Source: Sphingobacteriales bacterium (GTDB lineage Bacteria > Bacteroidota > Bacteroidia > Chitinophagales > Chitinophagaceae). From it: a stretch of 64,000 nucleotides of DNA. The notes under the pieces were generated by a model. That model did no database searches. It worked only from the letters and a program-made list of their open reading frames with translations, and had not been told where the DNA came from. Within the stretch, counting starts at the first letter, position 1; each line of letters starts with the position of its first letter. The position numbers were made by a program, and so were the translations under genes. Location: positions 1 through 64,000 of the forward strand of contig JACQDV010000092.1 of NCBI GenBank assembly GCA_016200915.1. The letters run 5' to 3'. Of the stretch, positions 1 to 64,000 are shown piece by piece.

Positions 1-132
1 CATAAATGTATGATTTGCAGCAAGTTGCAATTTTAATTCCGCTCGAAAAATCAAATCGTCTTAGGCATTGATTCCGTGCAAACTCAATACTGACAATACT
101 TTCAAAGAACTATGTATTATAACAACGCAACG
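1..132. other. Region beyond the truncated transposase, no gene seen
   Basis: No convincing ORF is visible. On the minus strand this is the DNA that should encode the C-terminal part of the transposase at 133-501. No reading frame gives the expected continuation, so the gene end seems to have been lost or replaced here. Confidence 0.5.
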
Positions 133-501
133 CTAATGAAACGAACGGGTGTAAGAAACAAAGAAGCTGTTAAACTGCCTTACCACCAACTCATCCACAG
201 ATAAATCTTTCCCTTCCATAAATCTTTTTTGCAGGATAGTTTTTTCTTCATCCGGGATTAATAAAATATTTTGATGAATGATGTTAGCTTGTTTAACTTT
301 TATCAGCCAGTGCACATGATTGTCTAATAAGCAATATGCATACGTATCAATATAATCGCCCAGGAAATTTTGATACTTCTTTAAAAAGAAAATTTTGTTT
401 TTATCTTCCCTGAACAGGGATTTTTCATTAATGCTTTTGCAGGTGATATGATAAAAGCATTCTTCTTCTAATGTGGCGAGTAAATTATCAGGTATGGCCA
501 T
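133..501 (-). pseudogene. REP-associated (RAYT-like, Y1/HUH) transposase, C-terminally truncated
   Basis: The protein matches the N-terminal part of TnpA_REP/Y1 transposases, single-strand nucleases that act on REP hairpins. It shows the FYHITCKSIN start, an LFREDKNK segment, the AYCLLDNHVHWLIK stretch with the HUH pair (NHVHWL), and a late FNSFFVSYTRSF helix that probably holds the catalytic Tyr. In relatives this helix is followed by a conserved Y-N-R-x-G-S-L-F block; here a stop comes directly after SFH. At 122 residues it is clearly shorter than the usual 170-250. The two REP-like hairpins at 531-635 lie just beyond its start codon, as expected for a RAYT and its substrate. I infer a decayed, probably inactive copy; a short functional form cannot be excluded. 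Confidence 0.75.
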
Positions 502-530
502 AAATAAATTTACGGTATTTATGTGATAGC

Positions 531-562
531 AGAGTGAGCCACTCTTTAGAGTGGTTCACTCT
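531..562. repeat. REP-like hairpin, copy 1
   Basis: Near-perfect inverted repeat: AGAGTGAGCCACTCT at 531-545, a 2-base centre, and AGAGTGGTTCACTCT at 548-562. It lies between the transposase start and the leuS 3' end. It is the reverse complement of copy 2 except around the centre. Confidence 0.85.
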
Positions 563-603
563 GTTCGTTCGCAAGGAATGGATGCTTGTTTTGGCTATGC
601 TGC

Positions 604-635
604 AGAGTGAACCACTCCGGAGAGTGGCTCACTCT
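604..635. repeat. REP-like hairpin, copy 2 (inverted relative to copy 1)
   Basis: Inverted repeat: AGAGTGAACCACTCC at 604-618, GG, and AGAGTGGCTCACTCT at 621-635. It ends one base before the leuS stop codon, so it may also stabilise or terminate the leuS transcript. With copy 1 it forms a head-to-head pair separated by 41 bases, like a BIME. Confidence 0.85.
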
Positions 636-636
636 C

Positions 637-3408
637 CTACATCACCACATTCACCATTTTACCTTTTACAAAAATGATTTTCTTCGGGGCTTTCCCCTCC
701 AGCCATTTTTGAACTACGTCATTGGTCAACACAATTTGCTCTACTTCCGGTTGTGCAGCATCTAAAGCGATGTTGATAGTAGTCCTCATCTTTCCATTAA
801 TACTGATGGGATATTCTTTGGATGACTCAATTAAATATTTTGTTTCAATGGCCGGATAAGCTGCATCTAAAACAGTACCACTGTTGCCTAACAAACTCCA
901 CAACTCTTCTGCAATATGTGGTGCATACGGCGTTAAAGCGATAAGCAATTTCTCCAGCACTTCTTTCTTGTGACATTTTAAATCGCTCAACTCATTCACT
1001 AATATCATGAAGGTGCTTACACCGGTGTTGAAAGAAAAACGATCTGTATCTTCTTCAATCTTTTTTAATCCTTTGTACAAAGCTTTCCATTCTGCATCAT
1101 TCGCTTTGTCTTCGTTCCATACTTTTCCTTTTAAATCATCATAGAACAAACGCCAGAGTTTTTTAAGGAAACGGTGTACCCCTTCAATACCTTTTATATC
1201 CCAAGGCTTGGATGCTTCCAAAGGACCAAGGAACATTTCATACATACGAAAAGTATCTACTCCATATTTCTCAACCACATCATCCGGGTTTATTACATTG
1301 AAATAAGATTTGCTCATCTTTTCAATAGCTGTACCACAGATGTATTTTCCATCTTCCAAAATAAATTCAGCATCGGCAAAATCGGGTTTCCATTTTTTGA
1401 ATGCGGCCGTATCTAATTCTGTTCCGTTCACAATATTCACATCTACATGTAATGCATCTGCATCGTATTGCGATTTCAATCCATGAGAAACAAATTTGTT
1501 AGTGCCTCTTACACGATATACAAATCTTGAATCACCGGTTATCTTTCCCTGGTTGATTAATTTTTTAAAGGGTTCATCAAAATTCAGGTAACCCAAATCA
1601 TGAAGCACCTTCACCCACAAACGGGAATACAACAAATGTGCTACAGCATGTTCTGAACCGCCAATATAAACATCTACCTGTCCCCAGTAATCCAAAGCTT
1701 TTTTATCAGCAAATGCTTTATCATTGTGCGGATCGGTATAACGCAAAAAATACCAGGCAGCACCGGCATGCGTAGGCATCGTATTGGAATCACGATTCTC
1801 ATTTGCAGCAAAAAATATCCAGTCTTTCAAATTTGCTAATGGTCCTTCACCATTTCCTGCTGGTTTAAAATCATTGGAAGGTGGTAACACCAATGGCAAT
1901 TCTTTTTCATCCATTGCATAAGGCACGCCATTTTTATAAACGATAGGAAATGGTTCGCCCCAGTAACGCTGACGGCTCCATCCTGCATCTCTCATTTTAT
2001 AATTCACCTGTCGCTTGCCAATTCCATCTGCTTCTATTTTTGCAATCGCTGAATCAATTGCTTCTCTCATCACCATACCATTTAAGAAACCACTGTTTTG
2101 TAAAATGGCATCTTTGGTTGCATTGGCTTCTTCACCATTATAATATTCACCAATGATGTTGGTGATTGGGATATTAAAATGTTTCGCAAACTTGAAATCT
2201 CTTTCATCACCACAAGGCACGGCCATGATGGCGCCGGTACCATAACCGGCCAGCACATATTCACTTATCCAGATAGGAATTTTTCTTCCATCAAATGGAT
2301 TAACGGCATATGCACCTGTGAAACAACCCGTGATCTTTTTTACTTCTGCCATTCTATCCACTTCTGAACGGGTTAATACATACTGCACATAATCATCTAC
2401 TTCTTTTTGTTGTGCTGATGAAGTGATTGATTTCACCATCTCATGCTCCGGAGCTACTACCATAAAGTCCACACCAAAAATGGTATCGGGTCTTGTAGTA
2501 AACACTCTCATGCTTTTAATAACATCCTGTTCACTTGATACAGCAAAATCAATTTCAGCTCCTACACTTTTACCAATCCAGTTGCGCTGAATTTCTTTCA
2601 TTGAATCACTGAAATCAATTTCATCTAATCCTTTCAACAAACGTTCTGCATATTCAGTAATACGCAAACTCCATTGACGCATTTTCTTTTTTACCACCGG
2701 AAAGCCACCACGGTAACTCAAACCATTTATCACTTCATCATTCGCCAATACTGTTCCCAATGCTTCGCACCAGTTAACATCTGTGTACGCCAAATAAGCC
2801 AACCGATATTGCATCAATATTTCCTGTTGTGTAGCCTCATCAAAACTTTTCCATTCAGCTGGCGTAAAGCTGAACGCTGAACGCTGAATGCCCGGCACAT
2901 CAGAGCCATGTGTTTCAAAAAGTTTTATCAATTGCGTTATGCGTTCAGCCTTCTGCGTTATGCGATTAAACCAACTATCAAATAACTGCAGGAAAATCCA
3001 CTGCGTCCATTTGTAGTAAGATGGTTCGCAGGTTCGTACTTCACGGTCCCAGTCGAAACAAAAACCAATATTGTCTAACTGCTTGCGGAAGGTATTGATA
3101 TTATTTTCTGTTGATACCGCCGGGTGAATACCATGCTCAATAGCATATTGCTCAGCAGGCAAACCAAACGCATCATAACCCATCGGGTGCAACACGTTAA
3201 AACCTTTCAGTCTTTTATATCGGGCATAAATATCACTGGCAATATAACCTAACGGATGGCCTACATGCAAACCGGCACCACTTGGATAAGGAAACATATC
3301 CAATACATAATACTTTGGTTTTGGGGAATCATTGGGTACGCTGTACACCTTTTTTTCTTTCCATTGTTGCTGCCATTTCTTTTCAATATCTCTGAACTTG
3401 TATTCCAT
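637..3408 (-). CDS. leuS: Leucyl-tRNA synthetase
   Basis: Class I aminoacyl-tRNA synthetase that charges tRNA-Leu in the cytoplasm. The HIGH motif is HVGH (residues 48-51, inside PYPSGAGLHVGHPLGY) and the KMSKS loop is at 697-701. The CP1 editing domain is present (TTRPDTIFG, GTGAIMAVPCGDERDF). Length 923 is slightly above many bacterial LeuRS. The segment around residues 149-184 is encoded by DNA with two inverted word repeats (2869-2964, see findings). The ATG start is followed by the expected N-terminus MEYKFRDIEKKWQ. No partner gene is visible; the REP-like hairpin abuts the stop codon. Identification is secure. Confidence 0.98.
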   Translation of the reverse strand: MEYKFRDIEKKWQQQWKEKKVYSVPNDSPKPKYYVLDMFPYPSGAGLHVGHPLGYIASDIYARYKRLKGFNVLHPMGYDAFGLPAEQYAIEHGIHPAVSTENNINTFRKQLDNIGFCFDWDREVRTCEPSYYKWTQWIFLQLFDSWFNRITQKAERITQLIKLFETHGSDVPGIQRSAFSFTPAEWKSFDEATQQEILMQYRLAYLAYTDVNWCEALGTVLANDEVINGLSYRGGFPVVKKKMRQWSLRITEYAERLLKGLDEIDFSDSMKEIQRNWIGKSVGAEIDFAVSSEQDVIKSMRVFTTRPDTIFGVDFMVVAPEHEMVKSITSSAQQKEVDDYVQYVLTRSEVDRMAEVKKITGCFTGAYAVNPFDGRKIPIWISEYVLAGYGTGAIMAVPCGDERDFKFAKHFNIPITNIIGEYYNGEEANATKDAILQNSGFLNGMVMREAIDSAIAKIEADGIGKRQVNYKMRDAGWSRQRYWGEPFPIVYKNGVPYAMDEKELPLVLPPSNDFKPAGNGEGPLANLKDWIFFAANENRDSNTMPTHAGAAWYFLRYTDPHNDKAFADKKALDYWGQVDVYIGGSEHAVAHLLYSRLWVKVLHDLGYLNFDEPFKKLINQGKITGDSRFVYRVRGTNKFVSHGLKSQYDADALHVDVNIVNGTELDTAAFKKWKPDFADAEFILEDGKYICGTAIEKMSKSYFNVINPDDVVEKYGVDTFRMYEMFLGPLEASKPWDIKGIEGVHRFLKKLWRLFYDDLKGKVWNEDKANDAEWKALYKGLKKIEEDTDRFSFNTGVSTFMILVNELSDLKCHKKEVLEKLLIALTPYAPHIAEELWSLLGNSGTVLDAAYPAIETKYLIESSKEYPISINGKMRTTINIALDAAQPEVEQIVLTNDVVQKWLEGKAPKKIIFVKGKMVNVVM
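2869..2964. repeat. Inverted word repeat inside leuS
   Basis: GCTGAACGCTGAACGC begins at 2869. The opposite-strand word GGCTGAACGCATAACGC lies in 2934-2964, about 14 of 16 positions alike, so the leuS mRNA could fold a hairpin with a loop of about 50 bases. TGCGTTATGCG is also directly repeated within the right arm. The style matches the intergenic word hairpins of this window. Confidence 0.6.
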
Positions 3409-3445
3409 TAACGGTTTGTAGTTTATTGTTTGTGGTTTGTAGTTG

Positions 3446-3542
3446 TTTGTTCAAAAGGTTCAGGAGGTTCCAGGAGTTCAAAAGGTTTTATTCTGTTATC
3501 TTAACCTATTGAACCTTTTAAATCTGTTGAACTTATTGAACC
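3446..3542. repeat. Imperfect intergenic hairpin built from TTCAAAAGGTT/GGTTCAATA words
   Basis: The left arm (about 3449-3488) and the reverse complement of the right arm (about 3503-3542) agree at roughly 28 of 38 positions. Each arm is itself made of repeated GGTTCAA-like words. It lies upstream of leuS. No gene is visible in the 3409-3952 gap. Confidence 0.65.
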
Positions 3543-3554
3543 AATATTTTGTAC

Positions 3555-3858
3555 TTAGCGATTGAATAACGATTAAACTTTGGTTGCGTCGCACAGTTTT
3601 ACGTTCTGTAACTCGGGTCATCTTTGTTTTAACCACAAGGTGCACTAAGGCTAACACTAAGAACACAAGAAAAACTTTGTGCACTTTGTGATTACTTTGT
3701 GTTCTCCGTGGTTCAAAAAAATTTGCTGAGTAAAGAACCGGACGTACAAGTGAGTGACACAACCACAGCCGAACAGAATTGTGAAAGAAGACTTAAAAAA
3801 TCTCTTATACATCAATCATCCGTCAACTGCTGAAATAAACCTGTTATTCAATCGTTAG
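3555..3858. repeat. Nested palindromic MITE-like element
   Basis: The outer ends are inverted copies of a 16-base word (TTAGCGATTGAATAAC at 3555-3570 against its complement at 3843-3858, 14 of 16 matching). Inside lie two inverted, diverged copies of a second word related to GGTTGTGTCACTCACTTG (3582-3623 plus, 3741-3764 minus). At the centre is a long hairpin, AACCACAAGGTGCAC to TTCTCCGTGGTTC, at 3631-3714. The short frame across 3496-3762 has no protein character. A further copy of the second word is at 32796-32837. Confidence 0.65.
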
Positions 3859-3896
3859 ATGGGGCACAAAAATAAGGAAACGAGGCGTAAAACCTT

Positions 3897-3904
3897 TAAT
3901 TTTG
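3897..3904 (+). promoter_or_regulatory. Putative -7 box (TAATTTTG) for ftsX
   Basis: Exact match to the Bacteroidota -7 consensus TAnnTTTG, 48 bases before the ftsX ATG. Confidence 0.55.
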
Positions 3905-3952
3905 CCCGCATCCGGCAGCATTTTACTAAACCCATTTTTATAAAAGATTCGC

Positions 3953-4831
3953 ATGACTCAAATCGGAAAATCATCCAGTCAAAAAGGTAAACCATCCTAC
4001 TTCATGGCCATTTTGGGTGTAACTATCGTACTGCTTTTTGTAGGCGTATTTGGCTGGCTCATCCTCAACGCCAGCAAGTACACGGAAAAGCTGAAGGAAA
4101 ACGTGGAAATGCAGGTGTACCTGCGCAGTAATATCAAGCAAAAAGAAATTGATTCGCTCAAAAATTATATTGCTACCCAGCCTTATACCCGTGCGGTTGA
4201 ATACATTGACAAAGAAACGGCCCGTAAAAAATGGCAGAGCAGCGGCGAGGAAGATTTTAACGGGGTGCTGGGTGATGAAAACCCTTTGCCGGCTTCCATC
4301 AACTTTAATTTAAAAAGCGAGTACGTGGTAAAGGACACCATGGAAAAAATTAAGGCCGATATTTTGCGTCATGATCTTTATGTGCAGAGTGTAAACTATC
4401 CCGCCCAGTTAATTGAAAAGATGGGACCGGTATTAAAAGTGATACTGGGTATTTTGATTTCCCTGTCTGTACTGTTTCTTGTTTCTTCCATTGTGTTAAT
4501 TGATAACACCGTAAAGCTGGCCATGTACAGCAATCGCTTTATAATTAAAACGATGCAGATGGTAGGCGCCACACGGGATTTTATTACCAAGCCTATTAAC
4601 ATAAAAGCCGTAGTTAACGGATCCATTGCTGCAGTTATTGCAATTGCCTGTTTGTTCGGCATTATACTGGTCGTTGAAAAAATGTTTCCGGAACTGACCG
4701 ACCTGCGGGATAATGGCCGTTTATTGTTATTGTTTTTATTGATTATAGTGCTGGGCATTGGTATTACTTTATTCAGTACACACCGCAGTGTGATAAAGTA
4801 TTTGAAAATGAAGCTGGATGATTTGTATTAA
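3953..4831 (+). CDS. ftsX: Cell division protein FtsX (ABC-transporter-type permease)
   Basis: Membrane subunit of the FtsEX complex, which couples the divisome to peptidoglycan hydrolase activation. It has the FtsX layout: one N-terminal membrane segment (about residues 17-38), a periplasmic domain with the ENVEMQVYLR strand, then three C-terminal membrane segments (about 165-190, 215-236, 255-275). The FtsX-type region around TMQMVGATRDFI is present. Length 292 is normal. ftsE is not adjacent, as is common in this phylum. The downstream DUF3098 gene is on the same strand, and the FtsX-DUF3098-UppP order suggests an envelope/division neighbourhood. A good -7 box lies upstream. Confidence 0.93.
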   Translation: MTQIGKSSSQKGKPSYFMAILGVTIVLLFVGVFGWLILNASKYTEKLKENVEMQVYLRSNIKQKEIDSLKNYIATQPYTRAVEYIDKETARKKWQSSGEEDFNGVLGDENPLPASINFNLKSEYVVKDTMEKIKADILRHDLYVQSVNYPAQLIEKMGPVLKVILGILISLSVLFLVSSIVLIDNTVKLAMYSNRFIIKTMQMVGATRDFITKPINIKAVVNGSIAAVIAIACLFGIILVVEKMFPELTDLRDNGRLLLLFLLIIVLGIGITLFSTHRSVIKYLKMKLDDLY

Positions 4832-4850
4832 TGAGGCTACTGGCTATTAT

Positions 4851-4910
4851 TAGCTGCAAGCTTTAAGCATAAGAAAAAGCATACAGCCTGAAGCTAACAG
4901 CTTGCAGCTA
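4851..4910. repeat. Intergenic hairpin with TAGCTGCAAGCT arms
   Basis: TAGCTGCAAGCT (4851-4862) pairs perfectly with AGCTTGCAGCTA (4899-4910). The interior holds further AAGC/AGCT words. It lies between ftsX and the DUF3098 gene, so it may act as a partial terminator or processing site. Confidence 0.75.
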
Positions 4911-4923
4911 TAAAGATTTACCA

Positions 4924-4931
4924 TATATTCG
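4924..4931 (+). promoter_or_regulatory. Putative -7 box (TATATTCG) for the DUF3098 gene
   Basis: Matches TAnnTTYG, 20 bases before the ATG, just after the hairpin. It suggests the small gene has its own promoter. Confidence 0.4.
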
Positions 4932-4951
4932 CAACCTCTAAATTTTAAATT

Positions 4952-5191
4952 ATGGCAGTGGATAAAAAACAGGATATCTTATTTACCAAAGACAATTATT
5001 TGTGGATGGCGATTGGCGGTGCGGTAATGCTGATAGGATTGTTCCTGATGATGGGTGGTAAAAGTGCCGACCCGAATGTATTTAACCCAAAAGAAGTGTA
5101 CAGTACACAACGTATTACTGTAGCTCCAATATTGATAGTATTAGGTTTATTAATTGAAATCTATGCCATCATGAAAAAACCCAAAGAATAA
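4952..5191 (+). CDS. DUF3098 family membrane protein
   Basis: Small protein of 79 residues with two predicted membrane segments (about 17-36 and 53-71) joined by a short polar loop containing the GKSADPNVFNPKEVYS stretch characteristic of DUF3098. The family is found in Bacteroidota, commonly next to ftsX and uppP as here, and its biochemical role is unknown. The N-terminus is charged (MAVDKKQDILFTKDNY), without a cleavable signal peptide. A strong intrinsic terminator follows 26 bases after the stop. I infer a cell-envelope role only from conserved neighbours. Confidence 0.88.
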   Translation: MAVDKKQDILFTKDNYLWMAIGGAVMLIGLFLMMGGKSADPNVFNPKEVYSTQRITVAPILIVLGLLIEIYAIMKKPKE

Positions 5192-5216
5192 TCACCTCGT
5201 TTTTAAGATCCCGAAG

Positions 5217-5244
5217 GCGATGAAGTATTTTTCATCGCTTTTTT
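5217..5244 (+). terminator. Intrinsic terminator after the DUF3098 gene
   Basis: GCGATGAA / TTCATCGC stem (5217-5224, 5231-5238) followed by TTTTTT. Confidence 0.85.
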
Positions 5245-5247
5245 CAT

Positions 5248-5268
5248 GTCCGACGGCCCCCGTCTGAC
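5248..5268. repeat. GTCCGACGG hairpin, copy 1
   Basis: GTCCGACGG (5248-5256) and CCGTCTGAC (5260-5268) form a short stem with one mismatch. It shares its arm word with the larger palindrome that follows. Confidence 0.7.
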
Positions 5269-5279
5269 ATAAAAAAGAT

Positions 5280-5322
5280 CGATTCATCCGGTCCGACGGA
5301 GACCGTCGGACCGGATGAATCG
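5280..5322. repeat. Perfect 20-bp-arm palindrome containing GTCCGACGG
   Basis: The arms at 5280-5299 and 5303-5322 are perfectly complementary around a 3-base loop (AGA), with GTCCGACGG next to the loop. TTTTC follows on the plus strand. It lies between the DUF3098 terminator and uppP. It is GC-rich compared with its surroundings. Confidence 0.9.
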
Positions 5323-5355
5323 TTTTCATTATCTTGCTTCTTATAAAATTTTTAC

Positions 5356-6138
5356 ATGGATTTAATTCAAAGTATCATTATAGCAATAGTAGAAGGATTA
5401 ACAGAGTTCCTGCCTATTTCATCCACTGGCCATATGATTATTACAGAGCGTTTGCTGGGTGTGGAGTCAACCGATTTTACCAAACTGTTTACCGTAGCCA
5501 TACAATTAGGAGCCATTTTAGCCGTGGTAGTTTTATACTTTAAAAAGTTTGTGGCTTTTAAAGACTGGAAATTTTATGCAAAGCTGGTGGTAGCTGTAAT
5601 TCCTGCGCTGGTAATTGGAAAATTATTTGCTGATAAAATTGATTCTTTACTGGAAAGTCCGTTAACTGTTTCCATCACTATGCTGTTAGGTGGTATTGTA
5701 TTATTGTTTATTGATAACGCTTTTAAAAATCCAACCATTGAGGAAGAGCCTAAAATAACTTATGGCAAAGCATTGATGATTGGCTTGTGGCAATGTATTG
5801 CTATGATTCCCGGTGTTAGTCGTAGTGCAGCATCTATCATTGGAGGTATGCAGCAAAAGCTTACCCGTAAATTAGCTGCTGAATTTTCTTTCTTCCTTGC
5901 AGTGCCAACTATGGCTGCTGCTACCGGTTATAAATTATTAAAAGGTTATAAAACTTTTACCGGCGAACATATTAAGTTGTTAGCCGTTGGAAATATTGTG
6001 GCGTTTGTAGTGGCTGTACTTGCCATTAAATTTTTCATCGGCTACCTGCAAAAACATGGCTTCCGTTTATTTGGCTGGTACCGTGTTATTGCAGGATTGA
6101 TTTTATTAGCACTTATTTACTCCGGCTACCTGAAATAA
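5356..6138 (+). CDS. uppP: Undecaprenyl-diphosphate phosphatase (UppP/BacA)
   Basis: Integral membrane enzyme that dephosphorylates undecaprenyl diphosphate so the lipid carrier can be reused in peptidoglycan and O-glycan synthesis. Both family signatures are visible: EGLTEFLPISSTGH at residues 13-26 and PGVSRS at 152-157, which hold the catalytic Glu/Ser/Arg residues of the family. Length 260 and about eight hydrophobic segments are normal. The ATG start gives the typical MDLIQSIIIAIVEG N-terminus. The next gene begins 45 bases downstream on the same strand. Confidence 0.97.
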   Translation: MDLIQSIIIAIVEGLTEFLPISSTGHMIITERLLGVESTDFTKLFTVAIQLGAILAVVVLYFKKFVAFKDWKFYAKLVVAVIPALVIGKLFADKIDSLLESPLTVSITMLLGGIVLLFIDNAFKNPTIEEEPKITYGKALMIGLWQCIAMIPGVSRSAASIIGGMQQKLTRKLAAEFSFFLAVPTMAAATGYKLLKGYKTFTGEHIKLLAVGNIVAFVVAVLAIKFFIGYLQKHGFRLFGWYRVIAGLILLALIYSGYLK

Positions 6139-6183
6139 CATCTTTGGTTTTTATTGTTTATTTTTCCATTACAATAATTGCTT

Positions 6184-7497
6184 ATGCAAACAGCTTCAAA
6201 AAGAGTTATTAATGGCTGGGCTATGTTCGACTGGGCCAACAGCGTTTATAATTTAGTAATTACCTCCACTATTTTTCCTGCTTATTTCGAAGCAATAGCA
6301 GAAGAGCGGAGAGAAGGTGATGTAATTTATGTCCGTTTTATGGGCAGGGAGTTTGTTAATACCTCTCTGTATAATTATGCATTGGCTTTTGCCTTATTAA
6401 TTGTTGCCATTATACTTCCGTTGCTAACATCCATCGCTGATTATAAAGGGAATAAAAAAAGTTTTATGGCTTTCTTTTTTACCATTGGAAGTTTGGCCTG
6501 TGGCGGATTATATTTTTTTAAAGATATTAATACACTATGGATAGGTATTGTTTGTATGATAATTGCCTGTATTTGTTTCTGGAGCAGTTATGTATTCAGT
6601 AACTCTTTTCTACCTGAAATTGCTGCACCGGAAGACAGGGACAGTGTAAGTGCCCGTGGCTTTGCTTATGGATATATTGGCAGTGTGATACTGCAACTTA
6701 TTTGTTTTGTGTTTGTGATGAAATATACAATGTTTGGGTTTGCAAACGAAGGAGAAGGATCAAGAGTTTCTTTTGTTGCTGTGTGTGTATGGTGGCTGGG
6801 CTTTGGTTATTTTTCTCTCTCCCGTTTACCTAAACCTTTAGCTGCCGGTTCCAATAATTCCCAAAATAACATCTTAACCAATGGTTACCGGGAGCTGGCT
6901 AAAGTATGGAATCAAATAAAAACGATGTCTGTCATCAAACGTTATCTCGGTGCTTTCTTTTTTTATAATATGGGTGTGCAAACGGTGATGCTGGCGGCTA
7001 CTTTATATGGCAAAAGTGAACTGGAAATACCGGTATCCAATCTCATCATTGCTATTTTACTGATTCAGTTAGTTGCGATACCCGGAGCTTTTGTTATTTC
7101 AAGGCTCTCAGGTAAAATTGGAAACTTCCAGTCGCTGATGGTAGTAATTTTTTTCTGGGTATTAATATGTGTGGCTGCTTATTTTGTTCCTAAAGGAAAT
7201 ATACTGTTGTTTTATATTCTCGGTGCCTGTGTTGGTTTTGTAATGGGGGGAATACAATCATTAAGCCGCAGTACATATAGTAAACTGATGCCGGAAACAA
7301 AAGATACCGCTTCCTTCTTCAGCTTTTATGATGTTACAGAAAAAGTTGCCGTGGTAATAGGTATGTTAAGTTTTGGATACATTACTGAATTAACGGGTAC
7401 ACAAAGACTATCTGTTCTTGCTTTGGCCACCTTCTTTTTAATAGGTTTAATAATTTTGTATAGTGCTTTGAAAAAGGAAAAAGAATTGGCATCATGA
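6184..7497 (+). CDS. UMF1-type MFS transporter
   Basis: Major facilitator of the UMF1/Atg22-like group, recognised by the N-terminal NGWAMFDWANSVYNLVI signature and about twelve hydrophobic segments. A conserved QSLSRSTYSKLMPE loop lies in the C-terminal half. The substrate is not known for the bacterial members. I use the ATG at 6184; an in-frame TTG at 6178 is possible but adds only two residues. The stop codon overlaps the start of the next gene (ATGA at 7494-7497), so the two are likely translated together. Together with uppP the genes could form one transcription unit. Confidence 0.88.
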   Translation: MQTASKRVINGWAMFDWANSVYNLVITSTIFPAYFEAIAEERREGDVIYVRFMGREFVNTSLYNYALAFALLIVAIILPLLTSIADYKGNKKSFMAFFFTIGSLACGGLYFFKDINTLWIGIVCMIIACICFWSSYVFSNSFLPEIAAPEDRDSVSARGFAYGYIGSVILQLICFVFVMKYTMFGFANEGEGSRVSFVAVCVWWLGFGYFSLSRLPKPLAAGSNNSQNNILTNGYRELAKVWNQIKTMSVIKRYLGAFFFYNMGVQTVMLAATLYGKSELEIPVSNLIIAILLIQLVAIPGAFVISRLSGKIGNFQSLMVVIFFWVLICVAAYFVPKGNILLFYILGACVGFVMGGIQSLSRSTYSKLMPETKDTASFFSFYDVTEKVAVVIGMLSFGYITELTGTQRLSVLALATFFLIGLIILYSALKKEKELAS

Positions 7498-8339
7498 AAC
7501 TTTATACAATAGATACTGGTTATTTTAAATTAGATGGCGGGGCAATGTTTGGCGTGGTACCTAAAAGTATCTGGAACAAACTGAATCCTGCTGATGAAAA
7601 TAATTTATGTGACTGGGCTTTGCGTTGTTTACTGATTGAGGAAGGTGATAAACTAATTTTGATAGATACCGGTAATGGCACCAAGCAGGATGCAAAATTC
7701 TGGAGTCATTATTATTTGCATGGCGATGATACATTAGATAAATCATTAGCCAAATATGGTTTTACTGCTGATGATGTAACAGATGTGATATTAACCCATT
7801 TACATTTTGACCATTGCGGTGGGGCTATTAAAATTGAAGATGGAAAATTAGTACCTGCATTTAAAAATGCTACTTACTGGAGCAATGAAAAGCACTGGAA
7901 CTGGGCAGTATATCCTAACGAAAGAGAGAAAGCCTCTTTTTTGAAAGAAAATATTTTGCCTATACAGGAAAGTGGGCAATTAAAATTCCAGGATACTAAT
8001 GCCGCAGATTCGCAGATTATTAAAGAAATAACATTCAGCTATGTTAGCGGGCATACAGAAGCGATGATGATTCCGCATATAAATTATAATGGAAAAACGG
8101 TAGTATTTATGGCTGATTTACTTCCCGCCGCTGCTCATATACCTATTCCTTATGTAATGGGTTACGATATGTTCCCATTAACCACTATGCAGGAAAAGAA
8201 AGCATTTTTAAAAGAAGCACTGGAAAATGATTATGTTCTTTTTTTTGAACACGACCCCAAGATTGAATGCTGCACTTTACAACAAACTGAGAGAGGAATT
8301 AGAATTAAGGAAAGTTTTAAGCTGAATGAATTGGTTTGA
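7494..8339 (+). CDS. Metallo-beta-lactamase-fold hydrolase
   Basis: The zinc-binding motif THLHFDH (His102, His104, Asp106, His107) is followed by a later His in VSGHTEAM, an Asp in FMADLLPAAAH, and a His in FFEHDPKIE. This is the full ligand set of the dinuclear MBL fold. The arrangement resembles N-acyl-homoserine-lactonase-like hydrolases, but the substrate cannot be told from sequence. 281 residues, no signal peptide, so cytoplasmic. The start ATG overlaps the stop of the transporter by four bases. The gene converges on the DUF3108 gene across a short AT-rich hairpin region. Confidence 0.9.
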   Translation: MKLYTIDTGYFKLDGGAMFGVVPKSIWNKLNPADENNLCDWALRCLLIEEGDKLILIDTGNGTKQDAKFWSHYYLHGDDTLDKSLAKYGFTADDVTDVILTHLHFDHCGGAIKIEDGKLVPAFKNATYWSNEKHWNWAVYPNEREKASFLKENILPIQESGQLKFQDTNAADSQIIKEITFSYVSGHTEAMMIPHINYNGKTVVFMADLLPAAAHIPIPYVMGYDMFPLTTMQEKKAFLKEALENDYVLFFEHDPKIECCTLQQTERGIRIKESFKLNELV

Positions 8340-8345
8340 AAATTT

Positions 8346-8405
8346 GATGATGATAATTTATTCCATCAGCACATTTTCAAATCTTCAAATTATTTAATCA
8401 TCATC
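8346..8405. repeat. AT-rich intergenic hairpin between convergent genes
   Basis: GATGATGATAATTTA near 8346 pairs imperfectly with AAATTATTTAATCATCATC near 8387-8405. The interior has TTCAAATCTTCAAATT words. It probably serves as a bidirectional transcript end for the two converging genes. Confidence 0.5.
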
Positions 8406-9198
8406 TTACTTTCACTAAAGAAGTTAATGGATAGCGAAGATTTTTATAACCCATCATATCTACTTTTACGCTTCCAACACTGATGGGGCTTTCAATACGC
8501 AACGGGATATGATTGGGATCATCACTCACCCATACGGTCATCTTTTCACCACCTTCAAAAATAGTTCCTTTAATAAGCAATGGTTTAAACTTGATGGCAT
8601 TAAACTTTCCATACTTGGTTTTTATTTTTTCTTTACCCAGGTAACGGATGTACATATTGAATATCTCATCATCTATGTACATATCAAAGTTTATTTTATC
8701 ACCAGGCTTATAACTGTTGAAATCAATATTTCGGGCATAGTAAATAGCACTCAGCACATCCTGTATGCAATTAGACACTTTGAAAGTTCCTTTGGTAGAA
8801 GTAGCTGTATTTGCTTTTTGATTAAAAGAAACATTCTCATATTTCTTATATCCGCCTTCAAAAACATTGCGTATGAATTTATACGGTTGCAGTGTTGCCG
8901 TATCAATGTAAGATTCGTATGTATCTCTTACTTTAAAAAACTTATCGAAAAAAGAATTGGTTTGCCCGGTGCCAACAATATGATAAACCGGTTTGGCATT
9001 ATATCTTTCTAAGGTTGTATTAAAACTTGCATCTCCCCCATTTACAAATACACCTGCCAATGTATAATAAACTATAAAGTTTATTTGTTCACCATCCTGG
9101 AATGATTTATTACGAATACCACAGAATTCATCTCCTGCTCGTAAGGACAAGGTTAAACACATGAGTAAACAAAAAGCCCCTGCACTAATTTTCTTCAT
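8401..9198 (-). CDS. DUF3108 family secreted/periplasmic protein
   Basis: 265 residues with a Sec signal peptide (hydrophobic 7-20, probably cut near RAGDEF). The body is beta-rich and matches DUF3108: it opens with a GEQINFIVYYTLAGVFVNGG-like strand and contains YHIVGTGQTNSFFDKFFKVRD and the late VWVSDDPNHIPLRIE segment. Function of the family is unknown; it is predicted periplasmic or outer-membrane-associated. Its first 14 bases overlap the end of the upstream membrane-protein gene, so they are probably cotranscribed and coupled. Confidence 0.87.
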   Translation of the reverse strand: MKKISAGAFCLLMCLTLSLRAGDEFCGIRNKSFQDGEQINFIVYYTLAGVFVNGGDASFNTTLERYNAKPVYHIVGTGQTNSFFDKFFKVRDTYESYIDTATLQPYKFIRNVFEGGYKKYENVSFNQKANTATSTKGTFKVSNCIQDVLSAIYYARNIDFNSYKPGDKINFDMYIDDEIFNMYIRYLGKEKIKTKYGKFNAIKFKPLLIKGTIFEGGEKMTVWVSDDPNHIPLRIESPISVGSVKVDMMGYKNLRYPLTSLVKVR

Positions 9199-10186
9199 CG
9201 GATCTAAAAAATTTAACTCCTAAAATTAATAAACTGCCAATTAATGCCGGCACCACCAAATTAATTACCCAAATCCCCAGTGTGCACGAAATAATTCCTG
9301 CATAATTGCTGCTGAATCCCTGCAACAAAAAAATAGAAACTTTTCCCCGTATTCCCAATTCTGCCAGTGCAAAGGTTGGAATTATTGCCAGGATCAAAAA
9401 CAGCACACTCACCATCCAAAATCCCTGCCACCAATTTATGTCCACTCCAAATAAATCAAATAATAACAAATATTGCGAAACAAAAACCAGGTACCTGAAC
9501 AGGGAGAGACTTAAAAGCCGCAACAAACTACCTGTTTCAAAACTATCCAGCACCTTTATATATTCCAGCATCTTTCCTTTACGGGGCAATTTTTCCAACC
9601 ACCCCACCATCCACGATAAACGAAAATAAAAAAGAACTGCTCCCAATGTTACTAATAACACTCCATATATAATAATGTTGAGCCAAAGATGAGACAATGG
9701 ATGTACTGCTGCAGTTGTACTAAAAATGTTAAGGTTTCTTAAATACAGCAGTCCGATAAATCCGGTTGATAATGTAATAATAAGTTGGCTAATACTCCCA
9801 AGCATAGCCAGTGATATAGCTTTAATTCTATTACCATCTTTTATGTATAAAACTCTTCCTCCATATTCCCCTATTCTGTTGGGCGTATTAATGGCAAAAG
9901 CTACGCCGCTCAGTACCGAATTAAATGCTTTTAGCAATGAAACTGATTGCAATGATTTCAATAATACCTGCCATTTTCTGGCTTCAATACCCCAGTTTAC
10001 CAGCATTAATGCAATAGTTAACCAGAGTTTCCATGATTCACTGCCGGTAACAGCTTGTTTAATTTGTTCGATTGCATGTGGTAAACCGGTTTGCGATTTT
10101 ATTTGATGATAAATAGAAACAGACAACCACAGAAAGAGTACCGGGCCTAAAAAATAGTTGAGGAATATTTTGATATTTTTGTTCAG
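9185..10186 (-). CDS. LPG-synthase-type multi-pass membrane protein (UPF0104-like)
   Basis: About eight membrane segments and the conserved NTPNRIGEYGGR motif place it in the lysylphosphatidylglycerol-synthase transmembrane family; the soluble aminoacyl-transferase domain of MprF is absent. The role is unknown; such proteins are thought to move or handle lipids. No ATG begins the frame. A TTG at 10126 would cut the first membrane segment in half. The open frame continues upstream to a CTG at 10186 and encodes NKNIKIFLNYFLGPVLFLWL, a normal first segment, before an in-frame TGA. I therefore prefer a non-ATG start near 10186. It overlaps the DUF3108 gene. Confidence 0.8.
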   Translation of the reverse strand: MNKNIKIFLNYFLGPVLFLWLSVSIYHQIKSQTGLPHAIEQIKQAVTGSESWKLWLTIALMLVNWGIEARKWQVLLKSLQSVSLLKAFNSVLSGVAFAINTPNRIGEYGGRVLYIKDGNRIKAISLAMLGSISQLIITLSTGFIGLLYLRNLNIFSTTAAVHPLSHLWLNIIIYGVLLVTLGAVLFYFRLSWMVGWLEKLPRKGKMLEYIKVLDSFETGSLLRLLSLSLFRYLVFVSQYLLLFDLFGVDINWWQGFWMVSVLFLILAIIPTFALAELGIRGKVSIFLLQGFSSNYAGIISCTLGIWVINLVVPALIGSLLILGVKFFRSDEEN

Positions 10187-10219
10187 ACAGTATAAAGTTG
10201 TTCAAAATTAATCCCCGCT

Positions 10220-10783
10220 TTGCAAAAAAACAGCAAAATAATTTTAGGTATTGATCCGGGTACATTACTGATGGGATATGGTATAATTAAGGTTACCGGA
10301 AATAAAATGGTATTACTGGAAATGGATGTATTGAAATTATCTTCCAAAAAAGATAATCATGTACGCCTGCAAATGATATATGAAAAAGTCTGCAGCATTA
10401 TTCAAAAACATCAACCAGATTATTTTGCTATTGAAGCTCCTTTCTTTGGAAAAAATGTACAGAGTATGCTCAAGCTGGGCAGGGCACAGGGTGTGGCTAT
10501 TGTAGCAGCTATGTCGGCCGGGCTGGAAGTAACAGAATATTCGCCCAAGAAAGTAAAGCAATCCATTACCGGCAATGGTAATTCAGATAAAGAGCAGGTG
10601 CTTAAAATGCTGCAAAGAATGTTAGCGTTTAAAGACACTCCAAAATATTATGATGCGACAGATGCTTTAGCGGTAGCAGTATGTCATCACTTTCAAAGCA
10701 GTTCTCTGTTAATTACAAAAGGGAAAAAACTGAACGGATGGGAAGATTTTATTAAGAATAATCCGGGAAGGTTAAAAAAGTAA
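10220..10783 (+). CDS. ruvC: Crossover junction endodeoxyribonuclease RuvC
   Basis: Resolvase that cuts Holliday junctions with RuvAB during recombination repair. The acidic catalytic residues are visible: Asp12 (GIDPGT), Glu72 (AIEAPFFGKN) and the Asp145/Asp148 pair (DATDALAVAVCHH). 187 residues, normal length. The start appears to be TTG at 10220; no ATG lies between it and the divergent neighbour, and the conserved N-terminus ILGIDPGT is only nine residues in. Divergent from the LPG-synthase-like gene, with a very short intergenic region (about 33 bases if that gene starts at 10186). Confidence 0.95.
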   Translation: MQKNSKIILGIDPGTLLMGYGIIKVTGNKMVLLEMDVLKLSSKKDNHVRLQMIYEKVCSIIQKHQPDYFAIEAPFFGKNVQSMLKLGRAQGVAIVAAMSAGLEVTEYSPKKVKQSITGNGNSDKEQVLKMLQRMLAFKDTPKYYDATDALAVAVCHHFQSSSLLITKGKKLNGWEDFIKNNPGRLKK

Positions 10784-10804
10784 TTTCAATTATTTAATGA
10801 GCAA

Positions 10805-11158
10805 CTACGATTTCATCTCTCTTACGTGAATGGCAAATAAGAACAGCAAAATCATTGGTATTAACCATTCATACGTCCATACGCCAAAAATGGCCGGTAC
10901 TATCTGGAAACCACAGGCAGCTATCAGAAAAACAAAGAAGCCCCATTTTTCCATTGTCCACATACCGGATGCTCCTGTAATGGCTACTATTATAAAAAGT
11001 ACAATAAAGGGTGAGAACAATATCTTTCCTGCATCTTTTAAATCATGCTGAAATACGCCGGAGAAAGTTTGAATAATGAGATAAATACTTGCTGCAAATA
11101 CAAAAGCACAAAGCAGTGTTATCAATGGAGGTCTTGTGATTTTTTGATTCTCGCTCAT
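10805..11158 (-). CDS. Small four-segment membrane protein, unknown function
   Basis: 117 residues with four evenly spaced hydrophobic segments (about 13-31, 46-64, 70-88, 94-112), a polar N-terminus and a charged C-terminus (HVREMKS). I do not recognise the family. It is last in the run greA - HIT gene - this gene, starting 9 bases after the HIT stop codon, so it is very likely cotranscribed. It converges on ruvC with a 21-base gap that contains no clear terminator. Confidence 0.7.
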   Translation of the reverse strand: MSENQKITRPPLITLLCAFVFAASIYLIIQTFSGVFQHDLKDAGKILFSPFIVLFIIVAITGASGMWTMEKWGFFVFLIAACGFQIVPAIFGVWTYEWLIPMILLFLFAIHVREMKS

Positions 11159-11167
11159 GGTATCGTT

Positions 11168-11557
11168 TTATAAATTAGCCAGGATCTTTTCCTGTGCTTT
11201 CTTTAAAGCCTCCTGCGTCATCTTTAATTTAGGTCGTGTAAAATTTAAATCATCTGAATTATTAATTGGTACCAGATGCAGGTGTGCATGCGGTACCTCT
11301 AAACCAACAACACTTATGCCACAACGGTTACAGTCAAATGCTTTTTCTATGGCATGTGCTATTGGTTTGGCAAAGACCAGCATTTCTGACAAATAGTTGT
11401 CGGGCACATCAAAAAATTTATCAATCTCTAATTTGGGAACTATTAAAGTATGTCCTTCAGCAAGCGGAAAGATATCCAGGAATGCAAAGAATTTATCGTT
11501 CTCTGCAATCTTGTAGCTGGGTATTTCTCCTGCAATTATTTTAGCAAATATAGTCAT
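11168..11557 (-). CDS. HIT family nucleotide hydrolase
   Basis: Histidine-triad protein of 129 residues: the triad HAHLHLVP lies near residues 92-99 and the N-terminus TIFAKIIAGEIPSYKI is typical of the HinT/Fhit-like bacterial branch. These enzymes hydrolyse nucleoside phosphoramidates or adenylylated compounds; the physiological substrate is rarely known. Length normal, cytoplasmic. It begins 31 bases after greA on the same strand, an arrangement often seen in Bacteroidota. Confidence 0.95.
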   Translation of the reverse strand: MTIFAKIIAGEIPSYKIAENDKFFAFLDIFPLAEGHTLIVPKLEIDKFFDVPDNYLSEMLVFAKPIAHAIEKAFDCNRCGISVVGLEVPHAHLHLVPINNSDDLNFTRPKLKMTQEALKKAQEKILANL

Positions 11558-11588
11558 GCTGATGAACGTAAAACCGGCAAGTTAACTT

Positions 11589-12062
11589 TTATACGCTAAT
11601 CTCCTCTATCTGAAATTTAATTACACCGGCTGGTGCCTGCACTTCAGCAACATCGCCTACCTGTTTTCCTAAAACCCCCTTTCCTATTGGAGAAGTGACA
11701 GAAATTTTTCCTGCTTTAAGATCTGCTTCCTTCTCAGAAACTATTTGATAGACCACAGATTTCTTGGTCGCCAGGTTGGTCAGTTTCACTTTGGTAAGAA
11801 TACTCACCTTACTGGTATCAATATTATCAGCACTTAATATTCTTACATTAGCGATATCGCTTTCCAGTTTTTTTATACGGGCTTCTAAAATTCCCTGCGC
11901 TTCTTTGGCCGCATCATACTCGGCATTTTCTTTTAAATCACCTTTTTCACGGGCCTCCGCAATTGCTCTGGATGCAGCGGGGCGATCAACAGCTTTCATG
12001 CGTTGCAATTCAACCCGCATCTGATCCAGCGTCTCCCGGGTAACATACAATACTTCGTTCAT
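11589..12062 (-). CDS. greA: Transcription elongation factor GreA
   Basis: Binds the RNA polymerase secondary channel and stimulates cleavage of backtracked RNA. The N-terminal coiled coil carries the GDLKENAEYDAAKEAQ stretch with the functional acidic tip, and the C-terminal globular domain ends VAEVQAPAGVIKFQIEEI. The ATG at 12062 gives 157 residues, the family norm; a longer reading to 12101 is not needed because a strong AGGAGG lies 5 bases before this ATG. A hairpin plus U-run sits in the leader (see findings). First gene of the greA-HIT-membrane protein run. Confidence 0.97.
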   Translation of the reverse strand: MNEVLYVTRETLDQMRVELQRMKAVDRPAASRAIAEAREKGDLKENAEYDAAKEAQGILEARIKKLESDIANVRILSADNIDTSKVSILTKVKLTNLATKKSVVYQIVSEKEADLKAGKISVTSPIGKGVLGKQVGDVAEVQAPAGVIKFQIEEISV

Positions 12063-12067
12063 AATAT

Positions 12068-12073
12068 CCTCCT
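12068..12073 (-). promoter_or_regulatory. Strong Shine-Dalgarno site of greA
   Basis: AGGAGG on the minus strand, five bases before the ATG at 12062. It is unusual here because most genes in this window lack such a site. It decides the greA start. Confidence 0.85.
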
Positions 12074-12084
12074 CTTTATAGTAA

Positions 12085-12124
12085 ACAGAAAAAAATAACA
12101 ACGCCTCAGTTGGGCTGAAGCGTT
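12085..12124 (-). terminator. Hairpin plus U-run in front of greA
   Basis: On the minus strand AACGCTTCAG / CTGAGGCGTT (12124-12099, one mismatch) is followed by GTTATTTTTTT. It can end the upstream dehydrogenase transcript, or act as an attenuator in the greA leader, because a -7 box lies just before it. Confidence 0.75.
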
Positions 12125-12138
12125 GCCATTATATATTG

Positions 12139-12146
12139 CAAAAATA
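12139..12146 (-). promoter_or_regulatory. Putative -7 box (TATTTTTG) for greA
   Basis: Exact TAnnTTTG on the minus strand. Transcription would begin shortly before the hairpin at 12099-12124, which would put the hairpin in the greA leader. Confidence 0.5.
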
Positions 12147-12160
12147 TAAAAAGTATTGAA

Positions 12161-13087
12161 TTATAAAAATCCCAGTTTTTGAAGAAGCACTTTACTCATT
12201 TTATAAAATGCTTCGTGACTATAGCCTGCTATGTGAGGAGTAAGAATAACGTTTGGTTGTGTTGCCAGCAAGTTTAATTGCTGTTTCTCTTCGTCTGAAT
12301 AACTGATTAATTTTTCATTCTCCAGCACATCTAATGCGGCTCCGGAAAGTTTTCCATTTTTAAGCGCATTAATAACAGCACTGGTATCATGTACTTTACC
12401 ACGGCAGGTATTAATAAACCATGGCTTTTGCTCCATAGCATTAAAGAAATCATCATTTGCCATATGGAATGTTTCATCCGTTAGCGGCACATGCATACTC
12501 ACAACATCGCTGTACCTGAGCACCTGTTGTAATGAAGCCTCTTTTATGTTGTTTGATGCAAATCCAAATTTATATTTATCGTAAGCCAGGATGGTAACAT
12601 CAAACCCCTGCAGTTTTTTTGCAAAGGCAGAACCGGCATTACCATAACCGATGATACCAACTGTTTTCCCGTTTAATTCCCAACCACGATTAGCATCCCG
12701 CTTCCAAACAAAATCTTTTACTTCAAGATGACTGACCAAAATCTTATTCATCAAACAAAGCAGCATTGCCAGAGCATGTTCACCCACTGCATCCCGGTTT
12801 CCTTCAGGACTGCTTTCTACTCTTATTCCTTTACTCTTTGCATAGCCCACATCTATCAGTTCTAATCCACTTCCTAACCGGCCAATCCATTTTAAATTAA
12901 TAGCATTATCTAAAATTGGTTTATCAATCTTTATTCTTGTTGAAAGAATCAGACCTTCTGCTTCACCGATGATAGCATTAAGCTCTTCATAAGTTATCTC
13001 CGGCAAATACAGCACATCGTAGCCTTTACGGGCCAATTGCTCCTGCAATATGTCATGACATTTAGCTGTAATAATTACTTTCTCCAT
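12161..13087 (-). CDS. D-isomer-specific 2-hydroxyacid dehydrogenase (SerA-like)
   Basis: NAD-dependent oxidoreductase of the phosphoglycerate dehydrogenase family. The nucleotide-binding [16 protein letters not shown] motif, the catalytic Arg (NTCRGKVHD), the Glu region (DVLENEKL) and the catalytic His ([10 protein letters not shown]) are all present in order. At 308 residues it lacks the C-terminal ACT domain of classical SerA, so it could be a short-form phosphoglycerate dehydrogenase or act on another 2-keto acid. It starts 7 bases after the rsmA stop, so the two are probably cotranscribed; a hairpin terminator follows. Confidence 0.9.
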
Positions 13088-13094
13088 TTACCTG

Positions 13095-13847
13095 TTACTT
13101 CATTTTAAAGGTTAGTTGGGCAAAATCGTTTACTGATAATTGTTCTGCCCGTTTATTAAAAATATCATCTTTCAATACTTCTTCGCTAAATAAACCTCTT
13201 ACTGCATTGCGCAAGGTTTTTCGCCGCTGATTGAAGGCTGTTTTTACCAATGCAAAAAATTGTTTCTCACTTTTCATCTCCGGCACTTTGCTTAATGGTA
13301 ATAATCGTATTACCCCACTTTTTACTTTAGGCGGAGGATTAAAACAATTTTCATGAACATCAAATAAATAATCCACCTTATAAAATGCCTGTACCAGTAC
13401 GCCCGTTACTCCATATACTTTGTTTCCTTCTTTTGCTGCTATCCGTTGTGCCACCTCTTTTTGAAACATACCTACTACACATTCCACATCCTCTTTCCAT
13501 TCCAATATTTTAAACAAGATTTGCGTAGATATGTTGTAAGGAAAATTACCAACTACTGTAAAGTTTTCATTAAACGGTTTATTGGTTTCTAAAAAACTTT
13601 CGTGAATGATTTTATCTTTTATGGCGGGATAAGTTTGTTTAAGGTATTCTACCTTTTCAGTATCAATTTCCACTGCTTTGAAGCTGATGTTGGGTATTTG
13701 CAGCAAGTATTTAGTAAGTGCACCACCTCCCGGTCCTACCTCTACCAAATTAGAAAAAGGATGGGCCTGCAATGCATCGGCAATTTTCCGGCAAATATTT
13801 TCATCTTTCAAAAAGTGCTGACCCAGCGATTTTTTTAACGTGTACAT
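13095..13847 (-). CDS. rsmA: 16S rRNA (adenine1518/1519-N6)-dimethyltransferase RsmA (KsgA)
   Basis: SAM-dependent enzyme that dimethylates two adjacent adenines near the 3' end of 16S rRNA during small-subunit maturation. Motifs in order: KSLGQHFLKDENICRKI, the SAM-binding EVGPGGGALTKYLL, the acidic VEIDTE, and the catalytic NFPYNIS. The C-terminal RNA-binding part includes the FNQRRKTLRNAV motif. 250 residues, slightly short but complete. A TATTTTTG box lies only 4 bases before the ATG, which suggests a leaderless mRNA. Confidence 0.96.
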   Translation of the reverse strand: MYTLKKSLGQHFLKDENICRKIADALQAHPFSNLVEVGPGGGALTKYLLQIPNISFKAVEIDTEKVEYLKQTYPAIKDKIIHESFLETNKPFNENFTVVGNFPYNISTQILFKILEWKEDVECVVGMFQKEVAQRIAAKEGNKVYGVTGVLVQAFYKVDYLFDVHENCFNPPPKVKSGVIRLLPLSKVPEMKSEKQFFALVKTAFNQRRKTLRNAVRGLFSEEVLKDDIFNKRAEQLSVNDFAQLTFKMK

Positions 13848-13851
13848 TCAG

Positions 13852-13859
13852 CAAAAATA
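13852..13859 (-). promoter_or_regulatory. Putative -7 box (TATTTTTG) for rsmA
   Basis: Exact TAnnTTTG four bases upstream of the rsmA ATG. If used, the transcript would begin at or very near the start codon. Confidence 0.45.
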
Positions 13860-13875
13860 AATGTTCCTGAAGGGG

Positions 13876-13906
13876 CAAAAAAATCTCCCCCGTTTTAGCG
13901 GGGGAG
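13876..13906 (-). terminator. Intrinsic terminator after the T9SS cargo gene
   Basis: CTCCCCCG / CGGGGGAG stem (13885-13892, 13899-13906), followed on the minus strand by ATTTTTTT. Strong and GC-rich. Confidence 0.9.
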
Positions 13907-13931
13907 AGCACCTTTATGAAACAATAACAAC

Positions 13932-15890
13932 TTAATTATTTACCACAATTTTCTGTGTATAATTCTGTTTGTCCACTGTAAGGATTGCATGATACAATCC
14001 CCTTGGAATATTTTGAAATCCGGTAATGGTAAAGGTATTGGCGCCTTTACGTGCCGTACTGATATATGATTTCACCAGCTTACCATCTCCTGAAAATATT
14101 CTTAACTCAACCTCACCCGCTGATGCAGTATTAACATTAACCAGCAAAGCGCCTGCAACAGGGTTTGGCGTTAAACGTATATTAGCAGTGAGAATGGATG
14201 ATAAATTTATTTTGACAATTTTACTGTATTGCGGATTTACTCTGTTATTAGCAACTGCTTTAACCCGGTAATAAACAAATTCAGCATTAAGGCCGGATGT
14301 ATTATCAACATCACTAAACCTTATGGTTTGATTAAGTATATTGGTACCATTTAAGTGATTAATTGCAGTAAAATTAATACCATCGGTACTCCTTTCAATT
14401 TCAAAATAATTTACTTGCTGTCTGCAAACGGCTTCCCAGTTTAGCTGAGTTATTCCCCGGTTTAGCACTGCATTAAATCCAAGTATGTCACAACCAAGTG
14501 TTGTACAAATTGGATCTGCCGTAATAATAATTGTATCGGTAGCATATGTAGGACAAGAAGCAAGCAGTTGCTGTTTTACTACATAGGTACCAGTAGTATC
14601 TGCTGTAATAGTTGTACCGGAGGTTGTACCAACAATACGCCCGTCTGCAGTTACCCAGCTGTAAGTAGATGTAGATAGCGGATTTGTAACAAATATATCG
14701 GTTGATCCGCTGGCACCACAAAACTTAGGTACAGTTGCCTGCACAGTAGCCTTTGGTGCATTGAAGAAATAAAAAGGAGAAACAAAATCTTTTAATTCGG
14801 AAGTGAACGAAGTAGATGATCTTGATTTTACAAATACTTTTTTAAATGGCAATCCACAAATATTACCGCCCAATAATGCCATGAGTGGATCTAAGCCAAT
14901 TTTGGTAAGATTAATTGACATTTCCATAAACTGGCCGGCAGTATAGTTTGTAACCACACTGTTATTTTCTCTTATAAGTGAAAAAGAGCCTGCCCAGGTA
15001 TTGTTGGCACATTCCATACCAGTATAAAATGTTCCGCCATTTTTTGGTCCAATGCTGGCATATCCATATTGTGCTCCTGCTGTAGCTCCATCAAAAGCAC
15101 CCGTCCATGAAAAATTTACCGGTGTTTTTAACAAATTCGCTTTATCCGTCCAAATTCTTGCTTCTAATGCAGTTAGTGAGGAGCTACCATAATCAGCACT
15201 AAATATAATATCACCAATTTGAGTAACATTTCCAGCCGCATCAAATTTCCAGGAGGTGTGACCCGCATCAGGTCCATAGCCCGAAAAGGTTAGTGTTGAT
15301 CTGTTGTACGCAAAATCAGTTTGATACAATTCAAAATCAAAATAGCGGTCACCAGTAGTATTTTCAATAGATACACCAGCAAACATCCACAAAGAGTCTG
15401 TTGTATTGGGGCCTGTACGACGGATATGCATCATCATATCCAGGATATCGTTTTTATCAGTGATGTTTTGTACTGCGGAAGTGTTCCAGTTTTGGGGACT
15501 CATTCCATTTTTGCTGGATCCACTTGCATAGTTTGTAGAATCAAAACCATGATAGTCTCTGTAAAAATAGGCATCATACAGCAACCGGTTGTTGACTACC
15601 GAGAACTGAGGATACTTCATAGTTGCTGCAAATGGAATAAGCCTGTAATTGGCGTCTGTAGCATACCTGGCCACCCTTGCAGCGGAGCCGGTTGTATCAA
15701 TTATAAACGCACCGGTTCCTCCCGTTCCATTATTAAACCAATCATCATTTCCTGCTGAAATAGCTCCGTTAAAGTAATTTGCCCGCAAATCTGCATCCAC
15801 ACCAAAGTTTGCTTTCACAACGGGTGTGGTTATTTGCGAAAAACCAATAAACGGAAGCAACAAATAACTCAGTAGTAAAATTTGTTTCAT
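13932..15890 (-). CDS. Secreted protein with T9SS type A sorting domain
   Basis: 652 residues. Signal peptide at 1-18 (MKQILLLSYLLLPFIGFSQ). A long N-terminal region rich in Gly, Asn, Thr and aromatic residues shows no enzyme motif I recognise. Residues about 385-460 look like an Ig/PKD-type domain (SWVTADGRIVGTTSG), 475-565 like a fibronectin-type domain (YFEIERSTDGINF), and the last 80 residues are the sorting domain (LTPNPVAGAL, NIPRGLYHAIL). Such proteins cross the outer membrane by the type IX system and are cell-surface bound or released. Substrate unknown. A strong terminator follows. Confidence 0.88.
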   Translation of the reverse strand: MKQILLLSYLLLPFIGFSQITTPVVKANFGVDADLRANYFNGAISAGNDDWFNNGTGGTGAFIIDTTGSAARVARYATDANYRLIPFAATMKYPQFSVVNNRLLYDAYFYRDYHGFDSTNYASGSSKNGMSPQNWNTSAVQNITDKNDILDMMMHIRRTGPNTTDSLWMFAGVSIENTTGDRYFDFELYQTDFAYNRSTLTFSGYGPDAGHTSWKFDAAGNVTQIGDIIFSADYGSSSLTALEARIWTDKANLLKTPVNFSWTGAFDGATAGAQYGYASIGPKNGGTFYTGMECANNTWAGSFSLIRENNSVVTNYTAGQFMEMSINLTKIGLDPLMALLGGNICGLPFKKVFVKSRSSTSFTSELKDFVSPFYFFNAPKATVQATVPKFCGASGSTDIFVTNPLSTSTYSWVTADGRIVGTTSGTTITADTTGTYVVKQQLLASCPTYATDTIIITADPICTTLGCDILGFNAVLNRGITQLNWEAVCRQQVNYFEIERSTDGINFTAINHLNGTNILNQTIRFSDVDNTSGLNAEFVYYRVKAVANNRVNPQYSKIVKINLSSILTANIRLTPNPVAGALLVNVNTASAGEVELRIFSGDGKLVKSYISTARKGANTFTITGFQNIPRGLYHAILTVDKQNYTQKIVVNN

Positions 15891-15947
15891 AGGATGTAGA
15901 TTTAGTCATTACAATCTACTTAGTTTTATACAGGTAATCGGAAATAT

Positions 15948-15977
15948 AAACAGCAGCAGTATATACTGCTGCTGTTT
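15948..15977. terminator. Perfect 30-bp palindrome after the small secreted protein gene
   Basis: AAACAGCAGCAGTAT (15948-15962) is followed directly by its exact reverse complement (15963-15977). It lies just after the stop codon of the minus-strand gene at 15989. It probably acts as a transcript end, though there is no long U-run. Confidence 0.7.
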
Positions 15978-15988
15978 ATTAACAACAA

Positions 15989-16405
15989 TTATTTTTTCAT
16001 TATACGAACAGCTATGAAATTAGAAGTGGCAGTACTGCCATCATTCATCACTGCTACAATTTTATAATTGATGGTTCCGGGAAAAACGCTGTTGTCGTCT
16101 ATTTTATAAGAGCGGGAGTTATCCGCTGCCATACTTGTTACTGATTCCCACACTGCATAAGGGTCCGAAGGATCAAAATCATACGAGCGGTAAACATTGA
16201 ATTTGCTAATACCTACGCCATCTGCTGCCCAGGTAATTGATGTTCCGTTTCCTTTACGATGACCACGAAGAATAGTGAAATTACATGAACCTGCCACGGC
16301 TGGTTTTATAATTGCAGTAACATTCTTGTTTACATGATTTCCTGTTGCTGAAGTACCGGTGAAAAGAAGGAATGCACCAATAACGGTAAATAATACTTGT
16401 TTCAT
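15989..16405 (-). CDS. Small secreted protein with a fibronectin-like domain
   Basis: I take the ATG at 16405 (MKQVLFTVIGAFLLFTGTSA), which opens a clear signal peptide; a longer reading to 16447 would bury it. 138 residues. After the leader is one beta-sandwich-like domain with an ISKFNVYRSYDFD segment and a FPGTINYKIVAVMNDGST strand, resembling single fibronectin type III domains found in T9SS cargo. No sorting domain is present, so it is probably periplasmic or released. It lies upstream of, and in the same direction as, the T9SS cargo gene. Function unknown. Confidence 0.75.
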   Translation of the reverse strand: MKQVLFTVIGAFLLFTGTSATGNHVNKNVTAIIKPAVAGSCNFTILRGHRKGNGTSITWAADGVGISKFNVYRSYDFDPSDPYAVWESVTSMAADNSRSYKIDDNSVFPGTINYKIVAVMNDGSTATSNFIAVRIMKK

Positions 16406-16536
16406 AGGGATTAAAATTTGGTATAAAGGTAACATAGCCCTCAGCACAAGTCAAGAGAAATAATACACAATTTAATATAGCTTTATTACTCAGTTGCTGC
16501 GTAAAATCCACATGCTTTCAAACCCGTTTATATCCG

Positions 16537-16544
16537 TATTTTCG
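16537..16544 (+). promoter_or_regulatory. Putative -7 box (TATTTTCG) for pdxA
   Basis: Matches TAnnTTYG and lies 8 bases before the first ATG at 16553 and 20 bases before the second at 16565. This argues that the second ATG may be the real start. Confidence 0.4.
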
Positions 16545-16552
16545 CCACATAA

Positions 16553-17662
16553 ATGATAGCATCCATGGCAGAAATTCAAAAACCAATAATTGGCTTTAGT
16601 TGTGGTGATTTAAACGGTATAGGACCCGAACTGATCATTAAAGTTCTGGGTGATTCGAGAATACTTGACCTGTGTACTCCCGTTGTTTTTGCTTCTAATA
16701 AAGTGATCAATTTTTACAAGAAGGCTTTACCTGAAATAAATTTTAATTACCAGGCGATCAGGGATTATAAGTTTAACCCCAAAGTGATCAATGTATATAC
16801 CTGCTGGGAAGAGGATGTAAATATCACCCCCGGCTCACTTAATGAAGTTGGAGGCAAATATGCAATTAAGTCATTAATCGCCGCAGTACAGGCATTAAAA
16901 GAAAAAGTAATTGATGGACTGGTAACTTCGCCTATACACAAAAAAAATGTTCAAAGCAATGATTTTAATTATACCGGTCATACACCATATTTAAAAGCTG
17001 CTTTTGAAGCTAAAGATGTAGTGATGATTCTTACCGCACAAAATTTAAAAGTAGCATTGTTATCCGAACATGTACCGGTAAGTGATATTGCCAAAGCTGT
17101 AACAAAAGAAAATATTTTAACGAAGCTTGAAATATTAAATCAATCACTAAAAAAAGATTTTGGCATCAGTAAACCACGCATTGCAGTATTGGGTTTAAAT
17201 CCACATGCCGGTGATGAAGGTTTGGTAGGAACAGAAGAAGACACGATTATTAAACCAGCTATTAAAGAAGCGAAACAAAAAGACATGATGGTGTTTGGAC
17301 CTTATAGTGCAGATGCTTTTTTTGCCAGGGGACAATATGAAAAATTTGATGCCGTGCTGGCAATGTATCATGACCAAGGTTTGATCCCGTTCAAATCATT
17401 AGCCATAGGTGAAGGAGTTAATTTTACAGCTGGTCTTCCTGCAGTACGTACTTCACCTGATCATGGAACTGCATTTGATATTGCCGGCAAGAATAAAGCA
17501 GATGAATCTTCCATGCGGGAAGCCGTGTTTACAGCCATTGATATTTTGCGTAACAAATTTGATTATGCAGACAGCAGGAAAAACCCGTTGCGTAAAATGA
17601 GTCATATTGTTTTACGTGGTGCCGAAGATGAAAAGATTGAACAGCAACAGGAAGGAGCTTAG
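16553..17662 (+). CDS. pdxA: 4-hydroxythreonine-4-phosphate dehydrogenase PdxA
   Basis: NAD-dependent enzyme of pyridoxal phosphate synthesis that acts just before PdxJ. Family blocks are clear: GFSCGDLNGIGPELI at the N-terminus, TSPIHKKN, TGHTPYL, LGLNPHAGDEG with a metal-ligand His, MYHDQGLIPFK with another, and RTSPDHGTAFDIAG near the C-terminus. 369 residues from the first ATG, 365 from the ATG at 16565 (MAEIQKPIIGF); the second fits the promoter position better. It converges on the LolA-like gene with a 2-base gap, so no separate terminator is seen. pdxJ is not nearby. Confidence 0.96.
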   Translation: MIASMAEIQKPIIGFSCGDLNGIGPELIIKVLGDSRILDLCTPVVFASNKVINFYKKALPEINFNYQAIRDYKFNPKVINVYTCWEEDVNITPGSLNEVGGKYAIKSLIAAVQALKEKVIDGLVTSPIHKKNVQSNDFNYTGHTPYLKAAFEAKDVVMILTAQNLKVALLSEHVPVSDIAKAVTKENILTKLEILNQSLKKDFGISKPRIAVLGLNPHAGDEGLVGTEEDTIIKPAIKEAKQKDMMVFGPYSADAFFARGQYEKFDAVLAMYHDQGLIPFKSLAIGEGVNFTAGLPAVRTSPDHGTAFDIAGKNKADESSMREAVFTAIDILRNKFDYADSRKNPLRKMSHIVLRGAEDEKIEQQQEGA

Positions 17663-17664
17663 TG

Positions 17665-18354
17665 CTATTTATTGAATGCCGACTCTTCCAATCCTTTATT
17701 GATGATATAGGATGAATAAGTTAATTCCACCTTCCCTTTCTTTGGCTTCCCATCAGGCTGCTTTTTTTCAGATCCATCGTCGTAATCAAATGTTACTCCT
17801 TTGGGAAGTTTATATTCTTTGGTATTAAAGCTAAAGATCACTTTATCGGGTAACGCATAATCAGCATATTTTCCATAGCTCATCTCCAGTTCATAGGTAC
17901 CATTGTCTTTGGTAGTTGTTTTTGATTTCATCACAAGTTGTTTCACCGGATCAATATATAAAGTTGATAAAACCACTTCATTGTTATCATCATTGGGCAA
18001 TAGCTTAATTACTCTTACCTCTGTACTTCCAATTTTTGCAGTGCCTGCATCTAATACCGAATAACCATCTTCGGTCAATACATTATTCAAACTGATGCTG
18101 ATACTTCCTTTGGGTATAAGCGATATACCGCTTTCATTTTTGATCTTAAGTTTGTTTGGCTTCTTGAAAAATACTTTGATGCTGGCCACCGGAACTTTCA
18201 TAAAGATTACATTGGTTTTCATTTTGCCTGATGCTACATAATCATTCACCTTCTCAATTTTTGCCCGTACTTGTTTGAGCAATTCATTTACTTCCTGAGC
18301 CCGTAAGGAAAACCCGGTTATTAACAAGCAACTGATCAATATCCATTTTTTCAT
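17665..18354 (-). CDS. LolA-like periplasmic protein
   Basis: 229 residues from the ATG at 18354 (MKKWILISCLLITGFSLRAQ), a good signal peptide; an upstream in-frame TTG at 18360 is less likely. The body has the LolA/LolB-like pattern: a helix (VNELLKQVRAKIEKVNDY), then strands with FKKPNKLKIKNESG and LYIDPVKQLVMKSKT. LolA carries lipoproteins across the periplasm, but distant members of this fold have other lipid-handling roles. It starts 9 bases after the ABC permease stop and is probably the third gene of that operon, so it may work with the exporter. Confidence 0.8.
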   Translation of the reverse strand: MKKWILISCLLITGFSLRAQEVNELLKQVRAKIEKVNDYVASGKMKTNVIFMKVPVASIKVFFKKPNKLKIKNESGISLIPKGSISISLNNVLTEDGYSVLDAGTAKIGSTEVRVIKLLPNDDNNEVVLSTLYIDPVKQLVMKSKTTTKDNGTYELEMSYGKYADYALPDKVIFSFNTKEYKLPKGVTFDYDDGSEKKQPDGKPKKGKVELTYSSYIINKGLEESAFNK

Positions 18355-18363
18355 GTTCAAAAT

Positions 18364-19245
18364 TTAGCTGAGAATATCTTTTTTCTTAAAGCATGCTATC
18401 GCTAATCCAACAAAAAGAAACATATAGGCGACCAATATAAAAAAGCTTTTGCCAATAGCAGGTAGATTTTCAATAGACCCTTTTATTGTTTCTCCTTCTT
18501 CTGTTGATTTAACATAGAAGAACCCCTTCCATGCCACCATATGTGAAGTAAACAAATATGGTTTCACCGTTTTATCATACAACGGAATATTCATTTCAGA
18601 AAGAATCGTAAGCACAATTACAATACTGATGGTAGCTACGATTGGCCCAACAGCATTGTCAGCAAATACAGATAAAAGCAGCGATAAAGCTGCCACAGTG
18701 CTCATCGCCACCGTAGCATAACCAAAGGCCATTATATATCTCCACAGCACATCATCAGCCTGCATTTGATGAAAACTGTCATTACGCAATACAACCATAT
18801 CATTCGTTCCAAAAATCAACATACTAATTAATAATGCCAGCACTGCCATCCAAATCAGCAATAAAATAACATAGATTACAGATGCGGCGAACTTTACCAG
18901 TATGAGTTGGGTTCTGCTCACCGGTTTAGTCACTAATAATCGTAAGGTACCCATATTAGCTTCACCTGCTACTTCATCTGCAGCAATTAATGCTACCAGT
19001 AGTGGCACATGAATCAGCAAAGTATTCAGGATAATGAAACAAACGAGATAGCCATTCAGCACTTTCTCATTTTGAAACTCAAATGTGTCTGAAAGCCCAC
19101 TCATCATAAAGTCGATGTACGACTTTCCATCATATTTTAAAGCCACTTGTACTACCGCCACAATTGCCATCACTGCCGCAAAAGCAATATAAGTGCGTGG
19201 ACGTTTATAAATTTTAAAGAGTTCAATTTGCAAAAGTTTCCACAT
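18364..19245 (-). CDS. ABC-2 type exporter, permease subunit
   Basis: 293 residues with six hydrophobic segments (first at about 19-37, last at about 267-286) and a large early loop. A typical ABC-2 coupling region is seen around GEANMGTLRLLVTKPVSRTQL. Pairs with the ATPase gene upstream, which it overlaps by 23 bases, a strong sign of one operon and coupled translation. Substrate unknown; related pairs in Bacteroidota include NosY-like and drug or lipid exporters. Confidence 0.9.
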   Translation of the reverse strand: MWKLLQIELFKIYKRPRTYIAFAAVMAIVAVVQVALKYDGKSYIDFMMSGLSDTFEFQNEKVLNGYLVCFIILNTLLIHVPLLVALIAADEVAGEANMGTLRLLVTKPVSRTQLILVKFAASVIYVILLLIWMAVLALLISMLIFGTNDMVVLRNDSFHQMQADDVLWRYIMAFGYATVAMSTVAALSLLLSVFADNAVGPIVATISIVIVLTILSEMNIPLYDKTVKPYLFTSHMVAWKGFFYVKSTEEGETIKGSIENLPAIGKSFFILVAYMFLFVGLAIACFKKKDILS

Positions 19246-20158
19246 GGCGGTTTTGAGTTGTGATACTGAGAAAATAATCTTCTAAAGAATGTCTTGGACT
19301 TAAAGAATAAACCTGCACATCTATTGAACTAAGCGTTTTAAATAATGAGGGAATATCATTCCGGTGCATACGCAGTAAAATCGTGTCACCTTCTTTCGCA
19401 TATAAATTATTGTTCCAGGGTGTTTGCTGCAGCTTCTCCCATGTTGACGCCACATCAGCAACAATTAATTCAACCAATGTATTAACCGGATCAAATAATT
19501 CTGTTGCTGTTCCTTCCTGTATTTTCTTTCCCCTGTCAATGATCAGCACACGATTCGCAATAATCTCAATTTCATTCAACAGGTGCGAAGAAACAATTAC
19601 TGTTTTACCCATTGATCGGCTCAGTTGTAAAATAAGGTTGCGGATGTCAGCAATTCCCTGCGGATCCAATCCGTTCACCGGTTCATCCAGGATAATTAGT
19701 TTAGGATCGTGTATTAAAGCCACTGCAATTCCCAGCCGCTGTTTCATTCCCTGTGAAAAGGTTTTAATCTTACTATCAGCCCGGTCAATCAATCCCACTA
19801 ATTCCAGCTGTTCTTTTATTTTATGGGAAGGAACTTTAACTCCGCTGATCTTTGCAAACAAAGAAAGATTTTCCTGTGCTGTTAAATATTTGTACAAATC
19901 AGGTTTTTCAATAACGGCGCCCACATTTCGCAGTATTTCTTTACGGTGTGTTTTTAGATTCATACCCATTATCTCAATATCCCCATCAGTTGGCTCTATT
20001 AATGTAAGTAGCATTCTTATAGTAGTAGATTTACCGGCGCCGTTCTGACCAAGAAATCCATAAATGTCACCTTCATTTACACTGAACGACAGATCGTCCA
20101 CTGCTTTAAGATCACGGAAATGTTTGGAAAGATGATTGACTGAAACAATTGCTGTCAT
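19223..20158 (-). CDS. ABC transporter ATP-binding subunit
   Basis: 311 residues. Walker A GQNGAGKSTT (about 38-47), signature FSQGMKQRLG (about 134-143), Walker B LIILDEPVNGLDP (about 154-166) and the switch His in SSHLLNEIE. The C-terminal extension after about residue 220 is typical of the drug/NatA/CcmA-like branch that partners ABC-2 permeases. First gene of a three-gene operon with the permease and the LolA-like protein. A possible -7 box (TACATTTG) lies 5 bases before the ATG. The exported substrate cannot be read from sequence. Confidence 0.93.
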   Translation of the reverse strand: MTAIVSVNHLSKHFRDLKAVDDLSFSVNEGDIYGFLGQNGAGKSTTIRMLLTLIEPTDGDIEIMGMNLKTHRKEILRNVGAVIEKPDLYKYLTAQENLSLFAKISGVKVPSHKIKEQLELVGLIDRADSKIKTFSQGMKQRLGIAVALIHDPKLIILDEPVNGLDPQGIADIRNLILQLSRSMGKTVIVSSHLLNEIEIIANRVLIIDRGKKIQEGTATELFDPVNTLVELIVADVASTWEKLQQTPWNNNLYAKEGDTILLRMHRNDIPSLFKTLSSIDVQVYSLSPRHSLEDYFLSITTQNRHVETFAN

Positions 20159-20385
20159 TGGTACAAATGTAAGCAGGGAAACAATTGGATGAATTTATCA
20201 AAACATAAATCGAAGTAAAAAGTTCATTCGCCGAAAGAAAGGGTTAATTGAACGAATAGATACAGACAACCCGGTTAATGTTTACATCTTTGTTATATCA
20301 GTAAAGTTTCATAGGGAATCAAATAAGATTTATAAACAAATAATTAATTATAAACTAAAAACAACAACAGAAAAATTCACAATGA

Positions 20386-20419
20386 AAAACCGGGATCGCT
20401 ACCCCGGTTTTATTTTTTT
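20386..20419. terminator. Bidirectional terminator-like hairpin
   Basis: AAAACCGGG / CCCGGTTTT stem (20386-20394, 20403-20411) with T-rich sequence on both sides, stronger on the plus strand. It lies 9 bases beyond the stop of the minus-strand winged-helix gene. The rest of 20159-20427 shows no gene. Confidence 0.8.
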
Positions 20420-20427
20420 ATCAAACG

Positions 20428-20718
20428 TTATTTCTTTGGAAGATACGATTGGAGTGCGGTTACGTAATTTTCAAAAGCATTAATCCCTTTAGGGGTAATT
20501 TTACAAATGGTTTGCGGGTAATTATCTTTAAACTGTTTGATCACTTCAATATAGCCCGCCTCTTTCAATTTATTAATCTGTACACTCAAATTACCGGCTG
20601 TAGCATTGGTTTTTTCCCTGATAAAAGTAAACTCGGCCTCTTTCACTCCAATAAGAAGAGAAATTACTGCCAGCCTTAGCTGTGAATGTAATATGGGGTC
20701 GAGTTCTTTAAAATCCAT
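20428..20718 (-). CDS. Winged-helix transcriptional regulator
   Basis: 96 residues from the ATG at 20718 (MDFKELDPILHSQLRLAVISLLI); a longer frame would run into the upstream gene. It matches the small single-domain winged-helix group related to MarR/PadR regulators (ATAGNLSVQINKLKEAGYIEV is the recognition helix and following helix). No ligand domain is present. It starts 19 bases after the stop of the duplicated membrane protein, so the pair is likely one transcription unit. Regulators of this type in Bacteroidota often sit next to such membrane genes and may control them; the target is unknown. Confidence 0.88.
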   Translation of the reverse strand: MDFKELDPILHSQLRLAVISLLIGVKEAEFTFIREKTNATAGNLSVQINKLKEAGYIEVIKQFKDNYPQTICKITPKGINAFENYVTALQSYLPKK

Positions 20719-20737
20719 TATAAATGAATATGCTTCA

Positions 20738-21928
20738 TTAATTTTTATAAAATTGACGGTAGGCAATATGGCCGGGAATTATGTACCCGGTCAAAACGCA
20801 TATGGCATGTACCAGTAAAATCTCAGCCCCTAATTTTTCCCTGAAATAAAAAACCGCCATTGCCCCTATCCAGTTAATAGCTGCACCAACATAAAAAAGT
20901 GTAAACCGGAAAGCGGCTGCATATATAAACATCCAAAATGCATAAAGCTGGAGAAGAAAACCAAAGTTTATTCCGTTTTCTTCAAGTCCGGTAACAGCAG
21001 TTCCGTAAACAATTATAGCAAGGCTTATAAAAAAGGCAAAAGTGAGTTTAGACAAAAGTTGGTTTGTATAGGTTTTAACCCGTGATTTTCTTTTTAGAAC
21101 AGTTGATCTTAGTATATAGTATAAAAGTAAAATTCCTGCACAAATATTGAACGCCTGCCATACATAGCTTCTATATTCCCATTGAAACTTAATAGAAAGA
21201 TAGTGTAGGGAACTGGCAATAAATAATAACCACCCCCAAATAATCCACCCCATCCCGTTATCTTTTTCAGCGGATTTTGCCTGTTTAATCATTGAATCGA
21301 TTAAATTCAAACTTTCAGCCGGGTTAAAGTTTTTATCTTCCATGCTCAGGCTTTTTTTTTGTTGATGATTGCGTAATAAATGTGCAGGAATAATATAGCT
21401 GATTAATAGAGCGGCTACAGCAAACAGCATCTGGTAGTCAAAGTCGAACCAGGCAGATACAATGCTTAATACCCATGCCAGAATACCGCCAATAACCAGT
21501 GGAGTAAACTGTAAAATTTTCCCCGAAACAAAAGTACCCAGCCCATACATCATTATAAAAAAGGGATAGCAATAGTACCAACCCATTTTTACAAACAACA
21601 TACTTAATACAAAAAAACTAATGCCCATTCCCAGCCACAAATTGCTCATACTTTCGCCCACATAGGTTTTTACTTTTACTTTTCTCCCATCTTTAATAAT
21701 CCAGTAATTGCTTATAATAATACCAATGAATAATACATACCATACCCGGAAAAAATTTTCATAATGCAAAATCACTTTTAATACAAACTGGCCGCTAATA
21801 GCAAGGGCAGTAAGCCAGCCCCACAATAAAAAATATTTGCTGTTATCATTTAGAGTCTGCCGGGTTTTATTAATCATTTCAGTAATAACCTGCAGACTTT
21901 GCTGTGTTGAAAAATTTTCTTCGTTCAT
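20738..21928 (-). CDS. Membrane protein with a tandem duplication
   Basis: 396 residues made of two similar halves. Half 1 (about 5-190) begins STQQSLQVITEMINKTRQTL and goes on to a KYFLLWGWLTAL segment; half 2 (about 205-395) begins NPAESLNLIDSMIKQAKSA and goes on to GWIIWGWLLFIAS. Both continue with a charged KVKTYV/RVKTYT stretch and end near IIPAHLL / IIPGHIA. Each half carries about five to six hydrophobic segments. No enzyme or transporter signature is seen. Upstream of the winged-helix gene in one unit. I infer a fusion of two genes that in relatives may be separate. Confidence 0.82.
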   Translation of the reverse strand: MNEENFSTQQSLQVITEMINKTRQTLNDNSKYFLLWGWLTALAISGQFVLKVILHYENFFRVWYVLFIGIIISNYWIIKDGRKVKVKTYVGESMSNLWLGMGISFFVLSMLFVKMGWYYCYPFFIMMYGLGTFVSGKILQFTPLVIGGILAWVLSIVSAWFDFDYQMLFAVAALLISYIIPAHLLRNHQQKKSLSMEDKNFNPAESLNLIDSMIKQAKSAEKDNGMGWIIWGWLLFIASSLHYLSIKFQWEYRSYVWQAFNICAGILLLYYILRSTVLKRKSRVKTYTNQLLSKLTFAFFISLAIIVYGTAVTGLEENGINFGFLLQLYAFWMFIYAAAFRFTLFYVGAAINWIGAMAVFYFREKLGAEILLVHAICVLTGYIIPGHIAYRQFYKN

Positions 21929-21994
21929 GTGGCGTGGTGTTGAATAATCAAATATAAAAGTCCATGAGTGGTTTATCTCACGGACTAATTAACA

Positions 21995-22624
21995 TTATTT
22001 ACACTGTGCAATCATTTGTTCCGTCTGCTGCTGGCCCCAGTGCGGGTAAAGTGGTTTTACCTTTTCAGCTTTATATAGTTCCAATGCTTTTTCAAAAATA
22101 GGTTTGGCTTTTGCTTTTCCCCCACCGAATTGCTCAGGTGTTCCAAATATACTCATGCCTTGCAAGTAATACAGTCTTGGATTGTTAGGATCCAGTTTTA
22201 AACCTTCCTGCATAGCGTTACCGGCCTCTTGTCCGTAAGTCATCCAACGGCTCTGCGGATCAACTAACATTTGCTGAGATGCAGCCATATTACGAATGGA
22301 ACATATTTCCGCATTCTTCTCAATGGCTTCTGCTTTTGCGCAAAGAGCTTTTACTTTTTCACTATTGGCATCTTTATCCAATGTTTTATCCATCCAGCCG
22401 GCAGTAGTTAATGCCAGCCCAGCATAATAATAAGGCAACCATTGTGTCTTTTCGGCGTCACCAATCCTTTCAAAAGCGTTAGCAACAGCCTGTAAGTCTT
22501 GTGTTGATTTTGCTGAGTCCAGCAAAATCAATTGCTTTTGCATAGCGGCAGTAAATTTTTCGCTTTGTGCATTTACTATTGTTCCGAACAAAACAGCAAA
22601 TGCTGCAATCAGTAAGTGTTTCAT
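21995..22624 (-). CDS. Small periplasmic protein with helical-repeat character
   Basis: 209 residues, signal peptide 1-19 (MKHLLIAAFAVLFGTIVNAQ). The rest is alpha-helical and Ala/Gln/Lys-rich; NNPRLYYLQGMSIFGTPEQFGGGKAKAK-like blocks and the regular helix spacing suggest a tetratricopeptide-like fold, but no clear TPR consensus is read. It follows the TonB receptor gene by 25 bases in the same direction, so the two are probably cotranscribed. It may assist receptor function, but this is inference. Confidence 0.7.
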   Translation of the reverse strand: MKHLLIAAFAVLFGTIVNAQSEKFTAAMQKQLILLDSAKSTQDLQAVANAFERIGDAEKTQWLPYYYAGLALTTAGWMDKTLDKDANSEKVKALCAKAEAIEKNAEICSIRNMAASQQMLVDPQSRWMTYGQEAGNAMQEGLKLDPNNPRLYYLQGMSIFGTPEQFGGGKAKAKPIFEKALELYKAEKVKPLYPHWGQQQTEQMIAQCK

Positions 22625-22649
22625 GTTTTATTGTTTAAATTTTTATTTC

Positions 22650-24866
22650 TTATAAATTATTGTTGATGGCATCGTCTGAACGGTCAACACCAAAACTTAA
22701 GAAAATACCAATGAAATAGAAACGTTTCGCAGGAGGATTAACTGCCTGTTTGATTAGCCCATTATACGAATAATTATAATTGTAAACCTGGTTGCTTCCC
22801 AATACATTGTTTACACTGGCAAAAAACACCCAGAATGCTTTGGCATTTTGTTTGCCCACACTGGGTACCCAGTTTACACTAAAGCCCAAACTGTGATAAT
22901 CTTTTGTTCTTCCCTGGTCAGCTATATTATATTTACCATTGCTTAACTGAAAATTATAGTAAGGCCTTCCGGTTGCGTAACTATAGGTAAGATTGAAACC
23001 TGTTTTTATTTTCGTTACAAAACGCTTGGTTACAACAGACGCAGTATGGTATGCTGCAAAATTGGGAGTGAGTTTTTCCGGGTAATTCTGGTAATCTCTT
23101 TTAGTATCGAGATAAGAATAGCTTACCCAGTAATCAAAGTTTTTAAATGTCTTTTTATCTCTCCAGAAAAATTCAAATCCCTTTGCATATCCATCACCTG
23201 AGTTAGAAGTAATGGGATATGTTTTAATCAAATCTTCATATTTTTTGTAAAACAACTCTGTACGGAATATCCTGTTATTGGTTGTTTTCTGATAATTGAT
23301 GATATAATGAATTGCTTTTGTATAACCCAGTTTAGTGGTGTAGATCATTTCAGTATTCTCCGGCTTTTGGTAGAAAACTCCATAAGCAGCAGATACCTGT
23401 GCATCTTTACCTGTTTTATATGCCAATGATAAACGGGGAGCAATGTTGGCCTTCTTCAAAATAGAAGAATATTCAAATCGTCCACCCACTTTGGCGGCAA
23501 TGGCATTAGTAATATAGATATCTGATTCTCCAAACACTGCATTATAGTTATCAATCAAATTAGTGATGTAAGTATTATAAATGCTTCTGTCTTTGCTGTA
23601 CCAATACTCACTTCCAAAACGAATAGAATTTATTCCCAGCCTTTTTTCAAATACAGCTCTTACAACAGCAAAATCCTGGCGATGATTTAATGTAAAGTTC
23701 TTGCCATCTATATAGGATGCGTTGGTTGTTACAGGAATATTATAAGCATTTTGAATCTGCTGCTGAATATCATCTTTATTAATGCTGAAACCTGCACCTA
23801 AATTCATTTTCCATCCATTACCTAAGTTTTCTCTCCAGCTTAAATTGTTATACCAGTTATAATTCTTTAATGAAAAGGCATCTTTTAATGCCGCACTGTC
23901 AATATCTGTTCTTCTTAATCCCAAATCACCTTTAGCAAAAGTGGTGTAGTATTTTATCATACCACCTCTTTTTGTTTTAATACGAAAGTTAGCATCTCCA
24001 TTATGAAACTGTGGTATCTTAAAATAATCCGGTGTTTGTTTTACGATGTTGAAATAAATACCAAGGTTTGCATAACCATAACTTCCTCCCCAGGAAAATT
24101 TTTTATCTTTTGATAATTCCTGGTAGCCACCACCCCATGTTAATGGAGAAACAAAAACGTTGGCTGCTGATTTCTCCGGTAAATCAATAGACTCCAGTAT
24201 TAAAGCTGACGACAAAGCCTGCCCGTATAAAGCAGAATAACCACCGGCCGTAAATACTGTTCCTTTAAATAAGAATGGAGAAAATCTTCCCCGTGAAGCG
24301 ATATCAGGCACACTTGCGAAAAATGGATTATTCACTAATGTACCATCAATAAACTGTTTGGTTTCATAACCGGCGCCTCCACGAACAAATAAACCTTCCT
24401 TTTCACCAACCTGCTGTGTACCGGGTAATGTTTTTAAAGCCGCAGTAATATCAGCATTACTGCCTGCAGTTGTTGCTATGTCTATAGAATTAAGAACTGT
24501 AGCTGCTCTTTTTTTATCACTTGCTTCAAAAGTGCCGGCAGTTATAACCACTGCTTTTAATTCATTAAATTCTTCTTTTAATTCAATAGAAAAACTGAGT
24601 GGTTCAGAATTTATTGTAATCTTTTGTTCCCATCCTTTATAACCGGTAAAACTTACTACCAGTATATGATCACCTTTTTCTGTAGTGACGAACTGAAACC
24701 GGCCAGCGGTATCACTGGTGGCTCCATCATAACTATCTTTAATAGTAATGCTGGCACCAATTAGCGGACTCTTTTTATTATCTGTTATCCGGCCTGAAAT
24801 CCTTGCCTGTCCTGCGGTTTGCATGGTTATCATCAAACCTATTAATCCGATTAGTATGTTTTTCAT
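22650..24866 (-). CDS. TonB-dependent receptor with CarboxypepD_reg-like domain
   Basis: 738 residues. Signal peptide 1-19, a carboxypeptidase-regulatory-like domain (about 21-105: ARISGRITDNKKSPLIGASI), a plug domain (about 115-235, with VFTAGGYSALYGQALSSALI) and a C-terminal 22-strand barrel. It does not end in the usual Phe: several residues follow the last FIGIFLSFGV strand. No SusD partner is near, so it is probably not a classical glycan SUS locus; substrate unknown. A TATGTTTG box and an AAGGAAGG stretch lie before the ATG. Confidence 0.9.
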   Translation of the reverse strand: MKNILIGLIGLMITMQTAGQARISGRITDNKKSPLIGASITIKDSYDGATSDTAGRFQFVTTEKGDHILVVSFTGYKGWEQKITINSEPLSFSIELKEEFNELKAVVITAGTFEASDKKRAATVLNSIDIATTAGSNADITAALKTLPGTQQVGEKEGLFVRGGAGYETKQFIDGTLVNNPFFASVPDIASRGRFSPFLFKGTVFTAGGYSALYGQALSSALILESIDLPEKSAANVFVSPLTWGGGYQELSKDKKFSWGGSYGYANLGIYFNIVKQTPDYFKIPQFHNGDANFRIKTKRGGMIKYYTTFAKGDLGLRRTDIDSAALKDAFSLKNYNWYNNLSWRENLGNGWKMNLGAGFSINKDDIQQQIQNAYNIPVTTNASYIDGKNFTLNHRQDFAVVRAVFEKRLGINSIRFGSEYWYSKDRSIYNTYITNLIDNYNAVFGESDIYITNAIAAKVGGRFEYSSILKKANIAPRLSLAYKTGKDAQVSAAYGVFYQKPENTEMIYTTKLGYTKAIHYIINYQKTTNNRIFRTELFYKKYEDLIKTYPITSNSGDGYAKGFEFFWRDKKTFKNFDYWVSYSYLDTKRDYQNYPEKLTPNFAAYHTASVVTKRFVTKIKTGFNLTYSYATGRPYYNFQLSNGKYNIADQGRTKDYHSLGFSVNWVPSVGKQNAKAFWVFFASVNNVLGSNQVYNYNYSYNGLIKQAVNPPAKRFYFIGIFLSFGVDRSDDAINNNL

Positions 24867-24882
24867 CCTTCCTTACTTTACA

Positions 24883-24890
24883 CAAACATA
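24883..24890 (-). promoter_or_regulatory. Putative -7 box (TATGTTTG) for the TonB receptor gene
   Basis: Exact TAnnTTTG on the minus strand, 16 bases before the ATG. Confidence 0.55.
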
Positions 24891-24922
24891 AAGTGGTTTA
24901 TATTATAAACCAAATTTATTTT

Positions 24923-24955
24923 AAAAACCCCCTGTTGTTTATTCAGGGGGTTTTT
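24923..24955 (-). terminator. Intrinsic terminator after the propeller T9SS gene
   Basis: AAAAACCCCCTG / CAGGGGGTTTTT stem (24923-24934, 24944-24955) with T-runs on both strands. It separates the T9SS gene at 24964 from the TonB receptor promoter. Confidence 0.9.
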
Positions 24956-24963
24956 ATTGTTTT

Positions 24964-27933
24964 TTATTGATGAACTACTTTCCTGCTATTCCTTTTTTGA
25001 TCTATATACATCTCAAAAACATATACACCTTTTGGTAATTCAGCCAGGTTGTCAAATGTTGTTTCATTTATTCCTGCTATAGCATTAAATTGTTTTCTCC
25101 TGATCAATTTTCCCTGCATGTCAAATAACAATAATTCTGTTTGCTGATTAGATGCCGCACTAAACTGTATTTTGAAATAATCTGTGAATGGATTTCCAAT
25201 GAGTTTAAATTTAATATCCCTGTTTATTTTAATAACCGCTGTTTCTGAATATTGAAAGGAGCCATCATCATCTACCGATTTCACACGGTAATAATATATA
25301 GTGGCTGTTTCTCCCGCAATGTAATCTGAATAATTATAACTGATAGCAGCCCAGCTATCTTTAGCTGTAACAGTACCCATTTTCTTAAAGTTTCTGCCAT
25401 CGGTACTGCGTTCAACTTCGTAATGCGATAAATTAATTTCCTGTGCCACATTCCATTTAAGTTCATTAGTATTACCGGCATTATATCCTGTAATTGAAGT
25501 AAAGTTTACCGGTAATCCACCTGTATATAAACCACTTTTAAAAATTCCTTTTCCATGAGTGGCTGCAAGTAAATTATTATCTGCGGTAATTCTTAAATCA
25601 ACTACCTGGTTTACATCCCAAAGCCCGTTATTATAATCAAACCATGTATTCCCTTTATCAGGCGAAACATAAATTCCTAAATCATTACCAACATAAATAA
25701 CATTAGGGTTATTAGGATCAAAAATAATAGCATTGGCAGGAACATCTGGCAACCCACCAGATGATGGCCCGGCGTCTTTGGCAGTCCACACAACATTTGA
25801 AGCAGGGGACGCACCGGCATTTGCTGTTACATAAATATGAGCTGTACCGAAACCACCTAATGTTACCCATACACTGTCTTTATTAGTAGGACTCACATAC
25901 ATATCTAATACATACCGATCCGGTAAATTTGTTTTTATACTCGTAAAGGGAAGTGTGGCTCCTCCGTCTGTAGTTCTTAAAATATCGCTTCCTTTTGTTC
26001 TGTCAAAAAACAAAGAGTCAATATCATTATCTGCCTGAGCAAATGGCGTTGTTGATACATATACCCTATTAGCGTCATTGGGAGCGATTTCCAATGCTAA
26101 TGCTGGGCGATGAATTTTATCAATATAACTTGTTCCTACTGTTGTTCCGGTACCCCCACCAGTCCATGTAGTTCCTCCATTTGTACTTTTATGTATATTG
26201 TCGCTGCCAACATATATAACGTGGGGGTTTGTTTTACTAATGGCCAGTGGGGATACAAACCCGGTTCGTGAATCAGCAACTGCGCCTAAATAAGAGAGTT
26301 TAGCTGCTGCTGATCCTCCTTTTGTGGTAGCCAGGTTAACTGCCCTTGCGTCATTTGATATAAGAGTAGTATCACTTGTTGGATCAATAAAGCAAGCGGC
26401 TCCGTCGCCTCCGGCTGCTCCAGGGTAGTTTACCCAGGTTGAACCACCATTTGTTGTGTACATCACGTTGATGTCCTGCAGCCCACCCACAATATAATTA
26501 GCATCTGATGAACTAACACCGATTGATGCATAAAATTGCGATACTGCCAGTCCGGTGTTTGATTTGGTAAAACTGGTGCCGCCGTTAGTTGTTTTATAAA
26601 TTCCTCCATCACAAGCAACATAATAAGTTCCTCTTACAAGCGGATCAAACTGTATATCGTGATTATCGGCATGACCAACACCTGTTCCTGCTGAAGCAGA
26701 AGTAGAAATTTTATACTTAAAGGAATTTACACCTGCATAAGCAAGACTATCTGTAAAGAAAGGATTAATTGCTACAGTATGGGCACTCCAGAATTGATAA
26801 GATGTATGAGTGGATGAAGTTTTTGCTGCCCAGGTATTTCCAAAATCTGCTGACCGGTAAAGCTCATTTGGGCTTCCGGTTTCATCAACACCAATACTTG
26901 CTATAATGGTATCCCTGTTTCCTAAACTGGGTATATTATCTAATTTTATAAAACCTCTGAATGTAGCGGGAAGTGCAGAAGAAATTTTCGCCCAGCTTGA
27001 TCCATCATTTATTGTTCGAAATATCCCTTTTACAGTATTACCTAAGTTACCAACGGCAGCTACAATTTGAGTGGTATCTTTTGCATTAATAACCACATCG
27101 GTTACCATGGTTAAATTTAATATCCGTGTCCAGTTGGCACCAGAATCTCTGGAACGGTATAACCCGTCAGTTGCACAAGCAAAAACAGTTTTTGCGTTTA
27201 ACGGATTAAATCTCAACCGTTGAATACCAAACAGGTTGGATGTATTTTTTATCAGCACTTGTCTCCATGTAGTTCCGCCATTAGTACTTTTTAATATGCC
27301 AATTCCATAAGTTCCTCTTGTTTTCCATACATTATATCCGGTGTTATTGGGATTTGGTGTAGTTGTATTTACACTGGTATCTAACCTGTAAACTTCTCCC
27401 GTGCCTGCATAAAGCACATTTGTATCTGAAGGATTGATAATTATTGATGATACTCCTAAAACAGGAAGATTAGTTGTTACTTGCTGCCAGGATGAAGCAC
27501 CATTATATGATTTCCATATTCCACCACTGGCGGAGCCAACAAAAATACTGGTGGTTTTTACAGGATTAATTGCAATGGTTAGTACCCTGCCACCCGTTCC
27601 ATTATTTGGACCTAAAGAAGCCCAGTTACCATTTACACCCTGGCCACGCATTGCACTGCTGTAATGATTTCTTTTTTCTGCATATTCCCTCATTTGCCTG
27701 GCATATTCCCATGCAGCCAAATATTTAGCTGTCATATAAGAAGGATCAGGAAAACCTTTAGCCTGGTACCATGACATTAATTCTTTATCAATTCCATACG
27801 TTTCCCTTTCGGATTCTTCTGTTTCGTCTGCATCTGTTTCAAATCTTTCGCTGGAAGAATAAAAATTGTAGGCTAAAAGAAATAGCATGGAGAATATTGC
27901 TGCAGTTAAAGCAACGATTAATTTTCCTTTCAT
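24964..27933 (-). CDS. Large secreted beta-propeller protein, T9SS type A sorting
   Basis: 989 residues. N-terminal signal/anchor (about 4-25), an acidic linker, then repeated blades of the sortilin/BNR type: many copies of the pattern GGIWKSxNGGxxW, TNGGTTWxxV and NPxxxNVIYVG across about 105-810. Next a fibronectin-like domain (HYEVERSTDGRNF, about 835-910), then the C-terminal sorting domain (LLLFDMQGKLIRR, LPKGVYVFEM). Such proteins resemble WD40/YVTN or exo-sialidase-like propellers but no catalytic residues are evident, so it may be adhesive or structural. Bounded by a terminator downstream. Confidence 0.88.
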   Translation of the reverse strand: MKGKLIVALTAAIFSMLFLLAYNFYSSSERFETDADETEESERETYGIDKELMSWYQAKGFPDPSYMTAKYLAAWEYARQMREYAEKRNHYSSAMRGQGVNGNWASLGPNNGTGGRVLTIAINPVKTTSIFVGSASGGIWKSYNGASSWQQVTTNLPVLGVSSIIINPSDTNVLYAGTGEVYRLDTSVNTTTPNPNNTGYNVWKTRGTYGIGILKSTNGGTTWRQVLIKNTSNLFGIQRLRFNPLNAKTVFACATDGLYRSRDSGANWTRILNLTMVTDVVINAKDTTQIVAAVGNLGNTVKGIFRTINDGSSWAKISSALPATFRGFIKLDNIPSLGNRDTIIASIGVDETGSPNELYRSADFGNTWAAKTSSTHTSYQFWSAHTVAINPFFTDSLAYAGVNSFKYKISTSASAGTGVGHADNHDIQFDPLVRGTYYVACDGGIYKTTNGGTSFTKSNTGLAVSQFYASIGVSSSDANYIVGGLQDINVMYTTNGGSTWVNYPGAAGGDGAACFIDPTSDTTLISNDARAVNLATTKGGSAAAKLSYLGAVADSRTGFVSPLAISKTNPHVIYVGSDNIHKSTNGGTTWTGGGTGTTVGTSYIDKIHRPALALEIAPNDANRVYVSTTPFAQADNDIDSLFFDRTKGSDILRTTDGGATLPFTSIKTNLPDRYVLDMYVSPTNKDSVWVTLGGFGTAHIYVTANAGASPASNVVWTAKDAGPSSGGLPDVPANAIIFDPNNPNVIYVGNDLGIYVSPDKGNTWFDYNNGLWDVNQVVDLRITADNNLLAATHGKGIFKSGLYTGGLPVNFTSITGYNAGNTNELKWNVAQEINLSHYEVERSTDGRNFKKMGTVTAKDSWAAISYNYSDYIAGETATIYYYRVKSVDDDGSFQYSETAVIKINRDIKFKLIGNPFTDYFKIQFSAASNQQTELLLFDMQGKLIRRKQFNAIAGINETTFDNLAELPKGVYVFEMYIDQKRNSRKVVHQ

Positions 27934-27997
27934 AAGTCAGTTAACATTGGTTTTACTTAGTAATGGATATTTGCTGTAGTTACGAAAATAAGATTTT

Positions 27998-30658
27998 TTA
28001 TCTGTTAATTAACAACCTTTTGTTGATGATTATTCCATTGCTAATTACCTGCACAAGATATGTTCCCCCTTGCCAGTTTTCTTCCAAAGGAATTTCATAT
28101 TTTGTTATACCATTTACCGTAGAAATATTTTTGGTATAAAGGACCTCTCCATGCATGTTCATAATCTTTATAACCGCTGAACCGGATACACTTCCAACCA
28201 GGGTAATTGTTGTAACAGACCTTGCAGGGTTTGGAGCAAGAACAATATCATTTAAAGTAAGGTTCAAAATGTTTACCGATTTTACATCACTAAATTTATA
28301 TTTTCCATTAGCAAAGTTTAATTTAAGCCTGTAATATGTAGCACCATTATTAGGTTTTGTATCGGTAAGATTATATTCATGTTCACCGGGATTATTTAAA
28401 CCATTTGATTTAACATAATTGAAATTATCCCAGTTAAGTGCATTAGAACTCTTTTGAACTTCATATCCAATAAGATTATTATCCTCATCAGATACCCAGT
28501 CTATTTTTACCATAGTCTTATTATACACTGAAGCGTTAAAATCTTTTAAGTAAGCAGGTAACGTTACATCAACATAAACCCTGTAATCTTCTACTTCCCC
28601 GCTATTAAAATATCCGTTAGGTTTACTTGAGGTCATACCATTTGAAGCACTGGTAAGCCTGATTCGCAAATATGTAGATGTGCCGGGTGATGCTGTAACA
28701 GTAAGACCTGTCCAGTTAAGGGTAATTGTTTGTAAACTTGTGCCGGAAGAAATTGTAGAAGTTACCGCCTCGCCGGCATCAAAAACACCATTTACATTAT
28801 AATCGAGCCAGCCAATTAATGTGGCATTTGCACCTGTATTATTATATACTTTAACTACAGCCTGGTAATTAACTGATGCACCTGATGGTAAAATATTCAC
28901 TGTACTTATCCCATCTTCATCTGCCCCATCTCCGTCAGCATTCACCGTTGGTACTTTGTCAAATTCTCTGTCAAATGTTGCGCCTATTCTCAAGGTTGTA
29001 TCTTGCTCATGTACTGCCGGATCTGAACCCGATGGATCATAACTGGAAGGCGCATCTCCAAAATCTGTTTTTGTTTTGAATGGACCAGCAGCATCACCGG
29101 AAGCACCAATATTACCGCCACCAGGGCCAATCCCTTTTGCCCAGTCAGGTGACATATTTGATGCGGAGGTGCCCGTTATTTTCATTTTTGTACCTACAGA
29201 GCCTGCTTCATTATAAACACCTATGGAATCATAGACCCAAATAATCTTACCCGACCAGGTGATACCTGTTTGTCTTGGTATGTTGTAGGAGGGTGCAGCT
29301 GTATAATCCTGATCCATATTTCCGGTTTGCAGGTTAAAGTGATAATAATCATCCTGCGAAGTGCTAACACCGTCAAAATCATATAACTCACCATCTTTAA
29401 CCACAAAGTCATTCCAGTCATGCATAGAAGTACCGCTACCATTATCGGCAGGAGTGGCCCATACCTGGCTGGAACGGTAAGGAATATTACTGGAATTAAA
29501 ATCAACCCTCCATATAATAGATTCTCTGCCGCTATTTTTTGAGCCGTTACTTCCTTCAACCCCAAAATAAAGAGTACCATCATAAAAGGAAGAGCCGGCA
29601 GACTCAGAGCCATAATCAAACGTAGGAATGCCAATAGAGTTTACATCTACTGCCAGTGAAGCATCTATTGACTCGGTATTATAATCCCATCTTCTGAGTG
29701 TTCGGGTATTATAGGCCTTGGTACCATAGTCATGCACATAATATACATAATGTTTTTTATGATCATACGCCAGCCCGTTTACAAATTTTGGTGCATTGGC
29801 ATCAGCAGCAAGGTTTCCTGAGAATAAAAATTTTCCTTTACCTGTAGCAGTGTCTATGTATGAAACAGAATTTGAATCGGGTGTTGACAATATAAAGGTA
29901 GGTTGACCAGTAAATGGTTTTGCATCCACAAAATAATTGGTAGCGAAGCTTCCCGATACACAAGCAGACAAATCGGATAACCAGAAATCTGCATTTTCAA
30001 TTCCACCTGTACCACAACCAGAAGAGCAGGTAGCTGTAGCTGTAACAACAATAGTAACGCTGGTAAGAGGCCCTGCTATATCCACATTAATAGTACCATC
30101 TGTACTTGTATTAGCAACTGTTGTTGCTGATGCCGTAGCTATTGCGGTGGGTGTTCCGCTGCCGACTATCGTGAGCACTATACCGGAAAGTTTTGCCATT
30201 GTAACATTCACTGGTGATGCACCATTAGCTGCAGTGATGGTAGTTACCTGAGAATAATCTAAATCGTACATTGAAAATTTAAGATTGGCTACTGCGCTAT
30301 CAAAGGTTAAGGTAATAGTTCCATTCCCTCTAAACTGAACATCCGCTCCAGCACCATAAGAACCAGTTTCACCAGTATTTGTAGTATTTTCACCCAATAT
30401 GTTTGCGGAAGCAAAGTTATTTGTAATTACAACCCTTCTTTTACCCATAGCAAATGCCTGGTTTTGTGCGAGAGACAGTGGCACACCCGGATAATTGGAT
30501 GTAGGGGCATAGTTACCGGTATTCACTAAAAAATCTAACCAGTCCCAGTTGATATTAGCAGTTGAATAACCGGCACTGCATTGGGCAGATAAATTTCCTG
30601 ATATCGTTAAACATAACAGGACCGTTAAAAATAATTGGCATTTCAATCTCTTTTTCAT
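27998..30658 (-). CDS. Large secreted protein with GEVED domain, T9SS type A sorting
   Basis: 886 residues. Signal peptide 1-25, an N-terminal beta-rich region rich in Thr/Ser/Gly, a propeller-like middle part (GLAYDHKKHYVYYVHDYG), the DFGDAPSSYD segment and then a GEVED domain (NADGDGADEDGIS, SGEVEDYRVYV at about 700). It ends with a fibronectin-like domain (YEVQKSSNALNW) and the sorting domain (VLAPNPARSVTTI). GEVED modules are common in secreted adhesins and large surface proteins. No enzyme motif is seen. It lies in tandem with the propeller T9SS gene, 64 bases upstream of it. Confidence 0.87.
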   Translation of the reverse strand: MKKRLKCQLFLTVLLCLTISGNLSAQCSAGYSTANINWDWLDFLVNTGNYAPTSNYPGVPLSLAQNQAFAMGKRRVVITNNFASANILGENTTNTGETGSYGAGADVQFRGNGTITLTFDSAVANLKFSMYDLDYSQVTTITAANGASPVNVTMAKLSGIVLTIVGSGTPTAIATASATTVANTSTDGTINVDIAGPLTSVTIVVTATATCSSGCGTGGIENADFWLSDLSACVSGSFATNYFVDAKPFTGQPTFILSTPDSNSVSYIDTATGKGKFLFSGNLAADANAPKFVNGLAYDHKKHYVYYVHDYGTKAYNTRTLRRWDYNTESIDASLAVDVNSIGIPTFDYGSESAGSSFYDGTLYFGVEGSNGSKNSGRESIIWRVDFNSSNIPYRSSQVWATPADNGSGTSMHDWNDFVVKDGELYDFDGVSTSQDDYYHFNLQTGNMDQDYTAAPSYNIPRQTGITWSGKIIWVYDSIGVYNEAGSVGTKMKITGTSASNMSPDWAKGIGPGGGNIGASGDAAGPFKTKTDFGDAPSSYDPSGSDPAVHEQDTTLRIGATFDREFDKVPTVNADGDGADEDGISTVNILPSGASVNYQAVVKVYNNTGANATLIGWLDYNVNGVFDAGEAVTSTISSGTSLQTITLNWTGLTVTASPGTSTYLRIRLTSASNGMTSSKPNGYFNSGEVEDYRVYVDVTLPAYLKDFNASVYNKTMVKIDWVSDEDNNLIGYEVQKSSNALNWDNFNYVKSNGLNNPGEHEYNLTDTKPNNGATYYRLKLNFANGKYKFSDVKSVNILNLTLNDIVLAPNPARSVTTITLVGSVSGSAVIKIMNMHGEVLYTKNISTVNGITKYEIPLEENWQGGTYLVQVISNGIIINKRLLINR

Positions 30659-31073
30659 AGAGCATAGATTTGGATATATTTGGTTTGCGTATCAATGCTA
30701 AATCAATAAACTTCAATCGCCGTTAGAAAATCCAATAAGAAACCCCAAATACACTTAAAGTGTATCATCAACAACTTTCTATCAATACACACTTGTAAGA
30801 GGAAAAATAAACTTACTGAAGGATTTTATTGGTACGTCGAATGAATTCATAGATTTGGATTGAAATTGCAGTAAAATTAATAGTCGCAATGAACATATGC
30901 AAGTTTTTTATAAATAAACTACTTAATAATTACTTATAAGTAAAAAATAAGTAGAAGTGCATTGTGTTTTTACTATACCATTCAGTAATTATTCGTCTTT
31001 AAATTATTTTATTTTTAAGTTTAAATCTTTCAGCGGCAGAATTATAAAATTGATAAATCATATTTATAAAGTT
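30659..31073. other. Non-coding gap of about 415 bases
   Basis: No ORF with protein character. It should contain the promoter of the minus-strand GEVED gene, but I see no clear TAnnTTTG box. A small palindrome, ATACACTTAAAGTGTAT, lies near 30750. The gap is otherwise unexplained. Confidence 0.6.
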
Positions 31074-31098
31074 AAAGGGCTGCAAAACGCAGCCCTTT
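31074..31098. terminator. Terminator after atpA
   Basis: AAAGGGCTGC / GCAGCCCTTT stem (31074-31083, 31089-31098), 24 bases beyond the atpA stop. It ends the ATP synthase operon directly after atpA. Confidence 0.88.
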
Positions 31099-31121
31099 TT
31101 ATTCAATTTAGTAATACATGC

Positions 31122-32699
31122 TTATTTATACTGTGCCATCAATCCCTTCGCCATTTCCACCATCCTCTTCAATCCATCTTCTGGCAGGTTACCTTTCTTA
31201 AACTCAGCCAGCAGTTCAGGCATTTTGTTTTCCATTTCCATTAAGAAATGTTCTTCAAACTCCTTCACACGTTTAACAGGCACCGAACTTAATAAACCTT
31301 GTGTACCGAGATAAATGATAGCCACCTGCTTTTCTACACTGAACGGAGAATACTGGGCTTGTTTCAAAATTTCCACGTTACGGGCACCTTTATCTAATAC
31401 TGATTTAGTAGCAGCATCGAGGTCGCCACCAAACTTAGAGAAGGCTTCCATCTCACGGTAAAGTGCCTGATCCAATTTTAATGTACCAGCTACTTTTTTC
31501 ATAGACTTAATCTGCGCATTACCACCCACACGACTTACAGAGATACCTACGTTAATCGCCGGACGGATACCAGCGTTAAACAAGTTACCTTCTAAGAATA
31601 TCTGACCATCAGTGATAGAGATTACGTTTGTAGGGATATATGCAGATACGTCACCGGCTTGTGTTTCAATAACAGGTAAAGCAGTTAATGAACCACCACC
31701 TTTTACTAAATGCTTAATGCTATCCGGAACGTCGTTCATGTTCTTAGCCACTTTATCGTCACCGATAACTTTTGCAGCTCTTTCGAGCAAACGACTATGC
31801 AAATAGAATACATCACCAGGATAAGCTTCACGACCAGGAGGACGACGCAACAACAGCGACACCTCACGGTAAGCCACCGCTTGTTTACTTAAATCATCAT
31901 ATACAATCAATGCAGGACGTCCGGTATCACGGAAGTACTCACCAATAGCTGCACCTGCATAAGGAGCAAAGAACTGTTGAGGAGCAGGGTCACTGGCAGA
32001 AGCCGCTACTATAACCGTGTAATCCATCGCACCATTGTCCTGTAAAGTCTTCATGATACCAGCAATGGTTGAAGCTTTTTGCCCAATAGCTACATATATA
32101 CAGTAAACAGGTTTACCTGCTGCATAAAACTCTTTCTGGTTGATGATGGTATCAATTGCAATAGCTGTTTTACCTGTTTGACGGTCACCGATAATCAGCT
32201 CCCTTTGACCACGACCAATAGGAATCATCGCATCAATGGCTTTGATACCCGTTTGTAATGGTTCCTTAACCGGTTCACGATAGATAACGCCGGGAGCTTT
32301 ACGTTCCAATGGCATATCATACAGTTCACCGCTGATAGGACCTTTACCATCAATTGGTTCACCTAAAGTGTTTATAACACGACCAATTACACCTTCACCG
32401 GTTTTAATAGAAGCAATCTTTCCGGTACGGCGTACGGTAGCACCTTCTTTAATTTCACCGCTCTCTCCCATCAATACCACACCCACATTATCTTCTTCCA
32501 GGTTCAATGCAACTGCACGAACACCGTTTTCAAATTCTACCAGTTCCCCGGCACGAACATTATTCAATCCATAAACACGGGCAATACCATCACCCACCTG
32601 CAGCACTGTTCCTACTTCTTCCAAATCAGCGCCTACATTAAAGTTGCTTAATTGCTGGCGGAGTATCGCAGATATTTCATCTGGTTTAATCTCTGGCAT
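31122..32699 (-). CDS. atpA: ATP synthase F1 subunit alpha
   Basis: Nucleotide-binding but non-catalytic subunit of the F1 head. P-loop GDRQTGKT at residues 171-178, the [11 protein letters not shown] and [20 protein letters not shown]-type family blocks, and the Arg-finger region [11 protein letters not shown]. 525 residues, complete. It is the last gene of the operon: a terminator follows and no atpG is found downstream, although atpG often follows atpA in relatives. The 265-base gap before it carries several intergenic repeats. Confidence 0.98.
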
Positions 32700-32735
32700 A
32701 AACTATTGTTTTAAATTTTTCTTTTTTATTTTTTG

Positions 32736-32765
32736 CCTGCCCACCGAAACTTTAGTGCAGGTGGG
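32736..32765. repeat. Palindromic repeat CCTGCCCACC...GGTGGG
   Basis: CCCACC and GGTGGG flank a GAAACTTTAGTGCA centre. It resembles a widespread bacterial intergenic repeat of the form CCCGCCGAAGCTTTAGCG. Here it lies in the atpH-atpA gap. Confidence 0.65.
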
Positions 32766-32795
32766 TAACCGGCTTTACGATTACTATTTAGCTTC

Positions 32796-32837
32796 GGTTG
32801 TGTCACTCACTTGTTCGTTCTGTAATGCTACTCATCT
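32796..32837. repeat. Copy of the 3.6-kb composite repeat word
   Basis: GGTTGTGTCACTCACTTG continues with a CGTTCTGTAA word and CTCATCT. It agrees closely with 3741-3764 (opposite strand) and more loosely with 3582-3623, 29 kb away. Confidence 0.7.
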
Positions 32838-32840
32838 CTT

Positions 32841-32950
32841 AGTTGGCAGTTACCAGTCCTCAGTTTGCAATTCTATTTTTAACATTCTTCTCTTTTCCAA
32901 AACACTTCTTAAAGTTGTGTTGCGAACTGCCCACTGCTAACTGAGAACTT
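32841..32950. repeat. CAGTT-word hairpin between atpH and atpA
   Basis: The left arm (32841-32873) contains GGCAGTT and CTCAGTT; the complement of the right arm (32922-32950) contains the same words in swapped order (CTCAGTTAGCAGTGGGCAGTT). Imperfect, word-shuffled inverted repeat. Confidence 0.55.
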
Positions 32951-32964
32951 AATTCGCACAACTC

Positions 32965-33528
32965 TTAACGAATATTCTGCACATACACATTCTGTAAAAA
33001 CTGTTTCCTGATATCATTCAAATCCCTCAATATACTGGCATCAACCAGGTTATTGTGAAACTCTAATGTAAATCCTCCAATCAACTCATCTTTCACCGCA
33101 GTTTCCAGTTGAATATTTTGTAAAGGTGTCTCTGCTTTTATCTTGCTTACAATTTGTTGCTTCAGTTCATCACTGATGGCAACAGCCGTTGTGATCTTTA
33201 CTTTATGTATGCCTTTAATTTCGTTGTACTGCTCAATAAAAGCATTCACAATTTCAGGTAATACACTTTCCCTGCCTTTTTGTACCAGCAGGCGGTTAAA
33301 TCCTTCCGTCATCTTGCTCACTTTACCCGAAGTAACGGCCTCAACAATTTTACCTTTTTTATCTGCCTGTATAATGGGGCTCTTCAATAAGTTTACAAAT
33401 TCCCTGCTTTGTTTGCAAAGTGATTGCAGGTACTGCATATCGGCATGCACCTGTTCTAATTGGTTTTGCTCAATAGCCAAACCAATTAAACTCTTCGCAT
33501 ATCTTCCTGCTAAACGGGGTTGTTGCAT
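32965..33528 (-). CDS. atpH: ATP synthase F1 subunit delta
   Basis: Stator subunit that links F1 alpha to the b subunits. 187 residues, all helical in the N-terminal part, beginning QPRLAGRYAKSLIGLAIEQ and ending with the family hallmark GGFTLEFHNNLVDASI...LNDIRKQF. Third-last position in the order a-c-b-delta-alpha is normal. The 75 bases before it hold a word-type repeat instead of a tight junction with atpF. Confidence 0.95.
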   Translation of the reverse strand: MQQPRLAGRYAKSLIGLAIEQNQLEQVHADMQYLQSLCKQSREFVNLLKSPIIQADKKGKIVEAVTSGKVSKMTEGFNRLLVQKGRESVLPEIVNAFIEQYNEIKGIHKVKITTAVAISDELKQQIVSKIKAETPLQNIQLETAVKDELIGGFTLEFHNNLVDASILRDLNDIRKQFLQNVYVQNIR

Positions 33529-33534
33529 AAATCA

Positions 33535-33602
33535 ATTTGATAATTTGCTAATTAGATAATGAGATAAATATTACATCAGCACATTATCACATCAGCATAT
33601 TA
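33535..33602. repeat. AT-rich word repeat between atpF and atpH
   Basis: ATAATTTGCTAATTAGATAATGAG on the left and CACATTATCACATCAGCATATTAG-like words on the right form a partly self-complementary stretch filling the gap. Confidence 0.45.
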
Positions 33603-33603
33603 G

Positions 33604-34098
33604 TTAGTTCAGTTTTACTTCGTTTGATAACTGCTTGATGTATTGTTCCTGATCTGCTTTATTACCCAGTTCACGACGCAATACTTTTTCTGATACTTCA
33701 ATTACTAAGTTGCCCACTTGATTCTTCACCTCGGTTAAAGCAGCCATCTTCTGATTTTCGATTGAAGCCAATGCATCAGCCATTATTTTAGAGGCTTCAA
33801 CTTTTGCCTGCTCTTTAGCTTCACTTACAATTTTATCTTTAGTTTCTTTAGCTTCTTTCAGCATTTGTGCTCTTTCTTCACGGGCTTGTGCCATCAACGC
33901 TTCATTTTCATTTTTCAACTGGGCCATTTCAGCTTTTACTCTTTCAGCAGTAGCTAAAGAATCAGCAATTGTTTTTTCTCTTTCCTTTAAACCATTAATA
34001 ATGGCAGGCCATGCTTTTGATTTTAAAATAAAAAACACTACCAGGAAAGCCAGCAATGTCCAAACCAATAAACCTAACGCAGGACTGAGTAATTCCAT
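33604..34098 (-). CDS. atpF: ATP synthase F0 subunit b
   Basis: Peripheral stalk subunit: one N-terminal membrane helix (about 6-26, LGLLVWTLLAFLVVFFILKS) followed by a long charged coiled coil (REERAQMLKEAKETKDKI) that contacts delta. 164 residues, normal. It lies between atpE and atpH; the 148-base gap toward atpE includes a stable stem-loop (34198-34230) and AT-rich words. Confidence 0.95.
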   Translation of the reverse strand: MELLSPALGLLVWTLLAFLVVFFILKSKAWPAIINGLKEREKTIADSLATAERVKAEMAQLKNENEALMAQAREERAQMLKEAKETKDKIVSEAKEQAKVEASKIMADALASIENQKMAALTEVKNQVGNLVIEVSEKVLRRELGNKADQEQYIKQLSNEVKLN

Positions 34099-34114
34099 AA
34101 AATAAATTTCAAGA

Positions 34115-34195
34115 TTTCTAAATTTCTATATTGCTATGATTGCGTTGAGATGTGAATTTTAAAATTTTCAAATCAGCAATCTTCAAATTTTATTT
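34115..34195. repeat. AT-rich word region between atpE and atpF
   Basis: Repeated TTTCAAG/TTCAAAT-like words (AAATTTCTATATTG, AAAATTTTCAAATC) with partial self-complementarity. Similar words occur at 8346-8405. Confidence 0.4.
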
Positions 34196-34197
34196 AA

Positions 34198-34230
34198 ACT
34201 GCATCCTCCGCCCTGTGCTTTGGATGCAGT
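34198..34230 (-). promoter_or_regulatory. Stem-loop after atpE
   Basis: ACTGCATCC / GGATGCAGT (34198-34206, 34222-34230), 17 bases beyond the atpE stop inside the operon. No long U-run on the minus strand, so a processing or stabilising hairpin is more likely than a full terminator. Confidence 0.7.
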
Positions 34231-34246
34231 AAAAACTTTACAATGA

Positions 34247-34495
34247 TTATAATACCATTGCTAAGAAACCAACGATGATTGCAAACAGGGCAGCACCTTC
34301 AACCAGCGCTGCAGTCAGAATCATGTTAGCACGAATGTCGTTAGAGGCTTCCGGCTGACGGGCAATAGCTTCAACGGCACCTTTACCAATCTGTCCGATA
34401 CCAATACCAGCACCCATAGCAGCCAAACCTGCACCGATAGCACCACCACCGTTAGCAAACGGAGTAGCACTTAAGATAACATTCAGTAAATCCAT
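34247..34495 (-). CDS. atpE: ATP synthase F0 subunit c
   Basis: Rotor ring proteolipid with two membrane helices joined by the polar RQPEASNDIR loop. The ion-binding Glu66 is in ALVEGAALFAI; there is no Ser/Thr next to it and no matching Gln in helix 1, so proton rather than sodium coupling is expected. I use the ATG at 34495 (MDLLNVILSATPFA, 82 residues); a longer reading to 34567 would overlap atpB and is not family-like. A stem-loop follows the stop. Confidence 0.96.
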   Translation of the reverse strand: MDLLNVILSATPFANGGGAIGAGLAAMGAGIGIGQIGKGAVEAIARQPEASNDIRANMILTAALVEGAALFAIIVGFLAMVL

Positions 34496-34529
34496 ACTTC
34501 TGTTTTTATATTGGTTAAAAATAAACTCA

Positions 34530-35642
34530 TTAATGATGTGCAGCTTCTTCGTGATGCTCACCTTCAAATGCCTGGCTGATAAACACGGCCGAAAGCATGG
34601 TAAAAATAAATGCCTGTAAAAAAGCTACTAATATTTCTATAAAATAAATGAAAATGGTAAATGGAATAGAAATAGCGATTGAGCCAATACCAAAACCAGT
34701 TCCTAATTTTTCTGTAAACACAAAAATCAACGATATCAAACAAATGATAATAATGTGACCGGCTACCATATTGGCAAAAAGACGGATAATTAATGCACCG
34801 GGCTTAATTAAAACAGCACTTAATAATTCAACAGGTACTAAAATAAATTTAACCCCTAAAGGCACCCCGGGAGGATTAAAAATATGACCCCAGTAATGTT
34901 TATTAGAACTAAACACAATAACAATAAAAGATATAACTCCCAGTACAATGGTAAAAGCAATATTACCAGTTACGTTCGCTGTGCCGGGAATAAGACCAAA
35001 TATGTTATTGATTAATATGAAAAAGAATACTGTTAACAGGAAAGGAAGATATTTATCTGCTTTATGCCCAAGATTGGGAATGGCTACCTCGTCTCTTACA
35101 AAAGTAATTACAGGTTCAAGCAGGCTTTGTTTTCCTTTTGGTGCAGAGCTAACACCTTGTCCCTTTTTGTAACTGTTGCCGATGCTTACCATTAACCAAA
35201 CTAATATGATAAGTGCCAAAATCATCTGCACTACGTTACGGGTTAAAGAGAAATCGTAAAATTTAACGGTGGCATCTGTTGCTACAATTTTATCCCCTTC
35301 TAATTTGTAACCATCTGCTTCATGCTCTCCGTGATGAAAAGCTGAGTACATAAAAACAGAAAGACCTTTTTGAGGAGAGTAAAGGATAACGGGTAAAGGA
35401 ATGGCAACTTCATGTTCTTCTCCGCCACTTTTGTAACTGAAGAAATGAAATTCGTGAGCATCCAGAATATGCCCAAAGATCACTTTTTTGGCGTTAAATC
35501 CTTCTTTCTTTTCTTCACCTGCTTTTGTTTCTTCTGTTTTAGGTTGCCCTTCTTCATGCTGGGCCATCAACACATTAGAAGTAAAAAGCATACTTAGGCT
35601 AAAAACCGCTACCAGTAAGGATTTGACGCTTCGGGCTAACAT
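34530..35642 (-). CDS. atpB: ATP synthase F0 subunit a (with N-terminal extension)
   Basis: Proton channel subunit. The essential Arg is in ALIIRLFANMVAGH; the last two helices are typical (FLQAFIFTMLSAVFIS). 370 residues: longer than enterobacterial forms because of a signal peptide (1-27) and a charged, His/Glu-rich periplasmic region of about 100 residues, as seen in other Bacteroidota. First gene of the operon; a TATCTTTG box lies 21 bases upstream. No atpI/atpZ-like gene precedes it. Confidence 0.96.
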   Translation of the reverse strand: MLARSVKSLLVAVFSLSMLFTSNVLMAQHEEGQPKTEETKAGEEKKEGFNAKKVIFGHILDAHEFHFFSYKSGGEEHEVAIPLPVILYSPQKGLSVFMYSAFHHGEHEADGYKLEGDKIVATDATVKFYDFSLTRNVVQMILALIILVWLMVSIGNSYKKGQGVSSAPKGKQSLLEPVITFVRDEVAIPNLGHKADKYLPFLLTVFFFILINNIFGLIPGTANVTGNIAFTIVLGVISFIVIVFSSNKHYWGHIFNPPGVPLGVKFILVPVELLSAVLIKPGALIIRLFANMVAGHIIIICLISLIFVFTEKLGTGFGIGSIAISIPFTIFIYFIEILVAFLQAFIFTMLSAVFISQAFEGEHHEEAAHH

Positions 35643-35662
35643 ACCTTTCTTAAAATTTGGCG

Positions 35663-35670
35663 CAAAGATA
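35663..35670 (-). promoter_or_regulatory. Putative promoter of the atp operon (TATCTTTG)
   Basis: Exact TAnnTTTG on the minus strand, 20 bases before the atpB ATG, with a GGTTTTTC stretch about 19 bases further upstream that could serve as the -33 element. Confidence 0.65.
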
Positions 35671-35796
35671 AGGACGGAGGGGTGAAAAACCGAAAAGGGA
35701 AAGGAAAAAGTAAAAATATATCTATTTCATTTAAACCACTGGATTTATGCTGTGAAAAATCTTTGTTTTTCCTTGATTTTCCAGAGCATAATCAAT

Positions 35797-36297
35797 CTAA
35801 CGGCTGGCATTTCTTTTTTCTTCTTCTTCCATTATTTTTAAAATTTTGCGCAGATAAATAACATCTAATTGGTCTTTAGGCCGGTTCACCGCTTCCTTAT
35901 TTGCTATTAGATGATTAATATGTAAAAAAGGAACTTTTATGCCATTCAAATCCGCAACCCTTGCCATTTTATAACAGGCATCAAAATCAAGATGCTCAAG
36001 CCCTTTCATGGATGTCATTATATCCAGAATTATGCCGTTGGCTATATAAAATTGTGTCCACCCGGGTACAAATTCCATTGTCTCAATTGAAGGATAATCA
36101 CCATAACCCAATTCTTTAAATGTAGCCCTTAAACCTTTCCTGCCTTGTTCCTCATCTTTCAGCCAAAGGTCAGTATCTTTTGTGGCACGAATGTAACCAT
36201 GCATGTTTACAGCAAAACCGCCAACCATTATGTATGTAACACCATTCTTATTTAAGGTATCCCAGAATTTGAGCAGGCCATCATCCATTATATCCAT
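35797..36297 (-). CDS. Nucleotidyltransferase-fold protein (DUF6036-like)
   Basis: 166 residues. The N-terminal motif YIMVGGFAVNMHGYIRATKDTDLWL has the GG...(x)D.D pattern of minimal nucleotidyltransferases, with Asp residues in KDTDLWL and later in IILDIMTSM as metal ligands. Related families include the toxin AbiEii and MNT-type antitoxins, but a role cannot be assigned. It follows the small gene at 36308-36511 by 10 bases, forming a two-gene unit. Two ATGs (36297 and 9 bases later) are possible starts. Confidence 0.8.
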   Translation of the reverse strand: MDIMDDGLLKFWDTLNKNGVTYIMVGGFAVNMHGYIRATKDTDLWLKDEEQGRKGLRATFKELGYGDYPSIETMEFVPGWTQFYIANGIILDIMTSMKGLEHLDFDACYKMARVADLNGIKVPFLHINHLIANKEAVNRPKDQLDVIYLRKILKIMEEEEKRNASR

Positions 36298-36307
36298 AAA
36301 GTGAAAA

Positions 36308-36511
36308 CTATTTTACCACCTTAGCTTCTGACAACATTTTACCAATACGCATCATACGGCAAAACATCTGGAACTTTTCATAATCCGGTTTGTGAATGTC
36401 TTTGGTGAGATTAAATTTTTCTGCTTCTTCCTGCGAAGAAAAAGTCTTTATAAAAGGAGCCTGGGGTTCCTCCAGCTTTGATGCTTCATCTATATGTTCA
36501 TCCTTTTTCAC
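36308..36511 (-). CDS. Small protein paired with the nucleotidyltransferase
   Basis: 67 residues, starting at GTG 36511; no ATG lies near the N-terminus. Charged and helical (DEASKLEEPQAPFIKTFSSQ, YEKFQMFCRMMRIGKMLSEA), no membrane segment. I do not recognise a named family, though KTFSSQEEAEKF-like short proteins often precede nucleotidyltransferases in Bacteroidota. A TAAATTTG box lies 14 bases before the start. With the next gene it may form a toxin-antitoxin-like or regulatory pair; this is inference from gene order only. Confidence 0.65.
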   Translation of the reverse strand: MKKDEHIDEASKLEEPQAPFIKTFSSQEEAEKFNLTKDIHKPDYEKFQMFCRMMRIGKMLSEAKVVK

Positions 36512-36524
36512 TACTGCAATTTAG

Positions 36525-36532
36525 CAAATTTA
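36525..36532 (-). promoter_or_regulatory. Putative -7 box (TAAATTTG) for the small-protein/nucleotidyltransferase pair
   Basis: Exact TAnnTTTG on the minus strand, 13 bases before the GTG. Confidence 0.55.
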
Positions 36533-36553
36533 TAAGGTGAAAGAAAGGAAATC

Positions 36554-38320
36554 TTACGCTACTTTCTGCTGTTTTTCAAACTGCATTTGATGCAACTTAT
36601 AATAATAACCTTGCTGAGCCAGCAATTCATCGTGAGAACCCAACTCTTTTATTTCACCTTTATCCAACACTAAAATTTTATCGGCCTTGCGAATGGTAGA
36701 GAGACGGTGGGCAATGACGATAGATGTTCTTCCGGCAATTAAGGTATCAATGGCTTTTTGAATAAGCTGCTCACTTTCGGTATCTATAGAAGAAGTAGCT
36801 TCATCCAGAATCAATATGGAGGGGTCGTATAATAAAGTGCGGATGAAAGAAAGTAGCTGCCGTTGTCCCATTGACAGGGTGGCACCTCTTTCCATTACAT
36901 TATAATCATAACCACCGGGCAACTGCATAATGAAATCATGCATGCCAATTAATTTGGCTGCTTCAATCACCTGTTCTTTGGTTATTTCAGGATTACGAAG
37001 GGTTACATTATCCATTACTGAGCCGGAGAATAAAAATACATCCTGCAATACCACTCCTATCTTACTACGTAACGCATCTAACTGATAGTTTTCAATATTT
37101 ACATCATCGATTCTAATGGTGCCTTTTTGAATATGGTACAAACGATTTAATAAACTGATGATGGATGTTTTACCACTGCCGGTATGACCCACTAATGCAA
37201 ATGTTTCTCCGGGATTAATAATGAAAGAAATATTTTTTAAAACATAATTCTCTTCCACATAAGCAAAAGATACATGGTCAAATTGCACCTTTCCTTTTAT
37301 ATGTCCTGTTGGTGCATATGCATCGGCTGCTGATGGCGGAATAAAATCTTCATTGTCTAATACTTTAAAAACTCTTTCACTCGCCACCATTCCCATTTGC
37401 AGCACATTGAATTTATCAGCTATCACTCTTAATGGACGGAAGAGCATATTTAACAGCAGCATAAAACCTATTACCACACCAACTATTTCTTTGCCTTCAT
37501 TTTCAGGCAGGCCCAATGCCTGGTGAGCACCAAACCAAACGAGTAATCCTAACGATAAAGCCAATATAATTTCAACAACGGGGAAGAAAATTGAATAAGC
37601 AAAAATAGCTTTGATATTAGCGTTACGATGTTCTTTGTTGATATTTTTAAACTTTTCAAACTCCCTGTCTTCAGCTGCAAATGCCTGTACAATTTGCATA
37701 CCGGTGATATGCTCCTGTACAAATGCATTTAAACTGGCCACTGCATTTCTAACTCTATGAAACGATTTGTTTACACTCTCTTTAAAATAATAAGTGGCGA
37801 TGATGAGTATTGGAAATGGAATTAAACAAATCAATGTCAGTTTCCAGCTGATCCAGAACATCGAGAAAAGAATGGCAACGATTGAAAGCAAATCGGCTAG
37901 TATTGGTATTAATCCTTCTGCAAAAATATCGTTGATGGTTTCTATATCATTGATAGTTCTGGTGGTTAATGTACCAATCGGTGTTTTATCAAACTGGGAA
38001 AGATTTAATCCCAATATTTTATTATACACTTTCACCCGCATATCTTTTACCACTGTTTGCCCTAACCATGCAGTTATAAAAGTGAAGTAAAAGCGAAGAA
38101 TGGTTTCAATAATAATCAGCAGTATTTGCCAGAAGGTTATTTGCAATAACAAATCAGCTAAGCTATGCTGAATATAAACGTTAACTGTTTTCTGAATTAA
38201 AAAGGGGCGTATGGGAGTTATAACCGCCAGCACAATAGCCAGCGTTATAGAAATATAAAACTTCTTCTTGTATGGTGCTGCAAACTGAAAAACTCTTTTC
38301 AGCAAACTGAAATCAAACAT
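36554..38320 (-). CDS. ABC exporter, fused membrane and ATPase domains
   Basis: 588 residues from the ATG at 38320 (MFDFSLLKRVFQFAAPYKKK), preceded by an AGGAAAG stretch; a GTG at 38341 would add seven residues. N-terminal six-helix ABC membrane domain, then a nucleotide-binding domain: Walker A GHTGSGKTS, signature LSMGQRQLLS (Met instead of the usual Gly at the third place), Walker B ILILDEATSSID, and the switch His in VIAHRLS. Half-transporter of the MsbA/LmrA-like type; substrate unknown (lipid or drug). Unrelated in position to the MsbA-like gene at 54.2 kb. Confidence 0.92.
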   Translation of the reverse strand: MFDFSLLKRVFQFAAPYKKKFYISITLAIVLAVITPIRPFLIQKTVNVYIQHSLADLLLQITFWQILLIIIETILRFYFTFITAWLGQTVVKDMRVKVYNKILGLNLSQFDKTPIGTLTTRTINDIETINDIFAEGLIPILADLLSIVAILFSMFWISWKLTLICLIPFPILIIATYYFKESVNKSFHRVRNAVASLNAFVQEHITGMQIVQAFAAEDREFEKFKNINKEHRNANIKAIFAYSIFFPVVEIILALSLGLLVWFGAHQALGLPENEGKEIVGVVIGFMLLLNMLFRPLRVIADKFNVLQMGMVASERVFKVLDNEDFIPPSAADAYAPTGHIKGKVQFDHVSFAYVEENYVLKNISFIINPGETFALVGHTGSGKTSIISLLNRLYHIQKGTIRIDDVNIENYQLDALRSKIGVVLQDVFLFSGSVMDNVTLRNPEITKEQVIEAAKLIGMHDFIMQLPGGYDYNVMERGATLSMGQRQLLSFIRTLLYDPSILILDEATSSIDTESEQLIQKAIDTLIAGRTSIVIAHRLSTIRKADKILVLDKGEIKELGSHDELLAQQGYYYKLHQMQFEKQQKVA

Positions 38321-38400
38321 TTTTTTCTTTCCTGTCTCCACGTGTTAAAAAATATTCTGCAAATGTAGCACAGTAGTGATGAATGAAAAACCATCCATCC

Positions 38401-40584
38401 TTAATTGCTGTCTCCCATCGCTTTTTTGTAGGCCTTTAAGAAAATTGCGCCAAGGTTTTTATGCGGTGGTATATAGTTACTGAAGCGTTCTTTACTTTCC
38501 CCGTTAGGAAACTGAGCAGCCAGCCCTTTCCACATATTCAGCCATTCTACGTTTTTACCGGCTCTTATATTTTCGGTCAATGTTTTTAATATTACATCAT
38601 TCACCGCACCGGCGCCAATTTCTTTGGAGGATATGATATGTGCATCTTCACAATGAGCTAATATATCATTCATATTCTTATAACCACCACAGGAACCCAG
38701 CACTACAATTTTACCGGATGATGGCAACTGGTCAATGGTATATTTAACCCAGTAACTGTGTCCACGATGAACAATTATAGTAGGATTTAAATTATTTGCT
38801 TTTAGATATTTTGCCAGATGAGCCTGTGCTGTTGAATCCTGGTAAGTATCATTATCCAGCGGACGGTTTACATAAATCCAGAATGGTTTGCCTTTTAATG
38901 ATTTAATAGTAACCCACTCATCATTTCCCGTTACACTCCATTCGGTTTTATTGGAGAAAAGATTGATATACTTTGGAAAGAAGTTTTTACCATCATCATC
39001 ACCATAAAAGAAAACCTGCATAATGGTTCTTCCGGCCGTGTCAGATAATGAACTATTGCTAACCGTATAAACCGGCGGAATACCCAGCTTATCTGAAATA
39101 TCAATAGTAGAATCAGAAGCTGATTTAAAAATGGTTTGAATGATAGAATAAATCACGGAACCTTTAGTATTCTTCTCTTTTCTTGCCCTGTCTAAACTTT
39201 TTTGAATACGATCGAGCATCAAATATTTTATTTCAGCATTATTAATGCCACCATACGAATCAGCTACGTCCATTGCATCTTCTAATGTATTGTTTTTTTC
39301 GAGATTACTTACAAAACCATTCATCAGCATTCTTCCACTGGCACTGTCCATGGAAGAAAGAAAATCGTCTAACTGGTCATAAGCTGCTGTCATTTTAATA
39401 AACTTCTTAAAATGATCCAGCTTTACACTCATCAGTAATGAATCACCTCTTCTTACCGCTAATTTATTCATCATTCGTTTGTAAGAATTAATAAACGTAG
39501 AGGTATAAATAATATCGTCAGTCAAAACAATAGCATAATAAATTTCCTGTGGCGTTAATGGTTCAAGGCATTTGAAACGAACCGCATCTGGTTTTTCATG
39601 CAACTCGTTCATCACATTTACAAAAGTTTCTTTTGCCTTTTTTTCCAGCATATCTTCTAAGTAACTGTAAAAGATGGGGTCTTCATTCTTCATTCTGCGT
39701 TCCGTATAACTCATCTTTGTTTTTACCAGCAACTGGTAATATTTCACTTCATCATTTAAAGAAGCGCCTGCTTCATCAAAAGATTGTTTGTTATTGAGGA
39801 GATCATCAAAGAATGGAAATAGTTTTTGTCCTGATTTCAAATCTGCAATCCTCACCATCAACCGCACTTTAGGATTGGTGCTCCTGCGGATCATTGATCC
39901 TTCCTGTGTTCCCATGGATTGAGCATAACGAATCATTTCAAACGGTACCCTTAAGCAAGCCTGCTCTAACAAACTATCTGCATCGGCCCCGTTTTTATAT
40001 GGCAACAAACCAGGAATGATGGTTTCAGGATGAGGGATGGTATTCTTTAAATACAACATCTTTTTTGACAAAGCATAACCAGGATTATCAAAAAAGATAT
40101 TTGCCAGTAAAGTTCCCACTTCAAAAGGCATCTGGTCAACCAGCTGTGCCATGTTTTGTCCTTTAATATTCTCTTTCATCAATTCCTCATAAAAAGAAAC
40201 TAATTGCGGAGCCATGCTCGCCGGAAATTTTCCTGCCCGGTATTGCAGCGTAAAATCGAGTAATAATTTATCTAAATAAGAAAGGTATCTTACTTTATCG
40301 TTATTTGTTTTTAATGCGGAGTCCAGTTCAATGGTTCTTTGCAGTTCATCAATCTTACGGATAAAGGCATCTGTTATTTGCAGGTTGATGTCCTCATTTT
40401 TAGAAAGATTAACTAAGTTATCCTTTTTACCATCTAATTTATCAATGGCTTTTTGCTGCTTATCTACTTTATCGTGAAAGTATAAACGACCGGGAGGGAT
40501 AACAAGATTGGTGGTATCAAATCCCCCGGCATAAGAGATGAGAGCGAATAAAAAGAAAAATGGAGTTAGTAACGTTTTCCGCAT
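38401..40584 (-). CDS. Secreted/periplasmic protein with candidate caspase-fold (clan CD) peptidase domain
   Basis: 727 residues. Signal peptide 1-19. Residues about 30-500 are mostly helical and unrecognised. The last 200 residues run strand (MQVFFYGDDDG), helix, strand (PFWIYVNRP), helix (QAHLAKYLKANN), strand ending in His (PTIIVHRGHSYW: His606, His609), helix, strand ending in Cys (GKIVVLGSCGGY: Cys632). This alternation, with His and Cys at the ends of neighbouring strands, is the layout of clan CD cysteine peptidases (caspases, gingipains, CHAT); RGHS compares with the SGHG of metacaspases. I therefore propose a cysteine peptidase. No family name is certain. A TATTTTTG box lies upstream. 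Confidence 0.72.
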   Translation of the reverse strand: MRKTLLTPFFFLFALISYAGGFDTTNLVIPPGRLYFHDKVDKQQKAIDKLDGKKDNLVNLSKNEDINLQITDAFIRKIDELQRTIELDSALKTNNDKVRYLSYLDKLLLDFTLQYRAGKFPASMAPQLVSFYEELMKENIKGQNMAQLVDQMPFEVGTLLANIFFDNPGYALSKKMLYLKNTIPHPETIIPGLLPYKNGADADSLLEQACLRVPFEMIRYAQSMGTQEGSMIRRSTNPKVRLMVRIADLKSGQKLFPFFDDLLNNKQSFDEAGASLNDEVKYYQLLVKTKMSYTERRMKNEDPIFYSYLEDMLEKKAKETFVNVMNELHEKPDAVRFKCLEPLTPQEIYYAIVLTDDIIYTSTFINSYKRMMNKLAVRRGDSLLMSVKLDHFKKFIKMTAAYDQLDDFLSSMDSASGRMLMNGFVSNLEKNNTLEDAMDVADSYGGINNAEIKYLMLDRIQKSLDRARKEKNTKGSVIYSIIQTIFKSASDSTIDISDKLGIPPVYTVSNSSLSDTAGRTIMQVFFYGDDDGKNFFPKYINLFSNKTEWSVTGNDEWVTIKSLKGKPFWIYVNRPLDNDTYQDSTAQAHLAKYLKANNLNPTIIVHRGHSYWVKYTIDQLPSSGKIVVLGSCGGYKNMNDILAHCEDAHIISSKEIGAGAVNDVILKTLTENIRAGKNVEWLNMWKGLAAQFPNGESKERFSNYIPPHKNLGAIFLKAYKKAMGDSN

Positions 40585-40612
40585 AAAGTACTTCCTTACA
40601 ATACGATTTTTA

Positions 40613-40620
40613 CAAAAATA
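40613..40620 (-). promoter_or_regulatory. Putative -7 box (TATTTTTG) for the candidate peptidase gene
   Basis: Exact TAnnTTTG on the minus strand, 28 bases before the ATG. Confidence 0.5.
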
Positions 40621-40753
40621 CGACCAAAGCAGTGAAACGGCTTCAATAAAGCTGTTTTACTAGCCTGTTTAATATGGTAAGATGACTGTTTATACAAAAA
40701 TCCACTTAACAATTTAATAATACCATATCTGTTAGTTAATGTTATGACAACTT

Positions 40754-40761
40754 TAAATTTG
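40754..40761 (+). promoter_or_regulatory. Putative -7 box (TAAATTTG) for the two-component operon
   Basis: Exact TAnnTTTG, 16 bases before the response regulator ATG. Confidence 0.6.
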
Positions 40762-40777
40762 CATTAACAATCTACCG

Positions 40778-41458
40778 ATGGAAAATAAAACAAAGAAGAT
40801 TTTAGTTGCAGATGATGAGCCGGATATTTTGGAGATTTTGAACTACAACCTCATTAATGAGGGTTACACTGTTATTACTGCAAAAAACGGAACCGAGGCT
40901 TTGGATAAAGCCAAACAATATCATCCCGATCTCATCATTCTTGATATAATGATGCCGGGAATAAATGGGATTGAAGTTTGTAAAATTCTTCGCATAATTC
41001 CTGAATTCAAAGAAACACTCATCATTTTCTTAACTGCTTTAAGCGATGAAGGCACACAGGTGAAAGGTTTGGAAGAAGGAGCCGATGATTATGTAAATAA
41101 ACCGATTAGTCCGAAAGTTTTAATAAGCCGGGTAAATGCATTGTTTCGCCGCACCAACCGTAATGCAGATGAAAAGATCATTAAGATTGGTGATATGGTG
41201 ATTGACCGGGAACGTTATATCATCACTTTTAAAGGCAAAGAGATCATTCTTGCTAAAAAAGAATTTGAATTACTGGCTTTATTAGCTTCCCGGCCGGGCA
41301 GGGTTTTCCTGCGCAATGAAATATTAAACCAGGTGTGGGGACAGGATGTAATTGTTGGTGACCGCACCATTGATGTACATATCCGCAAAATCCGCCAGAA
41401 ATTAGAAAGCGATTGTATTACAACTGTAAAAGGTGTAGGATATAAATTTGAGCTTTAA
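40778..41458 (+). CDS. OmpR/PhoB-family response regulator
   Basis: 226 residues. Receiver domain with acidic pocket DDEPD (Asp12/Asp13), phosphoacceptor Asp56 (LIILDIMMPG), Thr in FLTALSD and Lys in YVNKPISP. Then a winged-helix DNA-binding domain with the GRVFLRNEILNQVWG and RTIDVHIRKIRQKL stretches. Paired with the histidine kinase 95 bases downstream. Such PhoB-like regulators in Bacteroidota respond to phosphate, envelope or oxidative signals; the signal here is not evident. Confidence 0.96.
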   Translation: MENKTKKILVADDEPDILEILNYNLINEGYTVITAKNGTEALDKAKQYHPDLIILDIMMPGINGIEVCKILRIIPEFKETLIIFLTALSDEGTQVKGLEEGADDYVNKPISPKVLISRVNALFRRTNRNADEKIIKIGDMVIDRERYIITFKGKEIILAKKEFELLALLASRPGRVFLRNEILNQVWGQDVIVGDRTIDVHIRKIRQKLESDCITTVKGVGYKFEL

Positions 41459-41464
41459 GCCCAT

Positions 41465-41548
41465 AGTTTATGGTTCATAGTTGATGGTGTTCTATTTTTG
41501 CAAAATCCGGTTCATTTTACTATGAACAGTGAACCATCAGCTATAAAC
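41465..41548. repeat. CATAGTT-word hairpin inside the two-component operon
   Basis: GTTTATGGTTCATAGTTGATGG on the left and the complement of ACTATGAAC...CTATAAAC on the right share GTTTAT, TTCATAGT and TGATGGT words in a different order. It fills the gap between regulator and kinase and could lower kinase expression. Confidence 0.6.
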
Positions 41549-41553
41549 AAACA

Positions 41554-42606
41554 ATGTTTAATATTAAAAATCTTTCTCCCAACCAGGTAGCTGCCATTAC
41601 GGCAATGGCTATTTCAATTATTGCCGGGCTGGCTGATTTTGTTTTCATACATAACTGGATCATTGCTTCTCTCAGCTTTGTAGCGCTATTTGGCATCAGC
41701 TATTTTTTAATCCGTTATTTTTTGGAACGTTTTATCTACCGCAAGATCAAACTCATTTATAAATTCATCTATCAAACCAAAGCCACTAAAAGAGAAGAGT
41801 TCTATTATAAAAATATTTTACCCCAAAAAGGAATTGATGAAGTAAGAGAAGATGTAGAAAAATGGGCAGAGCAACGTAAAGCAGAGATAGAGTTATTAAA
41901 ACAAAATGAACAATTCAGAAGAGAGTTTTTACAAAATCTTTCTCATGAATTTAAAACTCCCATATTCGCCATACAGGGTTATGTAGATACTTTATTAGGC
42001 GGTGCATTAAATAATCCTGAAGTAAATAAAAGGTTTTTAGAAAATGCTTCCCGCAATATTCAACGCTTAGCCAATTTGGTTGGTGACCTGGATGAAATTT
42101 CCCGGCTGGAAAGCGGCTCTCAGCCCATTCATAAAACGGAGTTCATCATCCAGGAACTGATCAGCGAAGTATTTGAATCGCTTTCCATAAAAGCCGAGAA
42201 GGCTAATATTTCTACGCTCTTTAAAAAAGGTTGCGAAACGCCACCGGTAACTGTTTTTGCTGATAAGGAAAAAATAAGACAGGTATTGATCAACTTAATT
42301 CACAATGCTATTAAATATGGTAAGAGTGGCGGAGAAATTGAAGCCAGTATTTACCGGCTGGATGGAGAAAGAATTTTAATTGAGATTAGTGATGATGGAC
42401 ATGGAATTGCAGAAGAACATTTGCCCCGCATATTTGAGCGTTTTTACCGAACCGATCTTGCCCGGAGCCGCAAAGAAGGTGGCAGCGGATTAGGTCTTGC
42501 CATTTGCAAACATATTATTGAAGCTCATGGCCATAATATTCATGTACGCAGTAAAATTGATGTGGGTACTACTTTTGGATTTACGCTGGATGCAAAAGAA
42601 AAATAG
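41554..42606 (+). CDS. Sensor histidine kinase (PhoR-like)
   Basis: 350 residues. Two N-terminal membrane segments (about 12-32, 37-55) with almost no periplasmic loop, a coiled-coil linker (REDVEKWAEQRKAEIELL), a dimerisation domain with the phosphorylated His131 (LSHEFKTPIFAIQGYV) and a catalytic ATPase domain with N box (NLIHNAIKYG), G1 (DDGHGIAEEHL) and G2 (GGSGLGLAICKHI). Lacking a large sensing domain, it probably senses the membrane or an accessory protein. Cotranscribed with the regulator. Confidence 0.95.
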   Translation: MFNIKNLSPNQVAAITAMAISIIAGLADFVFIHNWIIASLSFVALFGISYFLIRYFLERFIYRKIKLIYKFIYQTKATKREEFYYKNILPQKGIDEVREDVEKWAEQRKAEIELLKQNEQFRREFLQNLSHEFKTPIFAIQGYVDTLLGGALNNPEVNKRFLENASRNIQRLANLVGDLDEISRLESGSQPIHKTEFIIQELISEVFESLSIKAEKANISTLFKKGCETPPVTVFADKEKIRQVLINLIHNAIKYGKSGGEIEASIYRLDGERILIEISDDGHGIAEEHLPRIFERFYRTDLARSRKEGGSGLGLAICKHIIEAHGHNIHVRSKIDVGTTFGFTLDAKEK

Positions 42607-42714
42607 ACTATTCACGGGTTATTCACAATTGGGCCAATTCTCTTTAAAGTTTACATTAAATTAATACGGCCGTAACATTAGTTGCATAAGTTGTCCATCC
42701 CTAAATATCAACTT

Positions 42715-43050
42715 ATGCAAGCAATTACCGACAAGACCAATAACCACGTAGCCTATTTACACAGTAATATGATTATTTCCCTGCACGACGAAGTAATTGG
42801 TGTAATGCTGGGCAATTGTTTATTTTCAAATGGAAAAACTATTGGTAAGGTAATTAAAGACAAACTGCATCATTCTAATGGAAAAATAATTGGGTTGGTT
42901 GGGAAAGAAGATAAAAAGAAAAATGTGGATGAAGTTGTCTTTCATACCAAAGCCTGGAATATTATTTCCTCTATAAAAAATCATGCCTGTAACTGGATAG
43001 AAGAAGAGAACGAATGGGATAATCAAAGTTTTTTACAGCACTTTAATTAG
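42715..43050 (+). CDS. Small beta-repeat protein (4-fold beta-flower-like)
   Basis: 111 residues from the ATG at 42715; an in-frame TTG at 42682 would add eleven. The N-terminal half shows short strand repeats with the pattern NGKxIGxVxxxxL: HVAYLHSNMIISLHDEVIG, LFSNGKTIGKVIKDKL, HHSNGKIIGLVGKE. This resembles the small 4-fold beta-flower proteins of Bacteroidota; function unknown. The rest is helical and acidic at the end (WIEEENEWDNQSF). It follows the kinase gene on the same strand with a 108-base gap. Confidence 0.65.
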   Translation: MQAITDKTNNHVAYLHSNMIISLHDEVIGVMLGNCLFSNGKTIGKVIKDKLHHSNGKIIGLVGKEDKKKNVDEVVFHTKAWNIISSIKNHACNWIEEENEWDNQSFLQHFN

Positions 43051-43197
43051 TATCAGGTTAAACATAAACTGGCATGTATCCCACAAAGGCACAAAGTACG
43101 CAAGGCACCTACTGCTTGGCGATATGTCTGTACTTGAAAATAGTCGGTCCTTAACCGCAGTAAAATTTGTAAATAACGGTTCGTATAATATGCTTAA
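43051..43197. other. Odd intergenic stretch beside the lone secreted protein gene
   Basis: It starts with CCACAAAGGCACAAAGTACG (43081-), related to the CACAAAG words of the 3.6-kb element. Then comes a non-coding stretch with CTGCTTGGCGATATGTCTG and AACGGTTCGTATAATATGC. No ORF. It could be an end of a transferred gene cassette. Confidence 0.4.
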
Positions 43198-43803
43198 TTA
43201 TTCGTTCATGAATTCGTTAGCCAATAAAAGTGTAATCTCAAATTTTTTTGTCCGTGGTGATTTTCCAAAACAAAATGTTATATCCCTAATTCCTTTGTCT
43301 TCTTCTTTACGTGTCGAATATTGTGCAATGTGCCCAACGTCTTTGTCATACCCGGTCTTTTGTTTTGTTGAAAGCGGTGCAAAGGTTTCTATGAGTTTAT
43401 TGTAAAATTTTTCTGCGTCTATTTTATTGTCAAATTGAACACACCAATTAACGCCAAGTAGTTTTTTAATTTCAGGTGCTTCACCAATTGAGGCTTCAAT
43501 GTAGCCCGAATCTATTTTTAAGCCAGGCAAAGGGCTTTTAGTAAATATAAAAATGTGTCTGTAGTTCCATGCTTCTTTGTCAGTCTTTAATTGCATGTTG
43601 ATGTTCAAATTACTTTGTCTAACTACTGTGTCACTATGATGCAGGTTTTGCACAGTCATTAGCGTGTCCACCAAAGAACTTGAAGCTTTTTTGATGTCAA
43701 CACCAAAATACAAGTTCTTTAATGCGTTTTCAAAAGTTAAAGTTTGAGACATAGTAAGTGTCGAAGTAAAAAATGTAAAAATTATGATGAATGTCCGGGT
43801 CAT
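43198..43803 (-). CDS. Secreted protein of unknown function
   Basis: 201 residues from the ATG at 43803 (MTRTFIIIFTFFTSTLTMSQ), giving a clear signal peptide; a longer reading to 43872 would hide it. After the leader: LTFENALKNLYFGVDIKKAS and later DKIDAEKFYNKLIETFAPLS-like helices with strands between. I recognise no family. It stands alone between an unusual intergenic stretch and the propeller-phosphoesterase gene, and may have been acquired as a single-gene cassette. Confidence 0.65.
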   Translation of the reverse strand: MTRTFIIIFTFFTSTLTMSQTLTFENALKNLYFGVDIKKASSSLVDTLMTVQNLHHSDTVVRQSNLNINMQLKTDKEAWNYRHIFIFTKSPLPGLKIDSGYIEASIGEAPEIKKLLGVNWCVQFDNKIDAEKFYNKLIETFAPLSTKQKTGYDKDVGHIAQYSTRKEEDKGIRDITFCFGKSPRTKKFEITLLLANEFMNE

Positions 43804-43907
43804 GATCTTATGGAATACAACATTATTTTTAGCACCGTTTGTGGCTTTGTTGGAAAAAAAATCATGCATCAATTTAACTAAAAGTACTTACTAAAGTTTA
43901 TTTTATA

Positions 43908-46319
43908 TCAATCATCATTGTCCTCATCTTTATCTACCAGTTTTACAAAAGCACTTCTTCTTGGTGCCGGCATTTTACTATCCTCACCTTTTATTGCTTT
44001 CCATATCACTTCACTAAACAACAGATCTGGCACACGGTCTTCTTTGCTAAAGTCGAATGTTGCACTGAGTTTGGCGCTGGCTGTTTGTTTAGTGTTTACT
44101 TCTGTAATATCAATTTGTGCAGGCAGAGCATTGTATGCTGTATAATCAGGAGTAGCTGTAAAACATCTCCACATAGGAACAGCAGCAGCGTCATACTGAC
44201 TCATTGGTGGCATTCCTAATATCAATCCAATCGTTCTTAATACAGAAGATGTAGAGTACATGGTATGATCAACCAGTTTTCTTTTTACATAGGGCCCTAC
44301 TACATAAGCAGGACTTCTGTGTGCATCCACATGATCGGGACCATTTTGTGCATCATCTTCCAATATAAACACAACACTTTCTTTCCAAACAGAACTGTGC
44401 GATAAATAATCAACAAACATTCCTACTCCCCAATCATTATCTGCCACATGTGCAAATGGTGTAGGCCGCCCAATATCCAATCCTTCCGTATGATCATTGA
44501 TAATTCTTAATGTACTTAACTGTGGCAATGCATTTGCTGCCACCAAAGAATCAAAATCTTTTTTCCATTGATTGGCTCTTGTGGTATCTCTCACTCTTTG
44601 ATCCCAACTGGTGTAATAAGTACAAAAATGATCTTTGATAACTGGTATGTTTGGTTTATAATCATCAGCAAACTCACCATAAGTTCTGTAAGTAATGCCA
44701 GCTCTTTTACAATGATCCCATATAAAACCTTTTGGCGGATTGGCGATTGCCCTGTTTCCTTCTGCATCATAACTTCCGCCACGGCCACCATAATCCGTAG
44801 GCCATGTTTTTTCTAAATAATCAACAGCGTTTGCTGCCATACTCCAGTTATGACCATCGGCACTTACCTCCGCATCTACATAAAAATTATCGAGCAGTAC
44901 ATAATCTCTTGCCAGTTTATGCTGATTGGGTGTAATCTTTTCTCCAAATAACACCAGGCTTGTATCACCATTGCCTTCCGGCATATCACCCAGTACCTGG
45001 TCATAGGTTCTGTTCTCTTTTATAATGTAGAAAACATATTTGATGGGTGAAAGATCGCCGACTTTCATTGGAATAGGATTTCCTTTTTCTCCTTCCGCAT
45101 TTAGTTCCTTATCTTTTGTATAAGGAGTGTTTTTATATACTGTCTTGGAATAAGCTGCCAGTTTTGCTGAAGATGGTTCATCAATAATACTCATTGTGCC
45201 TTTCATCAATCCGCCGATATATTCTTCTTTCATATTGCCATGATGATAGGCTACATTATTTTTTCTGCCTAAAGGATTGGGTCCATTAGGGTTTGCAAAA
45301 GACTGAAAGCCTTTTCCATTAGCCACAAATATTTTTTTACCAATCACTTTTACATTGGTAGGATACCAGCCAACCGGAATAAACCCTTTTGACTTGCTGC
45401 TTCCCGGAACGGTAACATCAAATACAGCGAGACAATTATTATCAGCATTAGCGATATACAAAGTTTTTTCATCAGCCGATAAGGCCAGCCCGTTTGCTGC
45501 AGAACCAATGGGTGCATTGGGATATAAAGCTGTATTTAATACTTCCAGCACTTTTCTTTGTTTGATATCAATAACAGAAACACTATTATCGTTTGCATTG
45601 GCTACAAACAAATACTTTCCGTTTTTTGAAAGCAGTAACTCATTGGGATTATCTCCCACATTTACCTCGCTCTTTATCTTTTGCTGTGCTACATCATAAA
45701 TCAATACTTTATCTCCACCCCAGAGTGAGATATACAATTCTTTTTTATCAGGAGAAAGTAAACAGGCATATGCTTCAGCACCTAACGGAATTTGCTGCAG
45801 TACTTTTTTTGTTGCGAGGTCAATCAAATAAAAGGAATTATTTTCTTTTGTTACCACATACATTCTTTTTGCCAGGTCGTCTATCTCAATTCCTGCCGGA
45901 GAAATTTTGTTGGGCCATTTATTACCCAGCTTTATGCTATCGCTCAGTTTTAATTTATTGTTGATAATTGCATATTTCAATATCCAGTTATCATTACCAC
46001 CACTGGCATATAAATATTTTTCATCCGCACTGAACTTTAATCCATACCATGATTTTGGTATTTCAATATTGTCCAATACTTTTTCTGTAGCAGGATTGAT
46101 CAATTGAATACTCTGTACACTTTGACCGTTATTGGTAACTGCCATCAGCTTTTTAGTTTTTGACACTGCTATATTTAATGGCAGATCACCTAAAGACAGC
46201 GATCGTCCTGCCGGAGATAATGTCCAGCCATTTGGAAGTAATACTTTTTTAGGAGACCCCTGGCCAAATAAAACAATCGTTGATAACAAACAGGTAAACA
46301 CAAAAACTAATCGGCGCAT
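43908..46319 (-). CDS. Secreted beta-propeller/phosphoesterase fusion protein
   Basis: 803 residues. Signal peptide 1-20. Residues about 25-390 form a YncE/YVTN-type seven-bladed propeller (repeats such as LFVANANDNSVSVIDIKQRK and LYIANADNNCLAVFDV). Residues about 420-790 are a phosphoesterase of the phospholipase C/acid phosphatase family: KENRTYDQVLGDMPEG with the Asn/Asp motif, SADGHNWSMAAN, and the metal site EDDAQNGPDHVDAHRS. The propeller probably positions a substrate or partner. Predicted periplasmic or surface; substrate unknown. The two-domain fusion occurs in other Bacteroidota. Confidence 0.9.
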   Translation of the reverse strand: MRRLVFVFTCLLSTIVLFGQGSPKKVLLPNGWTLSPAGRSLSLGDLPLNIAVSKTKKLMAVTNNGQSVQSIQLINPATEKVLDNIEIPKSWYGLKFSADEKYLYASGGNDNWILKYAIINNKLKLSDSIKLGNKWPNKISPAGIEIDDLAKRMYVVTKENNSFYLIDLATKKVLQQIPLGAEAYACLLSPDKKELYISLWGGDKVLIYDVAQQKIKSEVNVGDNPNELLLSKNGKYLFVANANDNSVSVIDIKQRKVLEVLNTALYPNAPIGSAANGLALSADEKTLYIANADNNCLAVFDVTVPGSSKSKGFIPVGWYPTNVKVIGKKIFVANGKGFQSFANPNGPNPLGRKNNVAYHHGNMKEEYIGGLMKGTMSIIDEPSSAKLAAYSKTVYKNTPYTKDKELNAEGEKGNPIPMKVGDLSPIKYVFYIIKENRTYDQVLGDMPEGNGDTSLVLFGEKITPNQHKLARDYVLLDNFYVDAEVSADGHNWSMAANAVDYLEKTWPTDYGGRGGSYDAEGNRAIANPPKGFIWDHCKRAGITYRTYGEFADDYKPNIPVIKDHFCTYYTSWDQRVRDTTRANQWKKDFDSLVAANALPQLSTLRIINDHTEGLDIGRPTPFAHVADNDWGVGMFVDYLSHSSVWKESVVFILEDDAQNGPDHVDAHRSPAYVVGPYVKRKLVDHTMYSTSSVLRTIGLILGMPPMSQYDAAAVPMWRCFTATPDYTAYNALPAQIDITEVNTKQTASAKLSATFDFSKEDRVPDLLFSEVIWKAIKGEDSKMPAPRRSAFVKLVDKDEDNDD

Positions 46320-46434
46320 GGCAAGTTTTTGCTAAAGGTATTAAAATTGGGGATTGTGGCTTCGGGCCAAAAAACTTAACATTAAAATTGTTTCCGGCTT
46401 ATTATTTTTAGGTTAATAATTAAAACTGATAGTT

Positions 46435-46652
46435 ATGACAGAATCCAGTATAACAGCACCGGCAACAACTTTAAAAGAAAAAAACTCCGTAAAGTAATTG
46501 AGGAACGCCTTGCTATTACTTTATTAGAATACAGACCTATACTGGGAGATAAAAAATTTGACTCCCGCATTAAAAAAGCCGGGAAACTATTTGCAGCCGA
46601 TATTATAAAATCGTCTGCCAGCAGTAAAAAGAAAAACCCTGCTAAAAAATAA
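46435..46652 (+). CDS. Small basic protein gene interrupted by an A_AAA_AAC slippery site
   Basis: From ATG 46435 the zero frame reads MTESSITAPATTLKEKNSVK and stops at 46495-46497. A -1 shift at the heptamer A_AAA_AAC (46479-46485) joins to a second open frame (KLRKVIEERLAITLLEYRPI, then FDSRIKKAGKLFAADI, ending in KKKNPAKK) that stops at 46650-46652. The joined product of about 72 residues is a coherent basic helical protein, unlike the 20-residue zero-frame peptide. So this is either programmed -1 frameshifting or a one-base loss in a 7-A run (natural or a sequencing error). A terminator follows. Family not recognised. Confidence 0.6.
46479..46485 (+). promoter_or_regulatory. Candidate -1 frameshift heptamer A_AAA_AAC
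   Basis: In zero frame GAA AAA AAC, exactly the X_XXY_YYZ form. The -1 frame is open for 55 codons after it. No obvious stable stem was identified in the 10 bases after it. Confidence 0.5.
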
Positions 46653-46694
46653 CTGAAAAAACTGATTAATCCTTTTACGTACTAACTAATTACG

Positions 46695-46720
46695 CACCCC
46701 TCATTAGGGGTGTTTTTATT
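46695..46720 (+). terminator. Intrinsic terminator after the small frameshift gene
   Basis: CACCCCT / AGGGGTG stem (46695-46701, 46706-46712) with CATT loop, followed by TTTTTATTTTT. It supports the small gene being a real transcription unit. Confidence 0.88.
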
Positions 46721-46818
46721 TTTGGTAACATTAGCATCACATTAAAATAATATTTGCATAACCAGGTGTTCACGATGTGGTAATAGCTGCTTTTGATCTT
46801 TGTGAAACTTTCGTCCTC

Positions 46819-47670
46819 GTGAACAAACGAACACCAGAAGTAATCATCATCTCCGATGTACATCTTGGCACATTTGGATGCCGGGCTAAAGAATTATCTA
46901 ATTATTTATCTTCTGTACGGCCAAAAGTGCTGGTACTTAACGGAGACATTATTGATATATGGCAGTTCAATAAACGTTACTGGCCCAAGAGTCATATGCA
47001 GATTGTGAAGCAGATAACCGAAATGATATTAGATGGAGTGCAAGTACATTATATCACCGGTAATCATGATGAGATGCTGCGCAAGTTCACCGGTTTTAAA
47101 ATGGGGAATCTTTCCATCAACAATAAGTTAATGTTGACATTAGATGGAAAACGTTGCTGGATATTTCATGGTGATGTATTTGATGTTACGATGAAGCATT
47201 CAAAATGGTTAGCCAAACTCGGTGCTATTGGATATGATACACTCATTTTGCTGAATGCTTTTATTAATTATTGCTCACAAAAATTTGGAAGCGGAAAAAT
47301 CTCCTTGTCCAAAAAAATAAAGAATTCAGTTAAATCGGCCATTGCTTTCATCAACAATTTTGAAGACACTGCAGCAGGTATTGCTATTGATAAAGGATAT
47401 GATTATGTCATCTGCGGTCATATTCATCAGCCTGCTAACCGTATTATCAGCAATCAAAAAGGGCAAACCACTTATCTCAACTCCGGCGACTGGATAGAGA
47501 ATCTTACTTCATTAGAATATGAAAATGGTGAATGGACCATTTATCAATATGACGAAAAAGCTTATACCGCTAATGCTTATTACACCAGTTGCGCTTATGG
47601 AACAGCACACTACAATACACAACAATTGTTTAATCACCTGGTAAAAGAATTTGAATTATTACCAGTATAA
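46819..47670 (+). CDS. LpxH-like metallophosphoesterase
   Basis: 283 residues from the GTG at 46819, which gives NKRTPEVIIISDVHLGT, the typical family start; an upstream GTG at 46777 adds an unlike N-terminus. Dinuclear metal motifs in order: SDVHLG, NGDIIDIW, GNHD, FHGD and GHIHQP. It resembles UDP-2,3-diacylglucosamine pyrophosphatase (LpxH/LpxH2 type) of lipid A synthesis, but several related families share these motifs. The MurG-like glycosyltransferase starts 10 bases after its stop; the pair is probably one envelope-related operon. Confidence 0.87.
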   Translation: MNKRTPEVIIISDVHLGTFGCRAKELSNYLSSVRPKVLVLNGDIIDIWQFNKRYWPKSHMQIVKQITEMILDGVQVHYITGNHDEMLRKFTGFKMGNLSINNKLMLTLDGKRCWIFHGDVFDVTMKHSKWLAKLGAIGYDTLILLNAFINYCSQKFGSGKISLSKKIKNSVKSAIAFINNFEDTAAGIAIDKGYDYVICGHIHQPANRIISNQKGQTTYLNSGDWIENLTSLEYENGEWTIYQYDEKAYTANAYYTSCAYGTAHYNTQQLFNHLVKEFELLPV

Positions 47671-47680
47671 AACAACAAGT

Positions 47681-48730
47681 ATGAAAGTATTATACGCCAT
47701 ACAGGCAACAGGAAACGGACACATCAGCAGAGCAAGAGAAATTGTGTCAATCCTTCAGCAGAAATGTGAGCTGGATATTTTAATCAGTGGTACACAGGCA
47801 GATGTTTCATTGCCTTATCCTGTTAAATACCGTTTTGAAGGAATCAGTTTGATCTATAATAATAAAGGTGCTTTGTCATTACTAAAAACAGCAGGGCAAT
47901 TAAAATTGAAGCAGATAAAAAAAGAGATTGCTCAATTACCGGCAGAGGAATATGATTTAGTGATCAATGATTTTGAACCCATCTCTGCATGGGCTTGTAA
48001 ACTAAAAAAAGTTCCCTGTGTTTCTTTAAGTCACCAGGCAGCAGTTGCCAATAAATTTTCACCCAAACCTAAAATAAAAGATATAGCCGGTGAACTGGTA
48101 TTAAAATATTTTGCTCCCAGCCAGGAAAATTTTGGTTTTCATTTTGAGCAATATGATGAAAATATTTTCACGCCGGTTATTCGTTCTCAAATAAGAAAGG
48201 CATCAGTTAAAAAAGAAAACCATTATACTGTTTATTTACCCAGCTATCATCATACTTATTTATTAAAACAATTAAGCCGTTATAAAAATGCACAGTGGCA
48301 TATTTATACCAGGGATATTAAGGAAGAATTAAAAATTGAGAACTGCTGTATAAGACCCATACAAAATGAAAGTTTTATTGAAAGCATGGCAAGCAGCAAG
48401 GGTGTATTATGCGGCGCTGGTTTTGAAGGACCGGCAGAAGCATTATATTTAAAGAAAAAGCTGATGGTAATTCCTATTGCTGGTCAGTATGAACAATATT
48501 GTAATGCCGCAGCTTTAAAAAAAGCAGGTGTTCCGGTAATTAAACATCTTTCAAAAAAATATTTCAGCGTTATAGAGCAATGGATCAATAATGAACAACA
48601 TATTGAAGTTGATTTTCCTGATAACACAGAAGCAATCCTTGACCTGATCATTGAAAAGTATGGTTTTGTTCAAAGTAATTTCCCCGGCATTGTAAGATCC
48701 ATCTATCCTAAAAGAAGAAAAGCATCCTAA
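47681..48730 (+). CDS. MurG-like (GT28-fold) glycosyltransferase
   Basis: 349 residues from the ATG at 47681 (MKVLYAIQATGNGHISRARE); a longer reading begins inside the previous gene. GT-B fold: N-terminal acceptor domain with the glycine-rich TGNGHISRA loop, and C-terminal donor domain with CGAGFEGPAEALYLKKKLM and the IPIAGQYEQYCNA segment, corresponding to the nucleotide-sugar binding loop of MurG-type enzymes. Acceptor and sugar cannot be told. Cotranscribed with the LpxH-like gene, which suggests glycolipid work. Confidence 0.88.
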   Translation: MKVLYAIQATGNGHISRAREIVSILQQKCELDILISGTQADVSLPYPVKYRFEGISLIYNNKGALSLLKTAGQLKLKQIKKEIAQLPAEEYDLVINDFEPISAWACKLKKVPCVSLSHQAAVANKFSPKPKIKDIAGELVLKYFAPSQENFGFHFEQYDENIFTPVIRSQIRKASVKKENHYTVYLPSYHHTYLLKQLSRYKNAQWHIYTRDIKEELKIENCCIRPIQNESFIESMASSKGVLCGAGFEGPAEALYLKKKLMVIPIAGQYEQYCNAAALKKAGVPVIKHLSKKYFSVIEQWINNEQHIEVDFPDNTEAILDLIIEKYGFVQSNFPGIVRSIYPKRRKAS

Positions 48731-48762
48731 CCAGTTTTTATTTATTCAATATAAAAAACTAA

Positions 48763-48784
48763 AACCCCGTAAGACTACGGGGTT
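48763..48784. terminator. Hairpin after the glycosyltransferase gene
   Basis: AACCCCGTA / TACGGGGTT stem with an AGAC loop. Serves as a terminator for the upstream gene. An almost identical hairpin lies at 49002-49023. Confidence 0.8.
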
Positions 48785-49134
48785 CTCTATTTTACTGACA
48801 TGAGAAAACTGCTGATTGAACTTCAATCAATCATGAGAAAAAATTTATGTAGAGTTGTTTATTCATTTTGGTTGTGCAAATTTCGGGCGGGCATTTAAAC
48901 AATTGATTATTGCAGCATGAACCAATTGTTATCAAAGAAAGAAGACAATGATCATCAATGCTTCACTCACTATTCACCATTGACCATTCACTAAAAAGAA
49001 ACACCCCATAAGACTACGGGGTGGAGAATACTTGCTTAAGGAAAACTATGAACGATAAATTGCGTTCTCCTGCGAATATCTTTCAACTGCGTTAATGAAA
49101 CATTATGCTAATATGAACGAATGATTAAAAAAAT
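48785..49134. ncRNA. Possible small RNA locus bounded by hairpins
   Basis: A stretch with no convincing ORF. It contains a second copy of the CCCCxTAAGACTACGGGG hairpin (49002-49023), a word region ATTCACCATTGACCATTCAC (about 48973-), and ends at a strong intrinsic terminator (49135-49164) that lies 400 bases from any upstream gene. An orphan terminator suggests a short non-coding transcript. No known RNA family is recognised. Confidence 0.3.
49002..49023. repeat. Second CCCC(A)TAAGACTACGGGG hairpin
   Basis: CACCCCATA / TACGGGGTG with the same AGAC loop as at 48763-48784 and one A-C mismatch in the stem. Spaced 239 bases from the first copy. Confidence 0.8.
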
Positions 49135-49164
49135 AAAACCCCCGGAAATTCGGGGGTTTTTTTT
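49135..49164 (+). terminator. Strong orphan intrinsic terminator
   Basis: AAAACCCCCG / CGGGGGTTTT stem (49135-49144, 49151-49160) with continuing T-run to 49164. No ORF ends near it on the plus strand. Confidence 0.88.
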
Positions 49165-49522
49165 GCGTTATGAGCCGGAACAGATTGCCTTTACTCTCTG
49201 ATGATCCGGCATCGTTAACCCACACTATCCAACCATCTTTATCCTTTTAAGGCTTACCCTATAAAAGGCTGGAACATTTTCCAGTAATATTTTTCACGAA
49301 TATGGTGTTTCTATGCAACGGCCACCGTAATTACTACGGCAAAAATCAGCAAAAAAAAGTGTTTTTCATGGGCTGCCACTTTTCGGTGTTCGTCAATAGG
49401 TATGTCCTGAAAATAACAGGAATTATGCCAAAGCAGGAAAATGTGGAAAAGTATGACTGGTCATCAAAAAATTATTTGTCAAACGAAATCGTCCGCCGTA
49501 AAAAATCAAATCCTATATTCCG
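49165..49522. other. Leader region of ileS, no gene seen
   Basis: A short ORF at 49302-49556 has no protein character and would overlap the ileS promoter. A small palindrome, CTGGAACATTTTCCAG, lies near 49269. No T-box or other known riboswitch pattern was recognised. Confidence 0.5.
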
Positions 49523-49530
49523 TACCTTTG
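49523..49530 (+). promoter_or_regulatory. Putative -7 box (TACCTTTG) for ileS
   Basis: Exact TAnnTTTG, 32 bases before the ATG. Confidence 0.65.
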
Positions 49531-49562
49531 CACACCTTAAAAATCAGACAGGATAAGCGTTT

Positions 49563-52500
49563 ATGAGCAATAAGTACCGGGAATTCTCACAACTGAATCT
49601 TCCATCGTTTGAACAGGAAATATTAAGCCGCTGGGCGGAAAACCATGCTTTTGAAAAAAGTGTGAGCCTGCGCCAGGGGGCTAAACCATTTGTTTTTTAT
49701 GAGGGTCCGCCCAGTGCTAATGGTATGCCCGGCATTCACCATGTTATTTCCCGTACGCTGAAGGATTTGGTTTGCCGTTACAAAAGCATGAAGGGTTTCC
49801 AGGTAAAACGTAAAGGTGGATGGGATACCCATGGTTTGCCGATTGAGTTAGGAGTAGAAAAAGAATTGGGCATCACTAAAGAAGACATTGGCAAAAAAAT
49901 ATCTGTTGAAGAATACAATCAAAAATGCCGGGAAGCAGTATTAAGATTTAAGGATAAATGGGATGAGCTTACCCGTAAAATGGGTTATTGGGTTGATTTG
50001 AATGACCCCTATATCACTTTCAAGAATGAATACATTGAAACACTTTGGTGGATATTAAGTGAGTTTTATAAAAAAGGGTTACTATACCAAAGTGTAAGCA
50101 TTCAGCCTTACTCTCCTGCTGCGGGTACAGGGTTAAGCTCACATGAGTTAAACCAGCCCGGAACTTATAAAGATGTAAAGGATACGAGTGCTGTTGCTAT
50201 GTTCAATGCTGTACGAAATGAGAGAAGTGAATTTTTATTCAAGGCAATATCGAATAATGAACAAGGAATAACGAATGATGAAGTTTTTTTTCTTGCATGG
50301 ACAACTACTCCGTGGACACTTCCATCAAATCTTGGTTTGACGGTGGGTGCTAAGATTGATTATGTATTAGTTCAAACTTTCAATCCTTATACTCATCTTC
50401 CTATCAATGTTATTTTAGCCAAAGCATTGTTGAGTAAATATTTTAAACCAGAAGGAGAAAATGGCGATTTTGAAAATTATACTGCAGAAGTAAAATTGCT
50501 TCCCTGGAAAATCATCACTGAATTTAAAGGTTCTCAAATAGAAGAATGCCGCTACGAACAATTATTACCTTATGAAGCTAATAAGGAAACCGGTGGTGAT
50601 TCATTCCGTGTAATTGTGGGTGATTTTGTTACTACAGAAGATGGTACGGGTATTGTTCACACCGCTCCAGCCTTTGGTGCAGATGACTATAAAGCAGGTA
50701 AGAAATATGGTATTGGTATATTGACGATGGTTGACCGCCAGGGAAAATTTGTGGATGGCTTGGGTGAGTTCAGCAACCGCTATGTTAAGAATTATAAAGA
50801 CGACCCGAACTATGTAGATGTAAATGTGGACATAGCCGTAAAGCTGAAGAAAGAAAACCGTGCCTTTAAAGTAGAAAAATACGAGCATAGCTATCCGCAT
50901 TGCTGGCGTACTGATAAACCGGTTCTTTATTATCCGCTGGATGCATGGTTTATTAAAACCACCGCCCTGCGTGACCGCATGGTGGAGCTGAACAAAACTA
51001 TCAACTGGAAACCAAAATCAACCGGCGAAGGAAGATTTGGCAACTGGTTAGAAAATATGGTGGACTGGAACCTGAGCCGTTCCCGTTTCTGGGGAACACC
51101 TTTACCTATCTGGAGAACAGAAGATGGTGAAGAAGAAACCTGCATTGGTTCCATTGAACAATTAAATGAAGGAATAAGAGAAGCCAACAAAGTATTGGGT
51201 GGTGATGTAAATAAACATTATTTGCATGAAGGCATTCTTGATTTACATAAACCTTATGTAGATGAAATAATTCTCGTAAGCAAATCGGGCAAACCAATGA
51301 AACGTGTTCCTGATTTGATTGATGTATGGTTTGACAGTGGTGCGATGCCCTATGCACAATGGCATTTTCCTTTTGAAAATAAAGAAACATTTAAAGAATC
51401 TTTCCCGGCTGATTTTATTGCGGAAGGTGTTGACCAGACAAGAGGATGGTTCTATACTTTACATGCCATCGCTGCTTTGCTGTTTGATTCAGTTGCTTAT
51501 AAAACCTGTGTATCGAATGGTTTGGTGTTAGATAAGAATGGCAACAAAATGAGTAAGCGTCTCGGCAATGTAGTTGACCCGTTCAAAACCATTGAAACAT
51601 TTGGTGCTGATGCCACCCGCTGGTATCTCATCACCAATGCTTCGCCATGGGAAAACATGAAGTTTGATATTGACGGTATCAAAGAAGTTCAACGTAAATT
51701 CTTTGGTACGTTTTATAATACTTATCAATTCTTTGCTCTCTATTCTAATGTGGATGGGTTTGCTTTTAAAGAAGCATACATCCCGTTAAATGAACGTCCG
51801 GAAATTGACCGCTGGATTCTTTCCTCACTCAATACTTTAATCAAAAGAGTGAATGAGTATATGGATGATTATGAACCCACACAAGCCGGTCGTGCCATTG
51901 AAGATTTTGTAGATGAACACCTGAGCAATTGGTATGTGCGTCTATGCCGTCGTCGTTTCTGGAAGGGAGAATATGAGCATGATAAAATTTGTGCTTATCA
52001 AACCTTATATGAGTGTTTGGAAACCATCTCCAAACTCATTGCTCCTATTTCACCTTTCTTCTCTGATGTAGTGTTCAATAACCTGAATGCTGTTACCGGA
52101 AGAAATAAATCAGAATCAGTTCACCATGCTGATTTCCCTGTGGCAAATGAATCAGCGATAGATTCAGCGTTGGAAGAAAGAATGCAGTTAGCACAAGACG
52201 CCAGCTCATTAATTCTTTCATTAAGAAAGAAAGTAAATATTAAAGTTCGCCAGCCATTACAAAAAGTTTTAATCCCTGCTTTAAATCCTGTGATGAAGAA
52301 TCAACTGCTTAAAGTGGAGGATTTAATAAAGAGCGAGGTGAATGTAAAAGAGATTGAATATTTAGAAGCCGATAATAGTTTTATCCAGAAAAAAATCAAA
52401 CCCAATTTCGTGGCTTTGGGTAAAAAACTGGGACCAAAAATGAAAGCAGTAAGTGCTGCACTGGCTGGTTTCACCCAGGAACAAATTGCCACGTTGGAAA

Positions 52501-52913
52501 AAGAAGGTCAAATTTCTTTGCTGATTGATAGCGAACCCTTAATATTACAAATCGCCGAAGTTGAAATCACCAGCGAGGATATTCCGGGCTGGATGGTGGC
52601 CAATAAAGGGGCTTTAACCGTGGCGCTGGATGTTACTATCACCCCCGAACTGGTAAATGAGGGCAATGCAAGGGAAATTGTAAACCGCATTCAGAAAATA
52701 CGCAAAGACAATGGTTATGAGCTAACGGACAGGATTGCTGTAAAAATAACAGCAGATGAAAGGCTGAAAGAATCCGTTACTCAATTTAATAGCTATATTT
52801 GCGCCGAAATTTTGGCAGACAGTCTTGAATTGGTGCCTGAAATTGCTGATGGCACTGATATTGAGGTTAATGATATTTCATTAAAAGTGTATGTAATAAA
52901 AAAAGGAGAGTAA
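49563..52913 (+). CDS. ileS: Isoleucyl-tRNA synthetase (long, IleRS2-like type)
   Basis: Charges tRNA-Ile. The HIGH motif appears as GIHH (57-60, in SANGMPGIHHV), KMSKR at 662-666, and the editing domain has the FLAWTTTPWTLPSN block. At 1116 residues with a long C-terminal part lacking the zinc-binding end of the E. coli form, it belongs to the long type shared with eukaryotes, often less sensitive to mupirocin. Just before FLAWTTTPW is a stretch of about 20 residues (NERSEFLFKAISNNEQGITN) that seems extra; its DNA is word-like (see findings). The H1/DksA-like gene starts 2 bases after the stop. Confidence 0.97.
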   Translation: MSNKYREFSQLNLPSFEQEILSRWAENHAFEKSVSLRQGAKPFVFYEGPPSANGMPGIHHVISRTLKDLVCRYKSMKGFQVKRKGGWDTHGLPIELGVEKELGITKEDIGKKISVEEYNQKCREAVLRFKDKWDELTRKMGYWVDLNDPYITFKNEYIETLWWILSEFYKKGLLYQSVSIQPYSPAAGTGLSSHELNQPGTYKDVKDTSAVAMFNAVRNERSEFLFKAISNNEQGITNDEVFFLAWTTTPWTLPSNLGLTVGAKIDYVLVQTFNPYTHLPINVILAKALLSKYFKPEGENGDFENYTAEVKLLPWKIITEFKGSQIEECRYEQLLPYEANKETGGDSFRVIVGDFVTTEDGTGIVHTAPAFGADDYKAGKKYGIGILTMVDRQGKFVDGLGEFSNRYVKNYKDDPNYVDVNVDIAVKLKKENRAFKVEKYEHSYPHCWRTDKPVLYYPLDAWFIKTTALRDRMVELNKTINWKPKSTGEGRFGNWLENMVDWNLSRSRFWGTPLPIWRTEDGEEETCIGSIEQLNEGIREANKVLGGDVNKHYLHEGILDLHKPYVDEIILVSKSGKPMKRVPDLIDVWFDSGAMPYAQWHFPFENKETFKESFPADFIAEGVDQTRGWFYTLHAIAALLFDSVAYKTCVSNGLVLDKNGNKMSKRLGNVVDPFKTIETFGADATRWYLITNASPWENMKFDIDGIKEVQRKFFGTFYNTYQFFALYSNVDGFAFKEAYIPLNERPEIDRWILSSLNTLIKRVNEYMDDYEPTQAGRAIEDFVDEHLSNWYVRLCRRRFWKGEYEHDKICAYQTLYECLETISKLIAPISPFFSDVVFNNLNAVTGRNKSESVHHADFPVANESAIDSALEERMQLAQDASSLILSLRKKVNIKVRQPLQKVLIPALNPVMKNQLLKVEDLIKSEVNVKEIEYLEADNSFIQKKIKPNFVALGKKLGPKMKAVSAALAGFTQEQIATLEKEGQISLLIDSEPLILQIAEVEITSEDIPGWMVANKGALTVALDVTITPELVNEGNAREIVNRIQKIRKDNGYELTDRIAVKITADERLKESVTQFNSYICAEILADSLELVPEIADGTDIEVNDISLKVYVIKKGE
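50212..50283 (+). repeat. Word-like stretch inside ileS
   Basis: CGAATAATGAACAAGGAATA followed by ACGAATGATGAAG: repeated GAATAA/GAATGA words encode the extra segment before FLAWTTTPW. The style resembles the intergenic words of this window. Confidence 0.45.
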
Positions 52914-52915
52914 GC

Positions 52916-53767
52916 ATGGCAACTAAGAAAAAAGCGGCTAAACCCGCGGCCAAAAAAGCCAGCAAACCCGTTAAAAAAGCGGCTCCCGCTAAAAAACCGA
53001 TTGCTAAGCCTGCTGCTAAAAAAGCAGCATCAAAAGCAAAGCCTGCAGCTAAAAAACCGGCTGCAAAGCCTAAAGCAGCGCCTGCGGCTGCTAAAAAAGT
53101 AGTTGCTAAAGTTGCTCCTAAGCCGGCACCAAAGCCAGCTCCTAAAGCAGCACCCGCACCTGCCAAAAAAATTGAGGCCCCTAAACCCGTAGCCGTTATT
53201 AAGGAAATACCTAAGACGCCTGCAAAAAAAATGACCCTTGACGAAATGAAGAAAGAAGCAAGAAAAGCTGTAAAAGCAGCCGAGGAGAATATTAAAACTG
53301 TAAAAACATCTGTGAAAACGGCGGTTAAATATAATCCTGAGTTTACGAAAAGTGTGCTGGATGCTCAGGCTGAAAAAGCTGAATCCTCCGGCCCTACTCA
53401 ACGTTATAGCGATGCAGAATTAGGGGAGTTCAGAGAACTGATTCAGCGCAAACTGGATGCAGCTAAGAAAGAACTGGCTTACCTGCAGGGTCTCATTACC
53501 CGTAAAGATGAAATGGGTGGTGATGAAGCTGAAAACCGCTATATGACCATGGAAGATGGAAGTATCAGCATGGAAAGAGAGCAATTAGCTCAAATGGCCA
53601 GCCGCCAGATTACTTATATCGACCACCTGGAAAAAGCATTGATGCGTATTGAAAACAAAACTTATGGTATCTGCCGTGTTACCGGTAAGTTGATTGACAA
53701 AGCCCGTTTACGTGCCGTACCACATGCAACTCTTAGCATTGAAGCTAAGATGGGAATGGTAAAATAA
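52916..53767 (+). CDS. Histone H1-like tail fused to a DksA/TraR-like domain
   Basis: 283 residues. Residues 1-100 are an Ala/Lys/Pro repeat tail (KKAAKPAAKKASKPVKKAAP) like bacterial H1-type proteins. Residues about 160-283 match the DksA/TraR family: a coiled-coil hairpin (LIQRKLDAAKKELAYLQGLI) and the C-terminal GICRVTGKLIDKARLRAVP motif. Only one of the four zinc-ligand cysteines remains (CRVTG; the later pair is absent), so the zinc finger is probably not metal-bound. DksA-type proteins bind the RNA polymerase secondary channel. The gene starts 2 bases after ileS ends and is probably cotranscribed; lspA, often next in relatives, is absent. Confidence 0.9.
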   Translation: MATKKKAAKPAAKKASKPVKKAAPAKKPIAKPAAKKAASKAKPAAKKPAAKPKAAPAAAKKVVAKVAPKPAPKPAPKAAPAPAKKIEAPKPVAVIKEIPKTPAKKMTLDEMKKEARKAVKAAEENIKTVKTSVKTAVKYNPEFTKSVLDAQAEKAESSGPTQRYSDAELGEFRELIQRKLDAAKKELAYLQGLITRKDEMGGDEAENRYMTMEDGSISMEREQLAQMASRQITYIDHLEKALMRIENKTYGICRVTGKLIDKARLRAVPHATLSIEAKMGMVK

Positions 53768-53886
53768 TCCAGCTCAATTTGAAAATAATTAAAGGAGATG
53801 ATAATAATCATTTCCTTTTTTGTTTGCTGCCAATTTCGTTTTCCTGATGCCATATTACCTTTATAGCTGTAAATAAATCTGTAGTT

Positions 53887-54234
53887 ATGTTCAAGAAATT
53901 AAGAACAGTCATTTATCATACTGATGATTTGGAAAAAGCAAAAGAATGGTATATCAGTGTAACCGGTATCTATCCTTATTTTGATGAAGAATTTTATGTT
54001 GGGTTTGATATTGATGGTTGTGAGTTAGGAATTGATCCTGATATGTCATCAGTAAAAGATGGCAATACTTCTGTTGCATACTGGGCAGTAGATGATATTG
54101 AGGCTTGTGTTGAAAAACTAAAACAAGCCAATGCAACTATCATCAATAATGTAAATGAAGTGGGCGGAGGAATTAAAGTGGCCGTAGTGAATGACCCCTG
54201 GGGTAATGCTGTGGGGTTGATTGAAGGTGCTTAA
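53887..54234 (+). CDS. VOC family (glyoxalase/bleomycin-resistance fold) protein
   Basis: 115 residues forming two beta-alpha-beta-beta-beta modules: YHTDDLEKAKEWYISVTG with FYVGFDIDGCELGI in the first, and YWAVDDIEACVEKLKQANA with VVNDPWGNAVGLIE in the second. Metal ligands are suggested by the His and Glu positions, but the reaction cannot be told. It converges on the MsbA-like gene with no gap: the two stop codons are adjacent at 54232-54237. Confidence 0.9.
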   Translation: MFKKLRTVIYHTDDLEKAKEWYISVTGIYPYFDEEFYVGFDIDGCELGIDPDMSSVKDGNTSVAYWAVDDIEACVEKLKQANATIINNVNEVGGGIKVAVVNDPWGNAVGLIEGA

Positions 54235-56058
54235 TTATTTTACTTCCTGCATTTCCACCAATCGTTTGTAAAAACCGTTTTTGGCTACCAGTTCATCGTG
54301 TGTGCCCCTTTCTACAATCCCTCCTTTTTGCAGTACAATAATTTCATCCGCATGACGAACAGTGCTTAAACGGTGAGCAATCACCACCGATGTTCTGTCC
54401 TGCATTAAATGATTGATAGCATCCTGAACCAGACGTTCGCTTTCAGTGTCGAGAGAAGAGGTAGCTTCATCCAAAATCAATATCGGCGGGTTTTTTAATA
54501 CTGCACGGGCAATGGTTAAGCGTTGTCTCTCACCGCCACTTAGTTTGCTTCCTCTATCACCAATGTTTGTATCAAACCCTTCTTCTTTTTGAATAATGAA
54601 GTTATAAGCGTTGGCAATTTTAGCTGCCGTTTCAATTTCTTCTTTGGTTGCATCCGGTTTACCCAAAGCGATATTATTGGCAATAGTATCATTGAATAAA
54701 ATGGGTTCCTGTGTTACGATGCCCATTAAGTTTCTTAAATGTTTTAATGAATACTCTTTAATATTTTTTCCATCAATCGATAACTCACCGCTGCTTACAT
54801 CATGAAATCTTGGAATTAAATCTACCAGTGTTGATTTACCGGCACCGCTGGAACCAACCAGTGCAATAGTTTTACCTTTTTCAATTTTAAGATTGATGTT
54901 TTTCAAAATAGAAACATCTTCATAATTGAACCCAACATTTTTCAATTCAATACTATTATCAAAACTTTCTTTCTTAATTCCGTTGGGATTATCATCTACT
55001 GTTACCGGGGCTTTTAATACTTCTTCAATACGTATAATGGCAGCACTGCCTTTTTGCATATTGTAGAAGGAGGTTGACAATGTTTTTGCCGGGTTGATGA
55101 TATTATAAAACATTCCAAGATAAACGATGAATGTGCCACCACTCAAGCTGCCGCTGCTGTGATTGAGAATTAAAGAACCGCCGTACAAAAGAATAAAACA
55201 GAAAACAAGTATTCCCATCGTTTCACTCAATGGTGAAGCTAAATCACGGCGATAACCAATGGCATTTCTTGTTTGTAATAACTTATTGTTGTTGGAAATA
55301 AAGCGGCCACCTAATAATTTCTCTGCAGTAAACGCTTTAATTACACGTAAGCCAGTTAATGTCTCATCTAAAATAGAAACAGATTCGCCTGACAACTCTG
55401 CAATAACTTTACTTTGTTTTTTCAAACTCCTTCCTATTCGTCCAATCACAAAACCCATTATTGGCAGCAACAATAACATGAACAATGTTAGCTGCACACT
55501 CAGATAAAATAAATAAATAATACAGAAAAGGATTTGCAACGGGTCACGAATCCATCCTTCCAGTGTACCAACAACTGAAGTTTCAATTTCTCCAATATCA
55601 GTCGTCATACGGCTCATGATATCACCTTTTCTTTTTTCTGTAAAAAAACCGATTGGTAACCGCAATATTTTATCATACACTTCCTGTCGTAGCTTAGTAA
55701 CCACCGTATTCTTTAACGGATTAAGAACGTAGTAAGAGAGATAAAGAAAGAGATTTTTAAGAAATATAGAAGTAAGAATAAAGGCACAAATAATCAGCAG
55801 CAGTGAAAACTTATTATCATTAAACTGTTGCGCAAGATTTTGAATAAAGTTCGTTAACCACTGCAATGAATCATTACCTTGTTTACCTGCCTGCTCCAGC
55901 ATATCCGATTTGCCTAAGAATATCAAATTGAAAAAAGGCATGAGCATGCTGATGGAGAAAATTGAAAATACTGTTGAGAGCAATATGAATGTGAAATACA
56001 GGAATATCTTCCCCCGATACTGTTTCAGATAACCAAAAACCCTTGAATATTTCTTCAT
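54235..56058 (-). CDS. MsbA-like ABC exporter
   Basis: 607 residues. Six-helix membrane domain (about 1-320) and nucleotide-binding domain with Walker A GSSGAGKST, signature LSGGERQRL, Walker B ILILDEATSSLD and switch His AHRLS. Organisation and length fit MsbA-type lipid A flippases, though multidrug exporters look alike. A TACTTTTG box lies 26 bases before the ATG, overlapping the divergent rbfA promoter region. A second ABC exporter is at 36.6 kb. Confidence 0.93.
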   Translation of the reverse strand: MKKYSRVFGYLKQYRGKIFLYFTFILLSTVFSIFSISMLMPFFNLIFLGKSDMLEQAGKQGNDSLQWLTNFIQNLAQQFNDNKFSLLLIICAFILTSIFLKNLFLYLSYYVLNPLKNTVVTKLRQEVYDKILRLPIGFFTEKRKGDIMSRMTTDIGEIETSVVGTLEGWIRDPLQILFCIIYLFYLSVQLTLFMLLLLPIMGFVIGRIGRSLKKQSKVIAELSGESVSILDETLTGLRVIKAFTAEKLLGGRFISNNNKLLQTRNAIGYRRDLASPLSETMGILVFCFILLYGGSLILNHSSGSLSGGTFIVYLGMFYNIINPAKTLSTSFYNMQKGSAAIIRIEEVLKAPVTVDDNPNGIKKESFDNSIELKNVGFNYEDVSILKNINLKIEKGKTIALVGSSGAGKSTLVDLIPRFHDVSSGELSIDGKNIKEYSLKHLRNLMGIVTQEPILFNDTIANNIALGKPDATKEEIETAAKIANAYNFIIQKEEGFDTNIGDRGSKLSGGERQRLTIARAVLKNPPILILDEATSSLDTESERLVQDAINHLMQDRTSVVIAHRLSTVRHADEIIVLQKGGIVERGTHDELVAKNGFYKRLVEMQEVK

Positions 56059-56084
56059 TTTTATAAATCCTGCTTAAAAGCAGC

Positions 56085-56102
56085 AAAAGTAGCTAATTTT
56101 AC
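56085..56102. promoter_or_regulatory. Divergent promoter pair for the MsbA-like gene and rbfA
   Basis: TACTTTTG on the minus strand (56085-56092) and TAATTTTA on the plus strand (56095-56102) lie side by side, so the two promoters probably compete. Confidence 0.5.
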
Positions 56103-56122
56103 CCCGACAAAGCAGTTAATAT

Positions 56123-56491
56123 ATGGAGGAAGGAAAACGTCAAAAACAAATAGCCGGGGTAATTATTGAAGAAATAAATACCATTTTTCAGCGGCTTGGC
56201 CTGAACATGCAGGATGGCGGACTGGTTTCTATTTCTGCTGTAAAAGTTACTCCTGATTTGCTGGAGGCAAGGGTTTATCTCAGTCTTTTCCAGGTAAAAG
56301 ATAAAGAAAAGGTGATGCACCGTATAGAGAATAAAGCATGGGAAATAAAAAAAGAACTGGCGGCAAAAATCAAGCACCAGGTTCGCAGCATTCCGCAATT
56401 GAAATTTTTTATGGATGATACGCTTGATCATGTATTTAAAATGGAAGAGTTGTTTAAAAAAATACAGGACGAAAGAAAAGACTCCGAATAA
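56123..56491 (+). CDS. rbfA: Ribosome-binding factor A
   Basis: 122 residues with the KH-like RbfA fold: KRQKQIAGVIIEEINTIFQ, the VSISAVKVTPDLLEARVYLS strands and the late SIPQLKFFMDDTLDH motif. It helps 16S rRNA maturation in the 30S subunit, especially in the cold. The next gene, a LolC/E-like permease, begins 21 bases after the stop, a pairing common in Bacteroidota. Confidence 0.95.
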   Translation: MEEGKRQKQIAGVIIEEINTIFQRLGLNMQDGGLVSISAVKVTPDLLEARVYLSLFQVKDKEKVMHRIENKAWEIKKELAAKIKHQVRSIPQLKFFMDDTLDHVFKMEELFKKIQDERKDSE

Positions 56492-56512
56492 ACCCGACTA
56501 AATCTTTTTGGA

Positions 56513-57730
56513 TTGTACAAACTGTTTGCACTCCGTTATTTTAAAGCCAAGAAATCAACCAACGCCATCAACATTATTTCGTGGGTGAGTGTTACGGCTA
56601 TTGCAGTGGGTGCGGCGGCAATGGTTTTAGTGCTGAGTGTGTATAATGGATTTGAAGATTTGGTGAAATCGCTCTATTCTTCTTTTTATCCAGAAATAAA
56701 AGTTGCTCCTGTATCAGGCAAAACATTATTTATTTCTGATGAACAACTAAAAAAGATTGCTGCTACTCCCGGTGTGGCGGTGTATAGTAAAGTAGCAGAG
56801 GAAAAAGCTGCTGTTATCAATGGCGATTATCAAACTATTGTGAGCATTAAAGGTGTTGATGAAAATTATACGAAGGTTACCGGTGTGGCTGATAAAATTA
56901 TTCGTGGCAAATTTGATTTGGGAACTGCAGATGAGCCATTAGCGATTCTTGGTTCGGGTGTGGAAGGTTTGCTGGGAGTTAATTCTGCCACCAGCATTTA
57001 TCAGCTCACTACTTATATTCCAAGAAAAGCAGTTGAATCAAAAGACCCGAGAGCCTCGTTGCCCCAGGGAAATATTTTACCGGCAGGAACATTTGCCATT
57101 CAACAGGATTTTGATAATAAATATATCATCACCAACCTGGCATTTATAAAAAAACAAATCGGTTTGCAGGATGATGAATACAGTGCTATTGAAATAAAAG
57201 TGAAGCCAGAAGAAAGCATTTCGTCTATAAAAAAAGAATTAATCAGTTTATTAGGCAATGCTTATAAAGTAGAGGACCGTTACGAGCAAAACCGCACTTT
57301 ATACAATGTAATGCAACTGGAGAAATGGGTCATCTTTGGTATTCTCTCTCTTATATTAATTATCGCAGCATTTAACATGATCGGTGCTTTAACCATGCTG
57401 GTACTGGAAAAGAAAAAGGATATACAGGTATTGCAGGCGATGGGGGCAGATAAATCATTTATTAAAAAAGTTTTTTTAAGTGAAGGTGTGTTGCTGGCAT
57501 CTATTGGCGCCTTTTCAGGAATGTTGCTGGCTGTTATCTTTTGCTTATTACAGCAGCAATTTCATTTTATACCATTAGCCGGTAATTCTTTTGTTATTGA
57601 TTATTATCCTGTAAAAGTATTGCCACTCGATTTAGTTGTTATTGCCCTTACTATTTTTATTGTTGCTATCCTTGCTTCCTGGATTCCTGCTACCAAAGCT
57701 TCCAATCAACCGTTTGAATTGAAAGTGTGA
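56513..57730 (+). CDS. LolC/LolE-type ABC permease (FtsX-like)
   Basis: 405 residues. The N-terminal LFALRYFKAKKSTNAINIIS motif and first membrane segment, a large periplasmic MacB-like domain (about 45-265), and three C-terminal membrane segments with the FtsX-domain QVLQAMGADKSFIKKVF loop are typical of the lipoprotein-releasing LolC/E family. The start is probably TTG at 56513; no ATG lies between the rbfA stop and the conserved N-terminus. A LolD-like ATPase is not adjacent. Together with the LolA-like gene at 17.7 kb the window holds parts of a lipoprotein transport system. Confidence 0.9.
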   Translation: MYKLFALRYFKAKKSTNAINIISWVSVTAIAVGAAAMVLVLSVYNGFEDLVKSLYSSFYPEIKVAPVSGKTLFISDEQLKKIAATPGVAVYSKVAEEKAAVINGDYQTIVSIKGVDENYTKVTGVADKIIRGKFDLGTADEPLAILGSGVEGLLGVNSATSIYQLTTYIPRKAVESKDPRASLPQGNILPAGTFAIQQDFDNKYIITNLAFIKKQIGLQDDEYSAIEIKVKPEESISSIKKELISLLGNAYKVEDRYEQNRTLYNVMQLEKWVIFGILSLILIIAAFNMIGALTMLVLEKKKDIQVLQAMGADKSFIKKVFLSEGVLLASIGAFSGMLLAVIFCLLQQQFHFIPLAGNSFVIDYYPVKVLPLDLVVIALTIFIVAILASWIPATKASNQPFELKV

Positions 57731-57805
57731 GCTAAGAGCTTAAAGAGTAAACGAGCAAAAGAGTAATGCCCTCTTTTTCCTCCTTCACTCCTTTTATCTC
57801 TTAGC
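57731..57805. repeat. GCTAAGAG-word hairpin
   Basis: GCTAAGAGCTTAAAGAG on the left and CTCCTTTTATCTCTTAGC on the right form a long imperfect stem; CGAGCAAAAGAG and CTCTTTTTCC continue it inward. It sits at the convergent ends of the permease and transketolase genes. Confidence 0.7.
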
Positions 57806-57838
57806 AAAAAAAAAGGATACCTTTTCGAGCATCCTTTT
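57806..57838 (-). terminator. Intrinsic terminator of the transketolase gene
   Basis: AAAAGGAT (57811-57818 as read on plus) pairs with ATCCTTTT (57831-57838); on the minus strand it is followed by a long T-run. Confidence 0.85.
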
Positions 57839-57860
57839 GAATATATTTTATGAAATAAAA

Positions 57861-58697
57861 TTAATAATCACCCAAGGTCTCCGGCAATTGTGCCAATGCT
57901 TTAGCTAATTGTTCATCATTAGGAGCAATGCCATGCCACTCGTGACCACCTTCCATAAAATCCACTCCTTTACCCATGGCTGTTTTCATCAGTATTACAA
58001 TTGGCTTTCCTTTTCCAACAAATGTTTTTGCTTTTTCTAATGCAGCTACTACTTCATCTACATCATTGCCTTTATCCAGGTGTAACACTTCCCAACCAAA
58101 AGCTTTGAATTTAGCATCTAAATCTCCAACGTTCATCACTTTAACGGTTGGTCCATCAATTTGCTGACCATTCCAGTCGATGGTTGAAATAAGATTATCT
58201 ACTTTATGATGTGCTGCTGCCATTGCTGCTTCCCATATTTGACCTTCTTCCAATTCACCATCACCATGCAATGAATACACAATATTTTTTTCTCCATTCA
58301 GTCTTTTGGTTAATGCAGCGCCTATGGCCACACTCATTCCTTGTCCTAATGAACCCGAAGCAATACGAACACCTGGTAAATGCTCATGCGTAGCAGGATG
58401 CCCCTGTAATCTAGTATTCAGGCGACGGAATGTCTTTAATTCTTCAATTGGGAAATAGCCGCTTCTTGCCAGTGTGGAATAAAACACCGGTGAAATATGC
58501 CCGTTAGATAATACGAATACATCTTCATTAGTTGCATCCATATTAAATTTTGGATCATGATTCATCACTTTAAAGTAGAGAGCAGTAAAGTAATCAGTAC
58601 ATCCTAATGAACCACCCGGGTGGCCGCTTTGTACCCCATGTACCATGCGTACAATATCCCTGCGTATCTGCGTTGCTATATCTTTTAATTCAGCCAT
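57861..58697 (-). CDS. Transketolase, N-terminal subunit
   Basis: 278 residues corresponding to the thiamine-diphosphate pyrophosphate-binding half: VHGVQSGHPGGSLGCTDYFTALY with the catalytic-site His residues, SLHGDGELEEGQIWEAAMAA with the metal-binding GDGE...N motif, and DWNGQQIDGPT. The C-terminal half (transketolase family protein of about 310 residues) is not adjacent on either side, although such split halves are usually neighbours. A TAGCTTCG box lies upstream; a terminator follows. Confidence 0.93.
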   Translation of the reverse strand: MAELKDIATQIRRDIVRMVHGVQSGHPGGSLGCTDYFTALYFKVMNHDPKFNMDATNEDVFVLSNGHISPVFYSTLARSGYFPIEELKTFRRLNTRLQGHPATHEHLPGVRIASGSLGQGMSVAIGAALTKRLNGEKNIVYSLHGDGELEEGQIWEAAMAAAHHKVDNLISTIDWNGQQIDGPTVKVMNVGDLDAKFKAFGWEVLHLDKGNDVDEVVAALEKAKTFVGKGKPIVILMKTAMGKGVDFMEGGHEWHGIAPNDEQLAKALAQLPETLGDY

Positions 58698-58713
58698 GTT
58701 TTAAAAATTGCGG

Positions 58714-58721
58714 CGAAGCTA
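58714..58721 (-). promoter_or_regulatory. Putative -7 box (TAGCTTCG) for the transketolase gene
   Basis: Matches TAnnTTYG on the minus strand, 16 bases before the ATG. Confidence 0.45.
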
Positions 58722-58891
58722 AAGGTTTTTTTTATGAGACCCGGTAAACTTTTTCAACAAAAAGGGAGTCTATGATGAGGAAATAGGGGTTTTTCAGCTA
58801 TTAATACGATCAATCATATTAATATTTGTCATAAGTTCGCATAGCAGTACAAAGGAAGAAAAACACCGGTAACCAAACTAAAAAACACTGC

Positions 58892-60016
58892 ATGGATCAT
58901 CTTTTAATTGGCGTTTCAATTGCGTTTATAGTAACGTTTTATGCTATACCTGTAATTATACGAGTAGCCGATATAAAAAAATTATACGACGAACCCGATG
59001 AACGCAAAATTCACAGCAGTCCTATCCCATCTCTGGGAGGTTTGGGTATTTATGCAGGGTTTTTACTCGCAATTCTCATTGCATCTCCCGAACAGAGTTC
59101 CGAACTTCAATATTATATTGCTGCTTCATTGGTAATCTTTTTCCTTGGATTGAAAGATGATATTCTCATTTTATCTCCCATCAAAAAATTTCTGGGACAG
59201 TTATTGGCAGCCTTTATCATTATTTATAAAGGTGGCGTACAAATTATTAGTATGCACGGTTTTTTGGGGGTACAGCAATTACCGGAATTCTTTAGCCTTG
59301 CATTAACTTATTTCACCGTTATTGTGGTCATTAACTCGTTTAATTTAATTGATGGCGTTGATGGTTTGGCCGGCTCTTTAGGCGTGTTTACTTCCGCTGC
59401 TTTTGGATTGTATTTCTTCAGCGTTAATCAACTCATGTTTTCGGTAATGGGTTTTGCTTTGGCCGGTTCATTAGCAGCATTCCTTATTTTCAATTATTCT
59501 CCGGCCAAAATTTTTATGGGTGATACGGGTGCCATGCTGATAGGCTTAGTGAATTCGATTTTAGTAATTAAATTCATTAATGCTGCTGATGATCCACATT
59601 TAGGTGGGTTAGCACCACTGGCCGCAGCACCCGCAATTGGTTTTGCAATTTTAATGATTCCTTTATTTGATACCCTGAGAGTGTTTGGCATACGCATTTT
59701 ATATCGTCGTTCACCCTTTAGCCCGGATCGAAATCATATTCATCATTTATTACTTGACAGAGGTCTGTCACATAAGATGGTAACATTCACCATTGTTACT
59801 GCCAATATTCTATTTGCGGCTATTGCTTATTTTTTCAGAAACGCAGGCAGCACCTGGCTCATCTTTGGCATGGTGAGTACCGGCTTCTCCGTAATTTCTA
59901 TTCTTTTTTACTCAAAGCCGAAACCAAAATTATTTGCTGCATCTGAAGAAGAAAATGAAAAGGAAACAAAAGTTATCCCTTTCATAAAACCCAAAGCTGT
60001 TGTCAACGACGAATAA
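58892..60016 (+). CDS. WecA/MraY-family polyprenyl-phosphate sugar-1-phosphate transferase
   Basis: 374 residues, about ten membrane segments. Motifs: DEPDERKIHSSPIPSLGGLG, LGLKDDI (catalytic Asp pair), NSFNLIDGVDGLAGS, FMGDTGAMLIG and DRNHIHHLLLDRGLSH. The last, with its HIHH block, is typical of WecA-like UDP-GlcNAc:undecaprenyl-phosphate transferases rather than MraY. It starts glycan chains on the lipid carrier that UppP regenerates. The last 40 residues are charged and cytoplasmic. frr follows on the same strand. Confidence 0.92.
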   Translation: MDHLLIGVSIAFIVTFYAIPVIIRVADIKKLYDEPDERKIHSSPIPSLGGLGIYAGFLLAILIASPEQSSELQYYIAASLVIFFLGLKDDILILSPIKKFLGQLLAAFIIIYKGGVQIISMHGFLGVQQLPEFFSLALTYFTVIVVINSFNLIDGVDGLAGSLGVFTSAAFGLYFFSVNQLMFSVMGFALAGSLAAFLIFNYSPAKIFMGDTGAMLIGLVNSILVIKFINAADDPHLGGLAPLAAAPAIGFAILMIPLFDTLRVFGIRILYRRSPFSPDRNHIHHLLLDRGLSHKMVTFTIVTANILFAAIAYFFRNAGSTWLIFGMVSTGFSVISILFYSKPKPKLFAASEEENEKETKVIPFIKPKAVVNDE

Positions 60017-60046
60017 TAGTTTTCTCATTTTTTGCTCCTGATTAGT

Positions 60047-60054
60047 TAGCTTTG
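60047..60054 (+). promoter_or_regulatory. Putative -7 box (TAGCTTTG) for frr
   Basis: Exact TAnnTTTG, 20 bases before the frr ATG, so frr likely has its own promoter. Confidence 0.6.
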
Positions 60055-60074
60055 CTCCGCTAAAATTTTATTTT

Positions 60075-60635
60075 ATGGCTGATATTGCTTCAATACTGAA
60101 TGAGACCAAAGATCACATGCAAAAGGCTATTGCCCATCTTGAATCGGAACTTACTAAAATAAGAGCCGGAAGGGCTACCCCGCAAATGCTGGATGGATTA
60201 GTGGTAGATTATTATGGCAACCCCACTCCTGTTAACCAGGTTGGAAATATTACTGTACTGGATGCAAGAACCATCACCATTCAACCATGGGAAAAAAATA
60301 TGCTGCAGCCCATTGAACGTTCTATCATCGCTGCTAACATTGGTATTACTCCTCAAAATGATGGTGTGCAAATTCGCTTATTCTTACCACCGTTAACGGA
60401 AGAAAGAAGAAAAGAACTGGTAAAGAAAGTAAACGCAGAAGGCGAACATTCAAAAGTGGCCATCCGTAATATTCGCAGAGATGCCATTGAAAAAATTAAA
60501 AAATTGCAGAAAGACGGGTTGAGTGAAGATGCAGCTAAAGACACTGAAAAAGAGGTGCAGGATACGACGGATAAACATATTGCACTTATCGATAAACACC
60601 TCCAGGCTAAGGATAAAGAAATTATGTCTGTGTAA
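60075..60635 (+). CDS. frr: Ribosome recycling factor
   Basis: Splits ribosomes after termination together with EF-G. 186 residues: the three-helix bundle (HMQKAIAHLESELTKIRAGR, ERRKELVKKVNAEGEHSKVA, DKHIALIDKHLQAKDKEI) and the inserted beta domain (VDYYGNPTPVNQVGNI) are complete. pyrH, its usual upstream partner, is not adjacent. A terminator follows the stop. Confidence 0.97.
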   Translation: MADIASILNETKDHMQKAIAHLESELTKIRAGRATPQMLDGLVVDYYGNPTPVNQVGNITVLDARTITIQPWEKNMLQPIERSIIAANIGITPQNDGVQIRLFLPPLTEERRKELVKKVNAEGEHSKVAIRNIRRDAIEKIKKLQKDGLSEDAAKDTEKEVQDTTDKHIALIDKHLQAKDKEIMSV

Positions 60636-60660
60636 GCCCAATGAAATATTTAATTAAGAG

Positions 60661-60688
60661 ATCCGGTTAGTAATAGCCGGATTTTTTA
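60661..60688 (+). terminator. Intrinsic terminator of frr
   Basis: ATCCGG / CCGGAT stem (60661-60666, 60677-60682) followed by a T-run, just before the end of the convergent transporter gene. Confidence 0.85.
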
Positions 60689-61570
60689 TTGCCGGTTGAC
60701 CAAATAAACTCCCAGCAAAATAATAGCCAGACAAGCTACCTGTATTAATGTAACTGTTTCTCCTGCCAATAAACCCCACCCTATAGCTACAAAAGGAATT
60801 CCATAGGTAACCAATGATGAAAATAAAGCACTGGTTCGTTTTACCAATACATAAAATATAATGGAAGCAAAAGCGGTACCCATCACACCCAATAAACAGG
60901 AAAAGAAAGTTGATAGCAGGTATTCATTTTTTAATAAGGGCAAATTAAAATAACCGGTAAAATATAATACGAAAAGAGAAGCCGGAATTAAAAGCGAAAA
61001 ACCAATAGCTGCTATTTGCACCGAAGGAATATCTTTTAAATGGCGTTGAACGATATTTACATTCACTCCATACATGATTGTTGCCAGCAAAACAAAAAAT
61101 GCGTAGCCTGTATAACCCATATCTTCATAACCATGTGAAAGAAATAACAGGATGCTTCCTATAAGCCCCACCACCACGCCAATCACTTTTTGAACAGCCA
61201 CTTTGTTATGAAAAAATACTGCCCCGATGATGATTACAAAAATAGGTGTTACCGCATTCAATGTACCGGCAAGAGCACTACTGATCTTTGTTTCAGCAAT
61301 ACAAAATAAAAAGGCCGGAAAAAAACTACCGATCAATCCTGACAATATCAGCAAGCCAAACCGCCTCACCGGTATATTGCGAAAACTTTTGACCGCAACA
61401 GGCACTAATATCACCCCGGCAGACAGCATTCGGAGTGCTGCTACATGAAAAGCTGATAAAGTAGCATTACCGGCACTATCAAACATTCCTCTTTTCATCA
61501 GTATAAAAGAACTGCCCCAGATAAAACAAATACCAATAAATATTATCCAGTCCGTTGATTTCGCTTTCAT
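60686..61570 (-). CDS. EamA/DMT family transporter
   Basis: 294 residues with ten hydrophobic segments in two EamA repeats (first begins WIIFIGICFIWGSSFILMKRG; second about 150 onward, TGYAFFVLLATIMYGVNV). These are drug/metabolite exporters whose substrates are rarely known. A TAAATTTG box lies 24 bases before the ATG. It converges on frr. Confidence 0.9.
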   Translation of the reverse strand: MKAKSTDWIIFIGICFIWGSSFILMKRGMFDSAGNATLSAFHVAALRMLSAGVILVPVAVKSFRNIPVRRFGLLILSGLIGSFFPAFLFCIAETKISSALAGTLNAVTPIFVIIIGAVFFHNKVAVQKVIGVVVGLIGSILLFLSHGYEDMGYTGYAFFVLLATIMYGVNVNIVQRHLKDIPSVQIAAIGFSLLIPASLFVLYFTGYFNLPLLKNEYLLSTFFSCLLGVMGTAFASIIFYVLVKRTSALFSSLVTYGIPFVAIGWGLLAGETVTLIQVACLAIILLGVYLVNRQ

Positions 61571-61594
61571 CTAAATTGTTTTTCCGCTGAGGTG

Positions 61595-61602
61595 CAAATT
61601 TA
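61595..61602 (-). promoter_or_regulatory. Putative -7 box (TAAATTTG) for the EamA transporter
   Basis: Exact TAnnTTTG on the minus strand. Confidence 0.55.
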
Positions 61603-61735
61603 GCAGCTTAACAATTATTCATTTGCAAATCATTTTGCAGTTACATAGAAATTCCTATATTTAAGCATTACTTATCCTTCCGCATTGGTAAAAACCACAT
61701 TCATTTTTATTTCTTAACCTAAAACCAATTTTATT

Positions 61736-62155
61736 ATGGGAATGCTTAAAGAATTTAAAGAGTTTGCCATGAAGGGCAGTCTCGTTGACATTGCAGTAGC
61801 TTTTGTAATGGGTGCTGCATTTGGCAAAGTTATCACCGCTTTTACTGAAGGATTAGTTGCGCCACTCATTACATTAATTACTGGTGGCGCTAATTTCAAT
61901 GACAAAGCCTGGATATTACGGCAAAGCACTGAAGTAAAAGATGCGGCAGGTAAAGTTGTATCTGGTGATCCTGCTGTTGCTTTGCAATGGGGCACATTTG
62001 TAACCAATGTAATTGATTTTATAATCGTTGCATTTGTGATGTTCCTCATTATTAAAGCCATCAACAAATCCAAGAACGAAGCTCCACCAGCACCAGCTGA
62101 ACCTTCCTCTACTGACAAATTATTAATGGAGATAAGAGATTCTCTTAAAAAATAA
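61736..62155 (+). CDS. mscL: Large-conductance mechanosensitive channel MscL
   Basis: Opens under membrane tension to release solutes in osmotic downshock. 139 residues: N-terminal amphipathic helix (LKEFKEFAMKGSLVDIAVAF), pore helix TM1 with AFVMGAAFGKVITAF, a periplasmic loop (TGGANFNDKAWIL) and TM2 (FVTNVIDFIIVAFVMFLIIKAI), then a charged cytoplasmic helix. Complete. A strong terminator follows. Confidence 0.96.
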   Translation: MGMLKEFKEFAMKGSLVDIAVAFVMGAAFGKVITAFTEGLVAPLITLITGGANFNDKAWILRQSTEVKDAAGKVVSGDPAVALQWGTFVTNVIDFIIVAFVMFLIIKAINKSKNEAPPAPAEPSSTDKLLMEIRDSLKK

Positions 62156-62172
62156 TATTGCTCATTAGACTT

Positions 62173-62203
62173 AGCGGCATCCGGTTTTCGGTGCCGCTTT
62201 TTA
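62173..62203 (+). terminator. Intrinsic terminator of mscL
   Basis: AGCGGCA / TGCCGCT stem with an inner CCG/CGG pair, followed by TTTTT. Confidence 0.9.
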
Positions 62204-62228
62204 TTGCTCAACCTTTAAATAAAATGAT

Positions 62229-63167
62229 ATGAAAAAAAACCTTCTAATTATGTTGCTTTCCTCCTTCGTAATTTCTATGCATGCACAGGATGCAACTGTA
62301 AAAAATCTTAAAGCAGATGCCGCCAAAGAAATAAAAAAAGATGCGGCTGATACTGCAGTTAAAACATGGAAGACAGGTGGCCTGTTTAATTTGAATGTTA
62401 ACCAGGGAACATTAAGCAACTGGGCTGCTGGTGGTGACAAATCCACTTTTTCCTTAACCAGCTTTCTCAACCTTTATGCTTTTTACAAAAAGGGAAAACA
62501 CTCCTGGGATAATAATCTTGACCTCGCTTATGGTATGGTTAATACTACCAGTTTGGGTCAGCGGAAAGCAGATGACCGTATTGATCTTTTATCCAAATAT
62601 GGTTATGAAGTTGCTCCCAAATGGTACCTGAGTGGTTTGGTAAACCTGCGAACACAATTTGCAGATGGTTTTGCTTACCCTGCTGAAGATGGAAAAGTAA
62701 AAACTTCCGGCTTTTTTGCACCGGCTTATTTACTCGCTTCCATTGGTATGGACTTTAAACCTAACGACAATTTTTCTCTATTTATTTCTCCCATCACATC
62801 AAGATGGGTAATTGTGAATGATGATTCACTTTCATCAGCGGGAGCATTTGGTGTAACACCGGGAAAAAAATCAGTCAATGAAATTGGTGCTTACTTATCT
62901 GTCAATTATTTTAAAAATATTAGTACCAATGCCACTTATAAAACAAGGCTTGATCTTTTTTCTAATTACAAACACGAACCCCAAAACATAGATATTTTCT
63001 GGACAAATGTATTGGCAGTAAAAGTGACTAAGTTCATAAACATGAATTTGAATGTTGATATGATCTACGATAATGATGTAAAAACAGTTAATAAAGATGG
63101 TACTTCCGGTGGACCAAAACTTCAACTGAAAGAGCTTATGGGCATCGGACTTGCTTATAAGTTCTGA
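62229..63167 (+). CDS. DUF3078 family outer-membrane protein
   Basis: 312 residues. Signal peptide 1-19 (MKKNLLIMLLSSFVISMHAQ), then the DUF3078 start TGGLFNLNVNQGTLSNWAAGGD and a series of alternating beta strands (LNLYAFYKKGKHSWDNNLDL, FLNMNLNVDMIYDNDV-like) ending in GIGLAYKF with a terminal Phe, as in outer-membrane barrels. Function unknown. It lies between mscL and scpA on the same strand, with a promoter and hairpin between it and scpA. Confidence 0.88.
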   Translation: MKKNLLIMLLSSFVISMHAQDATVKNLKADAAKEIKKDAADTAVKTWKTGGLFNLNVNQGTLSNWAAGGDKSTFSLTSFLNLYAFYKKGKHSWDNNLDLAYGMVNTTSLGQRKADDRIDLLSKYGYEVAPKWYLSGLVNLRTQFADGFAYPAEDGKVKTSGFFAPAYLLASIGMDFKPNDNFSLFISPITSRWVIVNDDSLSSAGAFGVTPGKKSVNEIGAYLSVNYFKNISTNATYKTRLDLFSNYKHEPQNIDIFWTNVLAVKVTKFINMNLNVDMIYDNDVKTVNKDGTSGGPKLQLKELMGIGLAYKF

Positions 63168-63220
63168 ATAAACAGCTCATTTATGTGAAAAATTAAATCC
63201 CCGATTTAGGCTGTAAACTT

Positions 63221-63228
63221 TAAATTTG
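63221..63228 (+). promoter_or_regulatory. Putative -7 box (TAAATTTG) for scpA
   Basis: Exact TAnnTTTG. The predicted start of transcription would be near the hairpin at 63234-63256. Confidence 0.5.
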
Positions 63229-63233
63229 CAATG

Positions 63234-63260
63234 TCCCAATCAGCATCGGATTGGGATTTT
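63234..63260 (+). terminator. Hairpin between the DUF3078 gene and scpA
   Basis: TCCCAATC / GATTGGGA stem (63234-63241, 63249-63256) followed by TTTTG. It may end the DUF3078 transcript or act in the scpA leader. Confidence 0.75.
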
Positions 63261-63283
63261 GTTTTCTTATAAAATTGAACCGT

Positions 63284-64000
63284 GTGAATACCGCAACATT
63301 CCAGATTAAATTATCACAATTTGAAGGTCCTTTCGATCTTCTGCTGTTCTTTATAGAAAGAGATGAACTGGACATTTATGATATTCCCATCACCAGGATC
63401 ATTAAAGATTTTCTTGATTTCATTCATGAAGGAGAGAAACTGAATATTGAACTTTCCAGTGAATTTATCCTTTTTATTTCTACCCTGATGCGTATCAAGG
63501 CAAAAATGTTGTTGCCAAGAAAAGAATTAGATGCACAGGGTAATGAAATAGATCCACGCCAGGAACTGATTGATAAGCTGCTTCAATACAAGCGATATAA
63601 AGAAGCTTCTCTGCAAATGGCCGAAATGGAAGCAAGACGTTTGCAGATGCTGAAACGTGGAAACATTAAAGATGAATTGTCCATTATAGGAGAAGAAAGC
63701 GGAGAAGGAACCGAAATACAATCCATTACGCTTTTCAAACTGATGAAGACGTTTGAACGGGTAATGAAGAAAATGAATGACCGCAACAACAAGCCTGTAC
63801 ATACGGTAGTAAAATATAACTACACAATGGAAGGCAGTCGTGATTATGTATTAGATACTGTGAAGAAAGAAAAAACAATGGCTTTTGAAAAGGTATTTGA
63901 TGTTTGCGAAAACCGCATTCACGCCATCTTTCTTTTCTTATCGCTGTTAGAATTAGCGCAGCAGCGGTTTATGACCATCTTAACCGGTGAAGGAAGAAAT
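63284..64000 (+). CDS. scpA: Segregation and condensation protein A, 5' part (runs off the window)
   Basis: The open frame has no ATG; GTG at 63284 or TTG at 63275 are candidate starts. The product begins NTATFQIKLSQFEGPFDLLL, followed by FFIERDELDIYDIPITRI, the typical ScpA N-terminus, and contains LSSEFILFISTLMRIKAKML and the late ENRIHAIFLFLSLLELAQQ. ScpA bridges SMC heads with ScpB in the chromosome condensation complex. At least 239 residues are present; the 3' end is outside the window. Confidence 0.93.
   Translation, partial: MNTATFQIKLSQFEGPFDLLLFFIERDELDIYDIPITRIIKDFLDFIHEGEKLNIELSSEFILFISTLMRIKAKMLLPRKELDAQGNEIDPRQELIDKLLQYKRYKEASLQMAEMEARRLQMLKRGNIKDELSIIGEESGEGTEIQSITLFKLMKTFERVMKKMNDRNNKPVHTVVKYNYTMEGSRDYVLDTVKKEKTMAFEKVFDVCENRIHAIFLFLSLLELAQQRFMTILTGEGRN

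Follow-up and report, generated by a model that had tools for sequence, protein, structure and literature searches.

A putative exported caspase-like cysteine peptidase of Chitinophagaceae with a predicted helical scaffold and an invariant His-Cys pair

The window analysed here, a stretch of 64,000 nucleotides from a contig of a Sphingobacteriales bacterium, encodes on its reverse strand a protein that can be read, with a probability of roughly 0.7, as an exported, probably periplasmic, putative cysteine peptidase of the caspase type (clan CD-like) that carries its predicted catalytic domain at the C-terminal end and founds a family of its own. This reading draws on patterns of sequence conservation and on structure models. 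The original prediction for this gene, made from the sequence alone, was a candidate new clan CD peptidase resembling gingipains, and of this proposal the clan assignment is sustained by the predicted order of secondary structure elements and by an invariant His-Cys dyad, whereas the resemblance to gingipains is not, the protein being without a match to peptidase family C25.

The gene and its product

The gene and the part of it that specifies the probable export signal are located as follows.

38401..40584, minus strand: gene for a putative exported caspase-like cysteine peptidase, 727 amino acids plus stop (open reading frame, relatives, dN/dS)
40525..40584, minus strand: probable signal peptide covering about the first 20 residues, with no lipobox apparent (sequence, by eye)

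The open reading frame is real and strongly conserved. Comparison of the window protein with its nearest relative (L002, 94% identical) yields a dN of 0.035 and a dS of 1.2, a sign of purifying selection that indicates a working, selected gene, and a search of the window's genome found one copy of it. The N-terminus of the protein, MRKTLLTPFFFLFALISYAGG, is by eye a typical export signal, as had been proposed, and a hydrophobic 12-mer is found within the first 35 residues of 55 of the 57 named rows that start with Met; a lipobox-like motif occurs in three of these 57. Among the four relatives from Azospirillum an export signal can be recognized by eye in three, the fourth sequence, as annotated, starting too late, and export signals, judged by eye or by hydrophobicity, are therefore seen in both phyla. 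The window protein looks exported, and since its putative catalytic domain lies at the C-terminal end and no Por secretion tail was detected on it in a Pfam-A scan, it is probably placed in the periplasm.

Predicted structure

Two regions are distinguished in the structure models.

39115..40494, minus strand: all-helical scaffold, residues 31-490 (AlphaFold2 full-length model)
38404..39042, minus strand: caspase-like alpha/beta domain, residues 515-727 (AlphaFold2 model and structural matches)

The full-length AlphaFold2 model, built from 55 rows, has a mean pLDDT of 89.2 and a pTM of 0.75, and consists of helices only from residue 31 to residue 490, a scaffold of about 460 residues, followed by one alpha/beta domain. 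The alternation of strand and helix that had been read into the C-terminal 200 or so residues is borne out by this model from residue 520 on. The domain modelled alone (residues 497-727, 57 rows) reaches a pLDDT of 93.7 and a pTM of 0.91, and element positions from it are given here as model numbering plus 496. It begins with strand 520-526, helix 530-541, a hairpin (549-553/557-562), strand 568-573 and helix 582-596. In the part that holds the proposed dyad, strand 603-607 is followed two residues on by His609 and then by helix 610-618, and strand 626-628 is followed four residues on by Cys632 and then by helix 635-644; strand 649-653, helix 659-674 and further helices complete the domain. 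The motifs VHRGHSYW, which holds His606 and His609, and VVLGSCGGY, which holds Cys632, are thereby confirmed at the strand ends where the original prediction had put them.

The clan CD sheet has six strands, five parallel and one antiparallel. When the strands of the window protein are numbered by the sequence order of those linked by helices, five are present in the clan CD sequence order, with a hairpin before the second, sheet order being deduced from element order and structural matches rather than from coordinates. Of the antiparallel strand that ends the caspase sheet the models show no more than a two-residue bridge, if anything. A fold without the caspase sheet order did not appear, the predicted element order being caspase-like as judged by the elements and not by coordinates. 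According to a passage of PMC4357240, the His of the clan CD dyad ends strand 3 and the Cys ends strand 4, a glycine is adjacent to the His, and five helices, except in C80, are conserved. His609 and Cys632, the predicted catalytic residues, likewise follow the third and fourth helix-linked strands of the AlphaFold2 model. By sequence order, helices 530-541, 582-596, 610-618, 635-644 and 659-674 could correspond to the five of the clan. In the model of the window protein strands 4 and 5 are moreover joined by a helix, which an excerpt of PMC4626109 describes as an addition in separase and gingipain R relative to caspases, and which is thus a point of likeness to both.

Conservation of His609, Cys632 and other residues

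Four conserved elements stand out among the relatives.

38752..38769, minus strand: HRGHSY motif, residues 606-611, with the proposed catalytic His609 after strand 3 (strand 603-607; H609 in 123/123 distinct rows)
38683..38697, minus strand: GSCGG motif, residues 630-634, with the proposed nucleophile Cys632 after strand 4 (strand 626-628; C632 in 123/123 distinct rows)
38989..39003, minus strand: residues 528-532, an acidic GDxDG loop that follows strand 1, a putative P1 pocket or metal site (D529 in 124/125, D531 in 122/125 distinct rows)
39499..39579, minus strand: conserved scaffold stretch, residues 336-362, with invariant R336, T361 and S362 (126/126 distinct rows)

In a first set of relatives His609 and Cys632 were both found in 57 of 57 covering rows, the window included, while 2 of the 59 rows stop short of the dyad site at contig ends. 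The full set of relatives, from Bacteroidota and Azospirillum, comprises 126 distinct rows, three of which do not reach the site, and each of the other 123 has both residues, so that the invariance among homologs on which the original prediction was to be checked holds throughout. Both residues likewise persist in 101/101, 36/36 and 17/17 rows when the domain rows are thinned to less than 85, 60 and 50% identity. The spacing between the two is 23 residues in 122 of the 123 distinct rows and 22 in one.

Thirteen of the 651 columns that are filled in at least 118 rows are fully invariant, namely R336, T361 and S362 of the scaffold and, in the domain, R607, G608, H609, S610, G630, C632, G633, W681, Y704 and P707; seven of the thirteen fall within the two motifs RGHS and G-x-C-G. 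C632 is the sole invariant cysteine. Because the next-best cysteine column inside the window protein is occupied in only 61 of 125 rows, a conserved disulfide is unlikely; a gapped cysteine column that lies before the first residue of the window protein counts 37 of 75. Of the histidines marked in the original prediction, H609 alone never changes, H606 being kept in 122 of 123 rows, and the four Azospirillum proteins lack H329. G608 directly precedes H609 in 123/123 rows, and the residue that follows H609 is the invariant S610 in place of the glycine of the usual His-Gly. S631 is present in all rows but one.

Strict invariance extends beyond the dyad motifs. That W681, Y704, P707, R336, T361 and S362 are invariant too would suit a protein that is not an enzyme, in which the invariant residues keep the structure or bind a metal or ligand. 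Such a protein would not be expected to hold its lone invariant Cys together with a His at two strand ends in RGHS and G-x-C-G contexts, nor to keep the dyad in duplicated copies too (for example those of L028, L122 and L123), and this explanation is considered very improbable.

Sequence and profile searches against known families

In line with the statement that the rest of the protein is unlike known families, the window protein matches no family of Pfam-A or NCBIfam at E up to 10, and nothing significant was found in PDB sequence searches with the protein, a 55-row profile or a broad 22-row domain profile. No clan CD family is among the Pfam families listed for 55 relatives (25 of 37) and for 13 distant ones (17 of 17); the Pfam matches of the relatives are scattered and weak, the best of those listed being DUF2666 at 0.00085 in one of the 13 distant relatives. 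This holds for each of the four families that were compared individually. CHAT (PF12770) is matched neither by the window protein at E 10 nor among the families listed for the relatives, and hhalign gives it E 0.03-0.04 with an equal reversed control. C25 gingipain (PF01364) lacks a profile match in the window protein and among the families listed for the relatives and gives E 0.65 and 0.67. C11 clostripain (PF03415) likewise has no profile match in either, the His-Gly...Ala-Cys of that family being replaced by His-Ser...Ser-Cys, and C14 caspase/metacaspase (PF00656) has no match in the window protein or among the families listed for its relatives.

The hhalign comparisons, for which profiles were made from related genomes (28 sequences for CHAT, 20 for C25, 12 for C11 and 24 for C14), give the domain profile E values of 0.03 to 0.7 against these families, which are not significant and no better than the controls (0.15 to 0.32 for response regulator, ABC and kinase, and 0.031 to 0.63 for reversed profiles). 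The profile comparison that the original prediction had called for therefore came out negative, its best values being equalled by a reversed control at 0.031. Since it ties the domain to none of CHAT, C25, C11 and C14, the relatives are treated as a family of their own with a clan CD layout. Cys632 is paired with the catalytic Cys in the best local alignments to CHAT, C11 and C14 and not in that to C25, an observation that is counted as no evidence; the global hhalign alignments are meaningless. No published description of such a family was recognized among the papers listed by full-text literature searches, and the plasmid records of Azospirillum label the relatives 'hypothetical protein'.

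Structure comparison and the GTPase tie

With the full model, VIA-align places Csx29 (7y85_D, Z 8.8, 142 residues aligned, 3.3 Å), separase (Z 8.7) and the C11 peptidase iotapain (Z 8.4) all within the first eleven matches, where they are mixed with small GTPases (Z up to 8.9); by this method the top score of a model that lacks a clear match is typically a Z of 7 to 8. A second Csx29 entry has a Z of 8.6 but at 13.9 Å. The top match, DdvA (Z 9.0, 250 residues, 9.6 Å), is too loose an alignment and was disregarded. For the domain alone, iotapain has a Z of 8.7 over 187 of 231 residues at 4.7 Å, the longest among the 50 alignments listed, while Gtr/Rag and Arf GTPases equal its score (137 residues aligned at 3.2 Å, Z 8.7), the longest GTPase alignment listed extending to 150 residues; Csx29 and separase are absent from the best 50 matches listed for the domain alone. 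Foldseek ranks small GTPases first, with a best E of 5e-4 and one match at or below 0.001. Among viral structures the first 50 matches listed include many G domains and unnamed proteins and no named protease. The fold search thus supports the original prediction insofar as Csx29, separase and iotapain are among the best matches, and fails to single them out insofar as small GTPases score equally.

The parallel core of the sheet is ordered alike in Ras and in caspases, and matches to GTPases consequently fit a caspase-like domain as well. The Walker A motif GxxxxGK[ST] occurs in 0 of 123 domains, and for these two reasons a reading of the protein as a GTPase was rejected; GTPase function is unlikely. 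The motif [NT]KxD is found in seven of the 123, and K533 is not conserved. A related proposal is that of a Cys-His enzyme built on a GTPase-like or other alpha/beta sheet outside clan CD, with a non-proteolytic chemistry such as thioester formation or acyl transfer. It gains from the first rank of small GTPases in Foldseek and their tie on Z, from the few [NT]KxD motifs and from the failure to find a profile link to clan CD, and it loses from the complete lack of Walker A motifs, from the clan CD arrangement of a His and then a Cys, each after successive helix-linked strands, and from the 187 residues covered by iotapain as against 150 at most for any GTPase listed, so that it is judged quite improbable. 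The tie with small GTPases makes membership of the family in clan CD likely rather than proven. For scale, DALI Z scores of 9.2 against caspase-7 and 7.6 against a TcdB domain are given for PmC11 in a portion of PMC4850288, which suggests that Z values like those found here are to be expected between distant clan CD families.

Distribution

The gene is carried by 144 of 147 genomes of the window's family, Chitinophagaceae, and 98 of 100 genera of this family have a match; some of the genomes have two or three. In a sample of 395 genomes from the phylum 14 match, all of them of the window's family, a tally that was the same with three queries, and no Chitinophagaceae are among the 20 matchless genomes listed (361 further genomes are matchless). 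A search of the class with the C-terminal domain alone found matches in 35 of 395 genomes. Nine of these belong to the window's family, and another 13, matched at E below 1e-60, come from two other families; the remaining 13, with E from 0.001 to 0.8, were taken as chance. The relatives from the two other families are full-length and 23-28% identical overall, with 32-42% identity in the domain. A pattern scan of genome contigs returned 57 loci whose titles name Chitinophagaceae, genera including Segetibacter and Flavisolibacter, Chitinophagales, Sphingobacteriales and unspecified Bacteroidetes, Bacteroidota or Bacteroidia; two of the 57 titles say only 'bacterium'.

Beyond the phylum, four plasmids of Azospirillum (Alphaproteobacteria) each carry a relative, 591-738 residues long, whose matched part shows 22-28% identity with E down to 4e-21; these four are all of the plasmid records with a relative. 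Phage records gave no match, and nine pattern matches in viral contigs yielded no confirmed relative.

Neighbouring genes

Within the window the gene is flanked by genes of an exporter and of a two-component pair.

36554..38341, minus strand: ABC exporter-type gene, same strand, immediately downstream (Pfam PF00664 and PF00005)
40778..41458, plus strand: divergent response regulator gene (Pfam PF00072 and PF00486)
41554..42606, plus strand: histidine kinase gene beside the regulator (Pfam PF02518 and PF00512)

Neighbours were counted for 109 copies, room being defined as at least 400 bases, and many loci have a flank of 1.5 kb, which makes the counts lower bounds: an ABC exporter gene lies downstream on the same strand in at least 69 of 104 copies with room, and a response regulator gene lies divergently upstream in at least 78 of 106. 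Searched with blastp, 13 distant Bacteroidota loci gave a single weak ABC match (27%) and neither a regulator nor a kinase, and at six of the 13 the neighbours look by eye like housekeeping genes, for example MutS and CTP synthase. In three of the four Azospirillum records, genes for DUF1194 and LysE proteins lie in the vicinity of the copy. There is no constant partner gene, and as most of the more divergent copies are without the regulator and exporter neighbours, a functional link to these is not claimed. A role in defence was also considered and dropped, the PADLOC matches being weak and unrelated. The window's genome holds separate C25 genes, and its C14 matches sit on other contigs.

Clan CD contains joining enzymes as well as proteases, and Bacteroidota use surface attachment. 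A protein with the same fold and dyad might accordingly be an extracytoplasmic transpeptidase or transamidase, in the manner of PorU (C25), which is called a sortase in a passage of PMC4804311, or of GPI transamidase (C13). That the protein looks exported and that most relatives were found in Bacteroidota would agree with such an enzyme; the missing constant partner gene, the absence of regulator and exporter near more distant copies and the presence of a relative in Azospirillum do not, and a joining enzyme seems unlikely.

Relation to known caspase-like systems

Structure comparison sets the putative peptidase nearer to separase, Csx29 and C11 than to gingipains, and by spacing separase is the nearer. 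Separase (MEROPS C50) shares with the window protein a helical N-terminal part followed by a C-terminal caspase-like domain, and its match to the full model has a VIA Z of 8.7. The separase His motif is GHG, in place of which the window protein has GHS; it differs further in its probable export, in having one alpha/beta domain in the model and in the lack of a sequence match in the Pfam-A and PDB searches. The short spacing of the dyad is another likeness, the 23 residues found here comparing with 26 in the human enzyme, for which an excerpt of PMC10317155 gives His2003 and Cys2029. Csx29, a TPR-CHAT protease, likewise places a caspase-like domain that bears the His and Cys after a helical scaffold, and its Z of 8.8 over 142 residues at 3.3 Å was obtained with the full model. 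Unlike the window protein, which is without a CHAT Pfam match, Csx29 acts with Cas7-11, possesses a pseudo-caspase CHAT1 domain and has a spacing of 43 (H615/C658), according to the consulted portion of PMC10028731.

The C11 peptidases clostripain, PmC11 and iotapain resemble the window protein as secreted bacterial caspase-like peptidases, and iotapain supplies the longest structural alignment listed. The window protein differs in the lack of a Peptidase_C11 match and of the His-Gly...Ala-Cys motif described in a passage of PMC12445089, and in that its helical scaffold precedes the domain, whereas the helical domain of PmC11 is C-terminal according to a portion of PMC4850288. Gingipains and PorU (C25) are, like the window protein, exported proteins of Bacteroidota, yet hhalign leaves the cysteines of the two unaligned. 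The spacing of the dyad had been thought to lie within reach of gingipain-like members, which was not upheld: it is 34 in all 15 of the 20 C25 domains in which a motif search found both residues, against 23 here. Spacings for C11 and CHAT could be derived from 2 of 12 and 14 of 28 sequences, respectively, and neither was used. The dyad of RgpB is printed as His221/Cys244 in a passage of PMC4357240, where the neighbours Gly210 and Gly212 suggest His211, and no spacing was taken from it. A precedent of another kind is YabG, a protease whose place in clan CD was, according to an excerpt of PMC12445089, argued from its dyad and its specificity in the absence of sequence similarity; YabG is a sporulation protein and is set beside the window protein by description only.

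A proposed mechanism

If the window protein is a peptidase, Cys632 would be the nucleophile and His609 the general base in the attack on the peptide bond of a particular substrate. Strict specificity at P1 is a mark of clan CD peptidases. The acidic pair D529/D531 at the start of helix 1 might favour a basic residue before the cut, a guess suggested by the position of the GDxDG loop between strand 1 and helix 1, where in RgpB an Asp of helix 1, Asp163, binds the P1 Arg (a passage of PMC4357240); a Ca2+ site is an alternative. The helical scaffold would bind the substrate or gate the active site, as do the helical parts of separase and Csx29, and the invariant stretch of R336, T361 and S362 suggests by its conservation that this part of the scaffold touches the active site or the substrate. 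Excerpts from the literature describe Csx29 as controlled by contacts that a helical activation region makes with the active site (PMC10028731) and separase as controlled by loops of its TPR-like part (PMC10317155), and by analogy a similar control by the scaffold is possible in the window protein.

A more specific scheme, which is tentative and more doubtful than the peptidase assignment itself, would make the protein a separase-like switch that operates outside the cytoplasm. The scaffold would bind or sense a partner through R336 and T361-S362 and open the active site for one specific cut, and the protein would be a core regulatory protease of Chitinophagaceae, present in Azospirillum also, and the representative of a new clan CD family.

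Significance

A gene present in 144 of the 147 genomes of one bacterial family has until now been without a Pfam or NCBIfam family. Should its product not cut proteins, a caspase-like fold with an invariant Cys-His pair would serve some other chemistry, which would be the larger surprise. If the product is an active peptidase, it would represent a new clan CD family and would extend the design of separase and Csx29, in which a scaffold is joined to a caspase-like domain, to the outside of the cytoplasm, and those who study Bacteroidota would gain a conserved protease with two residues that can be mutated.

Accompanying genes

Two further reading frames in the window were noted besides the putative peptidase gene:

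35797-36297, minus strand: 166-aa ORF, with the ABC exporter-type gene on one side and that for the ATP synthase A chain on the other
43198-43872, minus strand: 224-aa protein, exported-looking

The 166-aa ORF, which by eye looks like a nucleotidyltransferase, had no match in a Pfam search at a threshold of 1e-5, and relatives of it occur at 7 of the loci. The 224-aa protein was without a Pfam match even at an E-value of 10.

Among the four Azospirillum plasmid records, three (L252, L253 and L254) have a DUF1194 gene immediately upstream of the putative peptidase gene on the opposite strand, with ethanolamine ammonia-lyase genes past it. In two of the four Azospirillum homologs (L253 and L254), a short repeated segment separates the helical scaffold from the catalytic domain.

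Duplicated copies and conserved scaffold residues

Adjacent pairs of the putative peptidase gene are found in several genomes (loci L028, L122 and L123), one of which is listed here:

L028:2441-4669 and L028:4914-7118: putative peptidase gene, two adjacent copies

His606 is replaced by Asn in one L028 copy, in which His609 and Cys632 are retained.

Outside the catalytic domain, the only residues invariant in the alignment (126 of 126 distinct rows) are R336, T361 and S362, which lie within one stretch of the helical scaffold:

39499-39579, minus strand: scaffold stretch, residues 336-362

In many rows, from Bacteroidota and Azospirillum alike, this stretch reads RF...YTSS. A contact with the substrate or the active site is possible.
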